Shown: positions 1 through 64,000 of the stretch, piece by piece
Layout: every line of letters begins with the position of its first letter
Numbering within the stretch: the stretch's first letter is position 1
Assembly (NCBI GenBank): GCA_003987725.1
Contig: RXJH01000005.1
Span: forward strand, 114,414 to 178,413
Direction of reading: 5' to 3'
Source: Hyphomicrobium sp.
Lineage (GTDB): Bacteria > Pseudomonadota > Alphaproteobacteria > Rhizobiales > Hyphomicrobiaceae
Length of the DNA: 64,000 nucleotides
Position numbers and translations under genes: made by a program
The notes under the pieces: generated by a model
Databases searched by the model: none
What the model was told of the DNA's origin: nothing
What the model saw: the letters and a program-made list of their open reading frames with translations, nothing else

Positions 1-48
1 GGTGACGGCCAGGGCCAGTTCGTTTCCATTACACGCTCTTATCCGACT

Positions 49-522
49 TCAGCCCTTCTCCCGCATCAGGCGCGCTTTCTGACGGTTCCAATCGCGTTTG
101 GCCGCGTCCTGACGTTTGTCGGCGTGGTTCTTGCCTTCGGCGAGGCCGATCTTGACCTTCGCCCGGCCCTTCTCGTTGAAGTAAAGTTCGAGCGGAACGA
201 GCGTCATGCCTTTCCGTTCGACAGCGATGCCGATCTTGTGAATCTCGCTCGCATGCATGAGAAGACGGCGCTTGCGGCGCGGCTCATGCGGAAAGAGCGC
301 GGCGCCGGGATACTCTGCGATGTAGCTGTTGATCAGCCAGACCCCGCCGTCCTCAACAGAAGCGTAGCTCTCCGCGATATTCGACTGGCCGCGGCGCAGC
401 GACTTCACCTCCGATCCGAGAAGCTCGATACCCGCTTCCCAACTATCGGTGATGAAATACTCGTGCCGCGCCTTGCGGTTCTCGGCGACCAGCGTTGTGC
501 CGTCGTCGCGTTTCGAAGCCAT
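49..522 (-). CDS. smpB: SsrA-binding protein SmpB
   Basis: SmpB binds the tRNA-like part of tmRNA and delivers it to stalled ribosomes for trans-translation. The 157-residue length is normal for the family. The fold signature is intact: an N-terminal segment AENRKARHEYFI, the GIELLGSEVKSLR strand, the central Y-FNEKGRAKVKIGLA-GK block and a basic C-terminal tail (residues about 132-157, KRQDAAKRDWNRQKAR) that inserts in the ribosome. The ATG start gives the standard N terminus. It lies 26 bp downstream of dapA on the same strand, so the two are probably co-transcribed, an arrangement common in alphaproteobacteria. The tmRNA gene itself is not seen in this window. Confidence 0.97.
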   Translation of the reverse strand: MASKRDDGTTLVAENRKARHEYFITDSWEAGIELLGSEVKSLRRGQSNIAESYASVEDGGVWLINSYIAEYPGAALFPHEPRRKRRLLMHASEIHKIGIAVERKGMTLVPLELYFNEKGRAKVKIGLAEGKNHADKRQDAAKRDWNRQKARLMREKG

Positions 523-548
523 CGATCAATGCTTTCCGGCAGCAGCTA

Positions 549-1439
549 TTACTCGGCGGCCTTCGCGTCGATCAGATCCAGACGGAGAAGAACGGCGTCG
601 ATCGCCCTGCGGCTCGCCTCCGACACGGGAACCATGGGAAGACGCATATCGGCCGTCCCGAAGCCCAACCGCGACACAGCGTACTTAACCGGCGCCGGAT
701 TGGTCTCGATAAAGAGAACCTCGTGCAGCGGCATCAGCCGATCCTGAAGCGCCAGCGCCTTCTTGAAATCGCCTGCCATGCACGCATTCTGGAATTCGGC
801 ACAAAGCCGTGGCGCCACGTTCGACGCGACGGAAATGCAGCCCGCACCGCCGTGCGCCATGAAAGCGAGTGCTGTCGCGTCTTCGCCGGAGAGCTGGCAG
901 AACTCGGGCCCCAGCGCCGCGCGCGTCTGCGATGGCCGCGCCAAATTCGCAGTCGCATCTTTGACGCCGACGATGTTCTTCAACTCGTAGCACCGCGCCA
1001 TCGTCGCGACCGACATATCCACGACCGAGCGGCTCGGAATGTTGTAGATGATGATCGGAATATTGATGGCGTCGTTGATCGCCTTGAAGTGCTGATAGAG
1101 GCCTTCCTGGCTCGGCTTGTTGTAATAAGGCGTGACGATGAGCACGGCGTCCGCGCCGATTTTTTCCGCATATTGCGAAAGCTCGACAGCCTCATCCGTT
1201 GAATTCGAGCCCGTGCCCGCAATAACCGGAACGCGCTTCTTCGCAGCCTCGACGGCGAGTTCTATGACACGCTTATGTTCATCGTGATCGAGCGTCGGGC
1301 TTTCGCCCGTCGTTCCGACAGGCACGAGACCGTGTGTGCCTTCGCTGATCTGCCAATCGATGAACCGCGTGAACGCGGCTTCGTCTACCTTCCCATTACG
1401 AAAAGGCGTGATGAGTGCCGTGATAGAACCTTTGAACAT
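549..1439 (-). CDS. dapA: 4-hydroxy-tetrahydrodipicolinate synthase
   Basis: Condenses pyruvate with aspartate semialdehyde in the first committed step of lysine and meso-diaminopimelate synthesis. The 296-residue TIM barrel is of normal length. Visible catalytic features are the GTTGE loop (Thr43-Thr44), the Tyr of TPYYNKPSQ near residue 106, Tyr132 in IYNIPSR, and the Schiff-base Lys160 in GVKDAT. The sequence starts [13 protein letters not shown], which fixes the ATG start. It is followed by smpB on the same strand. The next gene upstream, the lytic transglycosylase, is divergent, so the promoter must lie in 1440-1719. Confidence 0.97.
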
Positions 1440-1719
1440 GTCTTCGCCTTAACTAGAACGACAGTGACAAACACCGCTCGATGCAGCGTCCCTGTCTTGA
1501 TCGGGAAATCGACGTGGAAAGACCCATACCGGTACGGCTATGGGCCACTGTCTTGCCGCACGCGCGTGCCACCTCGTTCGGCTTGAACTGCTTGCTTCAG
1601 TAGCCATGTCTCCGCTTAATACGGTTTAACGTTGCCGACGACGCAAGCGCCGCGACATTAGGCGCTCGGAAAGCCCGCCGCAAGTCGGGCGGGTTGGGCG
1701 TTTCATCCAATAGGACGCG

Positions 1720-3918
1720 ATGCATCTAAGCCCCAATCATACAAGGCGAATTCGCTTTCTTTCGCGTGCGCTACCGCAGTTGGCCGCGGCTGGCGCCATT
1801 CTTGGGCTCGTCCTGACGAGCACAGCCGCTTTTGCCGAATCGGCATTTAAGCCCGTGCCGCCCCCGAGCCTCCTTGCTGCTGAAAAGGATCAGCTTCGCA
1901 AGCTCGACACGGCTCTCGCGCCGCTTTTGTCGATTGCTCCTGATTCGGGTGACGTCGATGCACTCCGCGAAGCCGTCGCCGCCGTTCGCTCCAATGATGT
2001 TGACGGGTTCAAGCAAGCGAAAGAAAAAATTAACAATCCCGTAGCTCAGAAGCTCGCGGATTGGATCAGGTTGCGCGCGGGCCTTGGTGAGCCGCCGGAA
2101 TTTCAGAGCTTCCTGAGAGATAATCCGGCCTGGCCCGACCGGCCGACGCTGACCCAACGTTTTGAAGAAGCGCTTTTCACGCACGGTGGAAGCGCAAAAA
2201 ACATCAAAAGCTTCTTCAAAAATTCCATGCCTGAGACAGGCGCGGGTTACGCGGCCTTGGCCTCTGCCAATCTGGCGGACGGCAACACCGAAGAAGCCCG
2301 GAAATTCGCCGCGCGGGCCTGGCGCGAGATGAGCATTCCACCCCAGCTGGAAAACGGCTTTCTCGACCGCTTCGGCAATCTGCTGTCGCCCGCCGATCAT
2401 AAATGGCGCTTCGACCGCTTGGTGACGAACGACATTCGTTTTGCGGAAAACCGCGCCGATCGCGTCGCCCTGGCCCGCCGTCTCATCCCACTTCTGCCGG
2501 CAAGTGAGCAAAAGCGAGCGACCGCTCGCCTTGCGGTATTCAATAAGGCGTCGAATGCCCAGGCGCTGATGAATGCACTTCCGCCCGGCAGTCGCGACGA
2601 CACCGGCCTCGCCTTCCATAAGGCGCAACTTCTGCGCAAAGCCGGGAAGATCGAGGAAGCTGCAGCGATCATTCTCGCCATTCCGCCGAACCCAAATAAG
2701 ATCGCGGCGCTCGATGAATGGTGGGGCGAACGGCGCGAACTCGCATATGGCGCTCTGAAACTCGGGAACGCCAAGCTCGCCTATGACCTCGTAAAGGACG
2801 CAGGTCCCATTTCGGTCAATCCGCGAAAGGAACAGACGTTCCTGGCGGGATGGATCGCGTTTCGCCAACTCAAAAAGCTCGATACCGCTGAGCGGCACTT
2901 CAAGGACATGGCCGCAGCGGCCGACGGCCCCCTGAGCACGGCCAAGGCCGCTTATTGGCTTGGCCGCCTTGCGGACGCGCGGGGCGACAAGGCGGAAGCA
3001 GTCAAGCAGTACCGGAACGCGGCGAAGAATTCCGATACCTTCCACGGCCTGCTCGCAATGCAAATGCTCGATCCCGGCCGGACGAGCTTCGAGATTTCAC
3101 CGCCCGCCTATCCGACAGCCGCTCAAATTCAAAAGCTCGTCTCGTCGGACACCGCAAAAGCTCTCGTGATTGCGCGTAAGGCCAATCTTTCTCGCGAAAT
3201 CACCCGGACATTGCTCGCCGGTCTCCGCAATGCTGCAAGTACCGAAGCCGAAGTCGGAATGGTCGCCTATCTCGCCGACAATCTCGGCGACCCGCAGATG
3301 TCCCTTCGCATTTCGAAGGTCGCCATCGGCAATGGGCAGAACTTGCTGACCTACGGCTATCCGCTGAAACCCTTCCCTGGATACACGCCGCTGCGAGCAC
3401 CACCCGAGCTGCCCTTGCTGCTCGGCATCGCGCGCCAGGAAACCGAATTCGATACTCAAATCGTTTCCGGCGCCGGCGCCAAAGGTCTCTTGCAAGTCAT
3501 GACAGGCACGGCCCACCACGTCTGCAAAGACTACAAGATTAAATGTTCGATTCCCCGCCTGCTCGCGGACCCTCCGTACAACGTGATGATCGGCTCGGCC
3601 TACATCGCCGATCGCATGGATGACTTCGGCGGTTCATACGTGCTCGGCATCGCCGGCTATAACGCCGGACCAGGACGCGCGCGCCAGTGGATCAGGGAAA
3701 ACGGAGACCCGCGGGATCCGAACGTCGACCCCATCGACTGGATCGAACGCATTCCGATTATGGAGACGCGCGAATACGTCACCAAAGTTTTGGCGAACAT
3801 CCAAATCTATCGCGCTCGGCTCGGCATGAAAAACCCGCTCCGGCTGAAGCAGGATCTCCTGCGTGACCGCGGTGACACGAAAACACCGGAAGGTGTCGCC
3901 GAGAACAACGACGGTTGA
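1720..3918 (+). CDS. Soluble lytic murein transglycosylase (Slt70-like)
   Basis: A periplasmic enzyme that cleaves the MurNAc-GlcNAc bond with formation of 1,6-anhydromuramic acid. The 732-residue protein has an N-terminal signal region with a hydrophobic stretch (AAAGAILGLVLTSTAAFAES, residues about 22-41), a long alpha-superhelical U/L region rich in TPR-like helices (about 60-530), and a C-terminal SLT domain (about 560-700). The catalytic glutamate is Glu574 in IARQETEFD, followed by the family motifs GAKGLLQVM and AYNAGPGRA. Start ATG at 1720. It is divergent from dapA and adjoins the hydrolase gene that follows. Confidence 0.95.
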   Translation: MHLSPNHTRRIRFLSRALPQLAAAGAILGLVLTSTAAFAESAFKPVPPPSLLAAEKDQLRKLDTALAPLLSIAPDSGDVDALREAVAAVRSNDVDGFKQAKEKINNPVAQKLADWIRLRAGLGEPPEFQSFLRDNPAWPDRPTLTQRFEEALFTHGGSAKNIKSFFKNSMPETGAGYAALASANLADGNTEEARKFAARAWREMSIPPQLENGFLDRFGNLLSPADHKWRFDRLVTNDIRFAENRADRVALARRLIPLLPASEQKRATARLAVFNKASNAQALMNALPPGSRDDTGLAFHKAQLLRKAGKIEEAAAIILAIPPNPNKIAALDEWWGERRELAYGALKLGNAKLAYDLVKDAGPISVNPRKEQTFLAGWIAFRQLKKLDTAERHFKDMAAAADGPLSTAKAAYWLGRLADARGDKAEAVKQYRNAAKNSDTFHGLLAMQMLDPGRTSFEISPPAYPTAAQIQKLVSSDTAKALVIARKANLSREITRTLLAGLRNAASTEAEVGMVAYLADNLGDPQMSLRISKVAIGNGQNLLTYGYPLKPFPGYTPLRAPPELPLLLGIARQETEFDTQIVSGAGAKGLLQVMTGTAHHVCKDYKIKCSIPRLLADPPYNVMIGSAYIADRMDDFGGSYVLGIAGYNAGPGRARQWIRENGDPRDPNVDPIDWIERIPIMETREYVTKVLANIQIYRARLGMKNPLRLKQDLLRDRGDTKTPEGVAENNDG

Positions 3919-3947
3919 AACCTTCAACGACGGGGCGACGGACATCG

Positions 3948-4931
3948 ATGACGACCGAACAAGAGTTCGAAGATATCTATTTTACCTGCCGCGACGGATT
4001 ACGCCTCTATGGTCGCCACTACCGGTCGCACACGCCCTCGCACGCCCGTCCCATCGTCTGCCTTGCGGGCCTGACCCGCAATAGCCGCGATTTTCACGAC
4101 GTTGCCTTGGCATTGAGCCGGGGCTCTGTACCCCGCGACGTCTTCACCATCGATACGCGCGGGCGCGGGCTTTCCGATCACGATAGCGATTGGAAGAATT
4201 ATGCCGTGCCGATCGAGATGCAGGACGTCATCGATTTCCTGACGATGCTCGGCTTGCGCAACGCGGGTATCATCGGCACCTCCCGAGGTGGCCTCATCAC
4301 CATGGTCTTGGCCGCGGTTCAACCATCGTTGATCGGTGCGGTCGTATTGAACGACATCGGCCCGGTCATCGAGGCAGAGGGCTTAGCGCGCATCGCAGGC
4401 TATGTCGGCCGCGTTCCGCTGGCGAAGAACTGGAGCGACGCGGCGCGCATCGTGCGCGACCTCTTCCATCGTGACTTTCCGAAAATGACCGATCAGGATT
4501 TTGAAGCCGTCGCCCGCCAGCTTTTCAATGAGCGGAAGGGAAAGCCCGCACGAGGTTACGACCCGAAGCTCGCGAAGTGCCTTTCGGTTCTCGACGGACC
4601 CGTGCCGCAGCTCTGGCCGCAGTTCGAAGCGATGAAACGCGTGCCCGTCCTCGTTCTGCGGGGCGCGAATTCCGATCTTCTCTCGGAGAAAACCGTCGAG
4701 GAAATGACCCAGCGTCATCCCCGGCTCAAATCCCTCACCGTTCCCGACGAGGGCCATGCGCCGCTATTGAGAGACGAGCCCACGATATCGGCCGTCGCAT
4801 CGTTTTTCGCCGAGACCGACGAGCCGCGTGATGGGGCCCGCTACGGAACATTGTCGCGCAGCGACTTTGGTCACGTCTCGCGGCTGGTATCGACTTCACC
4901 GCGGTCGACCCGCCGCGAAAACTCGGTGTGA
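3948..4931 (+). CDS. Alpha/beta fold hydrolase
   Basis: A predicted serine hydrolase of unknown substrate. It has an oxyanion region (CLAGLTRNSRDF), a nucleophile elbow IGTSRGGL with Ser in the GxSxG position, a cap region (about residues 150-220), an acidic residue near LRGANSDLLS, and the C-terminal catalytic His in DEGHAPLL. The ATG at 3948 gives 327 residues. A TTG at 3915 would overlap the transglycosylase stop codon and add 11 residues, which is less likely. The last about 20 codons run antisense into the 3' end of the convergent H3TH gene (overlap 4871-4931), and the tail after FFAETDEP looks poorly conserved. Confidence 0.88.
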   Translation: MTTEQEFEDIYFTCRDGLRLYGRHYRSHTPSHARPIVCLAGLTRNSRDFHDVALALSRGSVPRDVFTIDTRGRGLSDHDSDWKNYAVPIEMQDVIDFLTMLGLRNAGIIGTSRGGLITMVLAAVQPSLIGAVVLNDIGPVIEAEGLARIAGYVGRVPLAKNWSDAARIVRDLFHRDFPKMTDQDFEAVARQLFNERKGKPARGYDPKLAKCLSVLDGPVPQLWPQFEAMKRVPVLVLRGANSDLLSEKTVEEMTQRHPRLKSLTVPDEGHAPLLRDEPTISAVASFFAETDEPRDGARYGTLSRSDFGHVSRLVSTSPRSTRRENSV

Positions 4932-6655
4932 CCGCCGCTCGCGAGAATACGTGCCTGTTCCACCCAATTCTCGCGCTCGATCCGGCCTTTGAATTCGAGG
5001 CTTCGGCTGATGCGATCGATGTCACCGCTCGTCCAATTTGCAATCTGATCGTAGCTGCCGACGCCCAAAGCGTTGAGCCGCTTCTCGATCAGAACGCCAA
5101 TCCCGCGAATGCGCTTCAGATCGTCATGCGGACCTTCCGCATCGCTGCTTTGAGACGGCGCGGGCTCCTCTGCCTCCGCGGTGGGAACCTGAGCCGCAGC
5201 TCCATTCTTTTCGCGGATGGCGTCGGTGATCCTGGCTGGTATCGAGATCTTCGGATCGACCTTGGAAAGAGGTGAAATCGGCTCGATGGGCTTAAGCCCC
5301 CGCGTCACGCTGGCGGACGCGGCCGCGATTGCAGCAGCGGCGGCAGCAGCCATCTCGGCGACGGAACGCCCGTGGCTCGCGGCAGCGACACCTCCCATAT
5401 CCGTCGGCTCGTCGCTGTCCGGCTGCGACGCCGAACCCGCTCCACTTGCGCCGGTCTGCTGCGGCTGATGATCTTTGGCCGCCGGCTTCGGGGCCGAAGC
5501 GGCGGCACTTGCTTTGAGAGCCGCGAGACGATTGCGCGAATAATAGGTTTCCCCGCCCTTGGCGAGAATTTGCGCCTGTTCGACCCATTGTTCGCGGTCG
5601 ATGCGGCCCGGGATCTGTAAGTCTTGCCCAAACCGCTTGACGTCAGACGCCGTCCAGGCGGCGATGTCTTCGAAATAATTGACGCCGAGTATCTTCAGCT
5701 TCTGTTCGATATCGGCGTCGATGGCTCGAATGCGCTGGAAATCGTCGCCACCCTCGATGGGCTTCGCAGGCGGCAACGGCGCTCTGACTTCAGGCACGGG
5801 CACAGACTCAGGAGCAGGCTCGAGCTCCGGCTGAAGCTCCGGTTCTGGTTCCGGCGCAGGCGTCTCTGCCAACGGGACGATCGGCTCATCGTGCTCGGCT
5901 GATTGCAGCGGCACATCCTCCGAAGCCGGCGTCGGTTCGCGCGCGACGTCTTCGGACGCCGCCGTCTTCTCCTCTGCACCTCTTCGGCCAAACGCGCTCG
6001 GCATCATGACGGACGCAGCAGCAGCGGCTTTCGCGGCCGCGACCGCACCGGCCGCAGCGGCCGTCGTTGCATCACGCAATCTCGCTGCCAGACCACCGGG
6101 GCGCTCCGGCTTTTTGACAGCCTCAGGCTCAGGTTGAGCGTCGGGAAATACCGGAGGCACTGGATCTTCGGAAACCGGCGGCTCGAGTTCCGGCGGCATT
6201 TCGGGTTCGGGCAGCGGCTCGGGTTCGGGAGGACGGGGTACGTACATTCCCGTTACCGGCTTTAATACCGATGGACGAATTTCGACGATGGCCCGGCGTG
6301 GAACACCTTCGTTGGGATCCGGCCCGATGAGCGCGCGCTCGAACCGCGAAGGATCGAGCACCTTCGGCGCGGGCCGCGGTTCCGGGCGGCGCAAAACCTC
6401 GATTTTGGGTTGAACGGGATCGATTGCTCTCGGCGCGATCGGCTGGTGCATCCGCGGCCCGCTGCGCGCGCGCACCGGCGGCGGCGCGATGACGGGCGGA
6501 CGATCCGGAACTTCAAGGTGGATGGGCGCCAAAACACCTTCGGGAACTTCCGCAGACGATCCGGCAAAGGCTCGCTTCAGAAGGCAAGCGACGAACGCCC
6601 CCGAAAAATACGAGGCCAGCAACAGCAGGAATGTCTGTAACAGGAGGTACGTCAT
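4871..6655 (-). CDS. Membrane-anchored protein with two H3TH (FEN1-like) domains
   Basis: A 594-residue protein of unknown function. Residues about 2-25 form an N-terminal membrane anchor (LLLQTFLLLLASYFSGAFVACLL). A long low-complexity Pro/Glu/Ala-rich region follows. Two copies of a helix-hairpin-helix domain are visible, at about 300-371 and 508-581. Both share the pattern RIRxI...IExxLxxLGV...IAxWTxxDxxR...GRIxRExWVEQAxILAxGG. The domain resembles COG3743 (flap-endonuclease-like H3TH) sequences common in alphaproteobacteria. It lacks nuclease active-site acids, so a structural or nucleic-acid-binding role is more likely than catalysis. It is the last gene of an operon after the OmpA-like protein and a 32-residue peptide. 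Confidence 0.82.
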   Translation of the reverse strand: MTYLLLQTFLLLLASYFSGAFVACLLKRAFAGSSAEVPEGVLAPIHLEVPDRPPVIAPPPVRARSGPRMHQPIAPRAIDPVQPKIEVLRRPEPRPAPKVLDPSRFERALIGPDPNEGVPRRAIVEIRPSVLKPVTGMYVPRPPEPEPLPEPEMPPELEPPVSEDPVPPVFPDAQPEPEAVKKPERPGGLAARLRDATTAAAAGAVAAAKAAAAASVMMPSAFGRRGAEEKTAASEDVAREPTPASEDVPLQSAEHDEPIVPLAETPAPEPEPELQPELEPAPESVPVPEVRAPLPPAKPIEGGDDFQRIRAIDADIEQKLKILGVNYFEDIAAWTASDVKRFGQDLQIPGRIDREQWVEQAQILAKGGETYYSRNRLAALKASAAASAPKPAAKDHQPQQTGASGAGSASQPDSDEPTDMGGVAAASHGRSVAEMAAAAAAAIAAASASVTRGLKPIEPISPLSKVDPKISIPARITDAIREKNGAAAQVPTAEAEEPAPSQSSDAEGPHDDLKRIRGIGVLIEKRLNALGVGSYDQIANWTSGDIDRISRSLEFKGRIERENWVEQARILASGGHTEFSRRVDRGEVDTSRET

Positions 6656-6709
6656 TTCCTACCTAATCGGATGCACAATCGGTCGCCCCGGACTTTCAAA
6701 CGTCTCAAC

Positions 6710-6808
6710 TCAGCTCTTCTTTGCGCCGCACGACACCCAACCAGCGACGAGACCCAGCGCAAAGGCTCCGGCCATCCACCAGATCAACTTCAGGAACAGA
6801 TAATCCAT
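6710..6808 (-). CDS. 32-residue membrane peptide between OmpA/BON and H3TH genes
   Basis: A short reading frame that starts MDYLFLKLIWWMAGAF and ends WVSCGAKKS. It is preceded by a strong ribosome-binding site (GGGGAGCG, about 5 bases before the ATG at 6808) and starts 22 bp after the stop of the OmpA-like gene, with the H3TH gene next. Residues about 4-25 form a single transmembrane helix containing two Trp and a small-residue face, followed by a lone Cys (position 28) and a KK tail. No homologue is recognised. The good ribosome-binding site, its position in the operon and its composition support translation. Confidence 0.7.
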   Translation of the reverse strand: MDYLFLKLIWWMAGAFALGLVAGWVSCGAKKS

Positions 6809-6830
6809 TGTTCGCTCCCCAGGCCTTGTC

Positions 6831-8987
6831 TCAGTTGACCCGAACGGTGAATTCAATACGGCGATTTTTGGCGCGGCCCTCTTCCGTATTGTTGTCGCCG
6901 ATCGGTCGCGTCGCCCCGTAGCCGATCGTTGTCATACGGCGCGCGTCGACGCCGTTCTGAGCAAGAAAATCCGCGACAGCGCGCGCACGGCGATCCGCAA
7001 GCCGCGAGTTGCGCTCATCCGTCCCTTCAGCGTCGGTATGTCCCTCGATCTGGATGCTGAAGCTCGGGCACTCGTTGGCGATTTGAGCCAGATCCTTGAG
7101 CGTCTGCGTGCTGTCGGACGTGAGGTCCGCCTTTGCCCGCTCGAAGTTAATCGTGCCCTTCGCTGTCGTCTGCCGCATGAGGGTCTGGCAGCTGTCGGCA
7201 GCCTTCTCCTCTACCGACATGATCGTGATCTCGTCGCGGCTCTTGAAGCCCGGAGGCAAATCGGTGGAAAGCACGCTGCGGATATCGTTGGCGACCTGCT
7301 CGCTCTCGGCCGCCCCCTTGATCACCAGCTCCTTGCCTGAAATCGTAACCGCGCCGTTCCGCAACCGGGCCATTTCTTCCAGTCCAAGATGGGCGGCCGA
7401 TGACCAGGGCTCCGACGCGGCGCCCACGATCTTCATATTGTCGGTAACGTTGGACCCGGCATAGATCTGCTGCGCCAGCTCGACGAGATGCAGCCGCGAG
7501 GCGTCATCCGGCGCCTCGCCCTCAATCGTCACCATGCCGTTGTCTGCGCGGCTGGCCTTCCACGTGAGGTCCGTTTTCAGCTGACCCGTGAAAACGATGT
7601 TCGTCGTCGTTTCGCAGGTCTGACCTGCCGCCGCCCTGACATCGCCCGGCACGGATTGCGAGGCGGCATAGTCATCGGTCTCGCCCGAAACCTCTAGGCG
7701 GCGATCGGTCAGAATGGATTTGCCCTTTTTCAGGCGCGGCAAGGACGCAAGCCCTGCAACCACGCATTGCTGCCACCCGTCCGGTGCGCCCGGAGCCACC
7801 TGTGATTTGTCGTTCAGCTGACGGCCCGGAAAACGCGCTTTCACCGCATCAATGAGAGCCGCGCGCGCCGCTTCGCTCGGCATCATGCCGACCAGATTGA
7901 GCGCCGCGCCCTCGTTGATGATGCCCATCACGTATCCGCCGCCCGGAACGACGACATCGGGCTTGGAAAAGCGAATCTGATCGGTGATCCGGAAATTCTG
8001 CGGGACTTCGAGCTTCAAGGTCTTTTTGACTGTGGCAGCGATCTGTTCATTGGAGGCCTCGCCCGAAACCGTCATGTCGCGATCCGCAATCGAAGCCTCG
8101 CCCAGCCGGAGCTGCGCGAGCTGTTCGATTGCGACGGACACTGCCTTGCCCCAGCCATCGGGAGCACCGGCAGCAATATCCGTGCGATCGGCAATCGACA
8201 TGTTGCCGAAGAGCGATTTGACGCGCGAACCGAGCTTTTCACGCTCGTCGTCGGAAGGCGCGAAGCCCGACAACGCGATCCCCGAGCCGCTCTTCTTTAT
8301 CGACCAAACGAAAGGCCGGGCGAGAGGCAGGACGATGTCTTCACGCGCCAGAGCTATTCCGGCCGGGCGCCGCTTTGCCAGCGCCGAACGGATCTCGCGA
8401 TAGGCCTCCGACGACTTTGCCTCGCCCTTGATCGACATGTTGAGATTGGCGAGTTCGGCCTCGCCGCGCTTCAAACCAGAGAGGCTCCGCAAACTGAAGA
8501 CGGCGCCGGCGAGCCACGCTTCGCGATCGATCGACCCGCGCGCGAGCCGCATCTCGTCGGCAACGTCGCTACCTGGAAAGGTACTGCGGGCGGTATCAAT
8601 AAGCGTCCGTCTCGCCTCTTCCGTGGGAACGTATCCTGCGAGGCGCACACGACGGCCATCCGGCGAACTCACGGTCCAACGGTAGTCGGCGACACTATCA
8701 ATGAGCCCCGCACGATCGGCGGCGACACGAACGCCCCATACGTTCTCTAACGACGCGAGCGCCTTCGCCGGGTCGTGCTCTTCGGGAGCCTTACCGGTCA
8801 AAACGGCATCGCGGCCAACGAAGCGCAGGGTCGCCCAATCGAAGCCTGATCGCTTCAACGCCTCGGCGGAGCGATGGGCCAGATCGTACTCGATACCGTC
8901 ACGCTCGAGTTGCACGGCAACCCACGTCATCATCGCGATCGGGACAAGTCCCAAAAGCCAATATGATGGATTGCAGCGCATGCGCAC
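6831..8987 (-). CDS. BON-domain/OmpA-family outer membrane or peptidoglycan-binding protein
   Basis: A 718-residue envelope protein. An N-terminal hydrophobic segment (about residues 8-24) acts as signal or anchor. The middle carries four or five repeats of a BON-like unit, each with a phrase such as SGEAxxxxxA and a following LP or VP strand (for example TVSGEASNEQIAATVKKTL and EVSGETDDYAASQSV). The C-terminal about 115 residues form an OmpA/MotB-type peptidoglycan-binding domain: INFERAKADL, IQIEGHTDAEGTDERN, LADRRARAVADFL, IGYGATRPI and KNRRIEF. It is the first gene of the three-gene operon with the 32-residue peptide and the H3TH protein, which suggests a cell-envelope structural role. 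Confidence 0.88.
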   Translation of the reverse strand: MRMRCNPSYWLLGLVPIAMMTWVAVQLERDGIEYDLAHRSAEALKRSGFDWATLRFVGRDAVLTGKAPEEHDPAKALASLENVWGVRVAADRAGLIDSVADYRWTVSSPDGRRVRLAGYVPTEEARRTLIDTARSTFPGSDVADEMRLARGSIDREAWLAGAVFSLRSLSGLKRGEAELANLNMSIKGEAKSSEAYREIRSALAKRRPAGIALAREDIVLPLARPFVWSIKKSGSGIALSGFAPSDDEREKLGSRVKSLFGNMSIADRTDIAAGAPDGWGKAVSVAIEQLAQLRLGEASIADRDMTVSGEASNEQIAATVKKTLKLEVPQNFRITDQIRFSKPDVVVPGGGYVMGIINEGAALNLVGMMPSEAARAALIDAVKARFPGRQLNDKSQVAPGAPDGWQQCVVAGLASLPRLKKGKSILTDRRLEVSGETDDYAASQSVPGDVRAAAGQTCETTTNIVFTGQLKTDLTWKASRADNGMVTIEGEAPDDASRLHLVELAQQIYAGSNVTDNMKIVGAASEPWSSAAHLGLEEMARLRNGAVTISGKELVIKGAAESEQVANDIRSVLSTDLPPGFKSRDEITIMSVEEKAADSCQTLMRQTTAKGTINFERAKADLTSDSTQTLKDLAQIANECPSFSIQIEGHTDAEGTDERNSRLADRRARAVADFLAQNGVDARRMTTIGYGATRPIGDNNTEEGRAKNRRIEFTVRVN

Positions 8988-9339
8988 GCGACTCCGAATA
9001 CCAACCGACGCCTAGTTAGAGTGGAACGAGCAGAACCCATTGGTGGGAAGCAATCCGCTAACCCGCCAACATGGCAAACTCTGATCCGGACGGATCCCCT
9101 CGCCCCAAGTATAGACAAGAGGCGACGCCATTCCAAGCCACGCCAAGCCTTCGCATGCGCCGCTAACCATCTGAGGGAAAAAGAAATCTTTGGCACCCTG
9201 CGTAAGCGATCACAGCCTGTGGCTGAACTACCGCTAACGACATTTTCCTTGCACCCCCATCACGGCGACGGCATGGCGGCAGGGACAAGCTCGCGAAACC
9301 GGTAATGGAAGGCCAAGTCCCTGAAGAACAAGCAACGCG
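8988..9339. other. Intergenic, no gene seen
   Basis: About 350 bases between the start of the OmpA/BON gene and the end of the CysG-like gene, both on the minus strand. It should contain the promoter of the OmpA/BON operon. No convincing coding frame, hairpin with a T-run, or RNA gene is recognised. Confidence 0.5.
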
Positions 9340-10371
9340 TCAAGGAACATGCCCCGGCGCCACGACAACGACCGGAACCCCCGCCGCCCGGAGTACGGCG
9401 GCCTCATCCGGCCCCTCGTTGGCCCCTGACCAGACGCTCATTCTGATCCGCACCAGCCGGCCGCCCCTTGCAGCCGCCGACACCATCTCATTGGTGACTG
9501 CTTGCCCAGCCGAGATTGGGTGTCTTCTCGCTTCGCGACGGGCGAACTCCATCACAGACGCCGGCACATCCTCGTCGAAAAAGATATCGTCGGCCCCGCG
9601 AAGCACCCGGATGGCGCCAAGCGTCAAAGCTTCCGCGCCGTGAGGTCCGATCTCGATAATTGCGACCGGATGCCGGGCGGCTTCGTCCGACGTTTCGCCC
9701 ATCAACCCGGCAAGTTCAGCCGAGGCCGGACCGCGATCCGCACTACGGAGCGCGAGATCCGTGAACCTCTGCCAGAACCGCCTCTTTTTCTCCATCGTGT
9801 CGCCAAGACGGTCGCCCTCGCCGCGCAAGCTGCGGGCAGCCTCGGCCCAAAGCTTGAAACTCTCAGGCAGCAAGCTCTCAATGAGTGAGCGGATTGCTTG
9901 CCCGAACACAGGCGCTGCACCATCCGTCGAGACCCCAACGACGAGCGGCGAACGGTTGACGATCGCGCCGAATTGAAAATCGCAAAACGCCGGGCGGTCG
10001 ACGACGTTGACCGGAACGCCCGCCGCCCGCGCAGCGGATGCGAATTGCTCCGCCTCCCCATCGTCGCCGAAAGCGCCAACAGCCATGGCGGCCGAGTTTA
10101 GGTCTTCGGGCGTCCAGCGCCGAACCTTCAGGTCGACCCGGCCGCCGGGGGGCGAAGACACCAACTCTCGAAAACCGTCGGCAAAGCTTTCCGAAAAGAC
10201 CTCGACGCGCGCGCCTGCGGCCGACAGAAGCTCCGCCTTCCAGAGCGATGGCTCGCCGCCCCCGGCTAGAACGACCCTCTTGCCGTCGAGCTTGAAGAAC
10301 ACGGGCAAAACCGCCAACGCCGAGATGCGGTGGCTCTTTGAATTGGCGGTGTTCGATCCTTCGTCCGGCAT
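9340..10371 (-). CDS. CysG-like protein: precorrin-2 dehydrogenase domain with a degenerate methyltransferase remnant
   Basis: A 343-residue protein related to siroheme synthase. The N-terminal about 230 residues match the precorrin-2 dehydrogenase/ferrochelatase module: LPVFFKLDGKRVVLAGGG, a Rossmann start, then KAELLSAAGARVEVF and the region FCDFQFGAIVNRSPLVVGVSTDGAAPVFGQAIR. The C-terminal about 95 residues look like the first subdomain of uroporphyrinogen-III methyltransferase (LTLGAIRVLRGADDIFFDE). There the usual VRLKGGDPF loop is replaced by VRIRMSVWS, and the rest of the domain is absent. It probably retains NAD-dependent precorrin-2 oxidation at most. No sulfite reductase gene is adjacent. 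Confidence 0.78.
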   Translation of the reverse strand: MPDEGSNTANSKSHRISALAVLPVFFKLDGKRVVLAGGGEPSLWKAELLSAAGARVEVFSESFADGFRELVSSPPGGRVDLKVRRWTPEDLNSAAMAVGAFGDDGEAEQFASAARAAGVPVNVVDRPAFCDFQFGAIVNRSPLVVGVSTDGAAPVFGQAIRSLIESLLPESFKLWAEAARSLRGEGDRLGDTMEKKRRFWQRFTDLALRSADRGPASAELAGLMGETSDEAARHPVAIIEIGPHGAEALTLGAIRVLRGADDIFFDEDVPASVMEFARREARRHPISAGQAVTNEMVSAAARGGRLVRIRMSVWSGANEGPDEAAVLRAAGVPVVVVAPGHVP

Positions 10372-10609
10372 TGGGTTCCACGAGCCAGAATTCGCGCCGA
10401 CGCGACGCCGTAAAGCTGCGTGTTCCTATCCGCCAGGCGCCGAAGGAACAAGGCTTTCCAAGCGAACGCCCTCAAAAGCTGGTTACCCCGAGGCCCTTTG
10501 CATAATGGAAGCATTACCGACGGGCTCAATCGCGCACGGCAGTAATTCGATATACCGCATTTCAATTATAGATATAACTCTAGCGATCAACGCGCCGCGA
10601 AGCTGCGAT

Positions 10610-11560
10610 TTACCCGAGCATTTGCAGACCAATATGATCAGGCGGCGCTGACGCTATAGACGCGCTGCTCCGCCTACCTTCAGATCGCAATAGATACGAG
10701 ACGATCATCCGGGCTACGGGAGGCGCAAAGAGAATATTGCGATGACCAAACCCTGAGTACGTCAGCAATTCCGAGTTCTCGGTTTCTGACGCAATTTCTT
10801 CGGCACAATGAAACGAAACTTCGCGGTCTTCGCGATCGTGAACGACGAGGGATTCGCAGCCTGTCGCTCGCAAAAGTTTGACGACCGTGAAACACGAAAG
10901 AGGCCGGCCCGAAACACGTTCGAGACGCGCCTCGAACGCGCGGCTCCCCGCACTGTCCAATCCCCAATGCTCGCCGAACTCACCCGTGACCTGCGAAAGC
11001 CGATTAGGACTAGCGACAAGCACGACGCGCGGCACCGCGAGCGCATGCGGCATCGGCGCGTGTCCCTCGACCGCGACAAGCGAAATCATGCCGCCAAACG
11101 AATGCGCAACAATGGCGCTAAGCGGACCGAAGTGACGGCCGATCATCGTCGTTGCACGCGCACATTCGATGAGATTGGTGGAGTGCTCGCCGCTCAAACC
11201 GTGTGCAGGCAAATCGAACAGAACGACGCGATATCCGGCCCGCCGTATGGGTTCGGCGATGGCCGTCATGAATGAAGCCTCGCCCGTCCAGCCATGAACG
11301 ACGAGCACCGTGCCCAACGGCTCCCTGCGGTCCGGATCGAAAATATAAGCTTGAATATCGGCGACCGGGGTTGCGATCCGCTGCCAGTCTGCGCGACGTA
11401 AATGGAAGCGAGCCCGTTCGGTCAGTTGCTGATGATTGGGCGCCCGGTAAAACGACAATTCCGGCATACAAAAGAGCCGAAATGCCGCGTCCCCACCGGC
11501 GCCCGGAGAAAGCCCCGATAACGATTGACCAGCCCATTTGTCTTTAGGCAACCAGAACAT
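10610..11560 (-). CDS. Alpha/beta hydrolase (serine aminopeptidase/lysophospholipase-like)
   Basis: A predicted hydrolase of unknown substrate, 316 residues from the ATG at 11560 (MFWLPKDKW). An upstream start at 11668 would add 36 residues without clear homology. Visible features are the oxyanion strand VLVVHGWTGEASFM, the DLPAHGLS segment, a nucleophile elbow VAHSFGGM in which the first Gly of GxSxG is replaced by His context, an acidic residue in VVHDREDREV and the catalytic His in YSGFGHRNIL. It stands alone on the minus strand, with about 240 bases separating it from the CysG-like gene. Confidence 0.85.
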   Translation of the reverse strand: MFWLPKDKWAGQSLSGLSPGAGGDAAFRLFCMPELSFYRAPNHQQLTERARFHLRRADWQRIATPVADIQAYIFDPDRREPLGTVLVVHGWTGEASFMTAIAEPIRRAGYRVVLFDLPAHGLSGEHSTNLIECARATTMIGRHFGPLSAIVAHSFGGMISLVAVEGHAPMPHALAVPRVVLVASPNRLSQVTGEFGEHWGLDSAGSRAFEARLERVSGRPLSCFTVVKLLRATGCESLVVHDREDREVSFHCAEEIASETENSELLTYSGFGHRNILFAPPVARMIVSYLLRSEGRRSSASIASAPPDHIGLQMLG

Positions 11561-11813
11561 GTCCCATCTTTGAAATCGGACTTTCAAATCCGCAAGCGGA
11601 GCAACTGGCTCTATTTGCCGCAATGGTTGATGGTCTATTGCAGCGCCACATCGATTGAACAGGCCCAATCCGACCGTAGGAACTTTGACCTTTCGCTAAC
11701 CATTTCCCCTCAGCAGTTACTTCGCTATTCCACGGACGCAGTGCTCGTCCGCACCTGTCCGTCTTGATTATTGGCGCGATGATCCCGCATTAGCGGAGCC
11801 GACATGACGATGA

Positions 11814-12515
11814 GTGACTTTTGCTCCGTTTGCGAAGAAGGAATGGCTTTTGATCTCGCCAGATGAACTGCACCACCTATTTCAGACGTACGGCGTTTGG
11901 ACCGTTGCCATCATCGTCGGGCTCGAAAGCTTAGGGATTCCGTTGCCTGGCGAAGCAGTGCTAATCCTGGCGTCGATCTACGCGGCAACCCATGACGGAA
12001 ACATCGCCATGGTTATTGCCGCAGCAACCATCGGTGCCATAGTCGGCGATAACATCGGCTATCTCATCGGCCGGGAATTCGGATATCCGCTGGTTGTCAA
12101 ATTTGGTTCCTACGTCGGCTTGACGGAGGGCCGCATAAAACTCGGTCAATATCTTTTCCAGAAGTACGGCGGCAAAATCGTCTTCTTCGGCCGTTTTTTC
12201 GCGGTCCTGAGGTTCCTCGCGGCGTTACTGGCCGGCATCAATCGATTGGCCTGGCCTCGCTTTCTCATCGCCAATGCCCTCGGCGGACTTATTTGGGCAA
12301 GCATCGTGGGAATATCCGCCTACACCTTAGGCCGGGGCATTCACCAGCTGCAGGGACCGGCCGGCGTTATCGGTTTGATAATTGCCGCAGCCATTGCAGT
12401 CCTGATCTTTGTTTACTTGAAGCGCCATGAAGCGGAACTTCAGGCGGAAGCGGAAGCTTCACTACCTGGCCCGCTGCCCGGCCTCCATCGGGGAGGCCCG
12501 CCGAAAACGGGCTGA
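11814..12515 (+). CDS. DedA/SNARE-associated-like inner membrane protein
   Basis: A polytopic membrane protein of the DedA family, thought to act in undecaprenyl-phosphate or phospholipid flipping and membrane homeostasis. The 233 residues contain the family motifs: an N-terminal GLESLGIPLPGEAVLILAS re-entrant segment, GDNIGYLIGREFGYPLV, and the FFGRFFAVLRFLAALLAGINRL segment with the conserved arginines. Helices near residues 22-50, 58-80, 140-165 and 180-205 are evident. The start is uncertain: a GTG at 11814 was used because no ATG lies in frame before the first conserved segment. Confidence 0.9.
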   Translation: MTFAPFAKKEWLLISPDELHHLFQTYGVWTVAIIVGLESLGIPLPGEAVLILASIYAATHDGNIAMVIAAATIGAIVGDNIGYLIGREFGYPLVVKFGSYVGLTEGRIKLGQYLFQKYGGKIVFFGRFFAVLRFLAALLAGINRLAWPRFLIANALGGLIWASIVGISAYTLGRGIHQLQGPAGVIGLIIAAAIAVLIFVYLKRHEAELQAEAEASLPGPLPGLHRGGPPKTG

Positions 12516-12699
12516 ACCGCTTCAACCCGCCGCGACGAAAAAAAAGGATCGGCGTGCATGCCTTGAAAAAGCAGGACGCGTCAGTGATTTCTGTGATTAT
12601 TCGCTTGCCGTCATGACCGGCGAAGATTGCTTGCCTCCCTACCGCTCACGGGTACGACGGATCTATGAACACTGAAACCATCGCAAAGGCATATCTCAG

Positions 12700-14163
12700 A
12701 TGAGAGGATTTCTCGCCGCCGCTTACGATCAAGTGAAGCTGGCCCTCGCCATCCGCTCACTGCTGCCCCCGCGCCCCGAAGACCTCGAGCGCAGAGCAAA
12801 AGCCAAGGAGGCGCGCTTCCGTAAGCTCCTGCAGTATGCCTACGAGAATTCGCCGTACTATCGAAAGCAGTTCAAGGGCATCGACCTCGAGACATGCGCC
12901 ATCACTGATCTGCCGACCCTTACGAAGGTCGCCATGATGGCGAACCTGGACGATATTTTCACCGACCGTGACCTTCGCCGTGCCGACATTGAAACTTTCA
13001 TGAACGACCCGGCCAATGTCGGCTACTACTACAAAGACAAATTCGCCGTCTGCCATACCTCGGGAAGCCAAGGTCAGCCGGCCATCATCGTTCAGGACAA
13101 GCCTGCGATCCTGACGACCTTTGCGGCCCAGTTCGCTCGCGGCAAGAAGGTCAGCCGCCGGTTCCTTCCCCATCTTCAGCGCCTGTTCAATCCCGCGCGC
13201 TTTTCCATCATCACGCAAAAGCCGGGCTTCTACCCGAGCAGCACATTCTTCAATTACTTTCCCGAACGCGCTCGCCGCTTCCTCAAGTTGCAGCGTCTTT
13301 CCGTGTTCGACCCGCCAGATGTGCTCGTCCAGAAGCTCAATGAATTTCAGCCGAACTTCATCACCGGCTACACGAGCGCACTCGAGACGATCACCCGCGA
13401 ACTTCAAGCGGGACGCCTCAAGCTCCGAGGCGATCTCGAACAGATGACCAACATAAGCGAGCCGCTTCCCGAGCCCATCGCGCAACGCGTCGAAAAGGCC
13501 TTCGGCGTCCACATTACCAATGTCTACAGCATGGCGGAATGCATGGCGCTCACCTGCGGATGCCAGACGACGCATGGCAGCCACCTCAACGACGAACTCG
13601 CGTTCCTCGAAGTCGTTGACGCCAGGGGCAAGCCCGTTCCGAACGGAACCCCCGGAGCGAAGGTGCTTTTGACCAACCTCTATAATCTCGCCCAGCCGAT
13701 CATTCGCTACGAGGTCGACGACATCGTCACCATCAGTGCAACACCGTGCGAATGCGGCAGCCTTCTGCCTCTCATTCAGGCCGTCCAAGGCCGTTCGAAG
13801 GATCAGTTCTGGGTTAACGTCAACGGTGAGATACGTGACCTGCCGTACTACGTCTTTCTTCTCGCCCTCCACAACGAGACGAATCTCGCCGAGCATCAGT
13901 TCCTTCAGACCGGGGTTAACCGCTTCGTTATGCGGGCCGCACCGCTGCCGGGGCAAACGTTATCCGTTGAAAAACTCAGCCGATATATTCAGCAGTCCGT
14001 GATGTCCGAAGGTCTCGCCAATGTGATCCACATCGACGTTGAGATCGTCGATCGAATTCTCCCCGAAGAGTCAGGCAAGGTTCGACGCGCGAAGAATATT
14101 TTCGGACCGCCGCCGGCCACGCCTTCGGAACCCGAAAGGTCGCGAACGGCAGAAGCTGGCTGA
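12700..14163 (+). CDS. Phenylacetate-CoA ligase/coenzyme F390 synthetase-like adenylate-forming enzyme
   Basis: A 487-residue protein of the PaaK/F390-synthetase branch of the AMP-forming superfamily. Evidence: the N-terminal RFRKLLQYAYENSPYYRKQF segment typical of PaaK-like enzymes, the P-loop equivalent CHTSGSQGQPAII (about residues 124-136), the ITGYTSALE block, ITNVYSMAECMALTCGC for adenine recognition, IIRYEVDDIVTI near the hinge, and a CxCGS pair suggestive of a bound metal (CECGSLLPLI). The substrate cannot be told from sequence. No phenylacetate catabolic genes are nearby. Confidence 0.85.
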   Translation: MRGFLAAAYDQVKLALAIRSLLPPRPEDLERRAKAKEARFRKLLQYAYENSPYYRKQFKGIDLETCAITDLPTLTKVAMMANLDDIFTDRDLRRADIETFMNDPANVGYYYKDKFAVCHTSGSQGQPAIIVQDKPAILTTFAAQFARGKKVSRRFLPHLQRLFNPARFSIITQKPGFYPSSTFFNYFPERARRFLKLQRLSVFDPPDVLVQKLNEFQPNFITGYTSALETITRELQAGRLKLRGDLEQMTNISEPLPEPIAQRVEKAFGVHITNVYSMAECMALTCGCQTTHGSHLNDELAFLEVVDARGKPVPNGTPGAKVLLTNLYNLAQPIIRYEVDDIVTISATPCECGSLLPLIQAVQGRSKDQFWVNVNGEIRDLPYYVFLLALHNETNLAEHQFLQTGVNRFVMRAAPLPGQTLSVEKLSRYIQQSVMSEGLANVIHIDVEIVDRILPEESGKVRRAKNIFGPPPATPSEPERSRTAEAG

Positions 14164-14247
14164 AGACCGAACCGCGCGCCTTTGCGAGGAACCCCGGCTG
14201 ATGAATTTAGTTGAACCGAAGGGCGGCATTTTTTCGGAGTGTCAGTC

Positions 14248-14517
14248 ATGACCAGAAAAATCCTGAAGATCGTCGACGGTCCCGACAAACCGGCTCTGCG
14301 GTCTGCGCTGGCTTATCCTGAACGCGAACAGGTCCACTTCATTCTTGAGGGTGATGCGACAGACGCATCGATCGCGCGCATAGAAGAAATGGCGGAAGGT
14401 TTCACTTTCGAGATAAACGGCCTGCTAACAACGGGCGTCCATAAAGGTGAGACCTTTCTCGGAATTTATAGCGTCGAGACTCGCTCGGGCTCGATAGCTC
14501 TCGGTATCGGCGCTTGA
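14248..14517 (+). CDS. Small protein of unknown function
   Basis: An 89-residue soluble protein with no recognised family. The ATG at 14248 follows a GGAG sequence at 14236-14239; a GTG at 14239 is possible but overlaps that site. The sequence begins MTRKILKIVDGP and contains regularly spaced acidic residues and a C-terminal region of alternating hydrophobic residues (GIYSVETRSGSIALGIGA). It follows the PaaK-like gene by 84 bp on the same strand and is followed by a strong hairpin, so the two are probably an operon. Confidence 0.7.
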   Translation: MTRKILKIVDGPDKPALRSALAYPEREQVHFILEGDATDASIARIEEMAEGFTFEINGLLTTGVHKGETFLGIYSVETRSGSIALGIGA

Positions 14518-14524
14518 GTTGGTT

Positions 14525-14548
14525 GGGCCGCGAGCGGGCCAGCGGCCC
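14525..14548 (+). terminator. Probable terminator after the small-protein gene
   Basis: Perfect 7-bp inverted repeat GGGCCGC/GCGGCCC with a 10-base loop, 7 bases after the stop codon and followed by a pyrimidine-rich TCTTTC tract. Confidence 0.65.
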
Positions 14549-14794
14549 TCTTTCATTCCCATTCTTTTTTGCAATACTCCTGACCTCACGACATCCGAAT
14601 TGAAAGCCAAGCGCTGAGCTGATCAGTCCTGCATGCAGAACTTCGAATTTTAATTCGATTGTTTCCGCTCAGCGGCGCAAAAGAGCGTATTGATCCGAAC
14701 ATCGCAATGTCTGCACACTGTGCGGCATGATGCGAAACGCATCGGCGCGCCGGAATGCTTGGGAGGATGCCGCTTTGAAGACGGGATATTTGAC

Positions 14795-15802
14795 ATGAAA
14801 GCTATCAAAATCGCCGCCCCTGGCGGATTGGACAACCTTGCTCTCGTCGACCTGGCAGATCCAGGCAAGGCCGGTCCAGGTCAGATCCGCGTCCGCATTC
14901 ATGCGAATTCGCTAAATTTTCACGACTATCTCGTCGCTTCCGGAAAAATGAAAGCTGACGACGGGCGAATTCCGATGTCCGACGGCGCAGGCGTCGTCGA
15001 GGATGTCGGCGAAGGCGTCACTGAATTCAAAGCCGGCGACCACGTCGTCTCGTGCTTCTTCCCGCTCTGGCAGGATGGTCCTCCCGAGGTCGATAATTTT
15101 TCCTTCACGCCGGGCGACGGCATCGATGGCTATGCAGCAGAAATCGTCGTCCGGCCGGCGACCTGGTTCACCCACGTGCCGAATGGCTTCAGTCACGCCG
15201 AAGCCGCAACGCTGGCGACGGCTGGTCTCACCGCCTGGCGCGCCCTAGTGGTCGACGGTTGGCTGAAAGCCGGCAACACCGTGCTCGTGCAAGGGACCGG
15301 TGGCGTATCGATCTTCGCCCTGCAAATCGCCAAGGCCATGGGCGCCGAAGTCATCGTGACATCATCGTCCGACGAAAAGCTCGAACGCGCGCGTGCGCTC
15401 GGCGCCGATCATCTCATCAATTACAAAAGCATCCCAGCGTGGAGCACCCGCGTTCGCGAACTCACCGGCGGACGAGGTGTGGACCACGTCGTCGAAGTCG
15501 GCGGACCAGGCACCCTTCCACAATCCATAGCGTCGGTCGCGATCGGTGGACACATCGCACTGATAGGCGTGCTCACCGGCCTCGGCGGCAATGTTCCGAC
15601 CGCTCTGCTGATGGCAAGACAGGCACGCCTTCAAGGGCTCATCGTTGGCAGCCGGCGCGAGCAGAACGAGTTTGTTCGCGCCATCAACGTAATAGGACTG
15701 CGGCCGGTGATCGATCGCAGCTTCAGCCTTGCCGACATCGCACATGCGTTCCGGCTTCAAGAAGAAGGCCGCCACTTCGGTAAGATCTCTCTGGATTTTT
15801 GA
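14795..15802 (+). CDS. NADPH:quinone oxidoreductase-like alcohol dehydrogenase (MDR superfamily)
   Basis: A 335-residue zinc-independent-looking medium-chain dehydrogenase/reductase. It has the GroES-like N domain (NSLNFHDYLVASGKM, PMSDGAGVVEDVGEGV, FKAGDHVV) and a Rossmann nucleotide-binding domain (VLVQGTGGVSIFALQIAKAMGA), followed by TSSSDEKLERARALGADHLINY. The C terminus IAHAFRLQEEGRHFGKI is typical of the family. The ATG at 14795 gives the standard MKAIKI start. The usual cysteine cluster for structural zinc is absent. The VOC gene starts 38 bp downstream, so the two are likely co-transcribed. The substrate is unknown. Confidence 0.88.
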   Translation: MKAIKIAAPGGLDNLALVDLADPGKAGPGQIRVRIHANSLNFHDYLVASGKMKADDGRIPMSDGAGVVEDVGEGVTEFKAGDHVVSCFFPLWQDGPPEVDNFSFTPGDGIDGYAAEIVVRPATWFTHVPNGFSHAEAATLATAGLTAWRALVVDGWLKAGNTVLVQGTGGVSIFALQIAKAMGAEVIVTSSSDEKLERARALGADHLINYKSIPAWSTRVRELTGGRGVDHVVEVGGPGTLPQSIASVAIGGHIALIGVLTGLGGNVPTALLMARQARLQGLIVGSRREQNEFVRAINVIGLRPVIDRSFSLADIAHAFRLQEEGRHFGKISLDF

Positions 15803-15840
15803 CGAACGAAAAATGCACCGAATTGCAGGAGACCGCCGCA

Positions 15841-16266
15841 ATGTTGAATGTCATTTCCGTCGACCATTTTGTATTGAACGTGCGCGATGTCGAAACCTCC
15901 GCTGGCTGGTACGAGCGGGTGCTCGGCATGACTCGCGAGGAGGATCGGCCCTCTGACGGAACGCCCAGAACAAGCGTGAAATTCGGCACCGAAAAGATCA
16001 ATCTCCGTCCGATCAATGCGAGCAAGGTCGAATGGTTCACGGCCGAACATCCAGCTGCGGGCAGCGGCGATCTCTGCTTTCTGACCAATTACTCACCGGA
16101 AGAAGTCTCGCATCATCTGGCGGAAGCAGGCGTCGAGATCGTTCTCGGCCCTGTCACCAAACGCGGCGCGATGGGTAATATCTGTTCCGTTTACTGCCGG
16201 GATCCGGACGGCAATCTCATTGAGATATCTTCGTCCGAGATGCCACCGGGCCCGAAAAGGTCGTAA
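15841..16266 (+). CDS. VOC-family (glyoxalase/bleomycin-resistance/dioxygenase fold) protein
   Basis: A 141-residue metal-binding fold protein. Two beta-alpha-beta-beta-beta modules are visible: VISVDHFVLNVRDVETSAGWYERVLGM at the start, and GAMGNICSVYCRDPDGNLIEISS at the end with the usual catalytic or metal Glu. The first His of DHFVLNV is the likely metal ligand. The ATG at 15841 follows GCAGGAGACC, a good ribosome-binding site. It follows the MDR dehydrogenase. The exact function is unknown. Confidence 0.85.
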   Translation: MLNVISVDHFVLNVRDVETSAGWYERVLGMTREEDRPSDGTPRTSVKFGTEKINLRPINASKVEWFTAEHPAAGSGDLCFLTNYSPEEVSHHLAEAGVEIVLGPVTKRGAMGNICSVYCRDPDGNLIEISSSEMPPGPKRS

Positions 16267-16599
16267 CGACCAGCATCCCCGGCGACGCAATCAAAGTCTC
16301 GAGAGGTAGAAGCGCCTCGGCAGCCGCAACAAGATTTTCTGCGTGACGTCGTATCCGTTAAAACGGATGATCATCCGTGCGCCGAACTTGTCTTCTGTGG
16401 TCAAGGAGAACGCGCCGGATGTTGCTCATGCGTTGATTTAAGGTCACGACGAACATGATTTCCACGTCGACTCCGCAACGCTCGTACTTTCCGCGTTGAC
16501 TTCTGTCTAATTCAAACGCCCTACCCCTGGCTGCTCTCTTCAAACGCTCGGTCAGCCGGGCGTAGCGCCAAATCAGACAGCTCAATCATCGAGAAGACC
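16267..16599. promoter_or_regulatory. Upstream region of the cysteine synthase gene with overlapping palindromes
   Basis: No gene is seen in these 333 bases. Within them lie two overlapping palindromes built from three half-sites: ATCCGT at 16353-16358, ACGGAT at 16363-16368 and ATCCGT at 16373-16378. Each half-site is exactly 10 bp from the next in alternating orientation. The right-hand pair forms a perfect 16-bp palindrome ACGGATGATCATCCGT (16363-16378). This is likely an operator for a dimeric regulator. The distance of over 200 bp to the cysteine synthase start leaves room for a long leader. Confidence 0.5.
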
Positions 16600-17613
16600 G
16601 TGACATTCGCTTCAACTGTAGCCGAGGCCGTCGGCAACACACCACTCATAAAACTCCGGCGCGCGTCCGAGGAAACGGGATGCACAATTCTCGCCAAAGC
16701 TGAGTTCATGAACCCCGGCCAATCCGTCAAGGATCGCGCGGCGCTTTATATTATTCAGGACGCGATAGCGAATAAGCGATTGCAGCCCGGCGGCGTCATC
16801 GTGGAAGGCACAGCTGGCAACACCGGCATCGGGCTGACGATCATCGGGAACTCGATGGGCTTTCGCACCGTCATCGTCGTTCCAGAGACGCAGTCGATCG
16901 AAAAGAAGGACACGCTGCGGCTCCTCGGAGCGGAGGTTATAGAGGTCCCGTCCGTCCCCTACAGCAACCCCGATAATTACGTGAAGTACTCTGAGCGGGT
17001 TGCCCAGTCTCGCGCTGCGAGCGAACCGAACGGAGCGATCTGGGCGGATCAGTTCGACAATCTCGCCAACCGGCAGGCACATGTTGAAACAACAGCCGCC
17101 GAGATCTGGCATCAAACTGAAGGCAAAGTTGACGCGTTCGTATCGGCCGTCGGCACCGGAGGCACTTTGGCGGGCGTCGCGCAAGGGCTGCGAGAGCGGA
17201 ACAGCTCAATCAAGATCGCGCTAGCAGATCCTCCAGGCGCAGCCCTCTACAGCTTTTATACGAGCGGCATGCTGCACGCTGAAGGCACGTCCATAACGGA
17301 AGGAATTGGACAGGGTCGCATTACGAAAAATCTCGAGGGTTTCACGCCAGATTTCTCATTCCAAATTCCGGACTCAGAATCCCTCGCGATTGCGTTCGAC
17401 CTGCTGTCCCAGGAAGGCCTTTGCGTCGGCAGTTCGAGCGGTGTGAATGTTGCGGGCGCCATACGGCTGGCGAAGGCCCTTGGCCCCAATCATGTCATCG
17501 TGACGATCTTGTGCGATCTCGGCACCCGCTATCAATCGAAGATGTTCAACCCCGAATTTCTTCGCGAAAGGAATCTGCCCGTCCCGGCATGGCTCCTGCG
17601 GCGGCCCGGATGA
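16600..17613 (+). CDS. cysK: Cysteine synthase (O-acetylserine sulfhydrylase)
   Basis: A PLP enzyme that makes cysteine from O-acetylserine and sulfide. The 337-residue length fits the family. The PLP lysine is Lys44 in NPGQSVKDRAA, the substrate loop is EGTAGNTGIGL, and the phosphate-binding glycine loop is VSAVGTGGTLAGV. The C-terminal region GLCVGSSSGVNVAGA is also conserved. The start is a GTG at 16600. It is convergent with the CysB-like regulator and close to serine acetyltransferase and the encapsulin/cysteine desulfurase pair, so cysteine made here could directly feed the desulfurase. Confidence 0.92.
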   Translation: MTFASTVAEAVGNTPLIKLRRASEETGCTILAKAEFMNPGQSVKDRAALYIIQDAIANKRLQPGGVIVEGTAGNTGIGLTIIGNSMGFRTVIVVPETQSIEKKDTLRLLGAEVIEVPSVPYSNPDNYVKYSERVAQSRAASEPNGAIWADQFDNLANRQAHVETTAAEIWHQTEGKVDAFVSAVGTGGTLAGVAQGLRERNSSIKIALADPPGAALYSFYTSGMLHAEGTSITEGIGQGRITKNLEGFTPDFSFQIPDSESLAIAFDLLSQEGLCVGSSSGVNVAGAIRLAKALGPNHVIVTILCDLGTRYQSKMFNPEFLRERNLPVPAWLLRRPG

Positions 17614-17623
17614 GCATTGCCAA

Positions 17624-18556
17624 CTAGCCAACATTTCGATCGCGTTCGGCGGCCCTGATGATGGCCTCGGTAATCTTCGGATTGCAATGCTCGACAAATC
17701 GATACGCATAGCGGCGGAGCAAACGTCCGCGGCAGAATGCGATGCTTGACGTGCTCGGTTGGAATGAATCTCGCGCGTCCAGCTTCACGAGTTTTCGATC
17801 CTGGTCCGGATCGTAGGCAACCGACGCGATTATTCCGACGCCCAGCCCCAATGCCGCGTATGCCTTGATGACGTCGGCATCGAGCGCCGTGATTGAAATG
17901 TCAGGACTGAGGCCCGCCAGCTCGAATGCCTGATCGATCCGCTGTCGTCCGGTCAATCCTTCATCGTAGGTGATGATTGGCCATTCGGCGATCGCAGGCA
18001 GCATCAACGGCTGCTCCGTTATCAGCGGATGGCCGTGGGGAACGACGACGGCGTGATCCCAAGTCTGGTAGGGGAATGCGAGGATGCCAGGGTGGCCGTC
18101 GAGCGTGTCGGTCGCAATCGCGATGTCCGCATAACCCGCCAGCAAAATTGCCGGCAAATCCTTCGGACTCGCTTGCTGCATTTGCAGCCGCACTTGCGGA
18201 AATGCCTTTTTGAATTCGGCAATGACAGGCGGCAGCGTGTACCGCGCTTGCGTGTGGGTCGTCGCGACCTTCAATAGGCCTTCGTTGCCGCTCGAGAAAT
18301 CCGCCACCACGCGCGAGAGATTTTCTGCGTCGACAAGCATGCGCTCCACGATCTTGGCCACTTCCTTTCCGGGCTCGGTCAGCCCCAGCAAGCGCTTTCC
18401 GTGGCGGACAAAAATTTCGACTCCAAGCTCGGCCTCTAGATCCCGGATATGCTTACTGAGGCCCGATTGCGAGGTCAGCAATACGTTTGCAGCCTCGGTA
18501 AGATTGAAGCGGTGCCTCACGGTTTCGCGAATAATCCGGAGCTGTTGGAAATTCAT
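17624..18556 (-). CDS. LysR-family regulator, CysB/Cbl-like
   Basis: A transcriptional regulator of 310 residues. The N-terminal winged helix is MNFQQLRIIRETVRHRFNLTEAANVLLTSQSGLSKHIRDLE; the MNFQQLR... NLTEAA and SQSGLSKHI phrasing is characteristic of CysB-type proteins, which sense O-acetylserine or N-acetylserine. The effector domain starts near residue 93 (LKVATTHTQARYTLPP, also CysB-like). An ATG at 18556 is chosen; a longer reading frame extends upstream without homology. It lies between cysteine synthase (convergent) and serine acetyltransferase (divergent), which supports control of cysteine synthesis and possibly the encapsulin. Confidence 0.9.
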   Translation of the reverse strand: MNFQQLRIIRETVRHRFNLTEAANVLLTSQSGLSKHIRDLEAELGVEIFVRHGKRLLGLTEPGKEVAKIVERMLVDAENLSRVVADFSSGNEGLLKVATTHTQARYTLPPVIAEFKKAFPQVRLQMQQASPKDLPAILLAGYADIAIATDTLDGHPGILAFPYQTWDHAVVVPHGHPLITEQPLMLPAIAEWPIITYDEGLTGRQRIDQAFELAGLSPDISITALDADVIKAYAALGLGVGIIASVAYDPDQDRKLVKLDARDSFQPSTSSIAFCRGRLLRRYAYRFVEHCNPKITEAIIRAAERDRNVG

Positions 18557-18873
18557 GACCTGACCAAGACCTTTGACGAGCTTCAAACGAGACCTGGCGC
18601 AGGCCCGCTGTTCGGTGCGCCATAAGCTACCTGTCTGCGCCTCTCCTGAAAGAAAAAAATTCCTTATCAACAAGGGGCATCTGGGCGGACGCCTTTGCAA
18701 AACGCCGATCGGAAAAATCCGACTGAGCTTATGAATATTTATTCGTTTTCTTGGCGCATCGGCTTTGAAAAAAGAAAATCGAAGAATTTTCAAATCAGGA
18801 AGACCGTTTTCGACGGCGACTGGCGACCATAATCCCCCTCAGGCCGCCGTACAGGACGACCGGATACAACGCA
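18557..18873. promoter_or_regulatory. Divergent regulatory region between the CysB-like gene and serine acetyltransferase
   Basis: An AT-richer 317-base region with no gene. It holds a GAATA-TT-TATTC palindrome (about 18733-18744) that includes the sequence TTATTCGTT at 18739-18747. The same nine bases occur in the encapsulin promoter at 19880-19888, which suggests one regulator at both sites. Confidence 0.45.
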
Positions 18874-19854
18874 GTGGATTCGAACGTGCCTAACGATTTC
18901 CTCCCCACAATCGAAAGTGAAATTGACCAGGAAGATCGTGGCGTTCAGCCGTGGGACATCGATGCGATTGTCGCCGCCCTGCGCGATGCGCGTCGGCGAA
19001 GCCAGCGGGTGATTTCGGCCGGAAATCGCCGTGCGCCGATCCCGTCTCCTGAGCTGCTTCAGCAGGTCGTTACAAGACTTTATGCATCACTATTTCCGCG
19101 TCACGCTGGCGCCGTCGATCACAGTGAGGAAGGCCTTGCCTTTTTCGTCGGCAGTACACTCAACGAAGCTCTGCATCTTTTGTCCGAGCAGGTCAGGCGC
19201 GAGCAGGGCTTTATCGACCCTGGGCGGTTGGGGCTTGGTCTGAACACGCGCCCGGCCGAGATTATCGTCGCGGAGTTCACGCAAAAACTCCCCGGCATTT
19301 ACGAACTCTTGGAAAGCGATATTCGCGCCGCATACGATGGCGATCCCTCCGCGCGGAGTACGGAAGAAGTGCTCCTGAGCTTCCCCGGAGTGAAAGCAAT
19401 CATTTATCACCGGATCGCGCACGCGCTCCACGCTTTGGGATCACCCGTCGTTGCGCGCATCATTGCGGAGTCGGCGCATTCGCAAACGGGGATCGACATT
19501 CATCCCGGCGCAAAAATCGGCGGCAATTTCTTCATCGATCACGGCACGGGCGTCGTCATCGGCGAAACGGTGATCATCGGCGAACGTGTGCGCATCTATC
19601 AGGCGGTGACGCTCGGAGCGAAGCGGTTCTCCGTCAACGAACACGGCGCGCTCGTCAAAGGCGAACCGCGTCATCCCATCGTCGAAGACGATGTTGTGAT
19701 TTACGCGGGCGCGACCATCCTTGGCCGGATCACGATCGGACGAGGCTCTTCGATCGGCGGCAACGTCTGGCTCACCCACAGCGTCGCTCCCCAGAGCACC
19801 ATCGTCCAGGCTCAGGCGCGAAGCGAAACGTTCGAGCAGGGCGCGGGGATATAA
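18874..19854 (+). CDS. Serine O-acetyltransferase (EpsC type)
   Basis: Transfers acetyl from acetyl-CoA to serine, giving O-acetylserine for cysteine synthase. The 326-residue protein has an alpha-helical N-terminal part (about 1-185) and a C-terminal left-handed beta-helix of hexapeptide repeats (IDIHPGAKIGGNFFIDHGTGVVIG, then IGERVRIYQAVTLGA and VIYAGATILGRITIGRGSSIGGNVW). The catalytic His is in FIDHGTG. The long N-terminal part matches the EpsC subfamily rather than short enteric CysE. The start is GTG at 18874. The encapsulin gene follows after 93 bp on the same strand, a context reported for Family 2A encapsulins. Confidence 0.93.
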   Translation: MDSNVPNDFLPTIESEIDQEDRGVQPWDIDAIVAALRDARRRSQRVISAGNRRAPIPSPELLQQVVTRLYASLFPRHAGAVDHSEEGLAFFVGSTLNEALHLLSEQVRREQGFIDPGRLGLGLNTRPAEIIVAEFTQKLPGIYELLESDIRAAYDGDPSARSTEEVLLSFPGVKAIIYHRIAHALHALGSPVVARIIAESAHSQTGIDIHPGAKIGGNFFIDHGTGVVIGETVIIGERVRIYQAVTLGAKRFSVNEHGALVKGEPRHPIVEDDVVIYAGATILGRITIGRGSSIGGNVWLTHSVAPQSTIVQAQARSETFEQGAGI

Positions 19855-19870
19855 TTCCAATATAACGACG

Positions 19871-19899
19871 TTGACATACTTATTCGTTCACCGAATAAG
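19871..19899 (+). promoter_or_regulatory. Encapsulin promoter with operator dyad
   Basis: A -35-like TTGACA at 19871-19876 is followed after 16 bases by GAATAA (19893-19898), a weak -10 candidate. Covering the spacer and -10 is a perfect 8-bp inverted repeat: CTTATTCG at 19879-19886 and CGAATAAG at 19892-19899, separated by 5 bases. The inner part ATTCG-N5-CGAAT fits the T-N11-A dyad of LysR-type regulators. The start codon of the shell gene is at 19948. Confidence 0.6.
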
Positions 19900-19947
19900 C
19901 AAATCATAGAATTTGAAACCTAAAATATAGCGGACAATAGGTAAACT

Positions 19948-20859
19948 ATGGCAGACGACGTTCAAACGGCTTTAGGTGATATCGCCGCCCGGCAATTGGC
20001 CAACGCGACCAAGACCGTGCCGCAAATGTCGAGCATCACACCGCGGTGGCTCGTGCATTTCTTGAGCTGGGTCCCCGTTGAGGCGGGCATCTATCGCGTG
20101 AACAAAGTCAAGGATGCCGACCGCGTCGAGGTCGCGTGCTCGCTGCGTGACGAACGCATCCTGCCGCAGACGTTCGTCGATTACGTCGACAACCCGCGCG
20201 AATATTTGTTGAGCGCAGTTCAGACTGTTCTCGATATTCATACCCGCGTCTCGGATCTCTACAGCGTTCCCCACAATCAGATCAAAGAGCAGCTTCGCCT
20301 GACGATCGAGACGGTCAAGGAGCGCCAGGAAAGCGAGCTGATCAACAACAAGGAATACGGCATCATCCCCAATGCCACCGCGTCTCAGAAGATCAGGACG
20401 CGCACAGGCGCGCCGACTCCCGATGATCTCGATGAGCTGATCACGAGAGTTTGGAAGGAACCCGCGTTCTTCCTCGCTCACCCGCAAGCGATTGCCGCGT
20501 TCGGCCGTGAGTGCACGCGCCGTGGTGTTCCGCCGCCGACCGTAACGCTGTTCGGATCGCCGTTCCTCACATGGCGGGGGATCCCGCTTGTCCCGTCCGA
20601 CAAGATCGAGGTGAAGTCCGGCAAGACCAACATCCTCCTGATCCGGACGGGTGAAGCCAAGCAGGGCATCGTCGGACTCTTCCAGCCAGGACTTCCCGGC
20701 GAACTCTCGAAGGGTCTCTCCGTCCGCTTCATGGGCATCAACGACCAAGCCATCGCGTCCTATCTGGTGTCGCTCTACTGCTCGCTTGCCATCCTGACGG
20801 ATGATGCCGTGGGTATTCTCGAGAACGTGGATGTGACCAAGTACCATGCCTACAGCTGA
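19948..20859 (+). CDS. Family 2A encapsulin nanocompartment shell protein (SrpI/MMP-I-like)
   Basis: The shell subunit of a protein nanocompartment with an HK97-like fold, 303 residues. It resembles SrpI of cyanobacteria and the mycobacterial major membrane protein I. Diagnostic segments include SSITPRWLVHFLSWVPVEAG, YRVNKV, NPREYLLSAVQTVLDIHTRVSDLYS, VTLFGSPFLTWRG and the C-terminal VSLYCSLAILTDDAVG. There is no inserted cyclic-nucleotide-binding domain, so it is Family 2A rather than 2B. Its last 14 bases overlap the cysteine desulfurase gene, so the shell and cargo are translationally coupled. It should assemble into an icosahedral shell around the desulfurase. Confidence 0.93.
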   Translation: MADDVQTALGDIAARQLANATKTVPQMSSITPRWLVHFLSWVPVEAGIYRVNKVKDADRVEVACSLRDERILPQTFVDYVDNPREYLLSAVQTVLDIHTRVSDLYSVPHNQIKEQLRLTIETVKERQESELINNKEYGIIPNATASQKIRTRTGAPTPDDLDELITRVWKEPAFFLAHPQAIAAFGRECTRRGVPPPTVTLFGSPFLTWRGIPLVPSDKIEVKSGKTNILLIRTGEAKQGIVGLFQPGLPGELSKGLSVRFMGINDQAIASYLVSLYCSLAILTDDAVGILENVDVTKYHAYS

Positions 20860-23074
20860 ACTCGGACGAAGCACGGACCTTGACGGGCTCGCTGCTGCGG
20901 CGCTCAGCCCGAATGCTGGCATTCGCCCCCCGGCCGGCTTGCCCGATGTCGGAACATTGACGAAGCTCGCGAACGAACTGTTCGCGGCGCTTCCTGGTCA
21001 ATCCGTGCCCCATCCGGCAGGACCATCGTTGGGCGGGCTTGGCGCATCCCCAACGGACGTTACCGGGAGTACTGCTCCGCATGCTGCCGCAGCTGCGACG
21101 TCACCCGTTCCCGTTCCTGGAGCAACGGCGATCGCGGGGCCTTCCCCGTTTTCGCAGCTGGATACCCCTCCGACAGGTCAAGGCGTACCGGTCGGGTTGA
21201 TCAGCGCTGGCGCCACATCGCTGCCCACAAACGGCGTGTCCGGAATTTCGCTGCCGGGCATCGGAGCCTCGCCTTATGTCGATGCTGGATACGTTTCTCC
21301 GGCATCAATTCCGGTGAACCAGGAAACACCGGGAATAGGAGTGCCCGCGGCACCGGCTGATCCGCTGCCCGCACGGGATGTAACTGCGCTCGATCTAAAA
21401 AGCGTTGATGCATTGATCGGTACGCCACCCGGTTCCCTCCCCTCGAGTATCGATGCAAGCCCATCCCAGTCGGGATATGGGGCATCGAAGGGAATCCCTG
21501 CGCGCCCTGAAAGCCCGCGTTCCGTTGAAACTCTTCCCGGAATAGACCGCGCTTCGCCTCCCACAGCACCGGCACCTACTCCGCCGCCTCAAATTCTGAA
21601 CGACCACACAGGCATTGAAACGCCACGCTCCGCCGGATCTGGGCTCGACTTTGATGTCCTCGGAATTCCCTACGAAGCGGAATTGAAATCGTTGCTCGCA
21701 CCCTTGGCGGCCGACCCCGTCAGCTCCTTGCTCGGCGAGACGGGATCGAACCTCTATTTTCTTCCGTCCACTGCAGTTCCCGCAGGCAAGTCTGCGAATC
21801 CGGAAAGCCTCACCGCGGCGACACCCTCTCTCGGCGGCGGTCGAGGCTTCGACGTCGATGCCGTCCGGCGCGACTTCCCGATCCTCAACGAAACAGTCAA
21901 CGGCCGCCCACTGATCTGGTTCGACAACGCGGCGACGACGCAAAAGCCAAGATCGGTCATCGAGCGGCTCAAATACTTCTATGAGCATGAAAACTCGAAT
22001 ATCCATCGCGCCGCTCATGAACTCGCGGCACGCGCGACGGACGCCTACGAAGGGGCGCGCAACAAAGTCGCGCGCTTCCTGAATGCCGGATCGTCCGAAG
22101 AGATCATCTTCACGCGCGGCGCGACAGAAGCCATCAACCTCGTCGCGGCGACGTTTGGACGTCAGCATGTCGGTCCCGGCGACGAAATCGTAGTGACCAA
22201 TCTCGAGCATCACGCCAACATCGTCCCGTGGCAGCAGCTCTGCCTCGAAAAGGGCGCGAAGCTCCGCGTTGCACCGGTCGATGACTGTGGCGCTCTCCTG
22301 CTCGATGAGCTCGGCAAGCTGTTGAACGCACGCACCAAGCTTGTTGCGTTCACGCAAGTGTCGAACGCGCTCGGCACGATCACGCCCGCAAAGGCCATGG
22401 TCGAGATGGCACATCGCGTCGGGGCGCGTGTTCTTGTCGATGGCGCGCAGTCCGTGTCACACATGAAAGTCGACGTGCAGGATCTCAACGCCGACTTCTT
22501 CGTGTTCTCCGGACACAAGCTTTTTGCTCCAACCGGCATTGGCGTCGTTTACGGCAAGAAGGATTTGATGGACACGCTGCCTCCCTACCAGAGCGGCGGC
22601 AACATGATCCGCGACGTAACCTTCGAGCGGACCGAATTCCACAAATCACCGCAACGGTTCGAGGCCGGAACGGGCAATATCGCCGATGCCGTCGGTCTTG
22701 GCGCAGCAATAGACTATGTCGAACGCATCGGCCTCCACAACATCGCCGAATACGAACACAAGCTGCTCGTTTACGCGACGGAACGATTGCTGCAGATACC
22801 GGGTCTTCGCATCATAGGAACGGCACCCGAAAAAGCGAGCGTCATCTCGCTCGTCCTCAAAGGCATCCCGAGCGAAGAAATCGGCGCACGCTTGAATAAG
22901 TATGGAATCGCCGTGCGCTCAGGCCATCACTGCGCCCAACCTATCCTGCGTCGCTTCGGCCAGGAAACGACGGTGCGGCCCTCCTTCGCCTTCTATAATA
23001 CGTGCGAAGAAATCGACGTGCTCATCGGCGCGCTCAAGGATATCCAGGCGGAAGCCGCAATCCCGAGGCTGTAG
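20846..23074 (+). CDS. Encapsulin cargo: SufS-like cysteine desulfurase with disordered N-terminal domain
   Basis: A 742-residue PLP enzyme that releases sulfur from cysteine. Residues about 1-335 are disordered, rich in Pro, Gly, Ser and Ala, and contain likely shell-docking motifs (LTKLANELFAALPG at 38-51, LDFDVLGIPYEAELKSLLAP at 267-286, NLYFLPS at 302-308). The catalytic domain starts near 335 (FDVDAVRRDFPIL). Visible residues are the LEHHANIVPW block, the PLP Lys558 in SGHKLF and the nucleophile Cys696 in RSGHHCAQP. The gene starts inside the shell gene (ATG 20846). Within the compartment it probably stores or delivers sulfur, by analogy with SrpI systems. Confidence 0.95.
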   Translation: MPTAELGRSTDLDGLAAAALSPNAGIRPPAGLPDVGTLTKLANELFAALPGQSVPHPAGPSLGGLGASPTDVTGSTAPHAAAAATSPVPVPGATAIAGPSPFSQLDTPPTGQGVPVGLISAGATSLPTNGVSGISLPGIGASPYVDAGYVSPASIPVNQETPGIGVPAAPADPLPARDVTALDLKSVDALIGTPPGSLPSSIDASPSQSGYGASKGIPARPESPRSVETLPGIDRASPPTAPAPTPPPQILNDHTGIETPRSAGSGLDFDVLGIPYEAELKSLLAPLAADPVSSLLGETGSNLYFLPSTAVPAGKSANPESLTAATPSLGGGRGFDVDAVRRDFPILNETVNGRPLIWFDNAATTQKPRSVIERLKYFYEHENSNIHRAAHELAARATDAYEGARNKVARFLNAGSSEEIIFTRGATEAINLVAATFGRQHVGPGDEIVVTNLEHHANIVPWQQLCLEKGAKLRVAPVDDCGALLLDELGKLLNARTKLVAFTQVSNALGTITPAKAMVEMAHRVGARVLVDGAQSVSHMKVDVQDLNADFFVFSGHKLFAPTGIGVVYGKKDLMDTLPPYQSGGNMIRDVTFERTEFHKSPQRFEAGTGNIADAVGLGAAIDYVERIGLHNIAEYEHKLLVYATERLLQIPGLRIIGTAPEKASVISLVLKGIPSEEIGARLNKYGIAVRSGHHCAQPILRRFGQETTVRPSFAFYNTCEEIDVLIGALKDIQAEAAIPRL

Positions 23075-23125
23075 TTCAGTCGAGAGTGCGTGCATTTTTC
23101 GCCGCGATCGCAACAACGACGAACA

Positions 23126-23151
23126 AGGCAGCCCCTTCCGTGTGGCTGCCT
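23126..23151. terminator. Bidirectional terminator between cargo gene and cbb3 locus
   Basis: Perfect 8-bp inverted repeat AGGCAGCC/GGCTGCCT with a 10-base loop between two convergent genes, followed on the plus strand by the T-rich ATTTACTATCT. Confidence 0.7.
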
Positions 23152-23156
23152 ATTTA

Positions 23157-23849
23157 CTATCTAACCACACACAACACGCTGGCGAAGTGCTGCGGAAAAT
23201 AGACGACGGCGGCACCGGCCGTCATGAGAATAAGGCCTGCCAAAAGATTGAGCCTCGTGCCAGCGGCGCGCCTATTAAGCCACGAAATTCCATAGGCCGA
23301 CGCAATTACGGCCGGAACGGTGCCGGCGCCGAAACCGAGCATGAAAGTAGCGCCTTGGGCGCTCGTGCGCATCAGTGATGCCAACAACGCCGCGCCGTAA
23401 ACCATCGGGCAGGCATTGAGCCCCCAGACAACGCCGAGCGCGACGGGGGCGAGGTAACGGCCCTGCCCTGCGGGACGCAGCAGGGAGTTTACACCGGACG
23501 AAAGCACCTGCATGCCGTGATCGATGAAGGTCAACCTCGGCATCAGTCCCGCGAGCACCAGTCCCATCCATAACAGCGACGCAGCAGCCGCCCACTGCAG
23601 CACGATCGGGCTCTGCGCCGGCGTACGCGACAGAAGATCTCCGCCGAAAGTTCCGGCCACCGCGCCGATGGCCGTGTACGTCAAGATTCGCCCGGCCTGC
23701 ATCAGTAGGAGATTGAGATTTCTATCTCCTGAGGTTTTCGCTCCAAGCAGCAAGTTCGCTCCGCAGGCAATGCCGCCGCACATCGCGCCGCAATGGAACG
23801 CACTGGCGAGCCCGACGGCAGCGCCGCTGAGCAAGCTCTCGCTAAGCAT
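23157..23849 (-). CDS. SafE/TauE-like membrane protein of the cbb3 oxidase locus
   Basis: A 230-residue inner-membrane protein with about six hydrophobic helices. The opening SGAAVGLASAFHCGAMCGGIA with its Cys-His-Cys pattern is typical of the CcoS-adjacent sulfite-exporter-like family (COG2836), which is implicated in copper supply to cbb3 oxidase rather than sulfite export. A second signature, VVWGLNACPMVYGAALLA, is present. The ATG at 23849 overlaps the ccoS stop by 8 bp; longer starts would run through ccoS. It is the last gene of the cco operon. Confidence 0.87.
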   Translation of the reverse strand: MLSESLLSGAAVGLASAFHCGAMCGGIACGANLLLGAKTSGDRNLNLLLMQAGRILTYTAIGAVAGTFGGDLLSRTPAQSPIVLQWAAAASLLWMGLVLAGLMPRLTFIDHGMQVLSSGVNSLLRPAGQGRYLAPVALGVVWGLNACPMVYGAALLASLMRTSAQGATFMLGFGAGTVPAVIASAYGISWLNRRAAGTRLNLLAGLILMTAGAAVVYFPQHFASVLCVVR

Positions 23850-24027
23850 CGTCGCCTTGGCTCCGATCCGATTTCGTCGCCATGCGATCGTTATCATCGC
23901 TGATCGCGCGCCACTTGGCACCTTCGAGATCGTCGAATTGCCCGCTGCGAAGAGCCCAGAGGAAGGCGGCGAGCCCCATCATCCCGAGCGTCAGCGCAGC
24001 AGGAACAAGCCAAGCAAGCGACGTCAT
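23842..24027 (-). CDS. ccoS: cbb3-type cytochrome oxidase assembly protein CcoS
   Basis: A 61-residue single-helix protein needed for cofactor insertion in cbb3 oxidase. The hydrophobic segment AWLVPAALTLGMMGLAAFLWALRSGQFDDL matches the family, with the conserved end of the helix followed by GQFDDLEG. It overlaps both its neighbours (ccoI by 4 bp, the SafE-like gene by 8 bp). Confidence 0.93.
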   Translation of the reverse strand: MTSLAWLVPAALTLGMMGLAAFLWALRSGQFDDLEGAKWRAISDDNDRMATKSDRSQGDDA

Positions 24028-26219
24028 GCCGATGCTCCGACGTTTGGAAGGCGCAAGGCCTTCGAGCGAAGACGAAGCGCGTTTGCCGTGACCATGATCG
24101 ATGATCCCGACATGGCGAGCGCCGCAATCAAAGGCGTCACATAACCCGCCATCGCGAGCGGAACGAAAATCGAATTGTAGAGGATAGCAATAGCGAAATT
24201 CTGCAAAGCCAAACGGCGTGCGGCTTTAGCGACCGACAGCGTCTCAATGACCGGCTGAAGCACGTCGCCTTGAAAAACAGCGTCGGCCGTGGTTTGGGCG
24301 ATATCGATGGCGGATGCGGGTGATAGCGAGGCATGTCCGGCTGCAAGGGCCGGCGCATCGTTGAGGCCGTCACCGACCATCAGCGTCTTGAATCCCCGCG
24401 CCTTCAAGGCTTCGATTGCCTGCAGTTTCTGGTCTGGACGAACCTCAGCAGTCCAATCCACGATGCCGCAAGCCGCAGCCGCTTGCGCAACGGCGGCACG
24501 CCGGTCTCCGGATAACAGACTGACGCGATATCCCGCGTGACGGAGTTCCGAAACGCACTCCGCCGCGTCCTTACGCAATTCGTCGACGAAGTTGAAGCCG
24601 ACAGCAGACTTGCCTTCGGCCACGTACCAGATCGAAGCATTCCGATCCTTGACACCGGCCCACGCGGCCGAACCGACTTTCTCCTCGAAGCCCATGGACG
24701 TCGTAACGAGTCCCGAGCCTGGAACTTCTTCGACGCTCTCAACGGCGTGCGTTTGAAGCCCCTCCGCACGAGCAGCCTTGGCCAGCGCCTGCGCGAAGGG
24801 ATGCTTGCTCACCGCGGCAATCGAACCTGCGCGGTCCAGCGCAGCCACATCGACTACACCGCTCGCCTCGAGCCGCAACTCTCCGGTCGTCAGCGTTCCC
24901 GTCTTGTCAAAGACGACGCAATCGACTTCGGCGAGACGCTCGAGTCCGTCAGGAGCTTTGACAATAACGCCTTTGCTGAACAGACGGCTCATCGCGGCAA
25001 CCTGCACGGCGGGCACGGCAAGAGCCAAGGCGCACGGGCACGTAATGATGAGAACAGCGATTGCATGCGTGAGCGATTGGTCCCACGGCGCGCCGATCAC
25101 CATCCATGCGATGAACGTGATCAATCCGAGAACATGGACCGCGGGCGCATAAATTTGCGAGGCCCGATCGGCAAGCCGGACATAGCGGCCACGGCTCTGC
25201 TCGGCGTTGAGCATCATGCGGCCGATTTCGCTGAGCAGAGTGTTATCTTCCGCAGCCGTAATGCGCACGCGCAGGGTGCCGCCGCAATTGATCGTGCCCG
25301 CATAAACGGAATCGCCGATCGAAACGGCGCGCGGCCGCGTTTCGCCACTGATCAAGCTCTCGTCGATATCGCTTTGTCCGGAGATCACCTCCCCGTCACC
25401 TGCAACACGCTCACCCGCGGCGATGGCGATGACCATTCCCGGCTTGAGCGTGCTCGCGAGAACGAGCTTGGTTGTTTGATCCGGCTCTACCAGTGTCGCG
25501 TTTGTCGCCCTGAGCCCGATCAGGTTTTCGGCTGCCCCGCGCGCCTTGGTCCGCATGCGTTCATCGAGCACTCTGCCGATCAACAAAAAGAACAGGAGCG
25601 AAGTCGCAGCATCGAAGTAGATCTGCCCAGAACTGCGCATCGTCTGGAACAAACTCATGCCCGTCGCCAGCAGCACGCCGAGCGAAATAGGGACATCCAT
25701 GTTGAGGCGCCGCGACCTCAACGCCGCAAGTGCCGACTTGAAGAAGGGCTGACCGGCGTAAGCAACCGCCGGCAGGGCGATGAGCGCCGATAGCCAATGG
25801 AACAGATCCATGAGGGAACTGTCCATGTCGCTGGCCTCGCCGGACCAGACCGCCACGGAAAGCATCATGATGTTTCCGGCTGCAAAACCTGCAACACCAA
25901 GACGAGGAAGGAGCTCGCTCACGCGCGCGGCCTGCTCCGTTTCGGCGTTCTCAATCAACGGCGCAGCCGGAAATCCGGCATGATCGAGTGCCGACGTCAG
26001 GTCGATCGCTGAGCTGAGAGACGGGTCGACCACGACGGAAACGCGCTTGGTCGTTAGATTCGCACGGGCGGCCTCGACGCCGCGGAGAGCCCGCAGCGTA
26101 TTTTCAACCGAACGGATGCAGTTGCCACAAACGATGCTCGGGACTGAAAGTACAATCGTCTGCCGCGCCTCTGCTCTTGGCGCTTGCGCGGCAAGCCCGG
26201 CGTCTAGGGCTGCTTCCAT
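24024..26219 (-). CDS. ccoI: Copper-translocating P-type ATPase CcoI/FixI
   Basis: Transports copper for cbb3 oxidase assembly. The 731-residue protein has an N-terminal metal-binding domain with CGNC (residues about 33-36 in VCGNCIRSVENTL), eight predicted helices, the metal site CPCALALAVP, the phosphorylation motif DKTGTLTTGE, the SKHPFA nucleotide-binding motif, and GDGLNDAPALAAGHASL. A strong AAGGAGCGG ribosome-binding site precedes the ATG at 26219; this start overlaps the fixH end by 16 bp. A longer frame from 26282 is unlikely. Confidence 0.95.
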   Translation of the reverse strand: MEAALDAGLAAQAPRAEARQTIVLSVPSIVCGNCIRSVENTLRALRGVEAARANLTTKRVSVVVDPSLSSAIDLTSALDHAGFPAAPLIENAETEQAARVSELLPRLGVAGFAAGNIMMLSVAVWSGEASDMDSSLMDLFHWLSALIALPAVAYAGQPFFKSALAALRSRRLNMDVPISLGVLLATGMSLFQTMRSSGQIYFDAATSLLFFLLIGRVLDERMRTKARGAAENLIGLRATNATLVEPDQTTKLVLASTLKPGMVIAIAAGERVAGDGEVISGQSDIDESLISGETRPRAVSIGDSVYAGTINCGGTLRVRITAAEDNTLLSEIGRMMLNAEQSRGRYVRLADRASQIYAPAVHVLGLITFIAWMVIGAPWDQSLTHAIAVLIITCPCALALAVPAVQVAAMSRLFSKGVIVKAPDGLERLAEVDCVVFDKTGTLTTGELRLEASGVVDVAALDRAGSIAAVSKHPFAQALAKAARAEGLQTHAVESVEEVPGSGLVTTSMGFEEKVGSAAWAGVKDRNASIWYVAEGKSAVGFNFVDELRKDAAECVSELRHAGYRVSLLSGDRRAAVAQAAAACGIVDWTAEVRPDQKLQAIEALKARGFKTLMVGDGLNDAPALAAGHASLSPASAIDIAQTTADAVFQGDVLQPVIETLSVAKAARRLALQNFAIAILYNSIFVPLAMAGYVTPLIAALAMSGSSIMVTANALRLRSKALRLPNVGASA

Positions 26220-26692
26220 ATCCGCTCCTTCGACCTGTAAACGACCTTGTCGTTTTCGGCAGCGGTGACGGAAAGCGTCCACGTGCCTTCCGAAAGTCCT
26301 AAAATGTCAGCAGCGTAGGTCCCATTACCCGTGGGCGCCAAGTCAAAACGCCGATCGAATATGTCCGTTGTCGCGCGCCCGATTTCCGCCTTCACGAGCA
26401 AACCCTCAATGGGTTGCCGGTTTTCATCCGTCAATGCAATTGCAAGGCGGCCGGTTTTGGAATCGAACGTTCGGTTTTCATGCCATCCGAGCCGGTTCTG
26501 ATCCGCTTCTTGCTGGAGCGTTTGGTTGTAGGCCAGGCCCTTGCGATAGGCATCGGCGGTGTCGCCGCTGAACGTAGAAACAGCTTTGGTGATCAAAATC
26601 CCATCCACGGCCGTCACGGTCAGAAAGAACCCGACAAGGATAGCGAAGACATGCCACCCGCGAAGCGAAACTTTCGATGCTGCAACGTTCAT
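26204..26692 (-). CDS. fixH: FixH/CcoH-family cbb3 assembly protein
   Basis: A 162-residue protein with one N-terminal membrane helix (GWHVFAILVGFFLTVTAVDGILI) and a periplasmic domain. Segments NRLGWHENRTFDS, the NRQPIEGL loop and a closing GTWTL-VTA strand match FixH, which takes part in assembly of cbb3 oxidase. The start ATG overlaps the ccoG stop by 4 bp. Confidence 0.92.
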   Translation of the reverse strand: MNVAASKVSLRGWHVFAILVGFFLTVTAVDGILITKAVSTFSGDTADAYRKGLAYNQTLQQEADQNRLGWHENRTFDSKTGRLAIALTDENRQPIEGLLVKAEIGRATTDIFDRRFDLAPTGNGTYAADILGLSEGTWTLSVTAAENDKVVYRSKERIWKQP

Positions 26693-28170
26693 GGCGGACT
26701 CCTGAATGTCGTGGCGCGTGATGCCGTCTTGCCGCTCTCCACATCCTGCAGTTCGATCGTCACGGGCTCGGCATCCGATCTCAATTCTTTCCTTTGAGCG
26801 CTCGAGAGCATGAGGAAGACTTTGACGGCTCTGACTTCTGATGGGTTGACTTCAATCGTCGGGTCGGTGCCGTCGAACTCCACGAACTTCGGCTGAAGAT
26901 CGGCCGGCCCGCTGAAACGCAACTTGAAGTGCCGAACGCCTTCGACCTTGTTCGCAATCTTGATCATATAGCCGTTACGCAGCCCCCCATCGCTCAACAC
27001 CACGAAAAGCGGATTGCGATCCTGGATGACGTTGAACTCGAAGTCGGCCCGATTGAACAGCGACCATCCCATAAGAGAGGCCACAAGCGTGATCATGGCC
27101 GTATAAAGCATCGTGCGTGGACGAATGATCCGCCAGCCTTCGCGCGGCGCGCTCGTTGCGTTGGCAAGGGTGCCGATGGTCGTATAGGCGATGAGTTCGC
27201 GCGGCCGGCCGACGCGATCCATGATCTCGTTACACGCATCGATGCAGAGCGCACACTGGATACATGCGAGCTGCGATCCGTCGCGGATGTCGATACCCGT
27301 CGGACAGACGGCGACACAGGCCTTGCAGTCGATGCAGTCGCCGCGATCATCCCACGTCGTGCCCTTCTTGTGGGCACCGCGTGGCTCGCCCCGAAGCTCG
27401 CGATAGGAAATGAGAAGCGAATCGCGATCGACCATCGCACCCTGAATGCGCGGCCAGGGACACATGTAAATGCAGACCTGCTCGCGGGCGAGTCCTCCAA
27501 GCAGATACGTCGTCAGCGTGAACAGCCCGAGAAAGACATAGGCAACGGTCGATGCCGTACCATGCACCAGTTCAACCGCAAGTGTCGGCGCATCACGGAA
27601 ATAGAAGACCAGCGCGCCGCCCGTTGCGAGCGAAATCGTTAGCCACGACAGGTGCGTTGCCGATTTCTTCCAGATCTTCTCGAACGACCAGCGCTGCGCA
27701 TCGAGGCGCATCTGCGCGTTGCGATCTCCTTGCCAGAAACGCTCGACGGAAATCATCAGATCCGTCCAGACAGTTTGCGGACAAGCGTATCCGCACCACA
27801 TGCGACCGGCGATCGAGGTGACGAGAAAAAGCGACAGCGCGCCGATAACAAGGAGCCCCGTGACGTAGTAGAATTCCTGCGCCCAGATCTCGATAGGGCC
27901 GAACAACAGTCGCTGATTGGCGAAGTCGAACAGAATGGCCTGATTGGGCAAGCCCTCGCCGCGATTCCACCGCAACCACGGCACGACGTAGTAGATCGCG
28001 AGCGTAACCCCCATCACGATCCACTTGATGCCGCGGAAGGTTCCATGCGCACGCTTCGGATAGATTTTCGTTCGCGACACGTAGTCCGACTGCCGCGGGG
28101 CAGGCGGCGGCGTGGAGCGACTTTCATCACCTCCGATCAGAAACTTGTTCGGTCGATCCATCGTGTTCAT
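26689..28170 (-). CDS. ccoG: Cytochrome oxidase accessory protein CcoG/FixG (4Fe-4S cupric reductase)
   Basis: A 493-residue polytopic ferredoxin-like membrane protein, thought to reduce Cu(II) for cbb3 biogenesis. Two 4Fe-4S clusters are predicted from CIDCKACVAVCP and the second set CIQCALCIDACN, as well as the earlier CGYACPQTVWTD. Several helices cluster in the N-terminal half (ending near the QVCIYMCPWPRIQ segment), and a C-terminal immunoglobulin-like domain follows. It overlaps ccoP and fixH by 4 bp each. Confidence 0.95.
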   Translation of the reverse strand: MNTMDRPNKFLIGGDESRSTPPPAPRQSDYVSRTKIYPKRAHGTFRGIKWIVMGVTLAIYYVVPWLRWNRGEGLPNQAILFDFANQRLLFGPIEIWAQEFYYVTGLLVIGALSLFLVTSIAGRMWCGYACPQTVWTDLMISVERFWQGDRNAQMRLDAQRWSFEKIWKKSATHLSWLTISLATGGALVFYFRDAPTLAVELVHGTASTVAYVFLGLFTLTTYLLGGLAREQVCIYMCPWPRIQGAMVDRDSLLISYRELRGEPRGAHKKGTTWDDRGDCIDCKACVAVCPTGIDIRDGSQLACIQCALCIDACNEIMDRVGRPRELIAYTTIGTLANATSAPREGWRIIRPRTMLYTAMITLVASLMGWSLFNRADFEFNVIQDRNPLFVVLSDGGLRNGYMIKIANKVEGVRHFKLRFSGPADLQPKFVEFDGTDPTIEVNPSEVRAVKVFLMLSSAQRKELRSDAEPVTIELQDVESGKTASRATTFRSPP

Positions 28171-29087
28171 TTCGGTTTGTCAGTTCCTGCCGCGGGAGCA
28201 GAGGCGCTCGCAGCTTCAGCTTGCGCCCCGCCAAGGGAATAAACATAGAGCGTCAGCATTTTCACCGCGACCGGATCAAGCCGCTCGGACCACGCCGGCA
28301 TCGCGCCGCCACGCCCGGTTCGGATGCTCTGCATCACGGCATCCTGCGAATTCCCGTAAAGCCAAATAGCGTCCGTCAGGTTAGGCGCACCCATTTCCTG
28401 ATTACCTTTACCGTGATCGCCATGGCACGCGGCACAGTTGTCAGCAAAAATCTGCGCGCCTCTCTTTGCCGCTTCTTGGTCGACGTCGAGATGCGAGAAT
28501 GAGCGGACGAAATTGGCGGCGTCGCGGATCTGCGCCTCATCGAGAATCTTGTCGACTCCGAAGCGCGGCATCGCCGTGTCGTGTGCCTTCGGATTTCCGC
28601 TTCTTACGCCGAAGGCGATGGTCTGATGAATTTTCTCGAGATCACCGCCCCAAAGCCAATCGTCATCGTTGAGATTGGGATAGCCGATGCCACCCTGCGC
28701 CCCGCGCCCGTGGCAGCCCGCGCAATTCTCGCCAAACAGCGCAGCACCGCCCGCAATCGAGAACTGGAACAGCTCGTCGTTCTTGCGGATGTCGGCGAGC
28801 GACATCTCCGCGATCTGCGAGCGATATTTTGCGTGGCCCGACTTCCACGCCTCGATATCTTGCTGCACCTGATCGCGCTGACTGTAGTTCAGCACCCCCT
28901 TCGTATAGCCATTGATCGTCGGCCACGCCGGATACACGACCCAATAGCCGATCGCCCACACGATCGAGACATAGAAGGTATAGAGCCACCACCTGGGCAG
29001 CGGCTTATTGAGCTCTGAGATGTCGCCGTCCCAGACATGCCCGGTCGTCTCGACACCCGTCACTTCGTCGATTTTGCGATGGCTCAT
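28167..29087 (-). CDS. ccoP: cbb3 oxidase subunit III, dihaem cytochrome c CcoP
   Basis: The 306-residue electron-entry subunit. It has one N-terminal membrane helix (about residues 35-55) and two class-I c-type haem sites, CAGCH at 122-126 and CAACH at 218-222. Methionine ligands lie in HDTAMPRFG and GGAMPAW. It overlaps ccoQ and ccoG by 4 bp. Confidence 0.96.
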   Translation of the reverse strand: MSHRKIDEVTGVETTGHVWDGDISELNKPLPRWWLYTFYVSIVWAIGYWVVYPAWPTINGYTKGVLNYSQRDQVQQDIEAWKSGHAKYRSQIAEMSLADIRKNDELFQFSIAGGAALFGENCAGCHGRGAQGGIGYPNLNDDDWLWGGDLEKIHQTIAFGVRSGNPKAHDTAMPRFGVDKILDEAQIRDAANFVRSFSHLDVDQEAAKRGAQIFADNCAACHGDHGKGNQEMGAPNLTDAIWLYGNSQDAVMQSIRTGRGGAMPAWSERLDPVAVKMLTLYVYSLGGAQAEAASASAPAAGTDKPK

Positions 29088-29260
29088 GGTTTATCCTCAT
29101 TGACCGGGAGCGCATCGTCGCGAAACGGGATTTCCGAAGCCGACACGAACTTGGCTTTGTTGCTTTTGCGCAAGGCGTAGACGTATGCGGCGATTGTGAT
29201 ACCGCCGAAAATTGCCAGTGACGCAATCTGCGTGACCATTTGAATGTCTTCGTAGGCCAA
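29084..29260 (-). CDS. ccoQ: cbb3 oxidase small subunit CcoQ
   Basis: A 58-residue subunit with one helix (TQIASLAIFGGITIAAYVYAL) followed by the basic RKSNKAKF, typical of CcoQ/FixQ. The start is a TTG at 29260, favoured by an AAGGGGAG ribosome-binding site 7 bases upstream; the next in-frame ATG is seven codons further in. It sits between ccoO (13 bp gap) and ccoP (4 bp overlap). Confidence 0.85.
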   Translation of the reverse strand: MAYEDIQMVTQIASLAIFGGITIAAYVYALRKSNKAKFVSASEIPFRDDALPVNEDKP

Positions 29261-29273
29261 GGCCGAACTCCCC

Positions 29274-30011
29274 TTATCGAAGGTTTGGACCACTCGCATC
29301 GAACTTCGTGAAGTCGACGAGCGTGCCGAGCATTTGCAGATAGGCGATGACGGCATCGAGTTCCGTGGGCTCGACGTTCTCTCCCGCCGGCTGACCGTCG
29401 AACTTGCGCACTTGCGCCTTCGGGTAGCGCGCGACGAGCGCCTTTGCGTCCTTGGTGTCAGGCGAAACCTGCGCAACGACATCCTTACCCGCACTCGCAA
29501 TCATCTCGTCGCTGTAAGGAACGCCAAGCGCCTTCAACGCCTTCATGCGCTTCGAAATGTTCGAGTAATCGAGAAGCGTGTGGTCGAGAAACGGATACCC
29601 CGGCATGATCGATGCAGGAACGACCGAGCGCGGGTCGCGCATATGCTCTGTGTGCCAGGCGTCCGAATACTTGCCGCCGACGCGCGCAAGATCGGGCCCC
29701 GTGCGCTTCGAGCCCCACTGGAACGGATAGTCGTACATGCTCTCCGCAGCCAGAGAGTAGTGGCCATAGCGCTCGACCTCGTCGCGCAGCGAGCGGATCA
29801 TTTGGCTATGACAGTTGTAGCAGCCCTCGCGCACGTAGATGTCACGGCCGGCAAGCTCGAGCGGCGAATAGGGCCGCATGCCCTGCACCTTCTCGATCGT
29901 CGACTGAACGTAGAACAGCGGCGCAATCTCGACGATGCCGCCAATCGAAACGACAATCAGCGCGCCGATCAGCAGAATAATCGAGTTTCGCTCGAAAATG
30001 GCGTGGTTCAC
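29274..30011 (-). CDS. ccoO: cbb3 oxidase subunit II, monohaem cytochrome c CcoO
   Basis: A 245-residue membrane-anchored cytochrome c. Helix near residues 9-30, haem site CYNCH at 64-68 in [13 protein letters not shown], and a distal methionine in SIMPGYPFL. The chain matches the family throughout. It follows ccoN by 14 bp. Confidence 0.96.
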
Positions 30012-30025
30012 GATTATTGCTCCTG

Positions 30026-31690
30026 TTATTCGGCTGGCATTGCAACGACGCCGGGACGCAGCTCGGGCGCTGCCGCTACCGCCGGCTGATCACGGACGTC
30101 GACCGGCTGATCCCCGCGGATCGTGCGCCAGACGTTGTAGGCCATGATCAGCCCGCCGAGCAGGAACAGCGCACCGCCAGCCGCGCGAATGACATACGGC
30201 CAGTGCATCGCCTCGACGGTTTCGATGAAGGAGTATTTGAGGAAGCCAAGACGGTCGTAGGCGCGCCACATCAAACCTTGCGTGATCCCAGCGACCCACA
30301 TCGACGAGATGTAGAGAACGATGCCGATCATCGCGAGCCAGAAGTGCCACTCGACAAGCTTCATCGAGTAAAGACCTTGCCGCTTCCACAGCCACGGCAC
30401 GAGACAGTAAACGGCGCCGAACGTGATCATGCCGACCCAGCCGAGCGCGCCGGAATGAACGTGCCCGATCGTCCAGTCTGTATAGTGCGAGAGCGAGTTG
30501 ACTTCCTTGATGGACATCAGCGGCCCTTCGAACGTCGACATTCCGTAGAACGCCACGCTGACGACGAGCAGACGAATGACAGGATCGGTCCTCAGCTTGT
30601 CCCACGCACCGGACAGCGTCATGAGCCCGTTGATCATGCCGCCCCACGACGGCATCCAGAGCATGATCGAGAACGTCATGCCGAGCGTCTGCGCCCATTC
30701 GGGAAGCGCGGTGTAATGGAGATGGTGCGGTCCCGCCCAGATGTAGAGGAAGATCAGCGACCAGAAGTGCACGATCGATAAGCGGTAGGAATAGACCGGC
30801 CGCTCGGCGCGCTTAGGAATGAAGTAATACATGATGCCGAGGAACCCGGCGGTCAGAAAGAAGCCAACCGCATTGTGCCCGTACCACCATTGCGTCATGG
30901 CGCCCTGAACGCCCGGAAAGAGCGGATAGCTCAGCGTTCCGAGAAAGGACACGGGCAGCGCCAGGTTATTGACGATATGCAGCATCGCGACGGTGACGAT
31001 GAAGGCCAGGAAGAACCAGTTCGCGACGTAAATGTGCGGCTCTTGGCGATCCTTCAGCGTCCCGAGAAATACGAGCAGATAGGCGACCCACACGACCGTC
31101 AGCAAGATGTCGGCGTACCATTCGGGCTCGGCGTATTCCTTGCCTTGCGTCACACCCATCAGGTAGCCGGTCGCCGCGATAACGATGAAAAGCTGATATC
31201 CCCAGACGACGAACCAAGGCGCCCATTTGCCTGGCAGCCGCGCCTGGCTTGTCCGCTGAACGACATAAAGTGAAGTCGCAATGAGCGCATTACCGCCGAA
31301 CGCGAAAATGACGGCCGAGGTGTGAACCGGCCGCAAGCGCCCGAAGTTGGTCCACGGCAAATCTAAGTTCAGCGCCGGGAATGAAAGTTGCCACGCGAGG
31401 ATATCGCCAACGAGAAATCCGGCGATCCCCCAGAAAACGCACGCAATCGTCGCAACGCGAATGGGACCGTCGAAGTAACCGGAACGCTTCTCCTGTCTGA
31501 GGTTCGTCGGATGCGTAACGACGTAAAAGCCGGCTGCCGCCGCCGCGGCCAACACGATGAGCCCCTGAAGCCGGAGAATTTCCTCTTCTCCAGCAAGCGC
31601 GAACACAAGACCGATCGCGCCGATGATGACTGCGCTTATGAGCGCCAGCGAATCGCTGAGCCCAGAGCGCTCGTCCAATACGTCCTGCAA
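30026..31690 (-). CDS. ccoN: cbb3 oxidase catalytic subunit I CcoN
   Basis: The haem-copper catalytic subunit of the high-affinity proton-pumping oxidase. The protein has about 13-14 helices and the conserved blocks [60 protein letters not shown] and [13 protein letters not shown], which contain the haem and CuB histidines. The TTG at 31690 is preferred: it follows GGGAGG by 5-6 bases and yields 554 residues. A longer frame reaches 31858 but would overlap the divergent hemerythrin gene and the FNR box. First gene of the cco operon. Confidence 0.94.
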
Positions 31691-31747
31691 AGCTGCCTCC
31701 CGATCCCAATACGGAACGCACAGTCGAATAAGGGACCGCCAGCAGCC

Positions 31748-31761
31748 TTGATCTAAGTCAA
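31748..31761. promoter_or_regulatory. FNR/FixK binding site
   Basis: TTGATCTAAGTCAA closely matches the TTGAT-N4-ATCAA consensus and lies between two divergent operons. On the plus strand a TATTAG -10 candidate (31781-31786) is placed as expected for a class II FNR promoter (box near -41.5) of the hemerythrin-hemN operon. On the minus strand the ccoN start lies 58 bp from the box. The Fnr-type regulator at 33805-34521 is a candidate ligand protein. Confidence 0.8.
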
Positions 31762-31836
31762 GGTTCGCAAAGAAGGGCCGTATTAGAAATGTCGCATCGC
31801 TAGAACGCGGCCTCACGTCTTTCGAGGATTTCACTA

Positions 31837-32469
31837 ATGACGGATGCCAGCCCGGCAAAACGACTGGAGGACGCTGGACACTGCGCGACGCCTCATCCCC
31901 TGGAGATCATCGAGGAGGAGCACGCCCTGCAATTGGAGTTGTGCGATCTCCTGGAAAGCATCGCTGACGACCTGCCGGCCAAGTTCGAAGCCGCGTTCGC
32001 AGTGATCGCGATCTCCATTCTGAAGGGAAGCGTAAAATCTCACACGAAGTTCGAGGAAGACGCGCTTTTCCCGCTTCTCAGAGAGCGGTTATCGCCGAAC
32101 GACGCTGTCGTTCAGGCACTGGCGTGCCTCAGCCAGGAACACGAACGTGACGAAGACATCGCAGACGAACTCGTCGAAGCTCTCAAAGACGCGTTGCAAA
32201 GCAGAGCACCACGGAACCCGGAAACGCTCGGTTACATCCTTCGTGGCTATTTCGAAAGCCAGCGCCGCCATATCGCATGGGAGGACAGCGTCGTTCTGCC
32301 CGCTGCACGCAAAGCACTGACCGTCGAAGACCTCGCGCGCCTCCAGGAATGGATCATGATGAGCGACCATCCCCGTTGCATAAGTATTCCGTTGCTAAAG
32401 CTCCGAGCCCGGAGATCCTCATCGTCAATCTGCGAAAAATGCCCATCCTCGCTCAGGCAGGAGAAATAA
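31837..32469 (+). CDS. Hemerythrin-domain protein
   Basis: A 210-residue cytoplasmic four-helix protein with a likely di-iron site: His29 ([10 protein letters not shown]), His69 and Glu73 ([11 protein letters not shown]), His102 (QEHERDE), and His145 with Glu149 ([13 protein letters not shown]). This is the full ligand set expected for a hemerythrin. A GAGGA ribosome-binding site precedes the ATG. It is followed after 4 bp by hemN. Its position next to cbb3 oxidase under an FNR-type box suggests a role in oxygen or NO sensing or iron-related stress under low oxygen. The C-terminal about 30 residues are not recognisable. Confidence 0.85.
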
Positions 32470-32473
32470 CGGG

Positions 32474-33808
32474 ATGTCTCCAGATTTCGTCCGCCGCATG
32501 AGCGCCCCCGTTCCACGATATACGAGCTATCCGACCGCCGCGCAGTTTCGAAACACGGTCGGCGAAAGGGACTTCGCAGAAGCCCTGCTCGAATTGGAAG
32601 ACGAAACGCCGTTTTCGCTCTACGTGCACGTGCCGTTCTGCAAGAAGCTTTGCTGGTATTGCGGTTGCAATATGAAAGTTGCACGCACCAAAGAGCCGGT
32701 CGTCCGCTATTTCGCGGCTCTCGAAGCGGAATTACGAGCCGTCGCCGCGCTTGGACTCTCCAAGCACAAGATTTCATATATGCATTGGGGCGGCGGCTCT
32801 CCCAACATTCTGACCGGCGAGCAAATTTTGGCGTTGACTGCGCGCATTCGCGACTCTTTCGAGATCGACGCCAGCGCCGAATTCGCCGTCGAGATCGACC
32901 CGCGCGAAGCGAGCGCGTCGCTTGCACACGCGCTGAAACGTGCAGGTGTCAATCGGGTCTCGATTGGGGTCCAGGATTTCGACCACACCGTTCAGACCGC
33001 CATCAATCGGCTGCAGTCGTTCGAAGTGACGTCGGCCTGCGTAGACAGTTTACGGGATGCTGGGATCGACAATATCAACGTCGATCTCGTCTATGGATTG
33101 CCGCTGCAGACCCGATCTGGAATCGAACGGACGGTCGAGCAGGTCCTCGCGCTGCAGCCAAATCGTGTCACGCTATTTGGGTATGCGCATCTGCCCTCGC
33201 GCTTCGCACACCAATCGATTATTGACGCCACGACGCTTCCCGACAGCGTCGAGCGCTTTGCTCAGTCCCAAAGAGCCGCGCGCATGCTCGCAGCCGCAGG
33301 TTACGTCCGGATCGGGCTCGACCATTTCGCGCTGAAGAACGATCCCTTGGCGCGCGGACCCGTTCGCCGCAACTTTCAAGGATATACGACCGATACGTCG
33401 GAAACGCTGGTCGGTGTCGGGCCGTCGGCCATCTCCTGCGTCGGCAGCGCATATTTTCAGAACGTGTCATCTCCCGCCGAATACGAAGAGCGTATTGCAG
33501 CGACAGGCCTCGCCACAACCAGAGGCGTCAAGCTGACGGACGAAGATCGCGTTCGTCGCTACGTCATCGCGAAATTGATGTGTGACTTCAGCTATTCCGA
33601 ATCCAACGTCCGCGAGCGCTTCGGAGCTGCCGCGTCGCGCGTCATCCTGGAAGGCCGGGAGATGGTCGAGGCAGACATCGCCGGTCTTCTGGAGAAGGTC
33701 GAGGACGGCTTCGTAGTCACGCCGCGCGGTCAGCCATTTGTGAGAAGCATCGCTGCGTGCTTCGATACCTATCTCGGATCTGATATGCGCTGCGCGCCCG
33801 CCGTCTAG
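32474..33808 (+). CDS. hemN: Oxygen-independent coproporphyrinogen III oxidase
   Basis: A 444-residue radical SAM enzyme of haem synthesis, needed at low oxygen. The SAM cluster cysteines are in CKKLCWYCGC (Cys56, Cys60, Cys63, with Cys65). Other conserved blocks are PRYTSYPTAAQF at the N terminus, YMHWGGGSPNIL, GVQDFDHTVQTAINR, GIDNINVDLVYGLPLQT and IGLDHFALKNDPLA. The TATA-like PTAxxF start and the GGG and HemN C-domain distinguish it from HemW. It ends on a 4-bp overlap with the convergent Fnr gene. Confidence 0.95.
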   Translation: MSPDFVRRMSAPVPRYTSYPTAAQFRNTVGERDFAEALLELEDETPFSLYVHVPFCKKLCWYCGCNMKVARTKEPVVRYFAALEAELRAVAALGLSKHKISYMHWGGGSPNILTGEQILALTARIRDSFEIDASAEFAVEIDPREASASLAHALKRAGVNRVSIGVQDFDHTVQTAINRLQSFEVTSACVDSLRDAGIDNINVDLVYGLPLQTRSGIERTVEQVLALQPNRVTLFGYAHLPSRFAHQSIIDATTLPDSVERFAQSQRAARMLAAAGYVRIGLDHFALKNDPLARGPVRRNFQGYTTDTSETLVGVGPSAISCVGSAYFQNVSSPAEYEERIAATGLATTRGVKLTDEDRVRRYVIAKLMCDFSYSESNVRERFGAAASRVILEGREMVEADIAGLLEKVEDGFVVTPRGQPFVRSIAACFDTYLGSDMRCAPAV

Positions 33809-34521
33809 ACGCTGCTCATCCGTTCGAGATGATCGGGGTCTAAGACAACGACGGTCCTCGCACCATCGAGACCGATAATTTTCTTGGCCTTGAGGCGGGA
33901 AAATTGCCGGCTGACCGTCTCAATCGTTAGGCCGAGGAAATCGGCGATCTCAGCGCGCGAGATGGGCAGCTCGAATTTCGCTGGTCCCTTTGCCTGTCCG
34001 CTCTGACAACCGACCACATCGATCCGCTTGGAAACCATGAGAATAAAGCTTGCCACCTTTTCCTCGGCACTTTTTCGTCCGAGCAGCAGCATCCATTCGC
34101 GCGCAGCATCGAGCTCGTCCAGCGTGTTTTCAAACAGGCGGCGTTCGAACCCTGGAAACTCCCGGACCAGACGCTCGAATTGCCCACGGTCATAGGTACA
34201 GAGGTGAACCTCATTCACGGCTGTAACTTCATACGCGCTGTGCTCGCGGTACGGCCTGCCGATAAAATCGGACGCGAATTGAAGTCCGACGATCTGCTGC
34301 CGCCCATCGCTCATGGCCTTCGTGAGCTTGACGACGCCGGAGATGATGTTGGCGAATGAGGCGACCGTGTCCTGATCGGCCACGATCGCTTGCCCTTGCG
34401 GCACTGTCCGATGGTGGGCGATCGCATTGAGCCGCTCTATTTCAGTTCGGCTCAGCGCCCCACAGACCGCACGGTGGCGCACTGCGCAGGTATCGCAGCG
34501 GATCGGTTGCTGTTGTGTCAT
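33805..34521 (-). CDS. Crp/Fnr-family regulator with a predicted 4Fe-4S cluster (FnrL/FnrN type)
   Basis: An oxygen-sensing regulator of 238 residues. Cysteines at positions 9, 12 and 20 (CDTCAVRHRAVC) and a central one in VNEVHLCTYD match FNR cluster ligands. The cyclic-nucleotide-binding-like fold spans about 25-145. The C-terminal helix-turn-helix carries ISRAEIADFLGLTIETVSRQFSRL, whose E-x-x-SR recognition helix binds TTGAT-N4-ATCAA. ATG at 34521 is chosen; a longer frame upstream lacks homology. It likely controls the cco and hemN promoters through the box at 31748. Confidence 0.93.
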   Translation of the reverse strand: MTQQQPIRCDTCAVRHRAVCGALSRTEIERLNAIAHHRTVPQGQAIVADQDTVASFANIISGVVKLTKAMSDGRQQIVGLQFASDFIGRPYREHSAYEVTAVNEVHLCTYDRGQFERLVREFPGFERRLFENTLDELDAAREWMLLLGRKSAEEKVASFILMVSKRIDVVGCQSGQAKGPAKFELPISRAEIADFLGLTIETVSRQFSRLKAKKIIGLDGARTVVVLDPDHLERMSSV

Positions 34522-34916
34522 CGTCGATCCAGACGTTATCGGACGTTCGGTAAGTGAATTTGGCAACTGATACCATGTTTGAAACGGACATGCGACGGAC
34601 CGGGTCTGCGCCTCTTCGCATCTGCTGACAAAGCGTCTCAGATCCGACTTGGTCGCTGCTCGCACTGCGCTGAGTCTCGCTCAACCGCTATGGCCCTCGA
34701 CATTGCCCACACCGTACGGGAGGCCAGATTGCATCCGCAATGAAATTGAGACAATGAATGGTGGATCCGTAGAATATGCATATTTTCAATACATTAGAAT
34801 GTCCGGCCTACGCAGAAAAAAGGTCTTCGAAAAGTTTTCCGCGGCGGTATTCGCCGTCAAAGACTTCGGGCTGCAATGAGGATCGCAAACTCTGCTTCCT
34901 CAGTTGCAATTCCGAT
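34522..34916. other. Intergenic, no gene seen
   Basis: About 395 bases between the start of the Fnr gene and the end of the cytidylyltransferase gene, both on the minus strand. Nothing coding is convincing. A perfect 12-bp AT-rich palindrome AATATGCATATT lies at 34773-34784. The promoter of the Fnr gene is expected in the proximal part. Confidence 0.45.
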
Positions 34917-35534
34917 TTAGAGTGGGCGTGGCTGGTCGCAGGCGGCGGCCAAATCAGCCAGAGTGTCGATGTCCGTTGCTTCCTCGTCGGATGCGAGCGG
35001 AATGCCACGACTTTGCGCCGCATACTTTCGCAGAAGTGCCTTGGCACCCGTTGTACCAACCAAGGCTCTGAGCTCGGGGAAATATGCCCTCGGCCACAAC
35101 ACGGGATTGCGCTGTTCTCCAGCCACGGTCACAGGGAAGACGATCCCTCTCCCATCGGAAGCCTCGAACGCCGCCCATAAACGCGTGAAGAGAGCCGACG
35201 TCAAAAACGGCATGTCGGTCGGCACGATGAACGCACCCTCGAACTCATCTCCCAGCGCTCCGATACCGACAGCGACCGAGGAGCCCATGCCGTGGCTACA
35301 AGCCGCGTTATGAACGAACCGAACGGCAAGCCCTTCAACGGCCGAGCGGCAGCGCTCGGCTTCATGGCCAGTGACGACTACGATTTCGGAAAGTCCGGCC
35401 CCGATGACCACCCGCGTAACACGGCGGAGCAAAGGCTCGCCGCCGATCTCCGCCAAAAGCTTGTTCTCACTGCCGAACCTCTCCGAGCTTCCGGCGGCCA
35501 GGAGGACGGCTGCGACGCGGCTCACCACGGTCAC
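34917..35534 (-). CDS. MobA/MocA-like nucleotidyltransferase for molybdenum cofactor
   Basis: Predicted to add CMP or GMP to molybdopterin for the molybdenum hydroxylase encoded nearby. The 205-residue protein has the nucleotide-binding start VAAVLLAAGSSERFGSENKLLAEIGGEPLLRR, the metal-binding FIVPTDMPFLTSALF and a substrate loop ending RNPVLWPRAYF. MocA-type cytidylyltransferase is more likely than MobA because the partner is of the xanthine dehydrogenase family. It overlaps the XdhC gene by 4 bp. Confidence 0.88.
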   Translation of the reverse strand: MTVVSRVAAVLLAAGSSERFGSENKLLAEIGGEPLLRRVTRVVIGAGLSEIVVVTGHEAERCRSAVEGLAVRFVHNAACSHGMGSSVAVGIGALGDEFEGAFIVPTDMPFLTSALFTRLWAAFEASDGRGIVFPVTVAGEQRNPVLWPRAYFPELRALVGTTGAKALLRKYAAQSRGIPLASDEEATDIDTLADLAAACDQPRPL

Positions 35535-36523
35535 GACACGAGGTTCGCGATCTTGGCCTCGGCCAAGATCTCCGCCAGCACTCCCGTGGCCAGAGTAGCC
35601 TTACTCTTTGCGCCGGGAATCGAGCCGACTGGAGCATGGAGCCGCCCGCGGGCATTGGCTGTGAAGCCCTTGGCCTGCAGCACCTCGAGGCGCTGCCGGT
35701 GCACGGCGTGATTGCCGAGAACGCCGAGATAGAAGCACTCAGTCTCGAGGGCTCGCGCCAGGATTTCAGGTTCGGCTTCGTGATCGTGAAAGACGAGCAC
35801 TGCCGCCGAGGCGTAGTCGAGCGCCTCGATCGAGTGTTGAAGGGCATCGGTGCCGTTGAAAGCCGATATGCCGCGCCGCGCGGCGTCGTTCCGTGTCACC
35901 TCGTCGGGCGACCAGATGGCGATCTCGAGTCCGCTCACCTGGGCGACGACCGCGATGGCATTGAGTAGCGGTCCGCTGCCAAGCAGCAACAGGCGCAGCG
36001 GCGGTGAGTAATACCGATCGAAGTGCTCTTTATCGCGTGCGCTTCGCGGCAACGGCCCCTGTGAAACCGCGGAGGCGACAATGCTTGTGCCGTCGACAAG
36101 CGAAGTTCTCAAAGAACACGCTTGGCGCGCGGCGCGCAAACTCAGGAGCTGCCGCACCTGCCCCGCGCCGAGGCCCTGATCAAAATAGAGATCGAGACCG
36201 CTGCCGCACGGAAGCTTGACGTCGAAGTAGGGCGAGCCCTTGCCGTAGCGAACGAGCCGGTTCTCGCCAGCGCGGATCGCCGCCTGTGCTTCGAGCACGA
36301 CTGCGGCCTCGAGGCAGCCGCCAGAAAGATAGCCGACGAAACTACCATCCTCGGCCACCGCCATTTGCGCCCCTGGCTGGCGCGGAGCACCGCCGTCCAC
36401 GCCGACCAAGGTTACGAGCGCGGTGCGCAGTCCCTCGTTTTGCCATCGCGCGAGGTGAGGGAGGACGTCCTCATCGGCGAGCAGACCCGTATCCGCGTCG
36501 AAGCGCTGAAAGATGAGGGTCAT
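35531..36523 (-). CDS. XdhC-family molybdenum cofactor insertion/sulfuration protein
   Basis: A 330-residue protein with the two XdhC domains. The CoxI-like N domain shows ALVTLVGVDGGAPRQPGAQMAVAEDGSFVGYLSGGCLEAAVVLEA, and the C-terminal Rossmann-like XdhC_C domain shows LLLLGSGPLLNAIAVVAQVSGLEIAIW and CFYLGVLGNHAVHRQR. It binds and probably sulfurates molybdopterin cofactor for the neighbouring hydroxylase. ATG at 36523 follows GCGGAGACC. Confidence 0.9.
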   Translation of the reverse strand: MTLIFQRFDADTGLLADEDVLPHLARWQNEGLRTALVTLVGVDGGAPRQPGAQMAVAEDGSFVGYLSGGCLEAAVVLEAQAAIRAGENRLVRYGKGSPYFDVKLPCGSGLDLYFDQGLGAGQVRQLLSLRAARQACSLRTSLVDGTSIVASAVSQGPLPRSARDKEHFDRYYSPPLRLLLLGSGPLLNAIAVVAQVSGLEIAIWSPDEVTRNDAARRGISAFNGTDALQHSIEALDYASAAVLVFHDHEAEPEILARALETECFYLGVLGNHAVHRQRLEVLQAKGFTANARGRLHAPVGSIPGAKSKATLATGVLAEILAEAKIANLVS

Positions 36524-36606
36524 GTGGGTCTCCGCTTTGAGCACCTAGTCCATCAGAAAACCGGAGCGTCCAACCGGCTCAATACGAGGCGGACGTGCGC
36601 GACCGG

Positions 36607-38769
36607 TCACGACGCCTCTTTTAGCCGTTTGCTATCGATGGGCGTCTTCCGCAAACGAACTCCGGTTGCCGCACAGACCGCGTTTAACACCGCTGGCGCG
36701 AGACCAGACGTGCCCGGCTCTCCAATCCCGCCTGGGTCCGCCTCGCTTTTCACGATTTCGACTTCGATCTTCGGCGCTTCATCAATGCGTATCACGCGAT
36801 AGTCGTCGAAGTTGGATTGCTGCACGCGGCCCTTGGCGAGCGTGATCTCTCCCCAAAGCACTGCGGAGATCCCAAAGATGACGCCGCTTTGTACCTGCGC
36901 GACGACCGTGTCCGGATTGACGACCACTCCCGTATCAAGCACGACGTAAACGCGATCGACGTGGACCTGGCCGTCCTTGCCGACAGTCACCTCAGCGACC
37001 TGGCACATATATGTGCCGAAAGCCTGCTGCACCGATACGCCGCGACCTTGCCGCGGACCAAGAGGTTTGCCCCAGTTCGAAAGCTCAGCAGCGCGATTGA
37101 GAACGTGAAGCGCCCGCGGGTTCTTTTGAAGCAGCGCACGGCGATACTCGACCGGATCTTTCTTGGCCTTTGCCGCAAGCTCGTCGATAAAGCTCTCGAT
37201 CACATACACGTTGTGCGTCGGGCCGACACCGCGCCAGAACGCTGTGGGAATTCCCGGAGGCTCCTCGCGGACATACTCGACATGGAAATTCTCGATTGCG
37301 TATGGCATGTCAGCCGCGCCGTCGACGGCATCAGGATCAATGCCGTTTTTGAAAAGCGGCGGCGCCCATCGCGCCATAATGGAAGATCCGACAATGCGAT
37401 GCGACCAGGCGACGGGCATGCCTTGCGCATCGAGTCCGGCAGAGAACCGATCATAGTAGTAGGGCCGATACATATCGTGCTGGATGTCTTCCTCACGGCT
37501 CCACACGACTTTGACCGGAAAATCGAGTTGTCTGGCTATGAGCGCCGCTTGAACAATTCCGTCCGATTCGAGCCGCCGGCCGAAGCCGCCGCCGATCAGG
37601 TGGTTATGAATCCGTACCTGTTCGTTTTTCAACTTGAGGGCCGCGGCGACGGCTTGCTGCGCCCAGACGGGTATTTGCGTGCCCACCCAGACGTCGCAGC
37701 CATCGCCCGTGACAGCAACCGTGCAATTCATCGGTTCCATCGCGGCGTGCGCGAGGAATGGCGCTTCGTAAGTGGCTTCGACCTTCTCGGTGGCCGATGA
37801 AAATGCGGTCGCGAAATTCCCGTCGCTCTTGGCGACTGCACCTGAACCTTCGGCTGCTCTAGCCAATCCGGCCACGACGTCAGCAGTCGAAACATTGCCG
37901 TGTGGCCCATCATCGAAAACCGGAGATGCCGCTTCGAGCCCCTTCTTGGCAGCCCAATAATGATCGCCGACGACGGCGAGAGCATTGTCGAGCTTTACGA
38001 CTTGCACAACACCTGGAATTTTTCTCGCCGCCGCTTCGTCAAAGGATACGAGCTTCCCTCCGAATACCGGAGACGCGGAGACAGTCGCGATTTTCATGTT
38101 CGGCATCTTGGCATCGATGCCGTACTGAGCAGAACCGTTGACCTTCCCGCTTACGTCGAGGCGCTTCGCTGGCGTACCGATAATGCGAAACTGACTGGCG
38201 TCTTTCAGTTTGACTTCGCTCGGGACAGCGATTTTCGCGGCTCTGTCGGCCAATTCGCCGTATGAAAGGCGACGCTTGGCAGAATCGTCGACGACGAACC
38301 CCGGCTCCGTCCGCAGAGTAGCTGGGTCAACGCCCCAGATCTCCGCCGCCGCAGCGATCAGCATCGCCCTTGCCGCAGCACCCGTTTTTCGAAGAGGCAA
38401 ATAGAAGCCGCGAATGGAGGTTGAACCACCTGTCACCTGGGCATGTCCGAGAAGCGGATTTCCGTAAAGTTTGTCATTTGGCGGCGAGATCGCGACAGAG
38501 ACGTTTGCCATGTCGACGTCCAGCTCTTCCGCGACGAGCATAGGAAGCGACGTATAGGTGCCTTGTCCCATCTCGATCATTGGCGAGGTGATGGTCACCT
38601 TTCCTTGCCCGTCGATGCGGATATAAGCATCGGGCATCGCAGGTGGGTCTTTTTCGACGTTGGCTTCTACAGCTGGCACCCAGCCGATCATCATCCCCCC
38701 GCCGGCGGCAGCAGCGGCTACGAGGAAGTTCCGTCGCGACAGTTCGGAATTGGTCTTGCGAGCTAGCAT
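36607..38769 (-). CDS. Molybdenum hydroxylase large subunit (IorB-like)
   Basis: A 720-residue molybdopterin-binding subunit of the isoquinoline 1-oxidoreductase/aldehyde oxidase type. A Tat signal is visible (twin Arg at 12-13 of SRRNFLVAAAAAGGG), so the enzyme is exported folded to the periplasm. Motifs include SPMIEMGQGTYTSLPML, VTGGSTSIRGFYLP, HNHLIGGGFGRRLESDGI, REEPPGIPTAFWRGVGPTHN and IGEPGTSGLAPAVLNAVCAATG with the conserved Glu near the end. The substrate, probably an aldehyde or N-heterocycle, cannot be assigned. It is 8 bp after the small subunit gene. Confidence 0.92.
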   Translation of the reverse strand: MLARKTNSELSRRNFLVAAAAAGGGMMIGWVPAVEANVEKDPPAMPDAYIRIDGQGKVTITSPMIEMGQGTYTSLPMLVAEELDVDMANVSVAISPPNDKLYGNPLLGHAQVTGGSTSIRGFYLPLRKTGAAARAMLIAAAAEIWGVDPATLRTEPGFVVDDSAKRRLSYGELADRAAKIAVPSEVKLKDASQFRIIGTPAKRLDVSGKVNGSAQYGIDAKMPNMKIATVSASPVFGGKLVSFDEAAARKIPGVVQVVKLDNALAVVGDHYWAAKKGLEAASPVFDDGPHGNVSTADVVAGLARAAEGSGAVAKSDGNFATAFSSATEKVEATYEAPFLAHAAMEPMNCTVAVTGDGCDVWVGTQIPVWAQQAVAAALKLKNEQVRIHNHLIGGGFGRRLESDGIVQAALIARQLDFPVKVVWSREEDIQHDMYRPYYYDRFSAGLDAQGMPVAWSHRIVGSSIMARWAPPLFKNGIDPDAVDGAADMPYAIENFHVEYVREEPPGIPTAFWRGVGPTHNVYVIESFIDELAAKAKKDPVEYRRALLQKNPRALHVLNRAAELSNWGKPLGPRQGRGVSVQQAFGTYMCQVAEVTVGKDGQVHVDRVYVVLDTGVVVNPDTVVAQVQSGVIFGISAVLWGEITLAKGRVQQSNFDDYRVIRIDEAPKIEVEIVKSEADPGGIGEPGTSGLAPAVLNAVCAATGVRLRKTPIDSKRLKEAS

Positions 38770-38777
38770 GGGTGGCC

Positions 38778-39242
38778 TCACTTCGCTGCGACTGATTTGG
38801 CTGCTTCCTTGATTGCGTCGCGGATACGCAAATAGGTGCCGCAACGGCAAATGTTTCCCGTCATGGCGGCGTCGATATCGCTATCGCTCGGCGCGGGCGT
38901 GGCCTTGATCAAGGCTGACGCCGACATGATCTGTCCGGACTGACAGTAGCCGCATTGAACAACTTCAAGATTCAGCCAAGCGGCTTGCACGGCTTTGCCC
39001 GCCGGTGTCGCGCCAATTCCTTCGATCGTCGTCACCTCGTGCCCAGCGACATCCGAGACCTGCGTTTGGCACGCCCTTTGGGGCTCTCCGTCCACATGGA
39101 TGGTGCACGCGCCGCATTGGCCAATGCCGCATCCAAACTTGGTACCGGTCATCCCGAGGACGTCGCGAAGGACCCAGAGGACGGGCATGTCGTCCGGCAC
39201 GTCGGCCGACATTTCTTTTCCGTTCACTTTGAATTTGATCAT
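38778..39242 (-). CDS. Molybdenum hydroxylase small subunit with two 2Fe-2S clusters (IorA-like)
   Basis: A 154-residue electron-transfer subunit. The plant-type ferredoxin cluster ligands are in [16 protein letters not shown] with QRAC after it. The second cluster is in [10 protein letters not shown] and [14 protein letters not shown] at 39242 follows GATGAGGC. No FAD subunit is present, as is normal for the IorAB type, where electrons go to a cytochrome c. Confidence 0.94.
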
Positions 39243-39324
39243 GGAAGCCTCATCCAAAAAGAGCGGCGTGCCTTAAGAAGTAACTCAATTTGTTCAAATG
39301 CCAAGGTCAGCCCCGGACAGAACC

Positions 39325-40137
39325 TCAAACCGCCGCAGTCGACTTCAAGCCATACCGCAGCGCCGGCTTTGAGTTGCCGAATTTTTTTGACAGCTCGCGA
39401 CGATCACTCTCCCAGCGATCCCATGCACCGCCATCATGCAACCCAGGGATTGTAACGAGCTCACCGTTATCCAGCCCGGCCAACGCCGCATCAACCGCGT
39501 CTTCGGCCGACATCGTGATGGCCGATGTCTTCTGCGCAGCGTAGCCGGCCACATCCCAGAACTCCGTTGCCGTCGCGCCAGGAAGAACGGTTTGGACGCG
39601 CACACCCTTGTCCGCAAGATCCTTCTGAAGCGAATGACCAAAGCTGATGACGTAAGATTTCGATGCGCTGTACACGCCATTCAGCATCTCGGCAGCAACA
39701 CCGACGACGGATGCGATGTTGATGATTGTGCCGCCGCCCCGGCTAACGAATGAAGGTGCAACAGCGTAGGTCAGCCGTGTCAACGCCGTGATGTTTAGCA
39801 CGATCATCTCGGTCATTGTATCCACGTCTGCTTGCAGGATCGAAGCGACCGAACCGATACCGGCATTGTTGACCAGAAGGGTAATGGATTTGTCGTCCCT
39901 CAGCAGAGCCTCCACTTTGGCAAGGCTCGACTTGTCAGTCAGGTCCGCAGGAACGATTTCAACCTTTCTGCCCGTTTCGCTTTCGATGCGGCGGGCGACC
40001 ACTTTCAGGCGCTCCTCGTTTCGCGCCACAAGGATCAGATCATAGCCGCGCCTTGCGAGACGGTCGGCGTAAACCGCCCCGATGCCGGAAGATGCACCTG
40101 TCACCACAGCTGTACCTTTGCTTGTGTGGCTGGTCAT
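39325..40137 (-). CDS. Short-chain dehydrogenase/reductase
   Basis: A 270-residue classical SDR. It has the nucleotide-binding VVTGASSGIGAVYADRLARRG, the NNAGIGSVAS strand, a catalytic Ser of IASVVGV (about residue 140) and the catalytic YSASKSYV. NADP preference is likely from the ARNEERL loop. The substrate is unknown. It is divergent from the GlxA-type regulator, which may control it. Confidence 0.9.
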   Translation of the reverse strand: MTSHTSKGTAVVTGASSGIGAVYADRLARRGYDLILVARNEERLKVVARRIESETGRKVEIVPADLTDKSSLAKVEALLRDDKSITLLVNNAGIGSVASILQADVDTMTEMIVLNITALTRLTYAVAPSFVSRGGGTIINIASVVGVAAEMLNGVYSASKSYVISFGHSLQKDLADKGVRVQTVLPGATATEFWDVAGYAAQKTSAITMSAEDAVDAALAGLDNGELVTIPGLHDGGAWDRWESDRRELSKKFGNSKPALRYGLKSTAAV

Positions 40138-40238
40138 TGAACGACTCCTTCCCGTGGATTGCTGAAAAAGCGTATACGCTTGCGGAGGCATGACCGAAAT
40201 GTCATATACACATAAATTTAGGACATGAGGTCTTCCCC

Positions 40239-41207
40239 ATGCGGCGCATCACTTTCGTCGTTTATCCGGGCTACTCGGTCATCGCGCTTGCTGCGCTCTC
40301 AGTCTTCGAAACGGCCAACATGCTGGAGGAACGGCCTCCTTATGACTTCCGGTTCGTTTCTGAGACAGGCGGTGCGGTCATGTCTTCGTTAGGCATGCGG
40401 CTTGAGACGGAACGGTTCGCCGACGAAGCCGGCAACACGCTCATGATCGGCGGCGGCACAACTTCCCGGGAGCCTCATAGTCCGGCCCTCATCGAGTTGG
40501 TGCGCAGAGCAGTCCGCACGCATCGGCGCGTCGCCGCGATCTGCACGGGAGCGTTCGTACTGGCGGAAGCTGGTCTTCTGGACGGGCGCCGCGCGACGAC
40601 GCACTGGCTCTATGCGCGCGAACTGCAGAAACGATTTCCGAAGGCGAAGATCGACGAGGACCGGATCTTCATCAACGACGGCCCGATCTGGACCTCAGCG
40701 GGAATGAGCGCCGGCATCGATCTCGCACTCGCGCTCGTCGAGGAGGATCTCGGCGCCGAATTTGCGAAATCAGTCGCTCGCAAACTCGTCCTCTATCATC
40801 GTCGCGGAGGCGGCCAATCGCAGTTCTCGACGCTCCTAGAACTTTCGCCGAAGTCAGATCGGATTCAAACGGCTCTCGCATTCGCCCGCGCAAATCTCCA
40901 CGCGCCGCTTACCGTACCTCAGCTTGCTGAGGCGGCCCACCTGAGCCCGAGGCAGTTTAGCCGCGCATTTCGAGCCGAAACCGGGCAGTCCCCAGCAAAG
41001 GCGATCGAAAACCTCCGCGTGGAAGCTGCGCGATCCCTCATGGAGCAAAGCAATCACCCGATCGAGGTCGTGGCCCGTCAAACCGGGTTCAGCGATCGGG
41101 ACCAAATGCGTCGCGCTTTCTTGCGCGCCTTTGGACAACCCCCGCAAGCGTTACGACGGAATGCGCGAAACGAGGCAATGGACGGGAAGAACCGAGCGGC
41201 GATGTAG
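40239..41207 (+). CDS. GlxA-type regulator (DJ-1/PfpI domain plus AraC helix-turn-helix)
   Basis: A 322-residue transcriptional regulator. The N-terminal DJ-1/PfpI-like domain has the elbow AAICTGAFVLAEAGLLDGR with its cysteine, and the C-terminal AraC/XylS domain has LTVPQLAEAAHLSPRQFSRAFRAETGQSPAKAIENLRVEAAR followed by a second helix-turn-helix (IEVVARQTGFSDRDQMRRAFLRAFGQPP). These regulators often sense a small catabolic ligand. It lies divergent from the SDR gene. Confidence 0.92.
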   Translation: MRRITFVVYPGYSVIALAALSVFETANMLEERPPYDFRFVSETGGAVMSSLGMRLETERFADEAGNTLMIGGGTTSREPHSPALIELVRRAVRTHRRVAAICTGAFVLAEAGLLDGRRATTHWLYARELQKRFPKAKIDEDRIFINDGPIWTSAGMSAGIDLALALVEEDLGAEFAKSVARKLVLYHRRGGGQSQFSTLLELSPKSDRIQTALAFARANLHAPLTVPQLAEAAHLSPRQFSRAFRAETGQSPAKAIENLRVEAARSLMEQSNHPIEVVARQTGFSDRDQMRRAFLRAFGQPPQALRRNARNEAMDGKNRAAM

Positions 41208-41211
41208 ATGC

Positions 41212-41265
41212 GCTCTGGGTCTGGAGAACCTGGTTTCAGGTAATTTCAGAGACGGGACCCAGAGC
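41212..41265. repeat. Long-loop inverted repeat after the GlxA gene
   Basis: GCTCTGGGTC at 41212-41221 is repeated inverted as GACCCAGAGC at 41256-41265, with a 34-base loop. It starts 5 bases after the GlxA stop codon. Likely a termination or RNA-stability element; there is no T-run. Confidence 0.45.
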
Positions 41266-41342
41266 CGTGCGCGCCGCGCATGAGGCGGAGCCCGGGTTTC
41301 GTGGAGAGTTTCGTCGCGGACAACGGGCCCTTTGGTCGGGTC

Positions 41343-41375
41343 ATGGGCGCTGACCTTCTACGAAGGAGCGCCCAT
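41343..41375. terminator. Strong hairpin between convergent genes
   Basis: ATGGGCGCT and AGCGCCCAT are perfect 9-bp arms, with an inner CCTT/AAGG stem separated by a 2-base bulge. It lies between the GlxA gene and the 3' end of the autotransporter gene. No clear T-run follows on either strand, so it may work as a factor-dependent terminator. Confidence 0.5.
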
Positions 41376-41396
41376 CCCTGATTTCCTAAAAAGCTC

Positions 41397-44300
41397 TCAG
41401 AACCTCACTTCGAAGTTTGCCCGAACGGATTGGTCGGTTGAGTCGGAGCCGAGCTGACCGTTATAGGAGACGCCGAGCGTCGCATTCGGCGTCAGCATGT
41501 AATCGAGACCAGCCTCCAGCACCGCCGCATCGCGCGCGATCGGAACACCGCCGACGGTGAAGTCGTCGCCGCCGGCGAAGCGCACCGTCGAGAGCGCGGT
41601 TACATCGTCGAAGGCATGACGCCAGCCGACCGCACCATTGGCGGTGAAGATCGCACCGTTGAAGCCGAATACCGTCAAGCTGCGCAGGCCAAGCGTCGAG
41701 AAGGTTGCGTCGGTGTTGGCTGAAGCGCTCGTCAGCGCCGCCGCGCCGCCCCGCTCGGTGAAGCCGTCCGTGCGCAAGTTCACATAGGCGAGATTGGCGA
41801 AGGACTCGAACCGGGCAGAGCGTGCGTTGAGGCCGTAGGCAATCTCACCGAAGACTTGGGCGGTGCCGGCATTATAATCGCCCTTCAGGCTGTCGATGAA
41901 GCCCGGGAACATCACGCCCCGCGAAGTTGAGAGGTCGTGCCAAGTGTAGGCCGCGCCGGTGCGGAACGCGAGATCGCCGCCCGCTACACCCCAGTGCGTG
42001 CCGCCATAGGCGCCGACATGGTAGTTATCGCTCGAGCCGGACGAATTGCGGTCCTTGACGTCGAAGTTGGTGCGGCTGAAGCCGGCCACTGCGCCGAAGC
42101 GCCAAGTGTCGAACACTGGCGCATCGGCGCCGATGAAGAGACCAGCGGTCGAACGATTGAGACGCGCCGCGTTGCCATCGTCTTCCGTATGGCCCCAGGA
42201 GCCGAAACCTTGACCCCAGGCAGCGAAGCGATTGGTGTTGGCCGCGACCGTCCGCGGCCCGCCGTTTTCGTAGGTGACGACCGTGCCACCGACTCCCACA
42301 CTGTCGAAGGCGGCGCGGAGGCGGTCGTTGACAGCATCGCGAATGAAGCGGCTGTCCTCAATCAGCGCCGACTTCGCCGACGCGTGGATCTCGCCTGAAA
42401 GCCGATCAAAGGCATACTGCGCCTGTTCAGCCGACAGGCTCAACACCGCGTTATAGACGGGATTGCCGAAGCCGAGGCTTTCTGCACCGGCGCCGGTGGC
42501 GATCTGGTTCGGCGTGATGCCGATGACAGCGAAGTCGATGTTGTTGCGGACCATCGTCAGATAAACGTTCTTGGCGTCGTAGCTGAGCCAGGGATCGAGG
42601 AAGGCGAGGTTCGAAGTCGCGCCGTCGAAAGCACTGTTGGGTGCAAGCCCGCCAGTGGCGGTGAGGATCGTATACGGGGTCAGCGCCGCGTAATTGCCTG
42701 TGCCCGCCAGAACCTTGACCGTACCGCCGTCGATGGTCGCCGTACCGGATGCGAGGATCTTGTCCGAGGCTCCCGCTGCATTCACCTCGACCTCATAGAT
42801 CGAGTTCGGGTTGAAAGTGATGTTACCAGCAACGTTGAGGGCGCCCATGCTAGGCGCAATCGTGCCGTTAACGACCGTGTCGCCGACGGTGCCCGTGCCT
42901 TGCAGGCGGCCGCCGGTCCCGATGTCCATCGAGCCGCCGAGCAAACCGTTAACGACAAGCATACCGTCCACGATATTCGTCGCGCCAGTGAAACTGCTGG
43001 AATCGCCGCTCAGGATCTGGATTCCCGCGCCCGATTTGACGAAGCTGCCTGACCCGGTGATCGCGCCGCCGAAATCCCACACCTGGCCATTGACGGTGTT
43101 GACCGTCAGCGTCTTGTCGTTGAGCTGGACCGTCGTCGTATTGCCCTTCTCGCTCATCAACCCCTTGATCGTGTTGTCCGCCATGAGCGCCAATGTTGCC
43201 GTCGCGCCGCCACCCACGCGCCCGAGGTCAACTCCTGCGCTGGAGAAAATCACGTCCGCCAAACCGAGCGTCAGCGTGCCGGCCTCGATGAATGTGCCCC
43301 CCGTATAGGTTTGCACCGCGCCGAGCGTGACGTTGCCGGTGTTGCCGCCAGTGCTGTCGTCCTTGATGAGACTGCCGGAGAGCTTGGTCGTGCAGGCCAG
43401 CATCATCTGGCAGCCATCGCTGATGACGCCGCTGTAGGTGCCATTGGTTGCCTGATCGAAGACGACCAGGCCGCCGGCGTTGACGATATTGGCATTGCCG
43501 CTAGACACATTCGCTGTGGTGAGATCGAGGATCGATCCTTGCTCGACGATCGTCCCGCCCAAATAGTTGTTGCCGGTTCCCGTCAATTTCAGCGTGCCGC
43601 CGATCAGGTGCATCGTGCCGCCGCCGGTGATGTTGCCGGCGAAGAGGCCGCCCGCATTCGACGCGAACTGCACCTCGCTTCCGCCCGCCGTCACGATGTT
43701 GTTCGTATTGGTGAAGGACGATCCGCCGACCCGCAACGTGCCGGCGTTCACCGCGACATTGCTGCCCGTCGTCAGGTTCAGCTTGGCGCCGGACAAATCG
43801 AGCATGCCGGAGCCGGCCTTGACGATCGCTGCTGATCCGGCGGCGACGTCAGTGGCCGTGATCGTGCTGGAGATCGTTGAGTCCAGATTGTTCAGCGCTG
43901 CATTGGCGTTGCCAGTCTGACCGATCGTCAGCACTGTGTTCGCGCCGGAGACCGTAATCGAACTGTTGCTGCCAGCGCTGTTGAGCGAGGCGAAGGCATT
44001 ACTTGCCGACATCGATAGGCCGGCCGCGGCCGGACTGCTCTTGACGTTCGATAGGTTGACGCTGCTGACGTTGGTCAGAGCATTGGCGGCCGTCAGGTTC
44101 AATGTGCCGGAATCGATATTCACGGTGCCCGAAAGACCTGGCGACGCCGTGGAAAGCGTCAGCATCCCCTGGCCTGCGAGTGTCAGTCCGTTCGTGCCCG
44201 TGATCGTCGAGGAAATGACATTGCCCAAACCCGATGTGCTGCGCGCGTAGATGATGCCCTCGCTGCCGCCGAAGGCCAGCGTGCCGCCCGAGATCCCTGC

Positions 44301-46643
44301 GGTATTGCTGCCACTTCCCCCGAGGATGAGACCGGCCGGATCAACACCGTTGCCGAGCGCTATGGTGTAGTTGGTCGTCGTCCCGTTACCCGCAGTGATC
44401 GTATAGCCGGAATCGATCTTCAGCGCATAGGCTGCGGCATTCGCGCTGAGCGTTGCGTTGCCCGTTTGCTCGACGATGTCGTTCGCCGTTGCAGCTCGAA
44501 TGCCGCCGCTCGAACCGGAACCGACCTTGGTATAGGTGGCCTTTACGTACCCCTTGACGGGGTCATAGGTCAGAAAATCGTAGGCATCCTTGCCGCCGCT
44601 GTCCGAAATCATCCAGGCCGGAGCCATGGCGTTGGTCAGCGTCGATGCTCCAACGCCGGAGAAGACGAATTCGCTCGTCCCGAGTGACGTCGCGGATGAT
44701 GGCTGGAGGAAGAGTGTCGAGCGGTCGGTGCGCGTAACGCCGTCAGTCAGCGTGACCTTCGTATGACCGCCGCCTCCAGCGTTAAAGGCCAAGGTGGAGG
44801 TCGCGCCGGTGGCGTTTGTCGTGTTCGTACCGCTGATATTGAGCGAACCGAACGTCACTGCACCGTCATTCGCGCTACTGTTGGTAATGGTCAGCTTTCG
44901 CTGCACATCAGTCAGCGTGCCGCCGAACGACGTCGTGAATCCGTTTGTGTCAAAGGTGCTGCCGCCGGTCAGCGTCAGACTGCGAACCGAATCGAACGAG
45001 GCGCCAGCCTTGAAGGTTCCGCCGTCGAGAACGATCTGGCCAATGGCATAGGCGGGTCCCGTGGTGTTGCCCAACGCGGCGTCGCTCGAAACCTGAAACG
45101 TGCCGCCCGAGATGATCCAGTTGCCATAGAAATAAGGATTGCTGCCTGCGGTCGGGGCGAGCACGACTGTTCCGCCTCCCGTTTTCGCAACGGTGAGGTC
45201 GGAGAAACCATTGGCGTTGTCGTCGAGAGAAACGATCGTCCCCGCCAGCGTAACGGTATTGCCGTTCGGGTTGATGATCGCTGTTTCACCGCCGACACCG
45301 ATTGGCCGGTCGAGCGTCATCGAACTGTTGATTTGCAGCGTTCCGTTGCCCTCGCTCAGGCTATTGAAAACGATGCCGTTCGCCGCCCGAACGTCGTCGG
45401 CGGTGCGTATGTTGGAAATCGTCGGATTCGATGGGCTTGCGGCGCCGAGGTTAGCGTCGCTGTTGACGATCAGCGTGCCTGCGAGAATCGTGGTGCCGCC
45501 AGCATATGTATTATTACCCGACAGCGTGACTGTGCCGCCGCGATCGGCCCCGAGTTGCAGGATGAAGCCGGTCGTCGAAGCTGGCGTGCCGATGGTTACA
45601 GATCCGAGATCGAGGCCGCGCAAGCCGGTGAAGCCGCCGTTGCCGTCGAGCACGCCGCTGTTGACGGTGTTCGTGTCGATGACACTGGAGATATTGAGGC
45701 TGTTCGAAAGAATGTAGCCGGGCAATTGAGCCACGGTGACGTCCGGGCCGCCCTGCTGCAGCTTCGTCACATTGGCGCCGTTGAGATTCCATTGGGTCGC
45801 GAGCGCGACATCGCCGGGCGACAGATAGGGCAAGCCAAGCCCGTTGTTCGCATTACGATAGGCGTTCGCCCAGATGAAATCGGAGTAATAGGCCGCCGTC
45901 TTATCGAGGCCGGGAATTGAGGAGCCAACAGCCCCGGTGATGTTCGCGGCCGTTGGAAACAGCTTTGAACTCTTGTTCTTGAGAATACTGTATTCCAACC
46001 CACGATATGGGTCGTTGGTCATGCCGGAGAGCGCCGCCGGGATCGGAGATCCGGTGAGCGGATCGACAGGCTGCACGATGCCATTATCGAGCGGCAGCAA
46101 AAAATTGCTGGCCTGCATTTTGGCCCAGAACTCAGCCTCGGTCAGGTTCGAATAGTTCGCGATGACGTTGACATACACAAGCGGATTAGACGCGCCGTAT
46201 ACCGACTGTTGCAGCGACGTAAACGTATGATGGCCGTTGGTCAGATATAGCTTGCCGCCGGGACCGATGACGACCGGCTCGATGCTGCCGCCCGACAGCA
46301 AATCGTTGGCGAGTCCTGAAGGCGTGAGCAGATCATAAGCGGAGACTTTTTTGCCGATCTCGGCAAAACCCAGATTGGCCTGCGTCGGCAGAATGTCGTT
46401 GACCGGCACCGTGTAGAGCGCGAAAGGCCCGGCGGCGATACTCGATGCGGCGCTGGCGTTGTAGCTCTGAAAGGCTGATGCAGGGAGCTGTCCCGCGACG
46501 CCGGGATCAGCAAAAATGAGAGCAACGGCCGATGCCGAGCACAGCAATTTGAAACGCCGAAGCAAACTTCCCTTTGACTTCCTATACCCACTGACGGATC
46601 CGACTGAACGCACGTACCCCACCCCAGAATGCAACATTCGCAA
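41397..46643 (-). CDS. Giant autotransporter with N-terminal ParB/Srx-like domain
   Basis: A 1748-residue type V secreted protein. The start MRMLHSGVGYVRS leads into a long basic region and hydrophobic core (residues about 30-50), as in extended autotransporter signal peptides; an ATG at 46637 is an alternative start. Residues about 78-200 look like a ParB/Srx-type domain (VPVNDILPTQANLGF, VVIGPGGKLYLTNGHHTF, with His138-His139). The centre has many autotransporter-associated beta-strand repeats such as LSGNNTYAGGTTILAGTL. The last about 280 residues form a beta-barrel ending in Phe (ANFEVRF). It stands alone on the minus strand. Confidence 0.92.
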   Translation of the reverse strand: MRMLHSGVGYVRSVGSVSGYRKSKGSLLRRFKLLCSASAVALIFADPGVAGQLPASAFQSYNASAASSIAAGPFALYTVPVNDILPTQANLGFAEIGKKVSAYDLLTPSGLANDLLSGGSIEPVVIGPGGKLYLTNGHHTFTSLQQSVYGASNPLVYVNVIANYSNLTEAEFWAKMQASNFLLPLDNGIVQPVDPLTGSPIPAALSGMTNDPYRGLEYSILKNKSSKLFPTAANITGAVGSSIPGLDKTAAYYSDFIWANAYRNANNGLGLPYLSPGDVALATQWNLNGANVTKLQQGGPDVTVAQLPGYILSNSLNISSVIDTNTVNSGVLDGNGGFTGLRGLDLGSVTIGTPASTTGFILQLGADRGGTVTLSGNNTYAGGTTILAGTLIVNSDANLGAASPSNPTISNIRTADDVRAANGIVFNSLSEGNGTLQINSSMTLDRPIGVGGETAIINPNGNTVTLAGTIVSLDDNANGFSDLTVAKTGGGTVVLAPTAGSNPYFYGNWIISGGTFQVSSDAALGNTTGPAYAIGQIVLDGGTFKAGASFDSVRSLTLTGGSTFDTNGFTTSFGGTLTDVQRKLTITNSSANDGAVTFGSLNISGTNTTNATGATSTLAFNAGGGGHTKVTLTDGVTRTDRSTLFLQPSSATSLGTSEFVFSGVGASTLTNAMAPAWMISDSGGKDAYDFLTYDPVKGYVKATYTKVGSGSSGGIRAATANDIVEQTGNATLSANAAAYALKIDSGYTITAGNGTTTNYTIALGNGVDPAGLILGGSGSNTAGISGGTLAFGGSEGIIYARSTSGLGNVISSTITGTNGLTLAGQGMLTLSTASPGLSGTVNIDSGTLNLTAANALTNVSSVNLSNVKSSPAAAGLSMSASNAFASLNSAGSNSSITVSGANTVLTIGQTGNANAALNNLDSTISSTITATDVAAGSAAIVKAGSGMLDLSGAKLNLTTGSNVAVNAGTLRVGGSSFTNTNNIVTAGGSEVQFASNAGGLFAGNITGGGTMHLIGGTLKLTGTGNNYLGGTIVEQGSILDLTTANVSSGNANIVNAGGLVVFDQATNGTYSGVISDGCQMMLACTTKLSGSLIKDDSTGGNTGNVTLGAVQTYTGGTFIEAGTLTLGLADVIFSSAGVDLGRVGGGATATLALMADNTIKGLMSEKGNTTTVQLNDKTLTVNTVNGQVWDFGGAITGSGSFVKSGAGIQILSGDSSSFTGATNIVDGMLVVNGLLGGSMDIGTGGRLQGTGTVGDTVVNGTIAPSMGALNVAGNITFNPNSIYEVEVNAAGASDKILASGTATIDGGTVKVLAGTGNYAALTPYTILTATGGLAPNSAFDGATSNLAFLDPWLSYDAKNVYLTMVRNNIDFAVIGITPNQIATGAGAESLGFGNPVYNAVLSLSAEQAQYAFDRLSGEIHASAKSALIEDSRFIRDAVNDRLRAAFDSVGVGGTVVTYENGGPRTVAANTNRFAAWGQGFGSWGHTEDDGNAARLNRSTAGLFIGADAPVFDTWRFGAVAGFSRTNFDVKDRNSSGSSDNYHVGAYGGTHWGVAGGDLAFRTGAAYTWHDLSTSRGVMFPGFIDSLKGDYNAGTAQVFGEIAYGLNARSARFESFANLAYVNLRTDGFTERGGAAALTSASANTDATFSTLGLRSLTVFGFNGAIFTANGAVGWRHAFDDVTALSTVRFAGGDDFTVGGVPIARDAAVLEAGLDYMLTPNATLGVSYNGQLGSDSTDQSVRANFEVRF

Positions 46644-46994
46644 CCAATGCTCCCCACCAATTCGGGAGGCTTCCTAGGGTGGCTGAACAACAGGTTTGTG
46701 ACGGTTACCCGCGTCATTGACGCGGCACTATTTCTAGGTCCGTTGATCGGCAGTACTGGACGCAGGTCGCGATACCCGACGCGTTCTGGTGCGAAATATT
46801 TGTCTCGCTGGTCGATCCACTCAAAGACCTCTCTCGCGACCCTGTCGTCGCCGGCACCCAGATTCTATCGCGTTGCGAACCGCTCCCGCCTGGACCCGAT
46901 CTGGCTCCCGTGTCGTAGATGTCTGGATTGTGACAATTGAAAAGCCCATGACTGTTGCTATATCGGCCGGTGATTGCGGACGATCGAGGTGCTT
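46644..46994. other. Intergenic, no gene seen
   Basis: About 350 bases upstream of both the autotransporter gene (minus) and the small plus-strand gene at 46995. It should contain two divergent promoters. No hairpin or RNA gene is recognised. Confidence 0.4.
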
Positions 46995-47213
46995 ATGGCG
47001 TCGGAAAAGGATTTGCTCGAGGCCCGCTCAGAAGCAAAAGCCATTTTGGCTTTACCCGACGACGACCTGGCGAGGTTGTTCTTCGAACAAACCATGCATC
47101 GGAATTTAACACGAACAGTAAGACGCCTCGACGAGCTCGTTTTAGCCGGTGGGGAGGATAGAGAGCTTGGCGAACGAGCCTTAAGCCGATTGGGATTTCC
47201 CGTCGAAGACTGA
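46995..47213 (+). CDS. Small helical protein of unknown function
   Basis: A 72-residue acidic, helix-rich protein: it starts MASEKDLLEARSEAKAIL and contains LPDDDLARLFFEQTMHRNLTRTV-like amphipathic helices. A GAGG sequence 6 bases before the ATG supports the start. No family is recognised. It is the only credible gene between the autotransporter and the ba3 oxidase operon. Confidence 0.55.
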   Translation: MASEKDLLEARSEAKAILALPDDDLARLFFEQTMHRNLTRTVRRLDELVLAGGEDRELGERALSRLGFPVED

Positions 47214-47558
47214 GTTCCGTTTGCGTAGATGTGCGGAGCAACTGAAGAAATCGGTCCTGACCTCTCCTCTTGGCCGCACCGTGGAACTCGGCAGTAGTCG
47301 TCTGACGATCGTGGGCTCAAAACGATCGGCGCTTCGAGATCAGGCCGGTCAACGCCCGGCAAGCGCCGCCACCCGCTTACTGTCTTGCACCATCGGACGA
47401 CGACCCTGTCCAAGCGAGCAATGATTTCGCGCACAACTGCAAGGGGATGCCTTATTCGGACAATTGAAATCTGAATATATGAATCCTTAGGCTGAAGGAT
47501 TTTTTTATCTATTGGGAGTTCTTTTCTTCTTTCTAGAGAGCGCCGTCTAAGGTGGTGC
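47214..47558. other. Leader region upstream of the ba3 oxidase operon
   Basis: About 345 bases without a supported gene. It ends with an intrinsic terminator-like hairpin (47482-47507) only about 50 bases before the first oxidase gene, so it may contain a transcribed leader or a small RNA. No base-pairing family was recognised. Confidence 0.4.
47482..47507 (+). terminator. Intrinsic terminator
   Basis: AATCCTT/AAGGATT, a perfect 7-bp stem with a 6-base loop, directly followed by a run of six or more T. It lies 270 bases after the small gene at 46995 and 51 bases before the oxidase gene at 47559. It is either the end of a long 3' UTR or a leader attenuator. Confidence 0.75.
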
Positions 47559-47756
47559 ATGTCGACTGACCGTCCGTCACCAACGCCGTCAAGCGATACC
47601 GGTGCTCCCGAGCCAGCCGGCTCTGAACTTGAGCGCGTGCTAAAGACGGTACCGCGTGGCGCATTTGCGCTCGCGGGAACAACAGTAGGTCTTCTCGTCG
47701 CGGCATACCTCGCGCTCTACTTTCTCGTTTTCATTCCGCGAGGTCCGATCGAATGA
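47559..47756 (+). CDS. Small membrane subunit of ba3-type oxidase (subunit IIa-like)
   Basis: A 65-residue protein with a disordered N terminus (Ser/Pro/Thr-rich, residues 1-25) and one C-terminal helix (FALAGTTVGLLVAAYLALYFLVFIPRG). Size, topology and position directly before subunit II match the single-helix subunit IIa of ba3 oxidases. Sequence homology is too weak for certainty. The gap to the next gene is 11 bp. Confidence 0.7.
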   Translation: MSTDRPSPTPSSDTGAPEPAGSELERVLKTVPRGAFALAGTTVGLLVAAYLALYFLVFIPRGPIE

Positions 47757-47767
47757 AGGCGTAATGC

Positions 47768-48307
47768 ATGAGTGAAGAAACCATTCGTCGATCGGAGCTC
47801 ATGTGGGGTGCTATCGCGGCATTCGCGGTGGGGATCATGGCTGCGGTGATCGTCGTCTCAAGCTTCGCGATGGCAATCCATCCGCCGAGTAACGTTGAAA
47901 CGATAGATCCGACCACACTCAATACGAATAGCGAGTTCGCGGAAAGCAATCTCGGCACGCGTGTCAATCCGGACGGCTCCGTAACGGTGCGTATCGTCGC
48001 GACGCAATTCGAATTCTTGCCACGCTGCATTCCAGTTCCGAAGGACCGGCAAGTGACGTTTCGTGTCACGAGTCCAGATGTCATTCACGGATTTCTGATC
48101 GCGGGCACTAATGCCAACACTATGGTTGTGCCCGGGTATGTCGCCCAACTTCGTACCGTCTTCGGCACAGCCGGTGACCATCTCATGCCCTGTCATGAAT
48201 TCTGCGGGCTCGGACACAGCGAGATGTGGGCACTGGTGAAGGTTCTGGATGGCGCGCAGTGGAAGCCGGATTCCAGCGGAAAGATAAGCTGTGAATTACC
48301 GCGTTAA
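47768..48307 (+). CDS. ba3-type cytochrome c oxidase subunit II
   Basis: A 179-residue CuA-bearing subunit. One N-terminal helix (WGAIAAFAVGIMAAVIVVSSFAMAI) anchors a cupredoxin domain with ligands in PDVIHGFLI and MPCHEFCGLGHSEMW (Cys, Cys, His and Met). The single-helix topology fits the ba3/B-type family. It overlaps the subunit I gene by 17 bp. Confidence 0.92.
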   Translation: MSEETIRRSELMWGAIAAFAVGIMAAVIVVSSFAMAIHPPSNVETIDPTTLNTNSEFAESNLGTRVNPDGSVTVRIVATQFEFLPRCIPVPKDRQVTFRVTSPDVIHGFLIAGTNANTMVVPGYVAQLRTVFGTAGDHLMPCHEFCGLGHSEMWALVKVLDGAQWKPDSSGKISCELPR

Positions 48308-49919
48308 AAATCTCATCTTGGCCCATCTCAGCGTCTCATTCGCGACGCTTGCTGCAGCGGCCGTACTCGGCGCCTGGCAAATGACCGTTCGTACCGGTAT
48401 CGATCCACCATTTGCTACACCCGAGACGTATTTCGCGTCCGTCTCCGCCCACGGCACGATCATGGGCTACGTGATGCCGACGCTCTTCACGATGGGTTTC
48501 GGATACTTTGTGGCAGTGACGGCGCTCGATCAGCCACTGCCGAGTATGCGACTCGCGTGGGCTGGCTTCTGGCTCGCGGCGGTCGGCATCGTGGCCGCGA
48601 TCGTCCCGATCGTCATGGGAAAGGCGACGGTCCTCTACACCTTTTATCCGCCGCTGACAGGGAGTGTCTTCTACTATCTCGGAGTGCTTCTTGTCGTTGT
48701 GGGATCATGGCTTTGGGTCGCGCTCATGATCTGGGCGATGGCGATTTGGAAGCGTGACAACCCCGGCCGTCCCGTGCCGCTCGCCATGTTCGGCACGGTT
48801 GCAAATGCCTTCCTTTGGCTTTGGACGACTGGCGGTGTTGCGGTCGAGATTATTTTTCAACTCATCCCGGCGTCTCTCGGATGGACGCAGTTAATCGACG
48901 TAGGCCTCGCGCGCACGCTCTTTGCGTGGACACTCCATCCGATTGTCTATTTCTGGCTGCTGCCTGCCTACATCGCGTTTTACACGATTGCACCGCAGGC
49001 CGCGGGCGCGCGGCTCTACAGTGACCTGATGGGGCGCCTTAGCTTCGTTCTACTACTGCTCTTTTCGCTTCCTGTCGGCATGCATCATTTGTTTATGGAT
49101 CCCGAGCACGGCACCGGCTTCAAGTTTTTGCAGGCGATGCTGACGGCGCTCGTCGTACTACCGACGTTTCTGACGGTCTTCACCATCAGCGCATCCATGG
49201 AAATCGCTGGTCGGCTGCGCGGCGGTAAAGGTCTTTTCGGTTGGATCGCTGCGCTCCCGTGGGATCGTCCTATGGTCTTGGCGACGTGCCTCTCGTTCAT
49301 CCTTCTTGGATTTGGTGGCTTCGGCGGCGTTGTGAACATGGCATATGCCATGAATGCCATGATCCATAACACGTCATGGGTGACCGCGCATTTTCATCTC
49401 ATCTTTGGCGGCGCGGTCGTGATCATGTATTTCGCCATCACCTACTGGATCTGGCCCATCCTGCTCGAACAGGAAGCAGCTGACGTTCGACCACTCAGGC
49501 TTCAGCTTTGGCTTTGGTTTATCGGCATCGTCATCATGACGTTCCCGTGGCACGTGCTCGGGCTCTTGGGCCAGCCACGGCGTATTGCGACCTTCGACTA
49601 CGCAAATCCGACCATCGCGCAGTGGCAGCCCTGGGTTTTTGTGTCGATGTTCGGGGGCTATCTGATGCTCGTCTCAGCGCTGCTCTTCGTCTGGAATATC
49701 GCGACGCTCTATCGAGCGCAGCCTGACGGCGATAATCGCATGCAATACGCAGTCGCTGTCTATCCGCCAACCCGAGTCCCGAACGCGCTCAACAGTTTCG
49801 CCCTTTGGAATTGGCTGCTCCTTTTCCTAATGGTAGTCGCCTACGGCTACCCACTTGGCCAGTTCTTCCTGATGGACGTGTACCCAGGCCTCGTCCACCG
49901 CGTTGACATTGGAAGCTGA
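48291..49919 (+). CDS. ba3-type cytochrome c oxidase subunit I
   Basis: A 542-residue haem-copper oxidase catalytic subunit with about 13 helices. Conserved blocks include FASVSAHGTIMGYVMPTLFTMGF (haem ligand region), FAWTLHPIVYFWLLPAYIAFYT (CuB His and Tyr-like block), LPVGMHHLFMDPEHG and TSWVTAHFHLIFGGAVVIMY (haem ligand pair). These place it in the B-type b(o/a)3 group rather than the aa3 or cbb3 groups. The start is an ATG-like codon 17 bp inside the subunit II gene. It is a second terminal oxidase in this window. Confidence 0.94.
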   Translation: MNYRVKNLILAHLSVSFATLAAAAVLGAWQMTVRTGIDPPFATPETYFASVSAHGTIMGYVMPTLFTMGFGYFVAVTALDQPLPSMRLAWAGFWLAAVGIVAAIVPIVMGKATVLYTFYPPLTGSVFYYLGVLLVVVGSWLWVALMIWAMAIWKRDNPGRPVPLAMFGTVANAFLWLWTTGGVAVEIIFQLIPASLGWTQLIDVGLARTLFAWTLHPIVYFWLLPAYIAFYTIAPQAAGARLYSDLMGRLSFVLLLLFSLPVGMHHLFMDPEHGTGFKFLQAMLTALVVLPTFLTVFTISASMEIAGRLRGGKGLFGWIAALPWDRPMVLATCLSFILLGFGGFGGVVNMAYAMNAMIHNTSWVTAHFHLIFGGAVVIMYFAITYWIWPILLEQEAADVRPLRLQLWLWFIGIVIMTFPWHVLGLLGQPRRIATFDYANPTIAQWQPWVFVSMFGGYLMLVSALLFVWNIATLYRAQPDGDNRMQYAVAVYPPTRVPNALNSFALWNWLLLFLMVVAYGYPLGQFFLMDVYPGLVHRVDIGS

Positions 49920-49922
49920 CCT

Positions 49923-50756
49923 ATGTCCACGGATCAGGATCATGGAGCGCCAGAACGCCGAGCAGAGGATCGGCTTTGGCGTTTCTGGGTCAGCATCGCA
50001 GCCGGCACTTTCGTCGTCGTAAGTTTGTTAGTCGGCCTCATCGTCCTCCCGCTCCGGGACGAAGCTCGGTTCGATCCGTGGGGTGCAATCTGTAGAGCAA
50101 TTGGCATTAGGAAAGACGCGCCGACGGCAACGGGAAAGACTTCAGGCTCCCCCGCTTCGAGCGTGACGTGGTCTGCGGGAACGAGGCTCGCCCTCTTGGG
50201 CGCTAGCCCGGCAAGCGGCAGTACCATCGTGAAGGAAACCTGTGCGGCCTGTCATGGCGAGACCGGCGCTTCGGTCGACCCTCAGCAATTTCCAAATCTC
50301 GCGGGCCAAACCGAAGAGGCCATCTTCAAGCAGCTTCGCGATTTTCAAACTGGAGCGCGGGCATCCGACATCATGGCGCCGATCGCGCAGGCACTTACCG
50401 AAGCCCAGACGAGGGACGTTGCTGCTTACTTCGCAGCACAGAAGCGTGTTGAAGCAGTTGGCGGTTCACCCACTGCGCCGGCAAATATCGTCGAACTGGC
50501 TCGGATCGGAGCACCCGCTCGCGGCATACCCTCTTGCTATTCCTGTCACGGTCAGAGCCGCAGTGGCCCCGAAGAAGCGCCGGTTCTCTTCGGGCAATCA
50601 GCGAGCTATCTCGAAGATCAACTCAAGAAATTTGCAAGCGCCGAAAGGCGAAACGATATGTTCGCCCGCATGCGGACGATCGCGAAACAGCTCAGCCCCG
50701 AAGAGATGCACGGGATGGCCATCTATTACGGCGACGGCGGTGCCGCCAAACCATAA
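49923..50756 (+). CDS. Membrane-anchored dihaem cytochrome c (c4-like)
   Basis: A 277-residue cytochrome. It has one N-terminal helix (FWVSIAAGTFVVVSLLVGLIVL, about residues 21-42) and two haem sites, CAACH at 107-111 and CYSCH at 205-209. Each is followed by a c4-type domain; the candidate Met ligands are in SDIMAPIA and NDMFARMR. It is 3 bp after subunit I and is the likely electron donor for the ba3 oxidase. Confidence 0.9.
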   Translation: MSTDQDHGAPERRAEDRLWRFWVSIAAGTFVVVSLLVGLIVLPLRDEARFDPWGAICRAIGIRKDAPTATGKTSGSPASSVTWSAGTRLALLGASPASGSTIVKETCAACHGETGASVDPQQFPNLAGQTEEAIFKQLRDFQTGARASDIMAPIAQALTEAQTRDVAAYFAAQKRVEAVGGSPTAPANIVELARIGAPARGIPSCYSCHGQSRSGPEEAPVLFGQSASYLEDQLKKFASAERRNDMFARMRTIAKQLSPEEMHGMAIYYGDGGAAKP

Positions 50757-51061
50757 CGGCACCTCAACCGATCCGAAGACCATCTCGTTCCAAGGCAATC
50801 TCGCCGTCGCGCGACTTCCCGCAATGCTGGTCGGCAGCATCAGCGCAACGCAACGGGCAAGGATGAGATCGACAAACCCAAAGCTACATCGCGGAAAAAG
50901 TCACGGATACTCCAGTCCTCTCCGCTCTGGCAGCGTTGGCAGGAGCTGCCATCGGCGGCCTTACTTCCGTCCTCGCGTCGGGGCCAGTCGCAAGGCGGCC
51001 CTGGCCACTGCAAAACAATTGGATGATCGTGATATCGCGGCCGAATCAATTTCGCAGTCTT
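50757..51061. other. Intergenic, no gene seen
   Basis: About 305 bases between the dihaem cytochrome gene and the stop of the convergent small secreted-protein gene. No convincing reading frame or terminator with a T-run is visible. Confidence 0.4.
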
Positions 51062-51322
51062 CTATGGACCACCCAAGCTCTGGCGAATTTGCGTCATGAC
51101 CTGGTCGCGAATGTTGTCGAACGACTTGCTGTCACCGGCCATGCAAGTATCGTAGCCCGATACCGCCATACGCATCATGGCAGCGCGATGGCCCGCGGTC
51201 ATCGTTACTGGTCCACTGATTGCCTTTGAAAGCGCATCGAACTCCTCCTCGCAACTAGCGAAGGCGGGGGCGGCAGACATCAAGATGAAAGCGATGCCCG
51301 CGACGAACTGTTTGCTGATCAT
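51062..51322 (-). CDS. Small secreted protein of unknown function
   Basis: An 86-residue protein with a clear signal peptide (MISKQFVAGIAFILMSAAPAFA, cleavage after AFA) and a mature helical domain with two cysteines (SCEEEF and DTCMAG) that could form a disulfide. The ATG at 51322 follows an AGGAG ribosome-binding site. No family is recognised. It is convergent with the oxidase operon. Confidence 0.7.
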   Translation of the reverse strand: MISKQFVAGIAFILMSAAPAFASCEEEFDALSKAISGPVTMTAGHRAAMMRMAVSGYDTCMAGDSKSFDNIRDQVMTQIRQSLGGP

Positions 51323-51465
51323 GAAATACTCCTGGAAAGTTTGTTCCGGCTGCAGCGCACCGCGCCGCTTGTGGTGCTCAGGGGCTCTCGATGTAATCGT
51401 CAAAAGGTATCGTCCAGCGCTTGCCACAGAGCTAAACCGTCTGGCACGTAACTCCGCCGCAAACG

Positions 51466-51762
51466 ATGGAGATGCACCGAGTCCGATACTTCTCGACATC
51501 GGCAAAACGCCTGAACTTCACGCGGGCCGCCCGCGAATGCGGGGTGAGCGCTCCCTCGTTGCTTAGGGCAATCAAGCTTCTGGAGTTTGAATTTGGAGGC
51601 CCGCTATTTAATCGAAAGCGTCGCAGGACACATCTCTCGGAACTCGGCGTATTGCGCCCCCTCATCTCGAACATCCCATCAGGGAGTTGCGGATCAAATT
51701 TCCGGCGTCTGCGCCCGCGCCCTTCATACTGCCGATTTTGTTGCTCCGCACACAAACGATAA
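51466..51762 (+). pseudogene. LysR-family regulator remnant
   Basis: The first about 65 residues closely resemble the winged helix of LysR regulators (HRVRYFSTSAKRLNFTRAA, APSLLRAIKLLEFEFGGPLF and RRRTHLSELG). After ELGVLRPLI the frame runs into unrelated sequence and stops; the effector domain of about 220 residues is absent. No continuation is recognised in other frames before the P460 gene. This is a truncated gene, probably left by a deletion. Confidence 0.75.
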
Positions 51763-51893
51763 AGTGTGGTACGCGGCGTGCGTGAGGCGGACTCAAAATA
51801 ACATTCGTTCACTCTAGTATTTCAGCATCGAGCTTGCGCAGGCCAATCCTCCGATTAGATTGACTGCGGGCTAATGAGCTTTGGGGATCGGCT

Positions 51894-52472
51894 ATGTCGC
51901 GCATCGTAAAATCGATATTGACGTGGAAAAGTCTTCCGATCCTTCTGCCGTCCATCGTTCTATTGGGTTTGGGTCCGATTGCACTTGCCAAGCTCAACAA
52001 GGACACCGTGGCAGTTCCGGGCGGATTGGCCTTCTCGGAATTCAAGGGCTACGAGCAGTGGGAATTCATTTCGCTTAGTCATGGTGAAAAGGTGGTGGCG
52101 GCGATCGTTGGCAATCCCGCAATGATCGAAGCCTTTAAGTCGGGCATACCGGCCAACGGCAAACAGTTTCCGGATGGCGCCAAGATGGCAAAGATTCATT
52201 GGTTGCCGACCAAAATGGAAGACGCCCCCGGTCAGCCGACGGTTCCAGGTACGCTTCACGACGTTGACTTCATGGTGAAGGACAGCAAGCGTTTTGCGGA
52301 CAGCGGGGGGTGGGGGTACGCGCAGTTCGAGTATGATCAGACAAAAGACGAATTCAGACCCGGCACCGTCAATGATATCCCGCCGCAAGAGAACGATGCC
52401 AAATGCGGGTTCGCGTGCCATACGCTAGTAGAGTCGAAAGACTACGTATTCACGTCATATCAAAAGCGATAG
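51894..52472 (+). CDS. Cytochrome P460-family protein with a CX3CH haem site
   Basis: A 192-residue periplasmic protein with an N-terminal signal or anchor (PILLPSIVLLGLGPIALA). The P460 domain shows FSEFKGYEQWEFISLSH, MIEAFKSGIPANGKQFPDGAKMAKIHW and a C-terminal CGFACHTLVESKDYVFTSY. P460 proteins oxidise or detoxify hydroxylamine and NO. The haem site reads Cys-Gly-Phe-Ala-Cys-His, i.e. three rather than two residues between the cysteines. The Lys residues near the haem (MAKIHW) could form the family's lysine-haem cross-link. Next to the LysR remnant and the ba3 operon. Confidence 0.85.
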   Translation: MSRIVKSILTWKSLPILLPSIVLLGLGPIALAKLNKDTVAVPGGLAFSEFKGYEQWEFISLSHGEKVVAAIVGNPAMIEAFKSGIPANGKQFPDGAKMAKIHWLPTKMEDAPGQPTVPGTLHDVDFMVKDSKRFADSGGWGYAQFEYDQTKDEFRPGTVNDIPPQENDAKCGFACHTLVESKDYVFTSYQKR

Positions 52473-52746
52473 TTGCCGTTCTCGCGGAACGCTCTTCCCA
52501 AATCAGCAAAACTTTGAAAGTGGCGCTAGTTAGACGGCTTTTGGAGTGTAAGCCGTCATCTACGATACGGCGAAATGCCGATCATCGCACTTACCAAGAT
52601 TACCGGCGTCGCTTGGCATTTTTTCCGAATTGTACGTCGCAGCCCAACACCTTGCAGTCGCATTTTGGTCCCAACATGACTGAGCAACAGAAGCACCCAC
52701 AGGCGGAGTGCGTTGCAATGATCGATCAATTTCGAGAGTACCGATC

Positions 52747-53664
52747 ATGGACCAGGAGAAAAGCGGCGAGGAACCAATCGTCGACCAAACTGCTGCGGGG
52801 GAGCTCAAAGGTCCTCACAATGCCGATGGCGCCGTTGGTCTTAGCTTCCCCAGCCTGAAGAGTTCGCTCGGCACCAGAATGGGAAAGGCGGGGACGCCCC
52901 CTCCGTCTGTGCTCGCCTCGTATTCCTCCCCTGGGTTTGCTGGCAGCACCGGTGAACAAAACGAAGATTTTGAGACCGCGACTCCAATCGAGTGCGTCGA
53001 GAGTTCAAACGATGAGCCCGTGGCTCGTGCCCAGCCTACCGATCTGTCAGCGCCTCGGATAAATGAAGAGCTCTTGCTCCCGGCAGCACCAAAAATTGAA
53101 CCTGTCACACGATTGCGCTTGCCGCGTTGGACTGCATTTGCGGGGATGTTGTGTCTGATGTTTTCAGCCGGTGCGCTAGCTGGATTTGTGCTGCGAGGCG
53201 ATCGCGACGCGACAAGCACACGGGACCTTCAAAACCGCATCGCGGATATGACGGACAAATTAAATGCTTATGATCGACGCTTATTTACCGATGTGTCCGA
53301 GGCAAAGAGAAAAGCAGAAGAGTTCAAACGGCTCGCGGATGACGCGGAAGACAAACGACGAATGAGCGAGGACGGCCTCAACGCTAAGTTAAAGGAAGCT
53401 CTCCAGAAGGTCGAAGCGTTCAAACGTCTGGCCGAGGATGCGGAAATCAAGCGTCAGGAGGCACAGAACGAATTTAAGAAAGTCACCTCGTTTGTCACCC
53501 TCCCACAGGACGAATTAATGTCGTGGCCGCCTGATCCTCCTAAGGTCGTTGCGTCCTCTGTCGTGCCAGTTGAAATGAGAAGCACCAATCCCAGTCAAAA
53601 GCGAAATGATTATCGTGGGGTGCGTAAGCGACGGGCGCAAGGGCCCGACGAGGCTAACAACTGA
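52747..53664 (+). CDS. Membrane protein with a coiled coil of duplicated helical repeats
   Basis: A 305-residue protein of unknown function. It has a disordered N-terminal region of about 125 residues, one membrane helix (WTAFAGMLCLMFSAGALAGFVL) and a charged coiled coil. The latter contains two copies of a roughly 28-residue unit (KAEEFKRLADDAEDKRR and KVEAFKRLAEDAEIKRQ). The C terminus is basic and disordered. The start ATG at 52747 follows a GAGAG sequence. It overlaps the upstream part of the GAF protein frame. Confidence 0.7.
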   Translation: MDQEKSGEEPIVDQTAAGELKGPHNADGAVGLSFPSLKSSLGTRMGKAGTPPPSVLASYSSPGFAGSTGEQNEDFETATPIECVESSNDEPVARAQPTDLSAPRINEELLLPAAPKIEPVTRLRLPRWTAFAGMLCLMFSAGALAGFVLRGDRDATSTRDLQNRIADMTDKLNAYDRRLFTDVSEAKRKAEEFKRLADDAEDKRRMSEDGLNAKLKEALQKVEAFKRLAEDAEIKRQEAQNEFKKVTSFVTLPQDELMSWPPDPPKVVASSVVPVEMRSTNPSQKRNDYRGVRKRRAQGPDEANN

Positions 53665-53821
53665 AGTGAGAGCATTGTTGCGGGTCGGATACCTGCGCCT
53701 GACAGTGATTGATCGTCAGTATTTTCGCCCCAGCGGACTCATTAGTTGTGAAATCGGGCTCTCAACAGTGCTAGGCTTGGCCGTGAGCATTTGCCGTGAG
53801 TCAATTGAGGATTCGACCAAC

Positions 53822-54250
53822 GTGACAAAGTCAGTCGATGAAGACCGCTTGGCGGAGGTTGTTTCCGCTTTGGTGGCCGACACCGGAACCATCCATTTTC
53901 TCGGCTCCGATGGGCTTTTGAATCTTGCGGCCGTGACGCCCGGAATGCCCGAGATTGTTCTGTCCGCCATCAGGGTCATCCCCGTCGGCAAGGGCATGGC
54001 CGGTCTTGCAGTCGAACGCCGGCAGCCAGTCAACGCCTGTAATATCCAAAGCGACGCGACGGGCGATGTGCGACCGGGCGCACGCGCGACCGAGATGGCG
54101 GGCGCGATCGTCGTCCCAATCTTCCAGGGGGACAAAGTGATCGGTGCCCTGGGCGTCGCGAACCGCAGAGAGCGAACTTTCACCGAAAGCGAGATTGCCC
54201 TCCTTATTAAGACGGGGCGAGAACTCGCAGCCAAACGCTCGGTCGTCTGA
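53822..54250 (+). CDS. GAF-domain protein
   Basis: A single GAF domain, a small-ligand or redox sensing fold. Evidence: residues corresponding to LVADTGTIHFLG, VIPVGKGMAGLAVERRQPVNACNIQ and IVVPIFQGDKVIGALGVANRRERTFTESEIALL. The start is ambiguous: a GTG at 53822 after TTGAGGA gives 142 residues, and GTG codons further upstream (about 53780) are possible. No output domain is attached, so it may act with the neighbouring proteins. Confidence 0.75.
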   Translation: MTKSVDEDRLAEVVSALVADTGTIHFLGSDGLLNLAAVTPGMPEIVLSAIRVIPVGKGMAGLAVERRQPVNACNIQSDATGDVRPGARATEMAGAIVVPIFQGDKVIGALGVANRRERTFTESEIALLIKTGRELAAKRSVV

Positions 54251-54347
54251 ATACGCCGCAGTTTGGGCTTTGTTGGTCGCGACGCTAGATCCAAACCACG
54301 GGAAGCCGTTCGGCGTTATTCTGAGAGTTGCCGCCTCTCAGGAGAGC

Positions 54348-54692
54348 ATGATGCTCAAAGTCATTCTTTCAGCAGCCCTGATGCACTCCATACCCGTTAC
54401 GGTTCACACTGAGACCGTCTATGAATTTGTCGCGCATTGCGGCCCGGATGAACTTAGTCCGTGTTTCAACCGCTTCGAAGAGCGGCTGATTGAATTGATG
54501 CAGAAGGAAGGCGGGCGTGCTTTTTGTTTACCTGGTGGATTTGCCGCAGGAATGCTGAAAGACGAAGGCGTTCCGGTATCGATCCTCGAGTACATTCGGG
54601 TGGGGCTGTCGGCAGCGCGGTTTGGGCGTGCGGAACGTCCGGTTGACGAGGTCATCACCGACATAGTCAGCACGGTCTATCCCTGCCAGTGA
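54348..54692 (+). CDS. Small protein with a Rap1a/Tai-like C-terminal pattern
   Basis: A 114-residue protein. An N-terminal hydrophobic start (LKVILSAALMHSIPV) could be a signal peptide. The mature part has four cysteines in the arrangement CGPDELSPC, FCLPGG and a final YPC, reminiscent of Rap1a/Tai immunity-type proteins (CIPxG...YLxxxP...AxxxALxxxYPC). The match is weak and no effector gene is visible beside it. ATG at 54348 follows CAGGAGAGC; a second ATG at 54351 is equally good. Confidence 0.55.
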   Translation: MMLKVILSAALMHSIPVTVHTETVYEFVAHCGPDELSPCFNRFEERLIELMQKEGGRAFCLPGGFAAGMLKDEGVPVSILEYIRVGLSAARFGRAERPVDEVITDIVSTVYPCQ

Positions 54693-54717
54693 TCCGGGAT
54701 GTTGCCTCTCGCGACTG

Positions 54718-56091
54718 CTAGTTGAACAGGTGATCAAGTATCAGTTGCTTGACGTCCGTCGCCGCGATCGCTCGGTCAGGCACGAGCCCGGGTTCAGAGG
54801 ACCAAAAAACCGGACCTTGGGCAGGCGGATTGTCGGGCCGCCCGTGCGACCCTTTGATAAGGCTCGCATCGAGCGGAATGAGGTCCATCAGTGTTCGGAA
54901 CCCAAGCGCCTTTTTAGCTAACCTCGATGCAATCGCGAGTTTCGGAAAGCGAATGGAAGGATCGAGGAAAAGTTCAACGGGGTCGTAGCCGGGTTTTCGA
55001 TGTATCTCTACAGTTCGCGCGAAATCGGGAGCGCGATCGTCATCAAGCCAATAGTAATAGGTGAACCAGGCGTCGGGCGCGGCGAGAGCCACGATTTCAC
55101 CCGAGCGCGAATGATCGAGCCCGCAATCCCGCTTCTCGTCGTCGATCAACAGGCGATCGACACCATCCAATTTTTCTAGAATCCCTTTTGCCTTTCGGGC
55201 AGCCGCGTCATCCGCAGCATAAATGTGCGCAATCTGGTGGTCGGCGACGGCGAAAGCGCGGGATCGCGGAATATCCAAAATCTCGCCGCCCTCTTCATCG
55301 CGCACAGCGACCAAACCGGCCTCGCGAAGCGCGCGATTGATGTGGATGGGCTTGCTTACGGGTACGATGCCGTATTCCGACAATACAATAATACGGCGCC
55401 CTAACGCTTCCGCTTCAGCAATGAGATTGCCGGCAACGGCATCGATTTCACGTAGGTCCTTGGCAATAGCTGGATCGTCAGGACCAAGCCGCTGCAAGCC
55501 ATAGTCGAGATGCGGCAGATAAACGAGCGTCAGCGTCGGATCTTTCGATCTCATGACATGTTTCGCCGCTTCAGCGATCCACCTGCTCGACGCGATCGAC
55601 GTCGCCGGCCCCCAGAAATGGAATAGCGGAAATGTTCCAAGCTTCGACGTGAGTTCGCTGCGAAGCTCCGGCGGGCTTGTGTAGCAATCCGGGATCTTAC
55701 GGCCGTCGGCCTTGTAGATCGGGCGCGGAGTTATCGTGTAATCGGTCGTCGCGCCCATCGCGTACCACCAACAGACGTTTGCCGAGGTGAAGCCCGCATC
55801 GCGCTTCCGAGCCGCATCCCAGACGTGCTCGCCCGCCACCAGGCGGTTCGACTGACGCCAGAGCCAAACTTCCATCAAGTCGCGGAACAGCCAGCCGTTG
55901 CCGACGATGCCATGGCCGCTTGGCGGCAGTCCCGTCGTGAAGGTCGCCTGCGCCGAGCAGGTCACCGCAGGGATTATCGGCATCAGCTGACGCTGGGCGG
56001 CCCTCCCGGCGAAGCGAGAGAGGTTCGGCGTCGCATGTCCTATCAGCGCGGGCGTCAAGCCAACGACGTTGATGACGATGGTCGGATGCAT
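54718..56091 (-). CDS. eboF: Nucleotide pyrophosphatase/phosphodiesterase-family protein (EboF)
   Basis: A 457-residue alkaline-phosphatase-superfamily enzyme. Metal-site motifs are TIVINVVGLTPALIG at the N terminus, the Thr nucleophile segment IPAVTCSAQATFTTGLPPSGHGIVGNGW, VYLPHLDYGLQ, VLSEYGIVPV and AVADHQIAHIYA. It is the phosphodiesterase component of the ebo cluster. It is the last gene of the minus-strand ebo operon (sugar dehydrogenase, cytochrome c, eboF). Confidence 0.88.
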   Translation of the reverse strand: MHPTIVINVVGLTPALIGHATPNLSRFAGRAAQRQLMPIIPAVTCSAQATFTTGLPPSGHGIVGNGWLFRDLMEVWLWRQSNRLVAGEHVWDAARKRDAGFTSANVCWWYAMGATTDYTITPRPIYKADGRKIPDCYTSPPELRSELTSKLGTFPLFHFWGPATSIASSRWIAEAAKHVMRSKDPTLTLVYLPHLDYGLQRLGPDDPAIAKDLREIDAVAGNLIAEAEALGRRIIVLSEYGIVPVSKPIHINRALREAGLVAVRDEEGGEILDIPRSRAFAVADHQIAHIYAADDAAARKAKGILEKLDGVDRLLIDDEKRDCGLDHSRSGEIVALAAPDAWFTYYYWLDDDRAPDFARTVEIHRKPGYDPVELFLDPSIRFPKLAIASRLAKKALGFRTLMDLIPLDASLIKGSHGRPDNPPAQGPVFWSSEPGLVPDRAIAATDVKQLILDHLFN

Positions 56092-56113
56092 CCGCGGGGT
56101 CCTGCGGCCAAGC

Positions 56114-56581
56114 CTATTTCTTCAGAGAATTGATATAGGCGATGAGGTGCAGGATTTGATCTTGAGTTATGCCTCGCTTGGAGAACGAGCGCATGGCGCC
56201 CGATGCGCCGGAGTGAATGATTTCAAACTTCCCCAAATCCGTGTTGGCGCGGGCGTTGGTGTAGACGTCGTCGACAAGACTCGGTCCCATTCCACCAGTC
56301 GCACCCTCCTCGTGGCACGCGACGCAGTTGTTCTCGAAGAGATCTTTGCCTATGGCGATAGCATCGGCGTTGCCATTGTAGGGATCGATGCCAGTCTCAT
56401 GGAACTTCTTCACTTGATCGGTGAAGACTTCGCCTTTGATCGGCGAAAGATCGAGCGGTGAATCATCGAGCGCATCGCGAAACTGGACATCGGCAAACGC
56501 CGGGGGCGTTATCAACGCAACGAACGTTGACGCGGCATATATGATGGATACGAGCGTGCTTATGCGGGCATTGAAACGCAT
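56114..56581 (-). CDS. Cytochrome c, cL-like, partner of the PQQ sugar dehydrogenase
   Basis: A 155-residue periplasmic cytochrome with a signal peptide (residues about 8-30, ending AFA) and one haem site CVACH at 86-90. The following region GGMGPSLVDDVYTN..TDLGKFEIIHSGASGAM resembles the acceptor cytochromes of PQQ methanol dehydrogenases. Methionine 130 in GAMRSF is a plausible distal ligand. It lies directly downstream of the dehydrogenase, as an electron acceptor should. ATG at 56581 used. Confidence 0.88.
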   Translation of the reverse strand: MRFNARISTLVSIIYAASTFVALITPPAFADVQFRDALDDSPLDLSPIKGEVFTDQVKKFHETGIDPYNGNADAIAIGKDLFENNCVACHEEGATGGMGPSLVDDVYTNARANTDLGKFEIIHSGASGAMRSFSKRGITQDQILHLIAYINSLKK

Positions 56582-56622
56582 CGACAATCTATCCTTTTGG
56601 ATTCGCTAATTGGCCGTGAAAC

Positions 56623-56655
56623 GAGACCCCTTTGCCGCCGATACAAAGGGATCTC
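56623..56655. terminator. Hairpin between the dehydrogenase and cytochrome c genes
   Basis: GAGACCCCTTTG at 56623-56634 and CAAAGGGATCTC at 56644-56655 pair over 12 bp with one mismatch (loop of 9 bases). In the direction of transcription it lies after the dehydrogenase and before the cytochrome. It may be an intra-operon attenuator or RNA-stability element. Confidence 0.5.
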
Positions 56656-56681
56656 GCTCGATCTGAGTTCGCTACTCAGCG

Positions 56682-58106
56682 TTATGACTTCTTGGTTTTG
56701 GCAACTTCCGCTCCGGCAGGAACCTTGTCCGCCGGCACGATGCGCCAAAGTTCGCCGGGCGGGTTTGCGGTCGCGCCCTTGTCATCCGTGTAGAAGCAGT
56801 TGCAGTTCACCGCGAGAACCGTGCCGTCCTCGTCCGTGTTACCGGACGTGAACTGCAGCGCGGTCTGCGCCAGTTCCTGCATTTGCCACTTCGAACCGTC
56901 CCAAGCGGTTGCGAAGATGCGGCCGGAGCACCAGTCTCCCGTGAGGAAAGCGCCGTCCATGCCACCGTAGTTCGCAACACCAAGGCCCATGACCGAGCAG
57001 CCCCAACCGTCCTTTAGCTTTTCAGCCCCAGGATAGGGTGTCTGATGAGGATATTCGGCGACCGGCAGTACACCGACTTGCGGGCACTTATCGTCAGGCC
57101 CAAGCATGGGATGGCATTTCGTGCCCATGTTGAACTTCCAGCCGTAGTTTTCACCGCCTTTGCTCGATGCCGGCTGCCAGTCGATTTCTTCCAGGTGATT
57201 TTGGCCGACGTCGGCAATGAAGAGGTCGCCCGTCTTTTTGTTGAAGTGGAATGAATAGGGATTTCTCAGTCCATACGCCCAGATCTCAGGACGGGCGCCC
57301 ATGTGGATCTTTGAGAAGCCCTCTTCGGTTATACCGAAAAGAGTCATCATCCGATCCTGATAGGCGTGCGCCCATGGGTTGGAATCCGGCACCTTGTAAC
57401 CAACGCCGTCCGGAGTGTTGACATCGATACGTAGCATCTTGCCCCAGAGCACGCCCTGGTTCTGACCGGCGTTGAGCGGATCACCTTCCCACCCAGCGTC
57501 GCCCTTGCCGATGTAGAGATATCCGTCGGGACCGAACTGAATGCCGCCGCCGTAGTGATTGTAGTAGGGCTGCGGGATGTTGATGACGACCTTCACGCTC
57601 TTGTTCGCCTGCTCGACCGTCACGACGTCCGGGTTAGCGGGATCGACGGTATAGCGGGCAATGATATGCGCGCCGTTGAACGGCAACGACGCATAGCTGA
57701 CGTAAAAATGTCCGTTTTCCTTGAACTTCGGATCGAATGCGACAGCCCAGAGACCCTGCTCGACAAAGCCGGTCTGAACTTCGCTACCGAGCGGGCTGTT
57801 CTTCGTCAGATCGAGAAACGGCTTGTCGTTGACTTTGCCGTCTTTTGTGACGATCCGGATCTTTCCTTGCCGCTCTACGACGAAGATGCGGCCGGTGCCG
57901 TCGTACGCCGACGCAACCCCGACCGGATCAAGAAAGCCTTCGGCGACCTTGACCAAAGCAATTTTCGGATCGCCGGGAATTTTACCTCCGGGCCGTGCCA
58001 CCTCCGCGGCGGTCTTTGGCACGGATTGAGAGAGGGCCGGCACCGAGCCTAACGCAAGCACAATAGCCGCGCCGGCCGATGCGGCGAGCTCTAACCGCAT
58101 TCGCAT
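56682..58106 (-). CDS. PQQ-dependent sugar dehydrogenase (GSDH family)
   Basis: A 474-residue periplasmic quinoprotein with a signal peptide (ending ALSQS). The beta-propeller family motifs are visible: VEGxxxPVGVA-like start AEGFLDPVGVASAYDGTGRIFVVERQGKIRIV, QGLWAVAFDPKF, HYGGGIQFGPDGYLYIGKGDAGWEGDP, GKMLRIDV, LRNPYSFHFN and DLFIADVGQNHLEEID. The PQQ and calcium site follow from the family. The substrate is unknown. First gene of the minus-strand ebo operon, divergent from eboD. Confidence 0.92.
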   Translation of the reverse strand: MRMRLELAASAGAAIVLALGSVPALSQSVPKTAAEVARPGGKIPGDPKIALVKVAEGFLDPVGVASAYDGTGRIFVVERQGKIRIVTKDGKVNDKPFLDLTKNSPLGSEVQTGFVEQGLWAVAFDPKFKENGHFYVSYASLPFNGAHIIARYTVDPANPDVVTVEQANKSVKVVINIPQPYYNHYGGGIQFGPDGYLYIGKGDAGWEGDPLNAGQNQGVLWGKMLRIDVNTPDGVGYKVPDSNPWAHAYQDRMMTLFGITEEGFSKIHMGARPEIWAYGLRNPYSFHFNKKTGDLFIADVGQNHLEEIDWQPASSKGGENYGWKFNMGTKCHPMLGPDDKCPQVGVLPVAEYPHQTPYPGAEKLKDGWGCSVMGLGVANYGGMDGAFLTGDWCSGRIFATAWDGSKWQMQELAQTALQFTSGNTDEDGTVLAVNCNCFYTDDKGATANPPGELWRIVPADKVPAGAEVAKTKKS

Positions 58107-58607
58107 TGGACGTTACTCCCCTGATACGATTTTATTTTATGAATTTTAATTGAAGGCAAAAAGGAAAGTTTGTTTCCTAAAGCCCACACCGACTTTTGGC
58201 AGCATTTTTCGCGTTGCCGCCAAAAGACGATCAATTCAGGCTAGGTTATAAAAACCCAGTTCACAAGGCCGGGCTTTCGACGGCTTCATTCAACTAAAAT
58301 TGAGAAAATGTAGTTTCGCAATTGCGATGGGAATTAATCCCGAATGTTTATTTCTCAAATATCCAACGCGAATTGGGAGAATTTCCTTTTTGTCTGATAT
58401 TCGGCGCCGTTTCCAAAGTTATCAGGGCGCCTTGGCCGGGTTCCGGCGAAACGGCAATGTGCTGTCCCAGCTCATCCCATGCCCTTGAGCATCATTCTAA
58501 AAACTGTATTTCTAAAGCACCACCCGAACGGATGGCGCGACCCCGACATCAGTCGCCCGTCAAAAAATTGGTGGCTGGAATGAAGCGTGGGCCAGGGGAG
58601 CAACTTC
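58107..58607. promoter_or_regulatory. Divergent regulatory region of the ebo cluster
   Basis: About 500 AT-rich bases between the divergent sugar dehydrogenase and eboD genes, without a supported gene. Two inverted repeats stand out: AGGAAA/TTTCCT (58162-58178, 5-base loop) and CTTTTGGC/GCCAAAAG (58193-58200 and 58219-58226). These may be operators or transcript leader hairpins for the two operons. Confidence 0.5.
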
Positions 58608-59816
58608 GTGCCGAGTACAATTTTTGACATCCTGACCAAGCTTGAAACTCCGGGCGAAGCGAGGGCTTATTTCCAAAAATTCTCAGTGCCTTACGAATAT
58701 CCCGTTTATTTCACTCGGGATATTTTCTCGACCGGAAATAGAACTTTGGCAGATTGCGCGACTGCAATATCCGGAAAATCAAAATTATTGATTTTCGTGG
58801 ATGCCGGCGCCAAACAGCAAATACCGGATATTTGCCGTCGAGTTTCGGCGTACATCGATCACCACAAGGCCGAAATGGACCTCGCGGCCGAGGTCGAAGT
58901 CGTGCCTGGCGGAGAGGCTTGCAAGAACGACCTTGCGCTTGTTGAGCAACTGCAGCGCCGTGTCGTCGAAGCCGGGATTGATCGCCACTCCTACATTGTC
59001 GGCGTAGGCGGCGGAGCCATCCTCGACCTTATCGGTTACGTCGCGTCCACGACCCATCGCGGCATTCGCCACATCCGGGTTCCGACAACCGTGCTGTCAC
59101 AGAACGACTCGGGCGTTGGCGTGAAGAATGGTGTCAACGCTTTCGGGATCAAGAACCTGCTCGGGACCTTTCAGCCTCCCGCGGCCGTTATCAATGACTC
59201 GGTCTTCATCGATATCTTGCCGGGCCGCGACAAGCGGGCCGGTATGGCCGAAGCCGTCAAGGTCGCATTAATCCGCGACGGCGAATTCTTCGATTGGCTG
59301 GAACAGAAGGCTGAAGCGCTGGCACTGTTCGCGTCCGAGCCGCTCGATCGACTGATCCGTCATTGCGCGCTGCTGCACATGCGCCAGATTGCTCAGGGCG
59401 GCGATCCCTTTGAGCGCGGTAACGCCCGTCCGCTCGATTTTGGACACTGGGCCGCGCACAAGCTCGAGTCGCTTTCGAACTACGAATTGCGCCACGGTGA
59501 GGCTGTCGCCATCGGCCTCGCACTGGACACAAGATATTCCGTCCTTTCCGGACTGCTTCCTGAAGGCGACGATGAGCGGGTGCGCACGCTTCTGAACCGT
59601 CTCGGTTTCACGCTATGGCATGAAGCCTGCGATTGGACGGATTCCACCGGCCGGCGCGTGCTGCTCAAGGGTCTCGAAGATTTTCGCGAACATCTTGGCG
59701 GGGAATTGACGGTTACCCTCCTTTCAAGCCTCGGAACCGGCGTCGAAGTTCACGCGATGGACGAGACTTTGATCGCGAGCGCCCTTGATTGGCTGCGTGA
59801 GGGGAGCACTCTTTGA
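58608..59816 (+). CDS. eboD: EboD, sugar-phosphate cyclase (dehydroquinate-synthase-like)
   Basis: A 402-residue NAD- and metal-dependent cyclase. Visible features are GVGGGAILDLIGYVAS (NAD site, GGG at about 134-136), VPTTVLSQNDSGVGVKNGVNAFGIKN, and the metal ligands Glu215 (GMAEAVKVAL), His280 (FGHWAAHKLE) and His296 (RHGEAVAIG). The general pattern is shared with C7-cyclitol synthases; it is not the organism's housekeeping AroB by context. A GTG at 58608 follows GGGGAG; an earlier GTG at 58587 is less likely. First gene of the plus-strand ebo operon. Confidence 0.9.
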   Translation: MPSTIFDILTKLETPGEARAYFQKFSVPYEYPVYFTRDIFSTGNRTLADCATAISGKSKLLIFVDAGAKQQIPDICRRVSAYIDHHKAEMDLAAEVEVVPGGEACKNDLALVEQLQRRVVEAGIDRHSYIVGVGGGAILDLIGYVASTTHRGIRHIRVPTTVLSQNDSGVGVKNGVNAFGIKNLLGTFQPPAAVINDSVFIDILPGRDKRAGMAEAVKVALIRDGEFFDWLEQKAEALALFASEPLDRLIRHCALLHMRQIAQGGDPFERGNARPLDFGHWAAHKLESLSNYELRHGEAVAIGLALDTRYSVLSGLLPEGDDERVRTLLNRLGFTLWHEACDWTDSTGRRVLLKGLEDFREHLGGELTVTLLSSLGTGVEVHAMDETLIASALDWLREGSTL

Positions 59817-61015
59817 TGCAGCTCGCCCTTCCCGGCAATCCGCACCTCACGTACTGCACGAACATTCACGCTGGAGAGACTTGGTCCGAGATTGCCAGCA
59901 GCCTCGAGCGATTTTTGCCCGCAATAAAGAACGAGATTTCTCCGAGCCACCCGATGGGCGTCGGATTGCGGCTCTCCGCGGTCGCGGCCGATGAGCTTGC
60001 CGCACCCGCGACGCTAGACGCGTTCCGCGCGTTTCTGTTCGATCACGATCTCTATGTCTTCACGGTCAACGCCTTTCCTTACGGCCCCTTCCATGGAAGC
60101 CCCGTCAAAGAGCGCGTTTATGAGCCCGACTGGCGTACAAGCGAGAGACTGCTTTTCACGACCAAAGTCGCGGACATTTTGGCGGCGCTGGCTCCTGCGA
60201 ACGTGGAGTGCAGCATTAGTACCGTTCCTGGCGCATTCCGGTCTTATGTAAAGACCCCAGCCGACGTCGCGCGCATAAGAAGCGCTATGGTCGCATGCGC
60301 CGCTCATCTCTTCAATTTGCACCAGAACTCGGGGCACTCGATTGTTCTGGCGATTGAACCTGAGCCCGCCTGCTTTCTCGAGACGACCGAAGAAGCAATT
60401 GATTTCATCCAGCGCGAACTCTTTGGACCATCAGCGGTCTCCACGTTTGCAAAATTGACAAACACCTCGTCTTCGGAAGCCGAGGCAGGTCTGCGGCACC
60501 ACATCGGGTTGTGTTTCGACGTTTGCCATTCCGCCGTCGCCTTCGAGAATGCGAAGGAGGCGTTAGCCGCTATCGAGAGCGCTGGAATTCGCGTGGCCAA
60601 GGTCCAACTCAGTGCCGCTCTGCAAATTGCATGCACCGGCGTTGAGATCGAGCCCTTACTCGCCGCGTTCGATGACGGTGTCTATCTCCATCAAACCGTT
60701 CACTCGCGAGGCCGCGACCTTTGCCGTTATACGGATCTCGCCGATGCCTTTGCCTCTCTTCGGAACGGTGAGAAGGGCGGCGATTGGCGTGTTCACTGCC
60801 ACGTGCCGGTCTTTCTCGATCGCTTCGACGGTCTGCAATCCACACAAGCGACGCTGCGCGAGGTGCTTGGCCTGTGCCGGGAGCGTCCGGTATCACCCCA
60901 CCTCGAAGTCGAGACATACACCTGGAGCGTATTACCGCCGTCACTGCGGCACGGCGATTTGGCCGGCGATATCGTGCGGGAGCTTAAATGGGTGCGATCG
61001 GAGCTCGGCGCGTGA
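59816..61015 (+). CDS. eboE: EboE, TIM-barrel metabolite traffic protein
   Basis: A 399-residue xylose-isomerase-like barrel. Signs are LTYCTNIHAGETWSEI at the start, VFTVNAFPYGPFHGSPVKERVYEPDWRTSERLLFT, LAIEPEPACFLETTEEAI and GLCFDVCHSAVAFEN. The end VETYTWSVLPP is conserved in the family. Its ATG overlaps the eboD stop codon (TGATG), giving translational coupling. Reaction unknown. Confidence 0.9.
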   Translation: MQLALPGNPHLTYCTNIHAGETWSEIASSLERFLPAIKNEISPSHPMGVGLRLSAVAADELAAPATLDAFRAFLFDHDLYVFTVNAFPYGPFHGSPVKERVYEPDWRTSERLLFTTKVADILAALAPANVECSISTVPGAFRSYVKTPADVARIRSAMVACAAHLFNLHQNSGHSIVLAIEPEPACFLETTEEAIDFIQRELFGPSAVSTFAKLTNTSSSEAEAGLRHHIGLCFDVCHSAVAFENAKEALAAIESAGIRVAKVQLSAALQIACTGVEIEPLLAAFDDGVYLHQTVHSRGRDLCRYTDLADAFASLRNGEKGGDWRVHCHVPVFLDRFDGLQSTQATLREVLGLCRERPVSPHLEVETYTWSVLPPSLRHGDLAGDIVRELKWVRSELGA

Positions 61016-61860
61016 CCCCCTTCAATGCTTATCTAAGGCTGGCGCGCATTTCCAATCTGCCAACGGTCTGGACGAACGTCCTAGCCGCGTCTGTCCTCTC
61101 CGGTGGACCGGTTGGCTCAGAACTCGCCGTCGTCATGCTGGCAGTGTCCCTCCTCTATACCGCAGGCATGCTCCTCAACGACGCATTTGACCAGGAGATC
61201 GACGCCAAGGAGCGACCGACACGACCGCTGCCGTCGCGTACCGTCTCATCGTCGGGGGTTTGGGTTTCAGGATTTGCAATGCTGGCGGCGGGTGCTTTGC
61301 TGCCCTTTGGCCTCGGCATCCAGGCAGGCATAGCCGCGCTGGCGCTCGCGGGAACCATTCTCGTCTATGACGCCTGGCACAAAGGCAATACCTTTGCTCC
61401 GTTAATCATGGGCCTCTGCCGCGCACTCGTTTATGTCACGACCGCTGCGGCCACCGGCCTTGCGTTTTCGCAACCGCTCATCGCAGCCTCCATATCGCTG
61501 CTCGCCTATGTCGCGGCCATAACGTTCGTCGCCAAAGAGGAATCCTTCGATCGCGTGACGTCGTGGTGGCCCGTCGCGCTGTTGGCGTTGCCACTTCTTC
61601 GCGTTCTCACAACCGAACCGCCAACTGTCTTGACCGCACTCCTCGCCCTGTTCGGCGCCGGCGTAATCGCTTCCGCTCTTCGTTTGCTTTCGAGACGGGG
61701 TCCCGGCGACGTTGGTCGCGCCGTTTCCCTGCTGATCGCGGCCATCGCACTTTTTGACGGCTTGAACGCAGCAGCTGCCGGGAACGCTTACGCCGCGCTC
61801 ATCTGCTGCGGGCTCTTTGTCCTAACGATTTTGCTTCAACGCATCATTCCTGGCACGTGA
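61012..61860 (+). CDS. eboC: EboC, UbiA-like membrane prenyltransferase
   Basis: A polytopic membrane protein of the UbiA superfamily, 282 residues. It starts MTPFNAYLRLARISNLPTVWTN, with the aspartate-rich motif NDAFDQEIDAKERPTRPLPS, the second motif VYDAWHKG, and about eight helices. GTG at 61012 overlaps the eboE stop and has GGAG upstream; an ATG at 60988 is an alternative. It may attach the cyclitol-type metabolite to a lipid for transport to the periplasm. Confidence 0.9.
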   Translation: MTPFNAYLRLARISNLPTVWTNVLAASVLSGGPVGSELAVVMLAVSLLYTAGMLLNDAFDQEIDAKERPTRPLPSRTVSSSGVWVSGFAMLAAGALLPFGLGIQAGIAALALAGTILVYDAWHKGNTFAPLIMGLCRALVYVTTAAATGLAFSQPLIAASISLLAYVAAITFVAKEESFDRVTSWWPVALLALPLLRVLTTEPPTVLTALLALFGAGVIASALRLLSRRGPGDVGRAVSLLIAAIALFDGLNAAAAGNAYAALICCGLFVLTILLQRIIPGT

Positions 61861-61875
61861 CGCAGGACTCTTCCC

Positions 61876-62754
61876 ATGACGTCGTTTGAAGAAGTATTAG
61901 CCCGCAAAACTGCTATCCACGACTGGCTCGCCCGTCGTGTTTCGGCGGAGGCGACCGCATGGCTGGAAGGCGCTATCGCGAAATATGCAGCAAGTGGACG
62001 CTACGGCGACCTTGCGATGGCAATCGGACTTGCACCGCGCAAACTCGGAAAAGCCGAACTCGCGCTTTCGGATGATGAGGTTCGCACTGGACAAGAACTA
62101 AGACGCGGACTCGATACCTCGGATTGGAGTATCGATCAGGCTGGCCGCGTGCTCATCGTGCTTGCGAGCTATATGGGCGACGACCAGAAGTTTGCCGCCA
62201 CCCTCGATCGTCTATTTCAGGCGGGTGAGATCGGCGAGCACATCGCAATTCTCCGTGGCTTGCCCCTTTATCCCGCGCCTGAACTGCTGATACCGCGCGC
62301 GGCCGAAGGCGTCCGCTCGGCCATCCAGCCGGTTTTTGAAGCCGTTACCCATCGAAATCCGTTCCCGAAAGATCACTTCGATCAGGCGCAGTGGAATCAA
62401 ATGGTGCTGAAAGCGCTTTTCATCGGAAGCAAATTGGCGCCGATCCAGGGCCTGGACGAGCGGCGCAATCCCGAACTCGCAGCGACACTCATGGACTATG
62501 TCCATGAAAGATGGGCCGCAGGTCGCGCGGTATCTCCCGAGCTTTGGCGATGCGTCGGACCTTTCACACGCCGCGAAGACCTTCCCGATCTCGTGAAGGC
62601 GTTGCGCGGCGGAGAGGATGCCCAATCGGCCGCCGCCGCTCTCGCGCTTTCAGAGAGCATGCTGCCCGAAGCCCAAGAAGCGCTCGCGGTCGATACGCAG
62701 CTGACGGCGCGCATCAAGGCGAAAAACATCACCTGGAACTCGATTCATTTTTGA
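61876..62754 (+). CDS. eboA: EboA-domain protein
   Basis: A 292-residue helical soluble protein matching the EboA family. Characteristic parts are WLEGAIAKYAASGRYGDLAMAIGLAPRKLGK, the RVLIVLASYM stretch, LPLYPAPELLIPRAAEGVRSAIQPVFEAVTHRNPFPKDHF and QMVLKALFIGSKLAPIQGLDER. No enzymatic motif is visible. It is 15 bp after eboC and 28 bp before eboB. Confidence 0.88.
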   Translation: MTSFEEVLARKTAIHDWLARRVSAEATAWLEGAIAKYAASGRYGDLAMAIGLAPRKLGKAELALSDDEVRTGQELRRGLDTSDWSIDQAGRVLIVLASYMGDDQKFAATLDRLFQAGEIGEHIAILRGLPLYPAPELLIPRAAEGVRSAIQPVFEAVTHRNPFPKDHFDQAQWNQMVLKALFIGSKLAPIQGLDERRNPELAATLMDYVHERWAAGRAVSPELWRCVGPFTRREDLPDLVKALRGGEDAQSAAAALALSESMLPEAQEALAVDTQLTARIKAKNITWNSIHF

Positions 62755-62782
62755 CCGGCTGAGCCGTTACGAAGGAAAGAAC

Positions 62783-63673
62783 ATGTTTATCGATCCTCAC
62801 GCACACATGATCTCACGCACCACCGACGACTACGAAGCGATGGCGAGATCCGGTGTCGTCGCAGTCATCGAGCCCGCGTTCTGGATCGGGCAGGCGCGGA
62901 CAAACGCGGGAAGCTACAAGGATTATCTTTCGCATATCCTCGGTTTCGAACGCTTTCGCGCCGGACAATTCGGCATTCGCCACTATTGCTGCATCGGGCT
63001 CAATTCGAAGGAGGCAAACAACGAGGCATTAGCCGAGGCAGTCATGGAGCTGCTGCCGGACTTCGCAACCAAGGAAGGCGTCGTCGCCATTGGCGAGATC
63101 GGCTACGACGAGCAGACGGCCCTTGAGGACAAGTACTTTCGCCTCCAGCTCGATCTGGCTCGAGAGCTTGATCTGCCGGTCATGATTCACACGCCGCATC
63201 GCGACAAGAAACGCGGCGCGTCGCGCTCTATGGACGTCATCATCGAACACGGCATCGCGCCGTCGCGTGTCGTGATTGATCACGTCAACGAGGAGACGAT
63301 CAAAGAAGTGAAGGATCGCGGCTTCTGGGCAGCTTTCTCGATCTATCCGCATTCGAAAATGACGGCGGAAAGGATGGTTGCTTTGGTGAAGCAATATGGC
63401 GCGGAGCGTCTCATCGTCGATTCGGCCTGCGACTGGGGTATTTCAGATCCGCTGTCCGTTTCAAAGACGGCCAGCCTTCTCGCAGATCAAGGCATATCCG
63501 CTGACGATGTTCGACTTGTCACGTACGCGAACGCGCTCGCGGCCTATGGTCAGAGCGGTCAGATGACTGAGACCGATTGGCTCAGCCCGGCGCCGATCGA
63601 CCAGCGGACGCTTTATCAAGGCAACTCCGTGCTTCGCGGTGGCCAGACGCCACAAGTCGGGCGACCAGATTGA
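62783..63673 (+). CDS. eboB: EboB, TatD-family hydrolase
   Basis: A 296-residue metal-dependent hydrolase. Ligand motifs are MFIDPHAHMISR, the GEIGYDE strand (about residue 110), MIHTPHRD, VIDHVNEETI and VDSACDWG. This pattern is typical of the ebo-associated branch of the family rather than of TatD itself. Last gene of the plus-strand ebo operon. Confidence 0.9.
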   Translation: MFIDPHAHMISRTTDDYEAMARSGVVAVIEPAFWIGQARTNAGSYKDYLSHILGFERFRAGQFGIRHYCCIGLNSKEANNEALAEAVMELLPDFATKEGVVAIGEIGYDEQTALEDKYFRLQLDLARELDLPVMIHTPHRDKKRGASRSMDVIIEHGIAPSRVVIDHVNEETIKEVKDRGFWAAFSIYPHSKMTAERMVALVKQYGAERLIVDSACDWGISDPLSVSKTASLLADQGISADDVRLVTYANALAAYGQSGQMTETDWLSPAPIDQRTLYQGNSVLRGGQTPQVGRPD

Positions 63674-63906
63674 TCTCGGACGGCAACATCGCGACCTTAA
63701 AATCCGCATACGGAAATCGGATGCTGTTCAAGCGCATCAAACTTTAAAACAGCTATTCACTGGCGGGTGAGATGAGGGCGTGCGTCAGCTCTTGGGCAAT
63801 ATGCGGACATCACGCTGTCCCAAGGCATCCAAAAGAAGAAAATTTTGAAGGATTCGAATCCCAAGCGTGACAATACAAGCTGCTGAAAAACAATAATATT
63901 TCTTGA

Positions 63907-63999
63907 TGGCGGAGACGGAGGGATTCGAACCCTCGATACGCCTTTAAAGCGTATGACGATTTAGCAAACCGTTGCCTTCAGCCACTCGGCCACGTCTCC
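63907..63999 (-). tRNA. tRNA-Ser (GCU anticodon), CCA encoded
   Basis: On the minus strand the gene reads GGAGACG for the acceptor 5' strand and ends CGTCTCC-G-CCA. It has a TTGCTAA anticodon loop with anticodon GCT, the serine-type long variable arm (CATACGC...GCGTATC) and the GGTTCGAATCC T-arm. The mature part is 63910-63999 and the CCA is at 63907-63909. Confidence 0.95.
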
Positions 64000-64000
64000 C

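Follow-up and report, generated by a model that had tools for sequence, protein, structure and literature searches.

The encapsulin locus of this Hyphomicrobium sp. genome lies within the 64,000-nucleotide stretch of DNA that was analysed (the window) and consists of five genes, together with two elements in the spacer ahead of the shell gene and two motifs within the cargo gene:

16600..17613, + strand: cysteine synthase A of the PRK10717 type, 337 aa (NF007989 540.1 bits, cut-off 387; PF00291)
17624..18556, - strand: CysB-family LysR regulator, 310 aa, divergent from the core (NF009327 401.7 bits, cut-off 402; PF03466, PF00126)
18874..19854, + strand: serine O-acetyltransferase of the EpsC type, 326 aa (NF041874 160.7 bits, cut-off 150)
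19858..19866, + strand: spacer block CAATATAAC, 90 bases ahead of the shell start (11 of the 14 genus loci have YAATATAAC at -89 to -91)
19879..19899, no strand: dyad CTTATTCG-N5-CGAATAAG ahead of the shell gene, a candidate regulator site of uneven conservation
19948..20859, + strand: Family 2A encapsulin shell, 303 aa (NF041162 535.2 bits; PF19307 357.5 bits; 6x8m, SrpI, E 6e-156)
20846..23074, + strand: Family 2A cargo, a SufS-like cysteine desulfurase with an N-terminal loading domain, 742 aa (NF041166 850.6 bits, cut-off 800; 8kg1 E 1.9e-183)
20957..20983, + strand: loading motif 1, LTKLANELF, cargo residues 38-46 (cf. LARLANEFFS in PMC8049743)
21746..21763, + strand: loading motif 2, SNLYFL, cargo residues 301-306 (cf. 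AASPYYFLDG in PMC8049743)

The regulator was analysed in a 310-aa form, the listed reading frame being 389 aa long from an upstream TTG, and the acetyltransferase as the longest reading frame, from a GTG start. The positions of all five genes agreed with the original prediction, which had placed a serine acetyltransferase ahead of the shell gene and a CysB-like regulator and a cysteine synthase just beyond. The acetyltransferase scored above the EpsC cut-off and below that of the cysE model TIGR01172 (163.9 vs 210.65), and the LysR protein fell just under the cut-off of the CysB-family model. The predicted overlap between the shell and desulfurase genes was exactly 14 bp (20846-20859). Counted from first-possible starts, with longer overlaps being upper limits, the same 14-bp overlap occurred in 41 of the 89 loci with both reading frames and in 9 of the 14 genus loci, and six of the 89 had no overlap. 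The contig that carries the window's locus is 270 kb long and belongs to a draft genome; the encapsulin system is probably chromosomal. Contigs of 3.6-4.8 Mb carry the locus in three other genomes of the genus (G001, G005 and G020), where it is therefore chromosomal.

The shell protein scored well above the cut-off of 380 bits of the Family 2A model NF041162 (E = 3.2e-161, far beyond chance) and has a 73.6% identity to SrpI across residues 1-302. Its nearest solved structures were SrpI (6x8m), the Acinetobacter baumannii Family 2A shell (8t6r; second-best, with A. baumannii records showing 72.7% identity across residues 3-302) and entries for major membrane protein I. The homologue search thereby placed the 303-residue protein among the encapsulins with SrpI as its best solved match, and curated models bear out the predicted pairing of an SrpI-type shell and a desulfurase cargo, here in a Hyphomicrobium. 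F262 and Y273 of SrpI are reported near cargo density in the available text of PMC8049743; these correspond to F261 and Y272 of the window's shell and were invariant among 24 aligned shells. AlphaFold2 modelled the shell monomer with low confidence (mean pLDDT 52), and because this model is poor the assignment of an HK97 fold is carried by sequence identity. Foldseek searches with this model returned Family 2A shells first (best E 1.3e-31, TM 0.50, rmsd 12.8) and Family 2B shells next, followed at E > 0.001 by phage capsids and a further encapsulin.

Two other identities for the shell were considered and rejected. The protein exceeded the cut-off of the Family 2B model (438 vs 400 bits), as a Family 2B encapsulin would; the best stretch, however, aligned only at profile positions 210-449 of 450, and the 303 aa carry a single Pfam family, with no match to the cyclic-nucleotide-binding domain that marks Family 2B, leaving that assignment with next to no probability. 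It is likewise extremely improbable that the protein is a phage or prophage capsid and not an encapsulin. HK97-type capsids are homologous to encapsulins, and capsid proteins from enterobacterial plasmid records matched the shell at ~25% identity (E ~1e-6), but the Family 2A score and the overlapping cargo gene speak otherwise, no phage families were named in the eight proteins scanned, and 16 Hyphomicrobium-group shells split off together on one side of a branch of an unrooted tree (support 99/97). The capsid reading is contradicted by the Family 2A model score, the 6x8m match and the identity to SrpI, and the protein is treated below as a Family 2A shell.

The desulfurase matched the Family 2A cargo model with E = 1.1e-255, and 8kg1 was the closest solved relative of its catalytic part. 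It contains an SGHK lysine and an RSGHHC cysteine, which we take to be the PLP lysine and the catalytic cysteine, and these two residues (K558 and C696) were invariant in 24 aligned cargos. Both loading motifs published in PMC8049743 are present in its N-terminal leader, and the available text of that paper describes the loading domain of the desulfurase as disordered. The leader ahead of the DNAATT motif is 359 residues long in the window; since leaders ranged from 117 to 379 residues (median 246; first-possible starts) in the 88 of 89 cargos with some form of DNAATT, that of the window is long, yet not unique. With loose expressions, motifs 1 and 2 were recognised in 67 and 78 of the 88 leaders; with stricter ones, in 38 and 72 of the 89 cargos. 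Neither set of expressions can show absence because both miss the cargo of the Synechococcus elongatus plasmid pANL itself. AlphaFold2, run with a 24-row alignment, modelled the catalytic part mostly with confidence and placed a helix at residues 35-47 over motif 1, with pLDDT below 50 at leader residues 1-28, 52-275, 287-318 and 323-332. The N-terminal domain of the cargo is long, with the two published motifs, and is predicted from these pLDDT values to be mostly disordered. A plasmid search with the leader alone gave no match. The DNA of the window itself thus shows which families the proteins belong to, the order of the genes, the residues for catalysis, the motifs for loading and the conserved residues of the shell close to the putative cargo site.

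The Family 2A locus described here belongs to a known, well-studied kind, and nothing in it is new in kind. A 2021 survey (PMC8346489) counted 1281 desulfurase-bearing operons of Family 2A and placed 813 of the systems in Proteobacteria; of the accessories, it found acetyltransferases and rhodaneses to be the most strongly enriched. The layout on pANL is very close to that of the window and runs from cysteine synthase through EpsC-type acetyltransferase, srpI and cyd to rhodanese. Besides the likeness of the shell to SrpI, the cargo of pANL (CyD) also carries an N-terminal loading domain, and the acetyltransferases are 55% identical. The two loci differ in several respects. pANL is a small plasmid, unlike the 270-kb draft contig; its shell and cargo genes are 234 bp apart as annotated, whereas those of the window overlap; its cargo leader is 254 residues long (first-start reading frame) vs 359; its cysteine synthase shares only 35% identity with that of the window; and the window has a CysB-family gene between the cysteine synthase and the acetyltransferase, unlike pANL. 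No match to the pANL rhodanese was found in the window between 10001 and 28000 at E 1e-5, nor in the loci of 13 genus relatives. The shells of other Hyphomicrobium loci, e.g., H. facile DSM 1565 (L098, the same place as L030), were 88-100% identical to that of the window.

We compared gene neighbourhoods across 90 loci, consisting of the window, pANL, 13 genus genomes and 75 named loci, of which 55 had full flanks (L097-L100 and L103 were left out, being the same places as L025, L030, L033, L035 and L029). The named loci were drawn from the best 80 of at least 565 confirmed relatives, ranked by likeness to the window's shell, and the counts are therefore no census; family labels came from single-linkage clustering of reading frames. 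The acetyltransferase family was present in 79 of the 90 loci. Where the sequence reached far enough (84 loci), it lay on the same strand as the shell gene, with its start no more than 1600 bases upstream, in 71; in the other 13 it was downstream (three) or had no member in the searched span (ten). A sulfate-binding-protein family was found in 39 of the 90 loci, CysT/CysW-type permeases in 28, an ABC-ATPase family that includes CysA (a mixed cluster) in 24, an EAL-domain family in 22 and a rhodanese-like family in 12. Nine example proteins were compared with NCBIfam: three sulfate-binding proteins and one CysW scored above their cut-offs, and the rhodanese-like example, which matched no NCBIfam model at 1e-10, was named through its link to the pANL rhodanese. 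Either a sulfate-binding gene or one of the CysT/CysW type accompanied the shell in 34 of the 55 full-flank loci, a count that stands with no set of random loci alongside. As genomic context, these neighbours point to sulfur limitation as the setting of the system.

Within the genus, 14 of the 22 genomes had a match to the shell and eight had none. The core of acetyltransferase, shell and desulfurase was constant in all 14 genus loci, and an acetyltransferase of the locus type (at least 61% identity) was found in every genome with the shell and was missing from all eight without it. The acetyltransferase match in G006 was interrupted by a stop codon, so that the gene there may be damaged or may start further downstream. 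The slot upstream of the acetyltransferase was occupied by a cysteine synthase in five loci (with a LysR gene in between in the window and L024), by a sulfate-binding protein in eight (about one gene length further off in L035) and by another ABC transporter in one, and a CysB-type gene was upstream in 5 of the 14. A search of the gap between the LysR gene and the acetyltransferase in the window detected no remnant of a sulfate-binding gene (best E 2.8). The genes flanking the window's locus (ADH, VOC and DsbD-like) adjoined the shell in only 1 of 13 genus relatives, indicating that either the core moved or its flanks turned over. The original prediction had described a complete cysteine and sulfur island. 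That description is overstated because, of its parts, the 14 Hyphomicrobium loci share only the three-gene core, and the fuller arrangement, already known from pANL, is not constant in the genus. The exchangeable slot upstream of the core is a new detail, as is the dyad upstream of the shell gene.

This variation raises the question of whether the cysteine synthase and LysR genes are chance neighbours of the core and not functional parts of it. On balance this seems unlikely, with evidence on both sides. The cysteine synthase is upstream in just the five loci noted above and has close relatives (at least 69%) elsewhere in other genomes, including the shell-less G002, but a cysteine synthase of another subfamily takes the corresponding position on pANL as well as in many loci. 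For the LysR gene, a two-piece match at 66% and 60% occurs in the shell-less G011; relatives at 80% or more, however, were found in 5 of the 22 genomes, all of them shell-bearing, and adjoin the shell in four of the five, with G021 adding an adjoining relative at 66%. Another CysB-like gene, at 54-61%, was present in 21 of the 22 genomes among the matches listed. The genome of the window also encodes a second acetyltransferase (32%), a second cysteine synthase (39%) and a further protein that scored like the cargo on PF00266 (481 bits), which is probably a housekeeping SufS. With these additional copies, the island set is probably dedicated and extra to the housekeeping genes.

The spacer ahead of the shell gene was searched for signs of shared control. 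The exact form of the dyad occurs at a single place in the genome. Its general form, CTTAT-N11-ATAAG at -68 to -70, was found in 7 of the 14 genus loci, ruling it out as a genus-wide conserved site. In an inverted-repeat test on 16 spacers, each shuffled 300 times, the best repeat was matched or beaten in 7 shuffles for the window, where that repeat is the dyad, and in similarly few for L026 (1), L027 (4), L028 (3) and L033 (1), with L024 (16), L034 (14), L036 (28), L030 (34) and L025 (35) also among the low counts. High counts were obtained for L101 (88), L031 (174), L029 (190), L102 (209), L035 (228) and L032 (292). The best repeats of the 16 spacers differ in sequence. When three mismatches were allowed, only one exact site was found in the window and shuffles averaged 2.15, so that the count at this laxity is uninformative. 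The dyad did not recur upstream of the LysR, acetyltransferase or cysteine synthase genes from -4000 to +3500 in the 14 genus loci, and as it recurs neither at these neighbours nor, in its exact form, elsewhere in the genome no regulon motif is established. No sigma-70-type promoter passed a scan of 16400-23400, in which shuffles averaged 2.2. The dyad and the CAATATAAC block are candidate regulatory elements with moderate, uneven support, and no tie to the LysR gene was found. The original proposal that the genes form one local programme has partial support. The constant core stands in its favour; against it stand the cysteine synthase and the CysB-type gene, each upstream in only five of the 14 genus loci, and the search result that no site common to the LysR, cysteine synthase and shell genes was found, which also favours the chance-neighbour reading.

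Taken as a whole, the locus very probably encodes a desulfurase-loaded Family 2A encapsulin of Hyphomicrobium that would act in sulfur reserve or hand-over and would be fed by the neighbouring cysteine-making genes. By analogy with characterised relatives we infer assembly, loading and activity. The shell protein would form a small icosahedral capsid of HK97 fold, with the flexible leader of the desulfurase docking on its interior through the short motifs. Cysteine would enter by pores, and the packaged SufS-like enzyme would remove its sulfur and release alanine. The acetyltransferase would make O-acetylserine and the cysteine synthase would convert this into cysteine, supplying the shell while sulfur is available. 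The sulfur may then be kept in the shell as a reserve or handed to acceptors. Sulfur storage, CysB-type control and feeding by the adjoining cysteine synthase are what we infer from this arrangement, and the system is most likely a putative sulfur buffer linked to sulfur limitation. In S. elongatus, SrpI and its desulfurase are induced by sulfate starvation, and knockouts of shell and desulfurase had no growth defect, according to the available text of PMC8049743.

The shell might instead mainly insulate or activate the desulfurase, with sulfur passing to acceptors (a rhodanese or a SufE-like protein) for cofactors and no store being formed. This is a serious alternative, if somewhat improbable. 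Channelling to a co-regulated rhodanese is proposed in the available part of PMC8346489, a roughly sevenfold rise in kcat on encapsulation is reported and SufE-like activation discussed in that of PMC8049743, and the 12 loci with a rhodanese-like gene fit such a route. The window, however, has no rhodanese match alongside its locus, and an introductory sentence of PMC12407261 gives desulfurase cargos a part in the storage of sulfur. Returning to the sulfur buffer, we also considered a more specific and rather doubtful scheme, in which a fixed core is combined with an exchangeable sulfur-acquisition slot, the CysB paralogue particular to one sub-lineage acts on the dyad at 19879-19899, and a store of cysteine sulfur in a methylotroph is filled and emptied as the supply of sulfate changes. 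The gene swaps inside one genus provide a natural experiment on the purpose of the shell. The physiological role of the shell would become addressable in a second organism beside S. elongatus if the CysB paralogue at the locus is in control.

The locus extends the known system to Hyphomicrobium, which we take to be a methylotrophic alphaproteobacterial genus, and the named strain H. facile DSM 1565 has a near relative of it. Searches of the literature available to us found nothing on an encapsulin in Hyphomicrobium or on an encapsulin with sulfate and CysB, and, judged by titles, nothing on such a system among papers that mention encapsulins and methylotrophs. A shell was present in 29 of 103 genomes of the family (5 of 25 genera) and in 27 of 397 sampled genomes of the order (10 of 141 genera), 26 of these being above the cut-off. 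For 8 of the 26 order shells, whose frames are 471-526 residues long, the alignment of the main piece begins no earlier than profile position 49-52, and these eight may be Family 2B.

Within Hyphomicrobium, the gene located 5' of the acetyltransferase was swapped between loci (window positions 16600-19854 together with L024-L036, the shell loci of other genomes of the genus), with the exchanged stretch lying approximately 1-3.5 kb 5' of the shell gene. A cysteine synthase was found at that upstream place in 5 of the 14 genus loci, while a sulfate-binding protein was located upstream of the acetyltransferase in eight (8/14) and an ABC transporter in one (1/14), the best matches of the latter being TauB-like and SsuC-like, both below the cut-off. 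The acetyltransferase 5' of the shell gene in one of these loci (L034; genome G006) contained one stop codon inside its protein match to the acetyltransferase of the window.

The spacer before the shell gene contained the following two features, and some sister genomes displayed variant dyads before the shell:

19858-19899, 5' of the shell gene: CAATATAAC block and dyad CTTATTCG-N5-CGAATAAG

A search of a plasmid collection matched the shell to enterobacterial plasmid proteins with ~25% identity (E ~1e-6; rows H19-H40), mostly annotated as major capsid protein and encoded on plasmid records of 76-144 kb. These ~25% matches to plasmid capsid proteins are a sequence-level trace of the kinship between Family 2 shells and capsids.

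Among the 80 named loci that matched best (L097-L176; best 80 of 565 confirmed relatives), 34 bore titles with Methyl- taxon names, in addition to the loci of Hyphomicrobium; because the list is ordered by similarity to the window shell, this figure does not demonstrate enrichment. An EAL-domain gene of one family was located near the shell in 22 of 90 loci (e.g., L108, L109, L122). L167 carried a second desulfurase match, ~4.2 kb away from the start of its shell gene, and the desulfurase match of L172 was split into two pieces.
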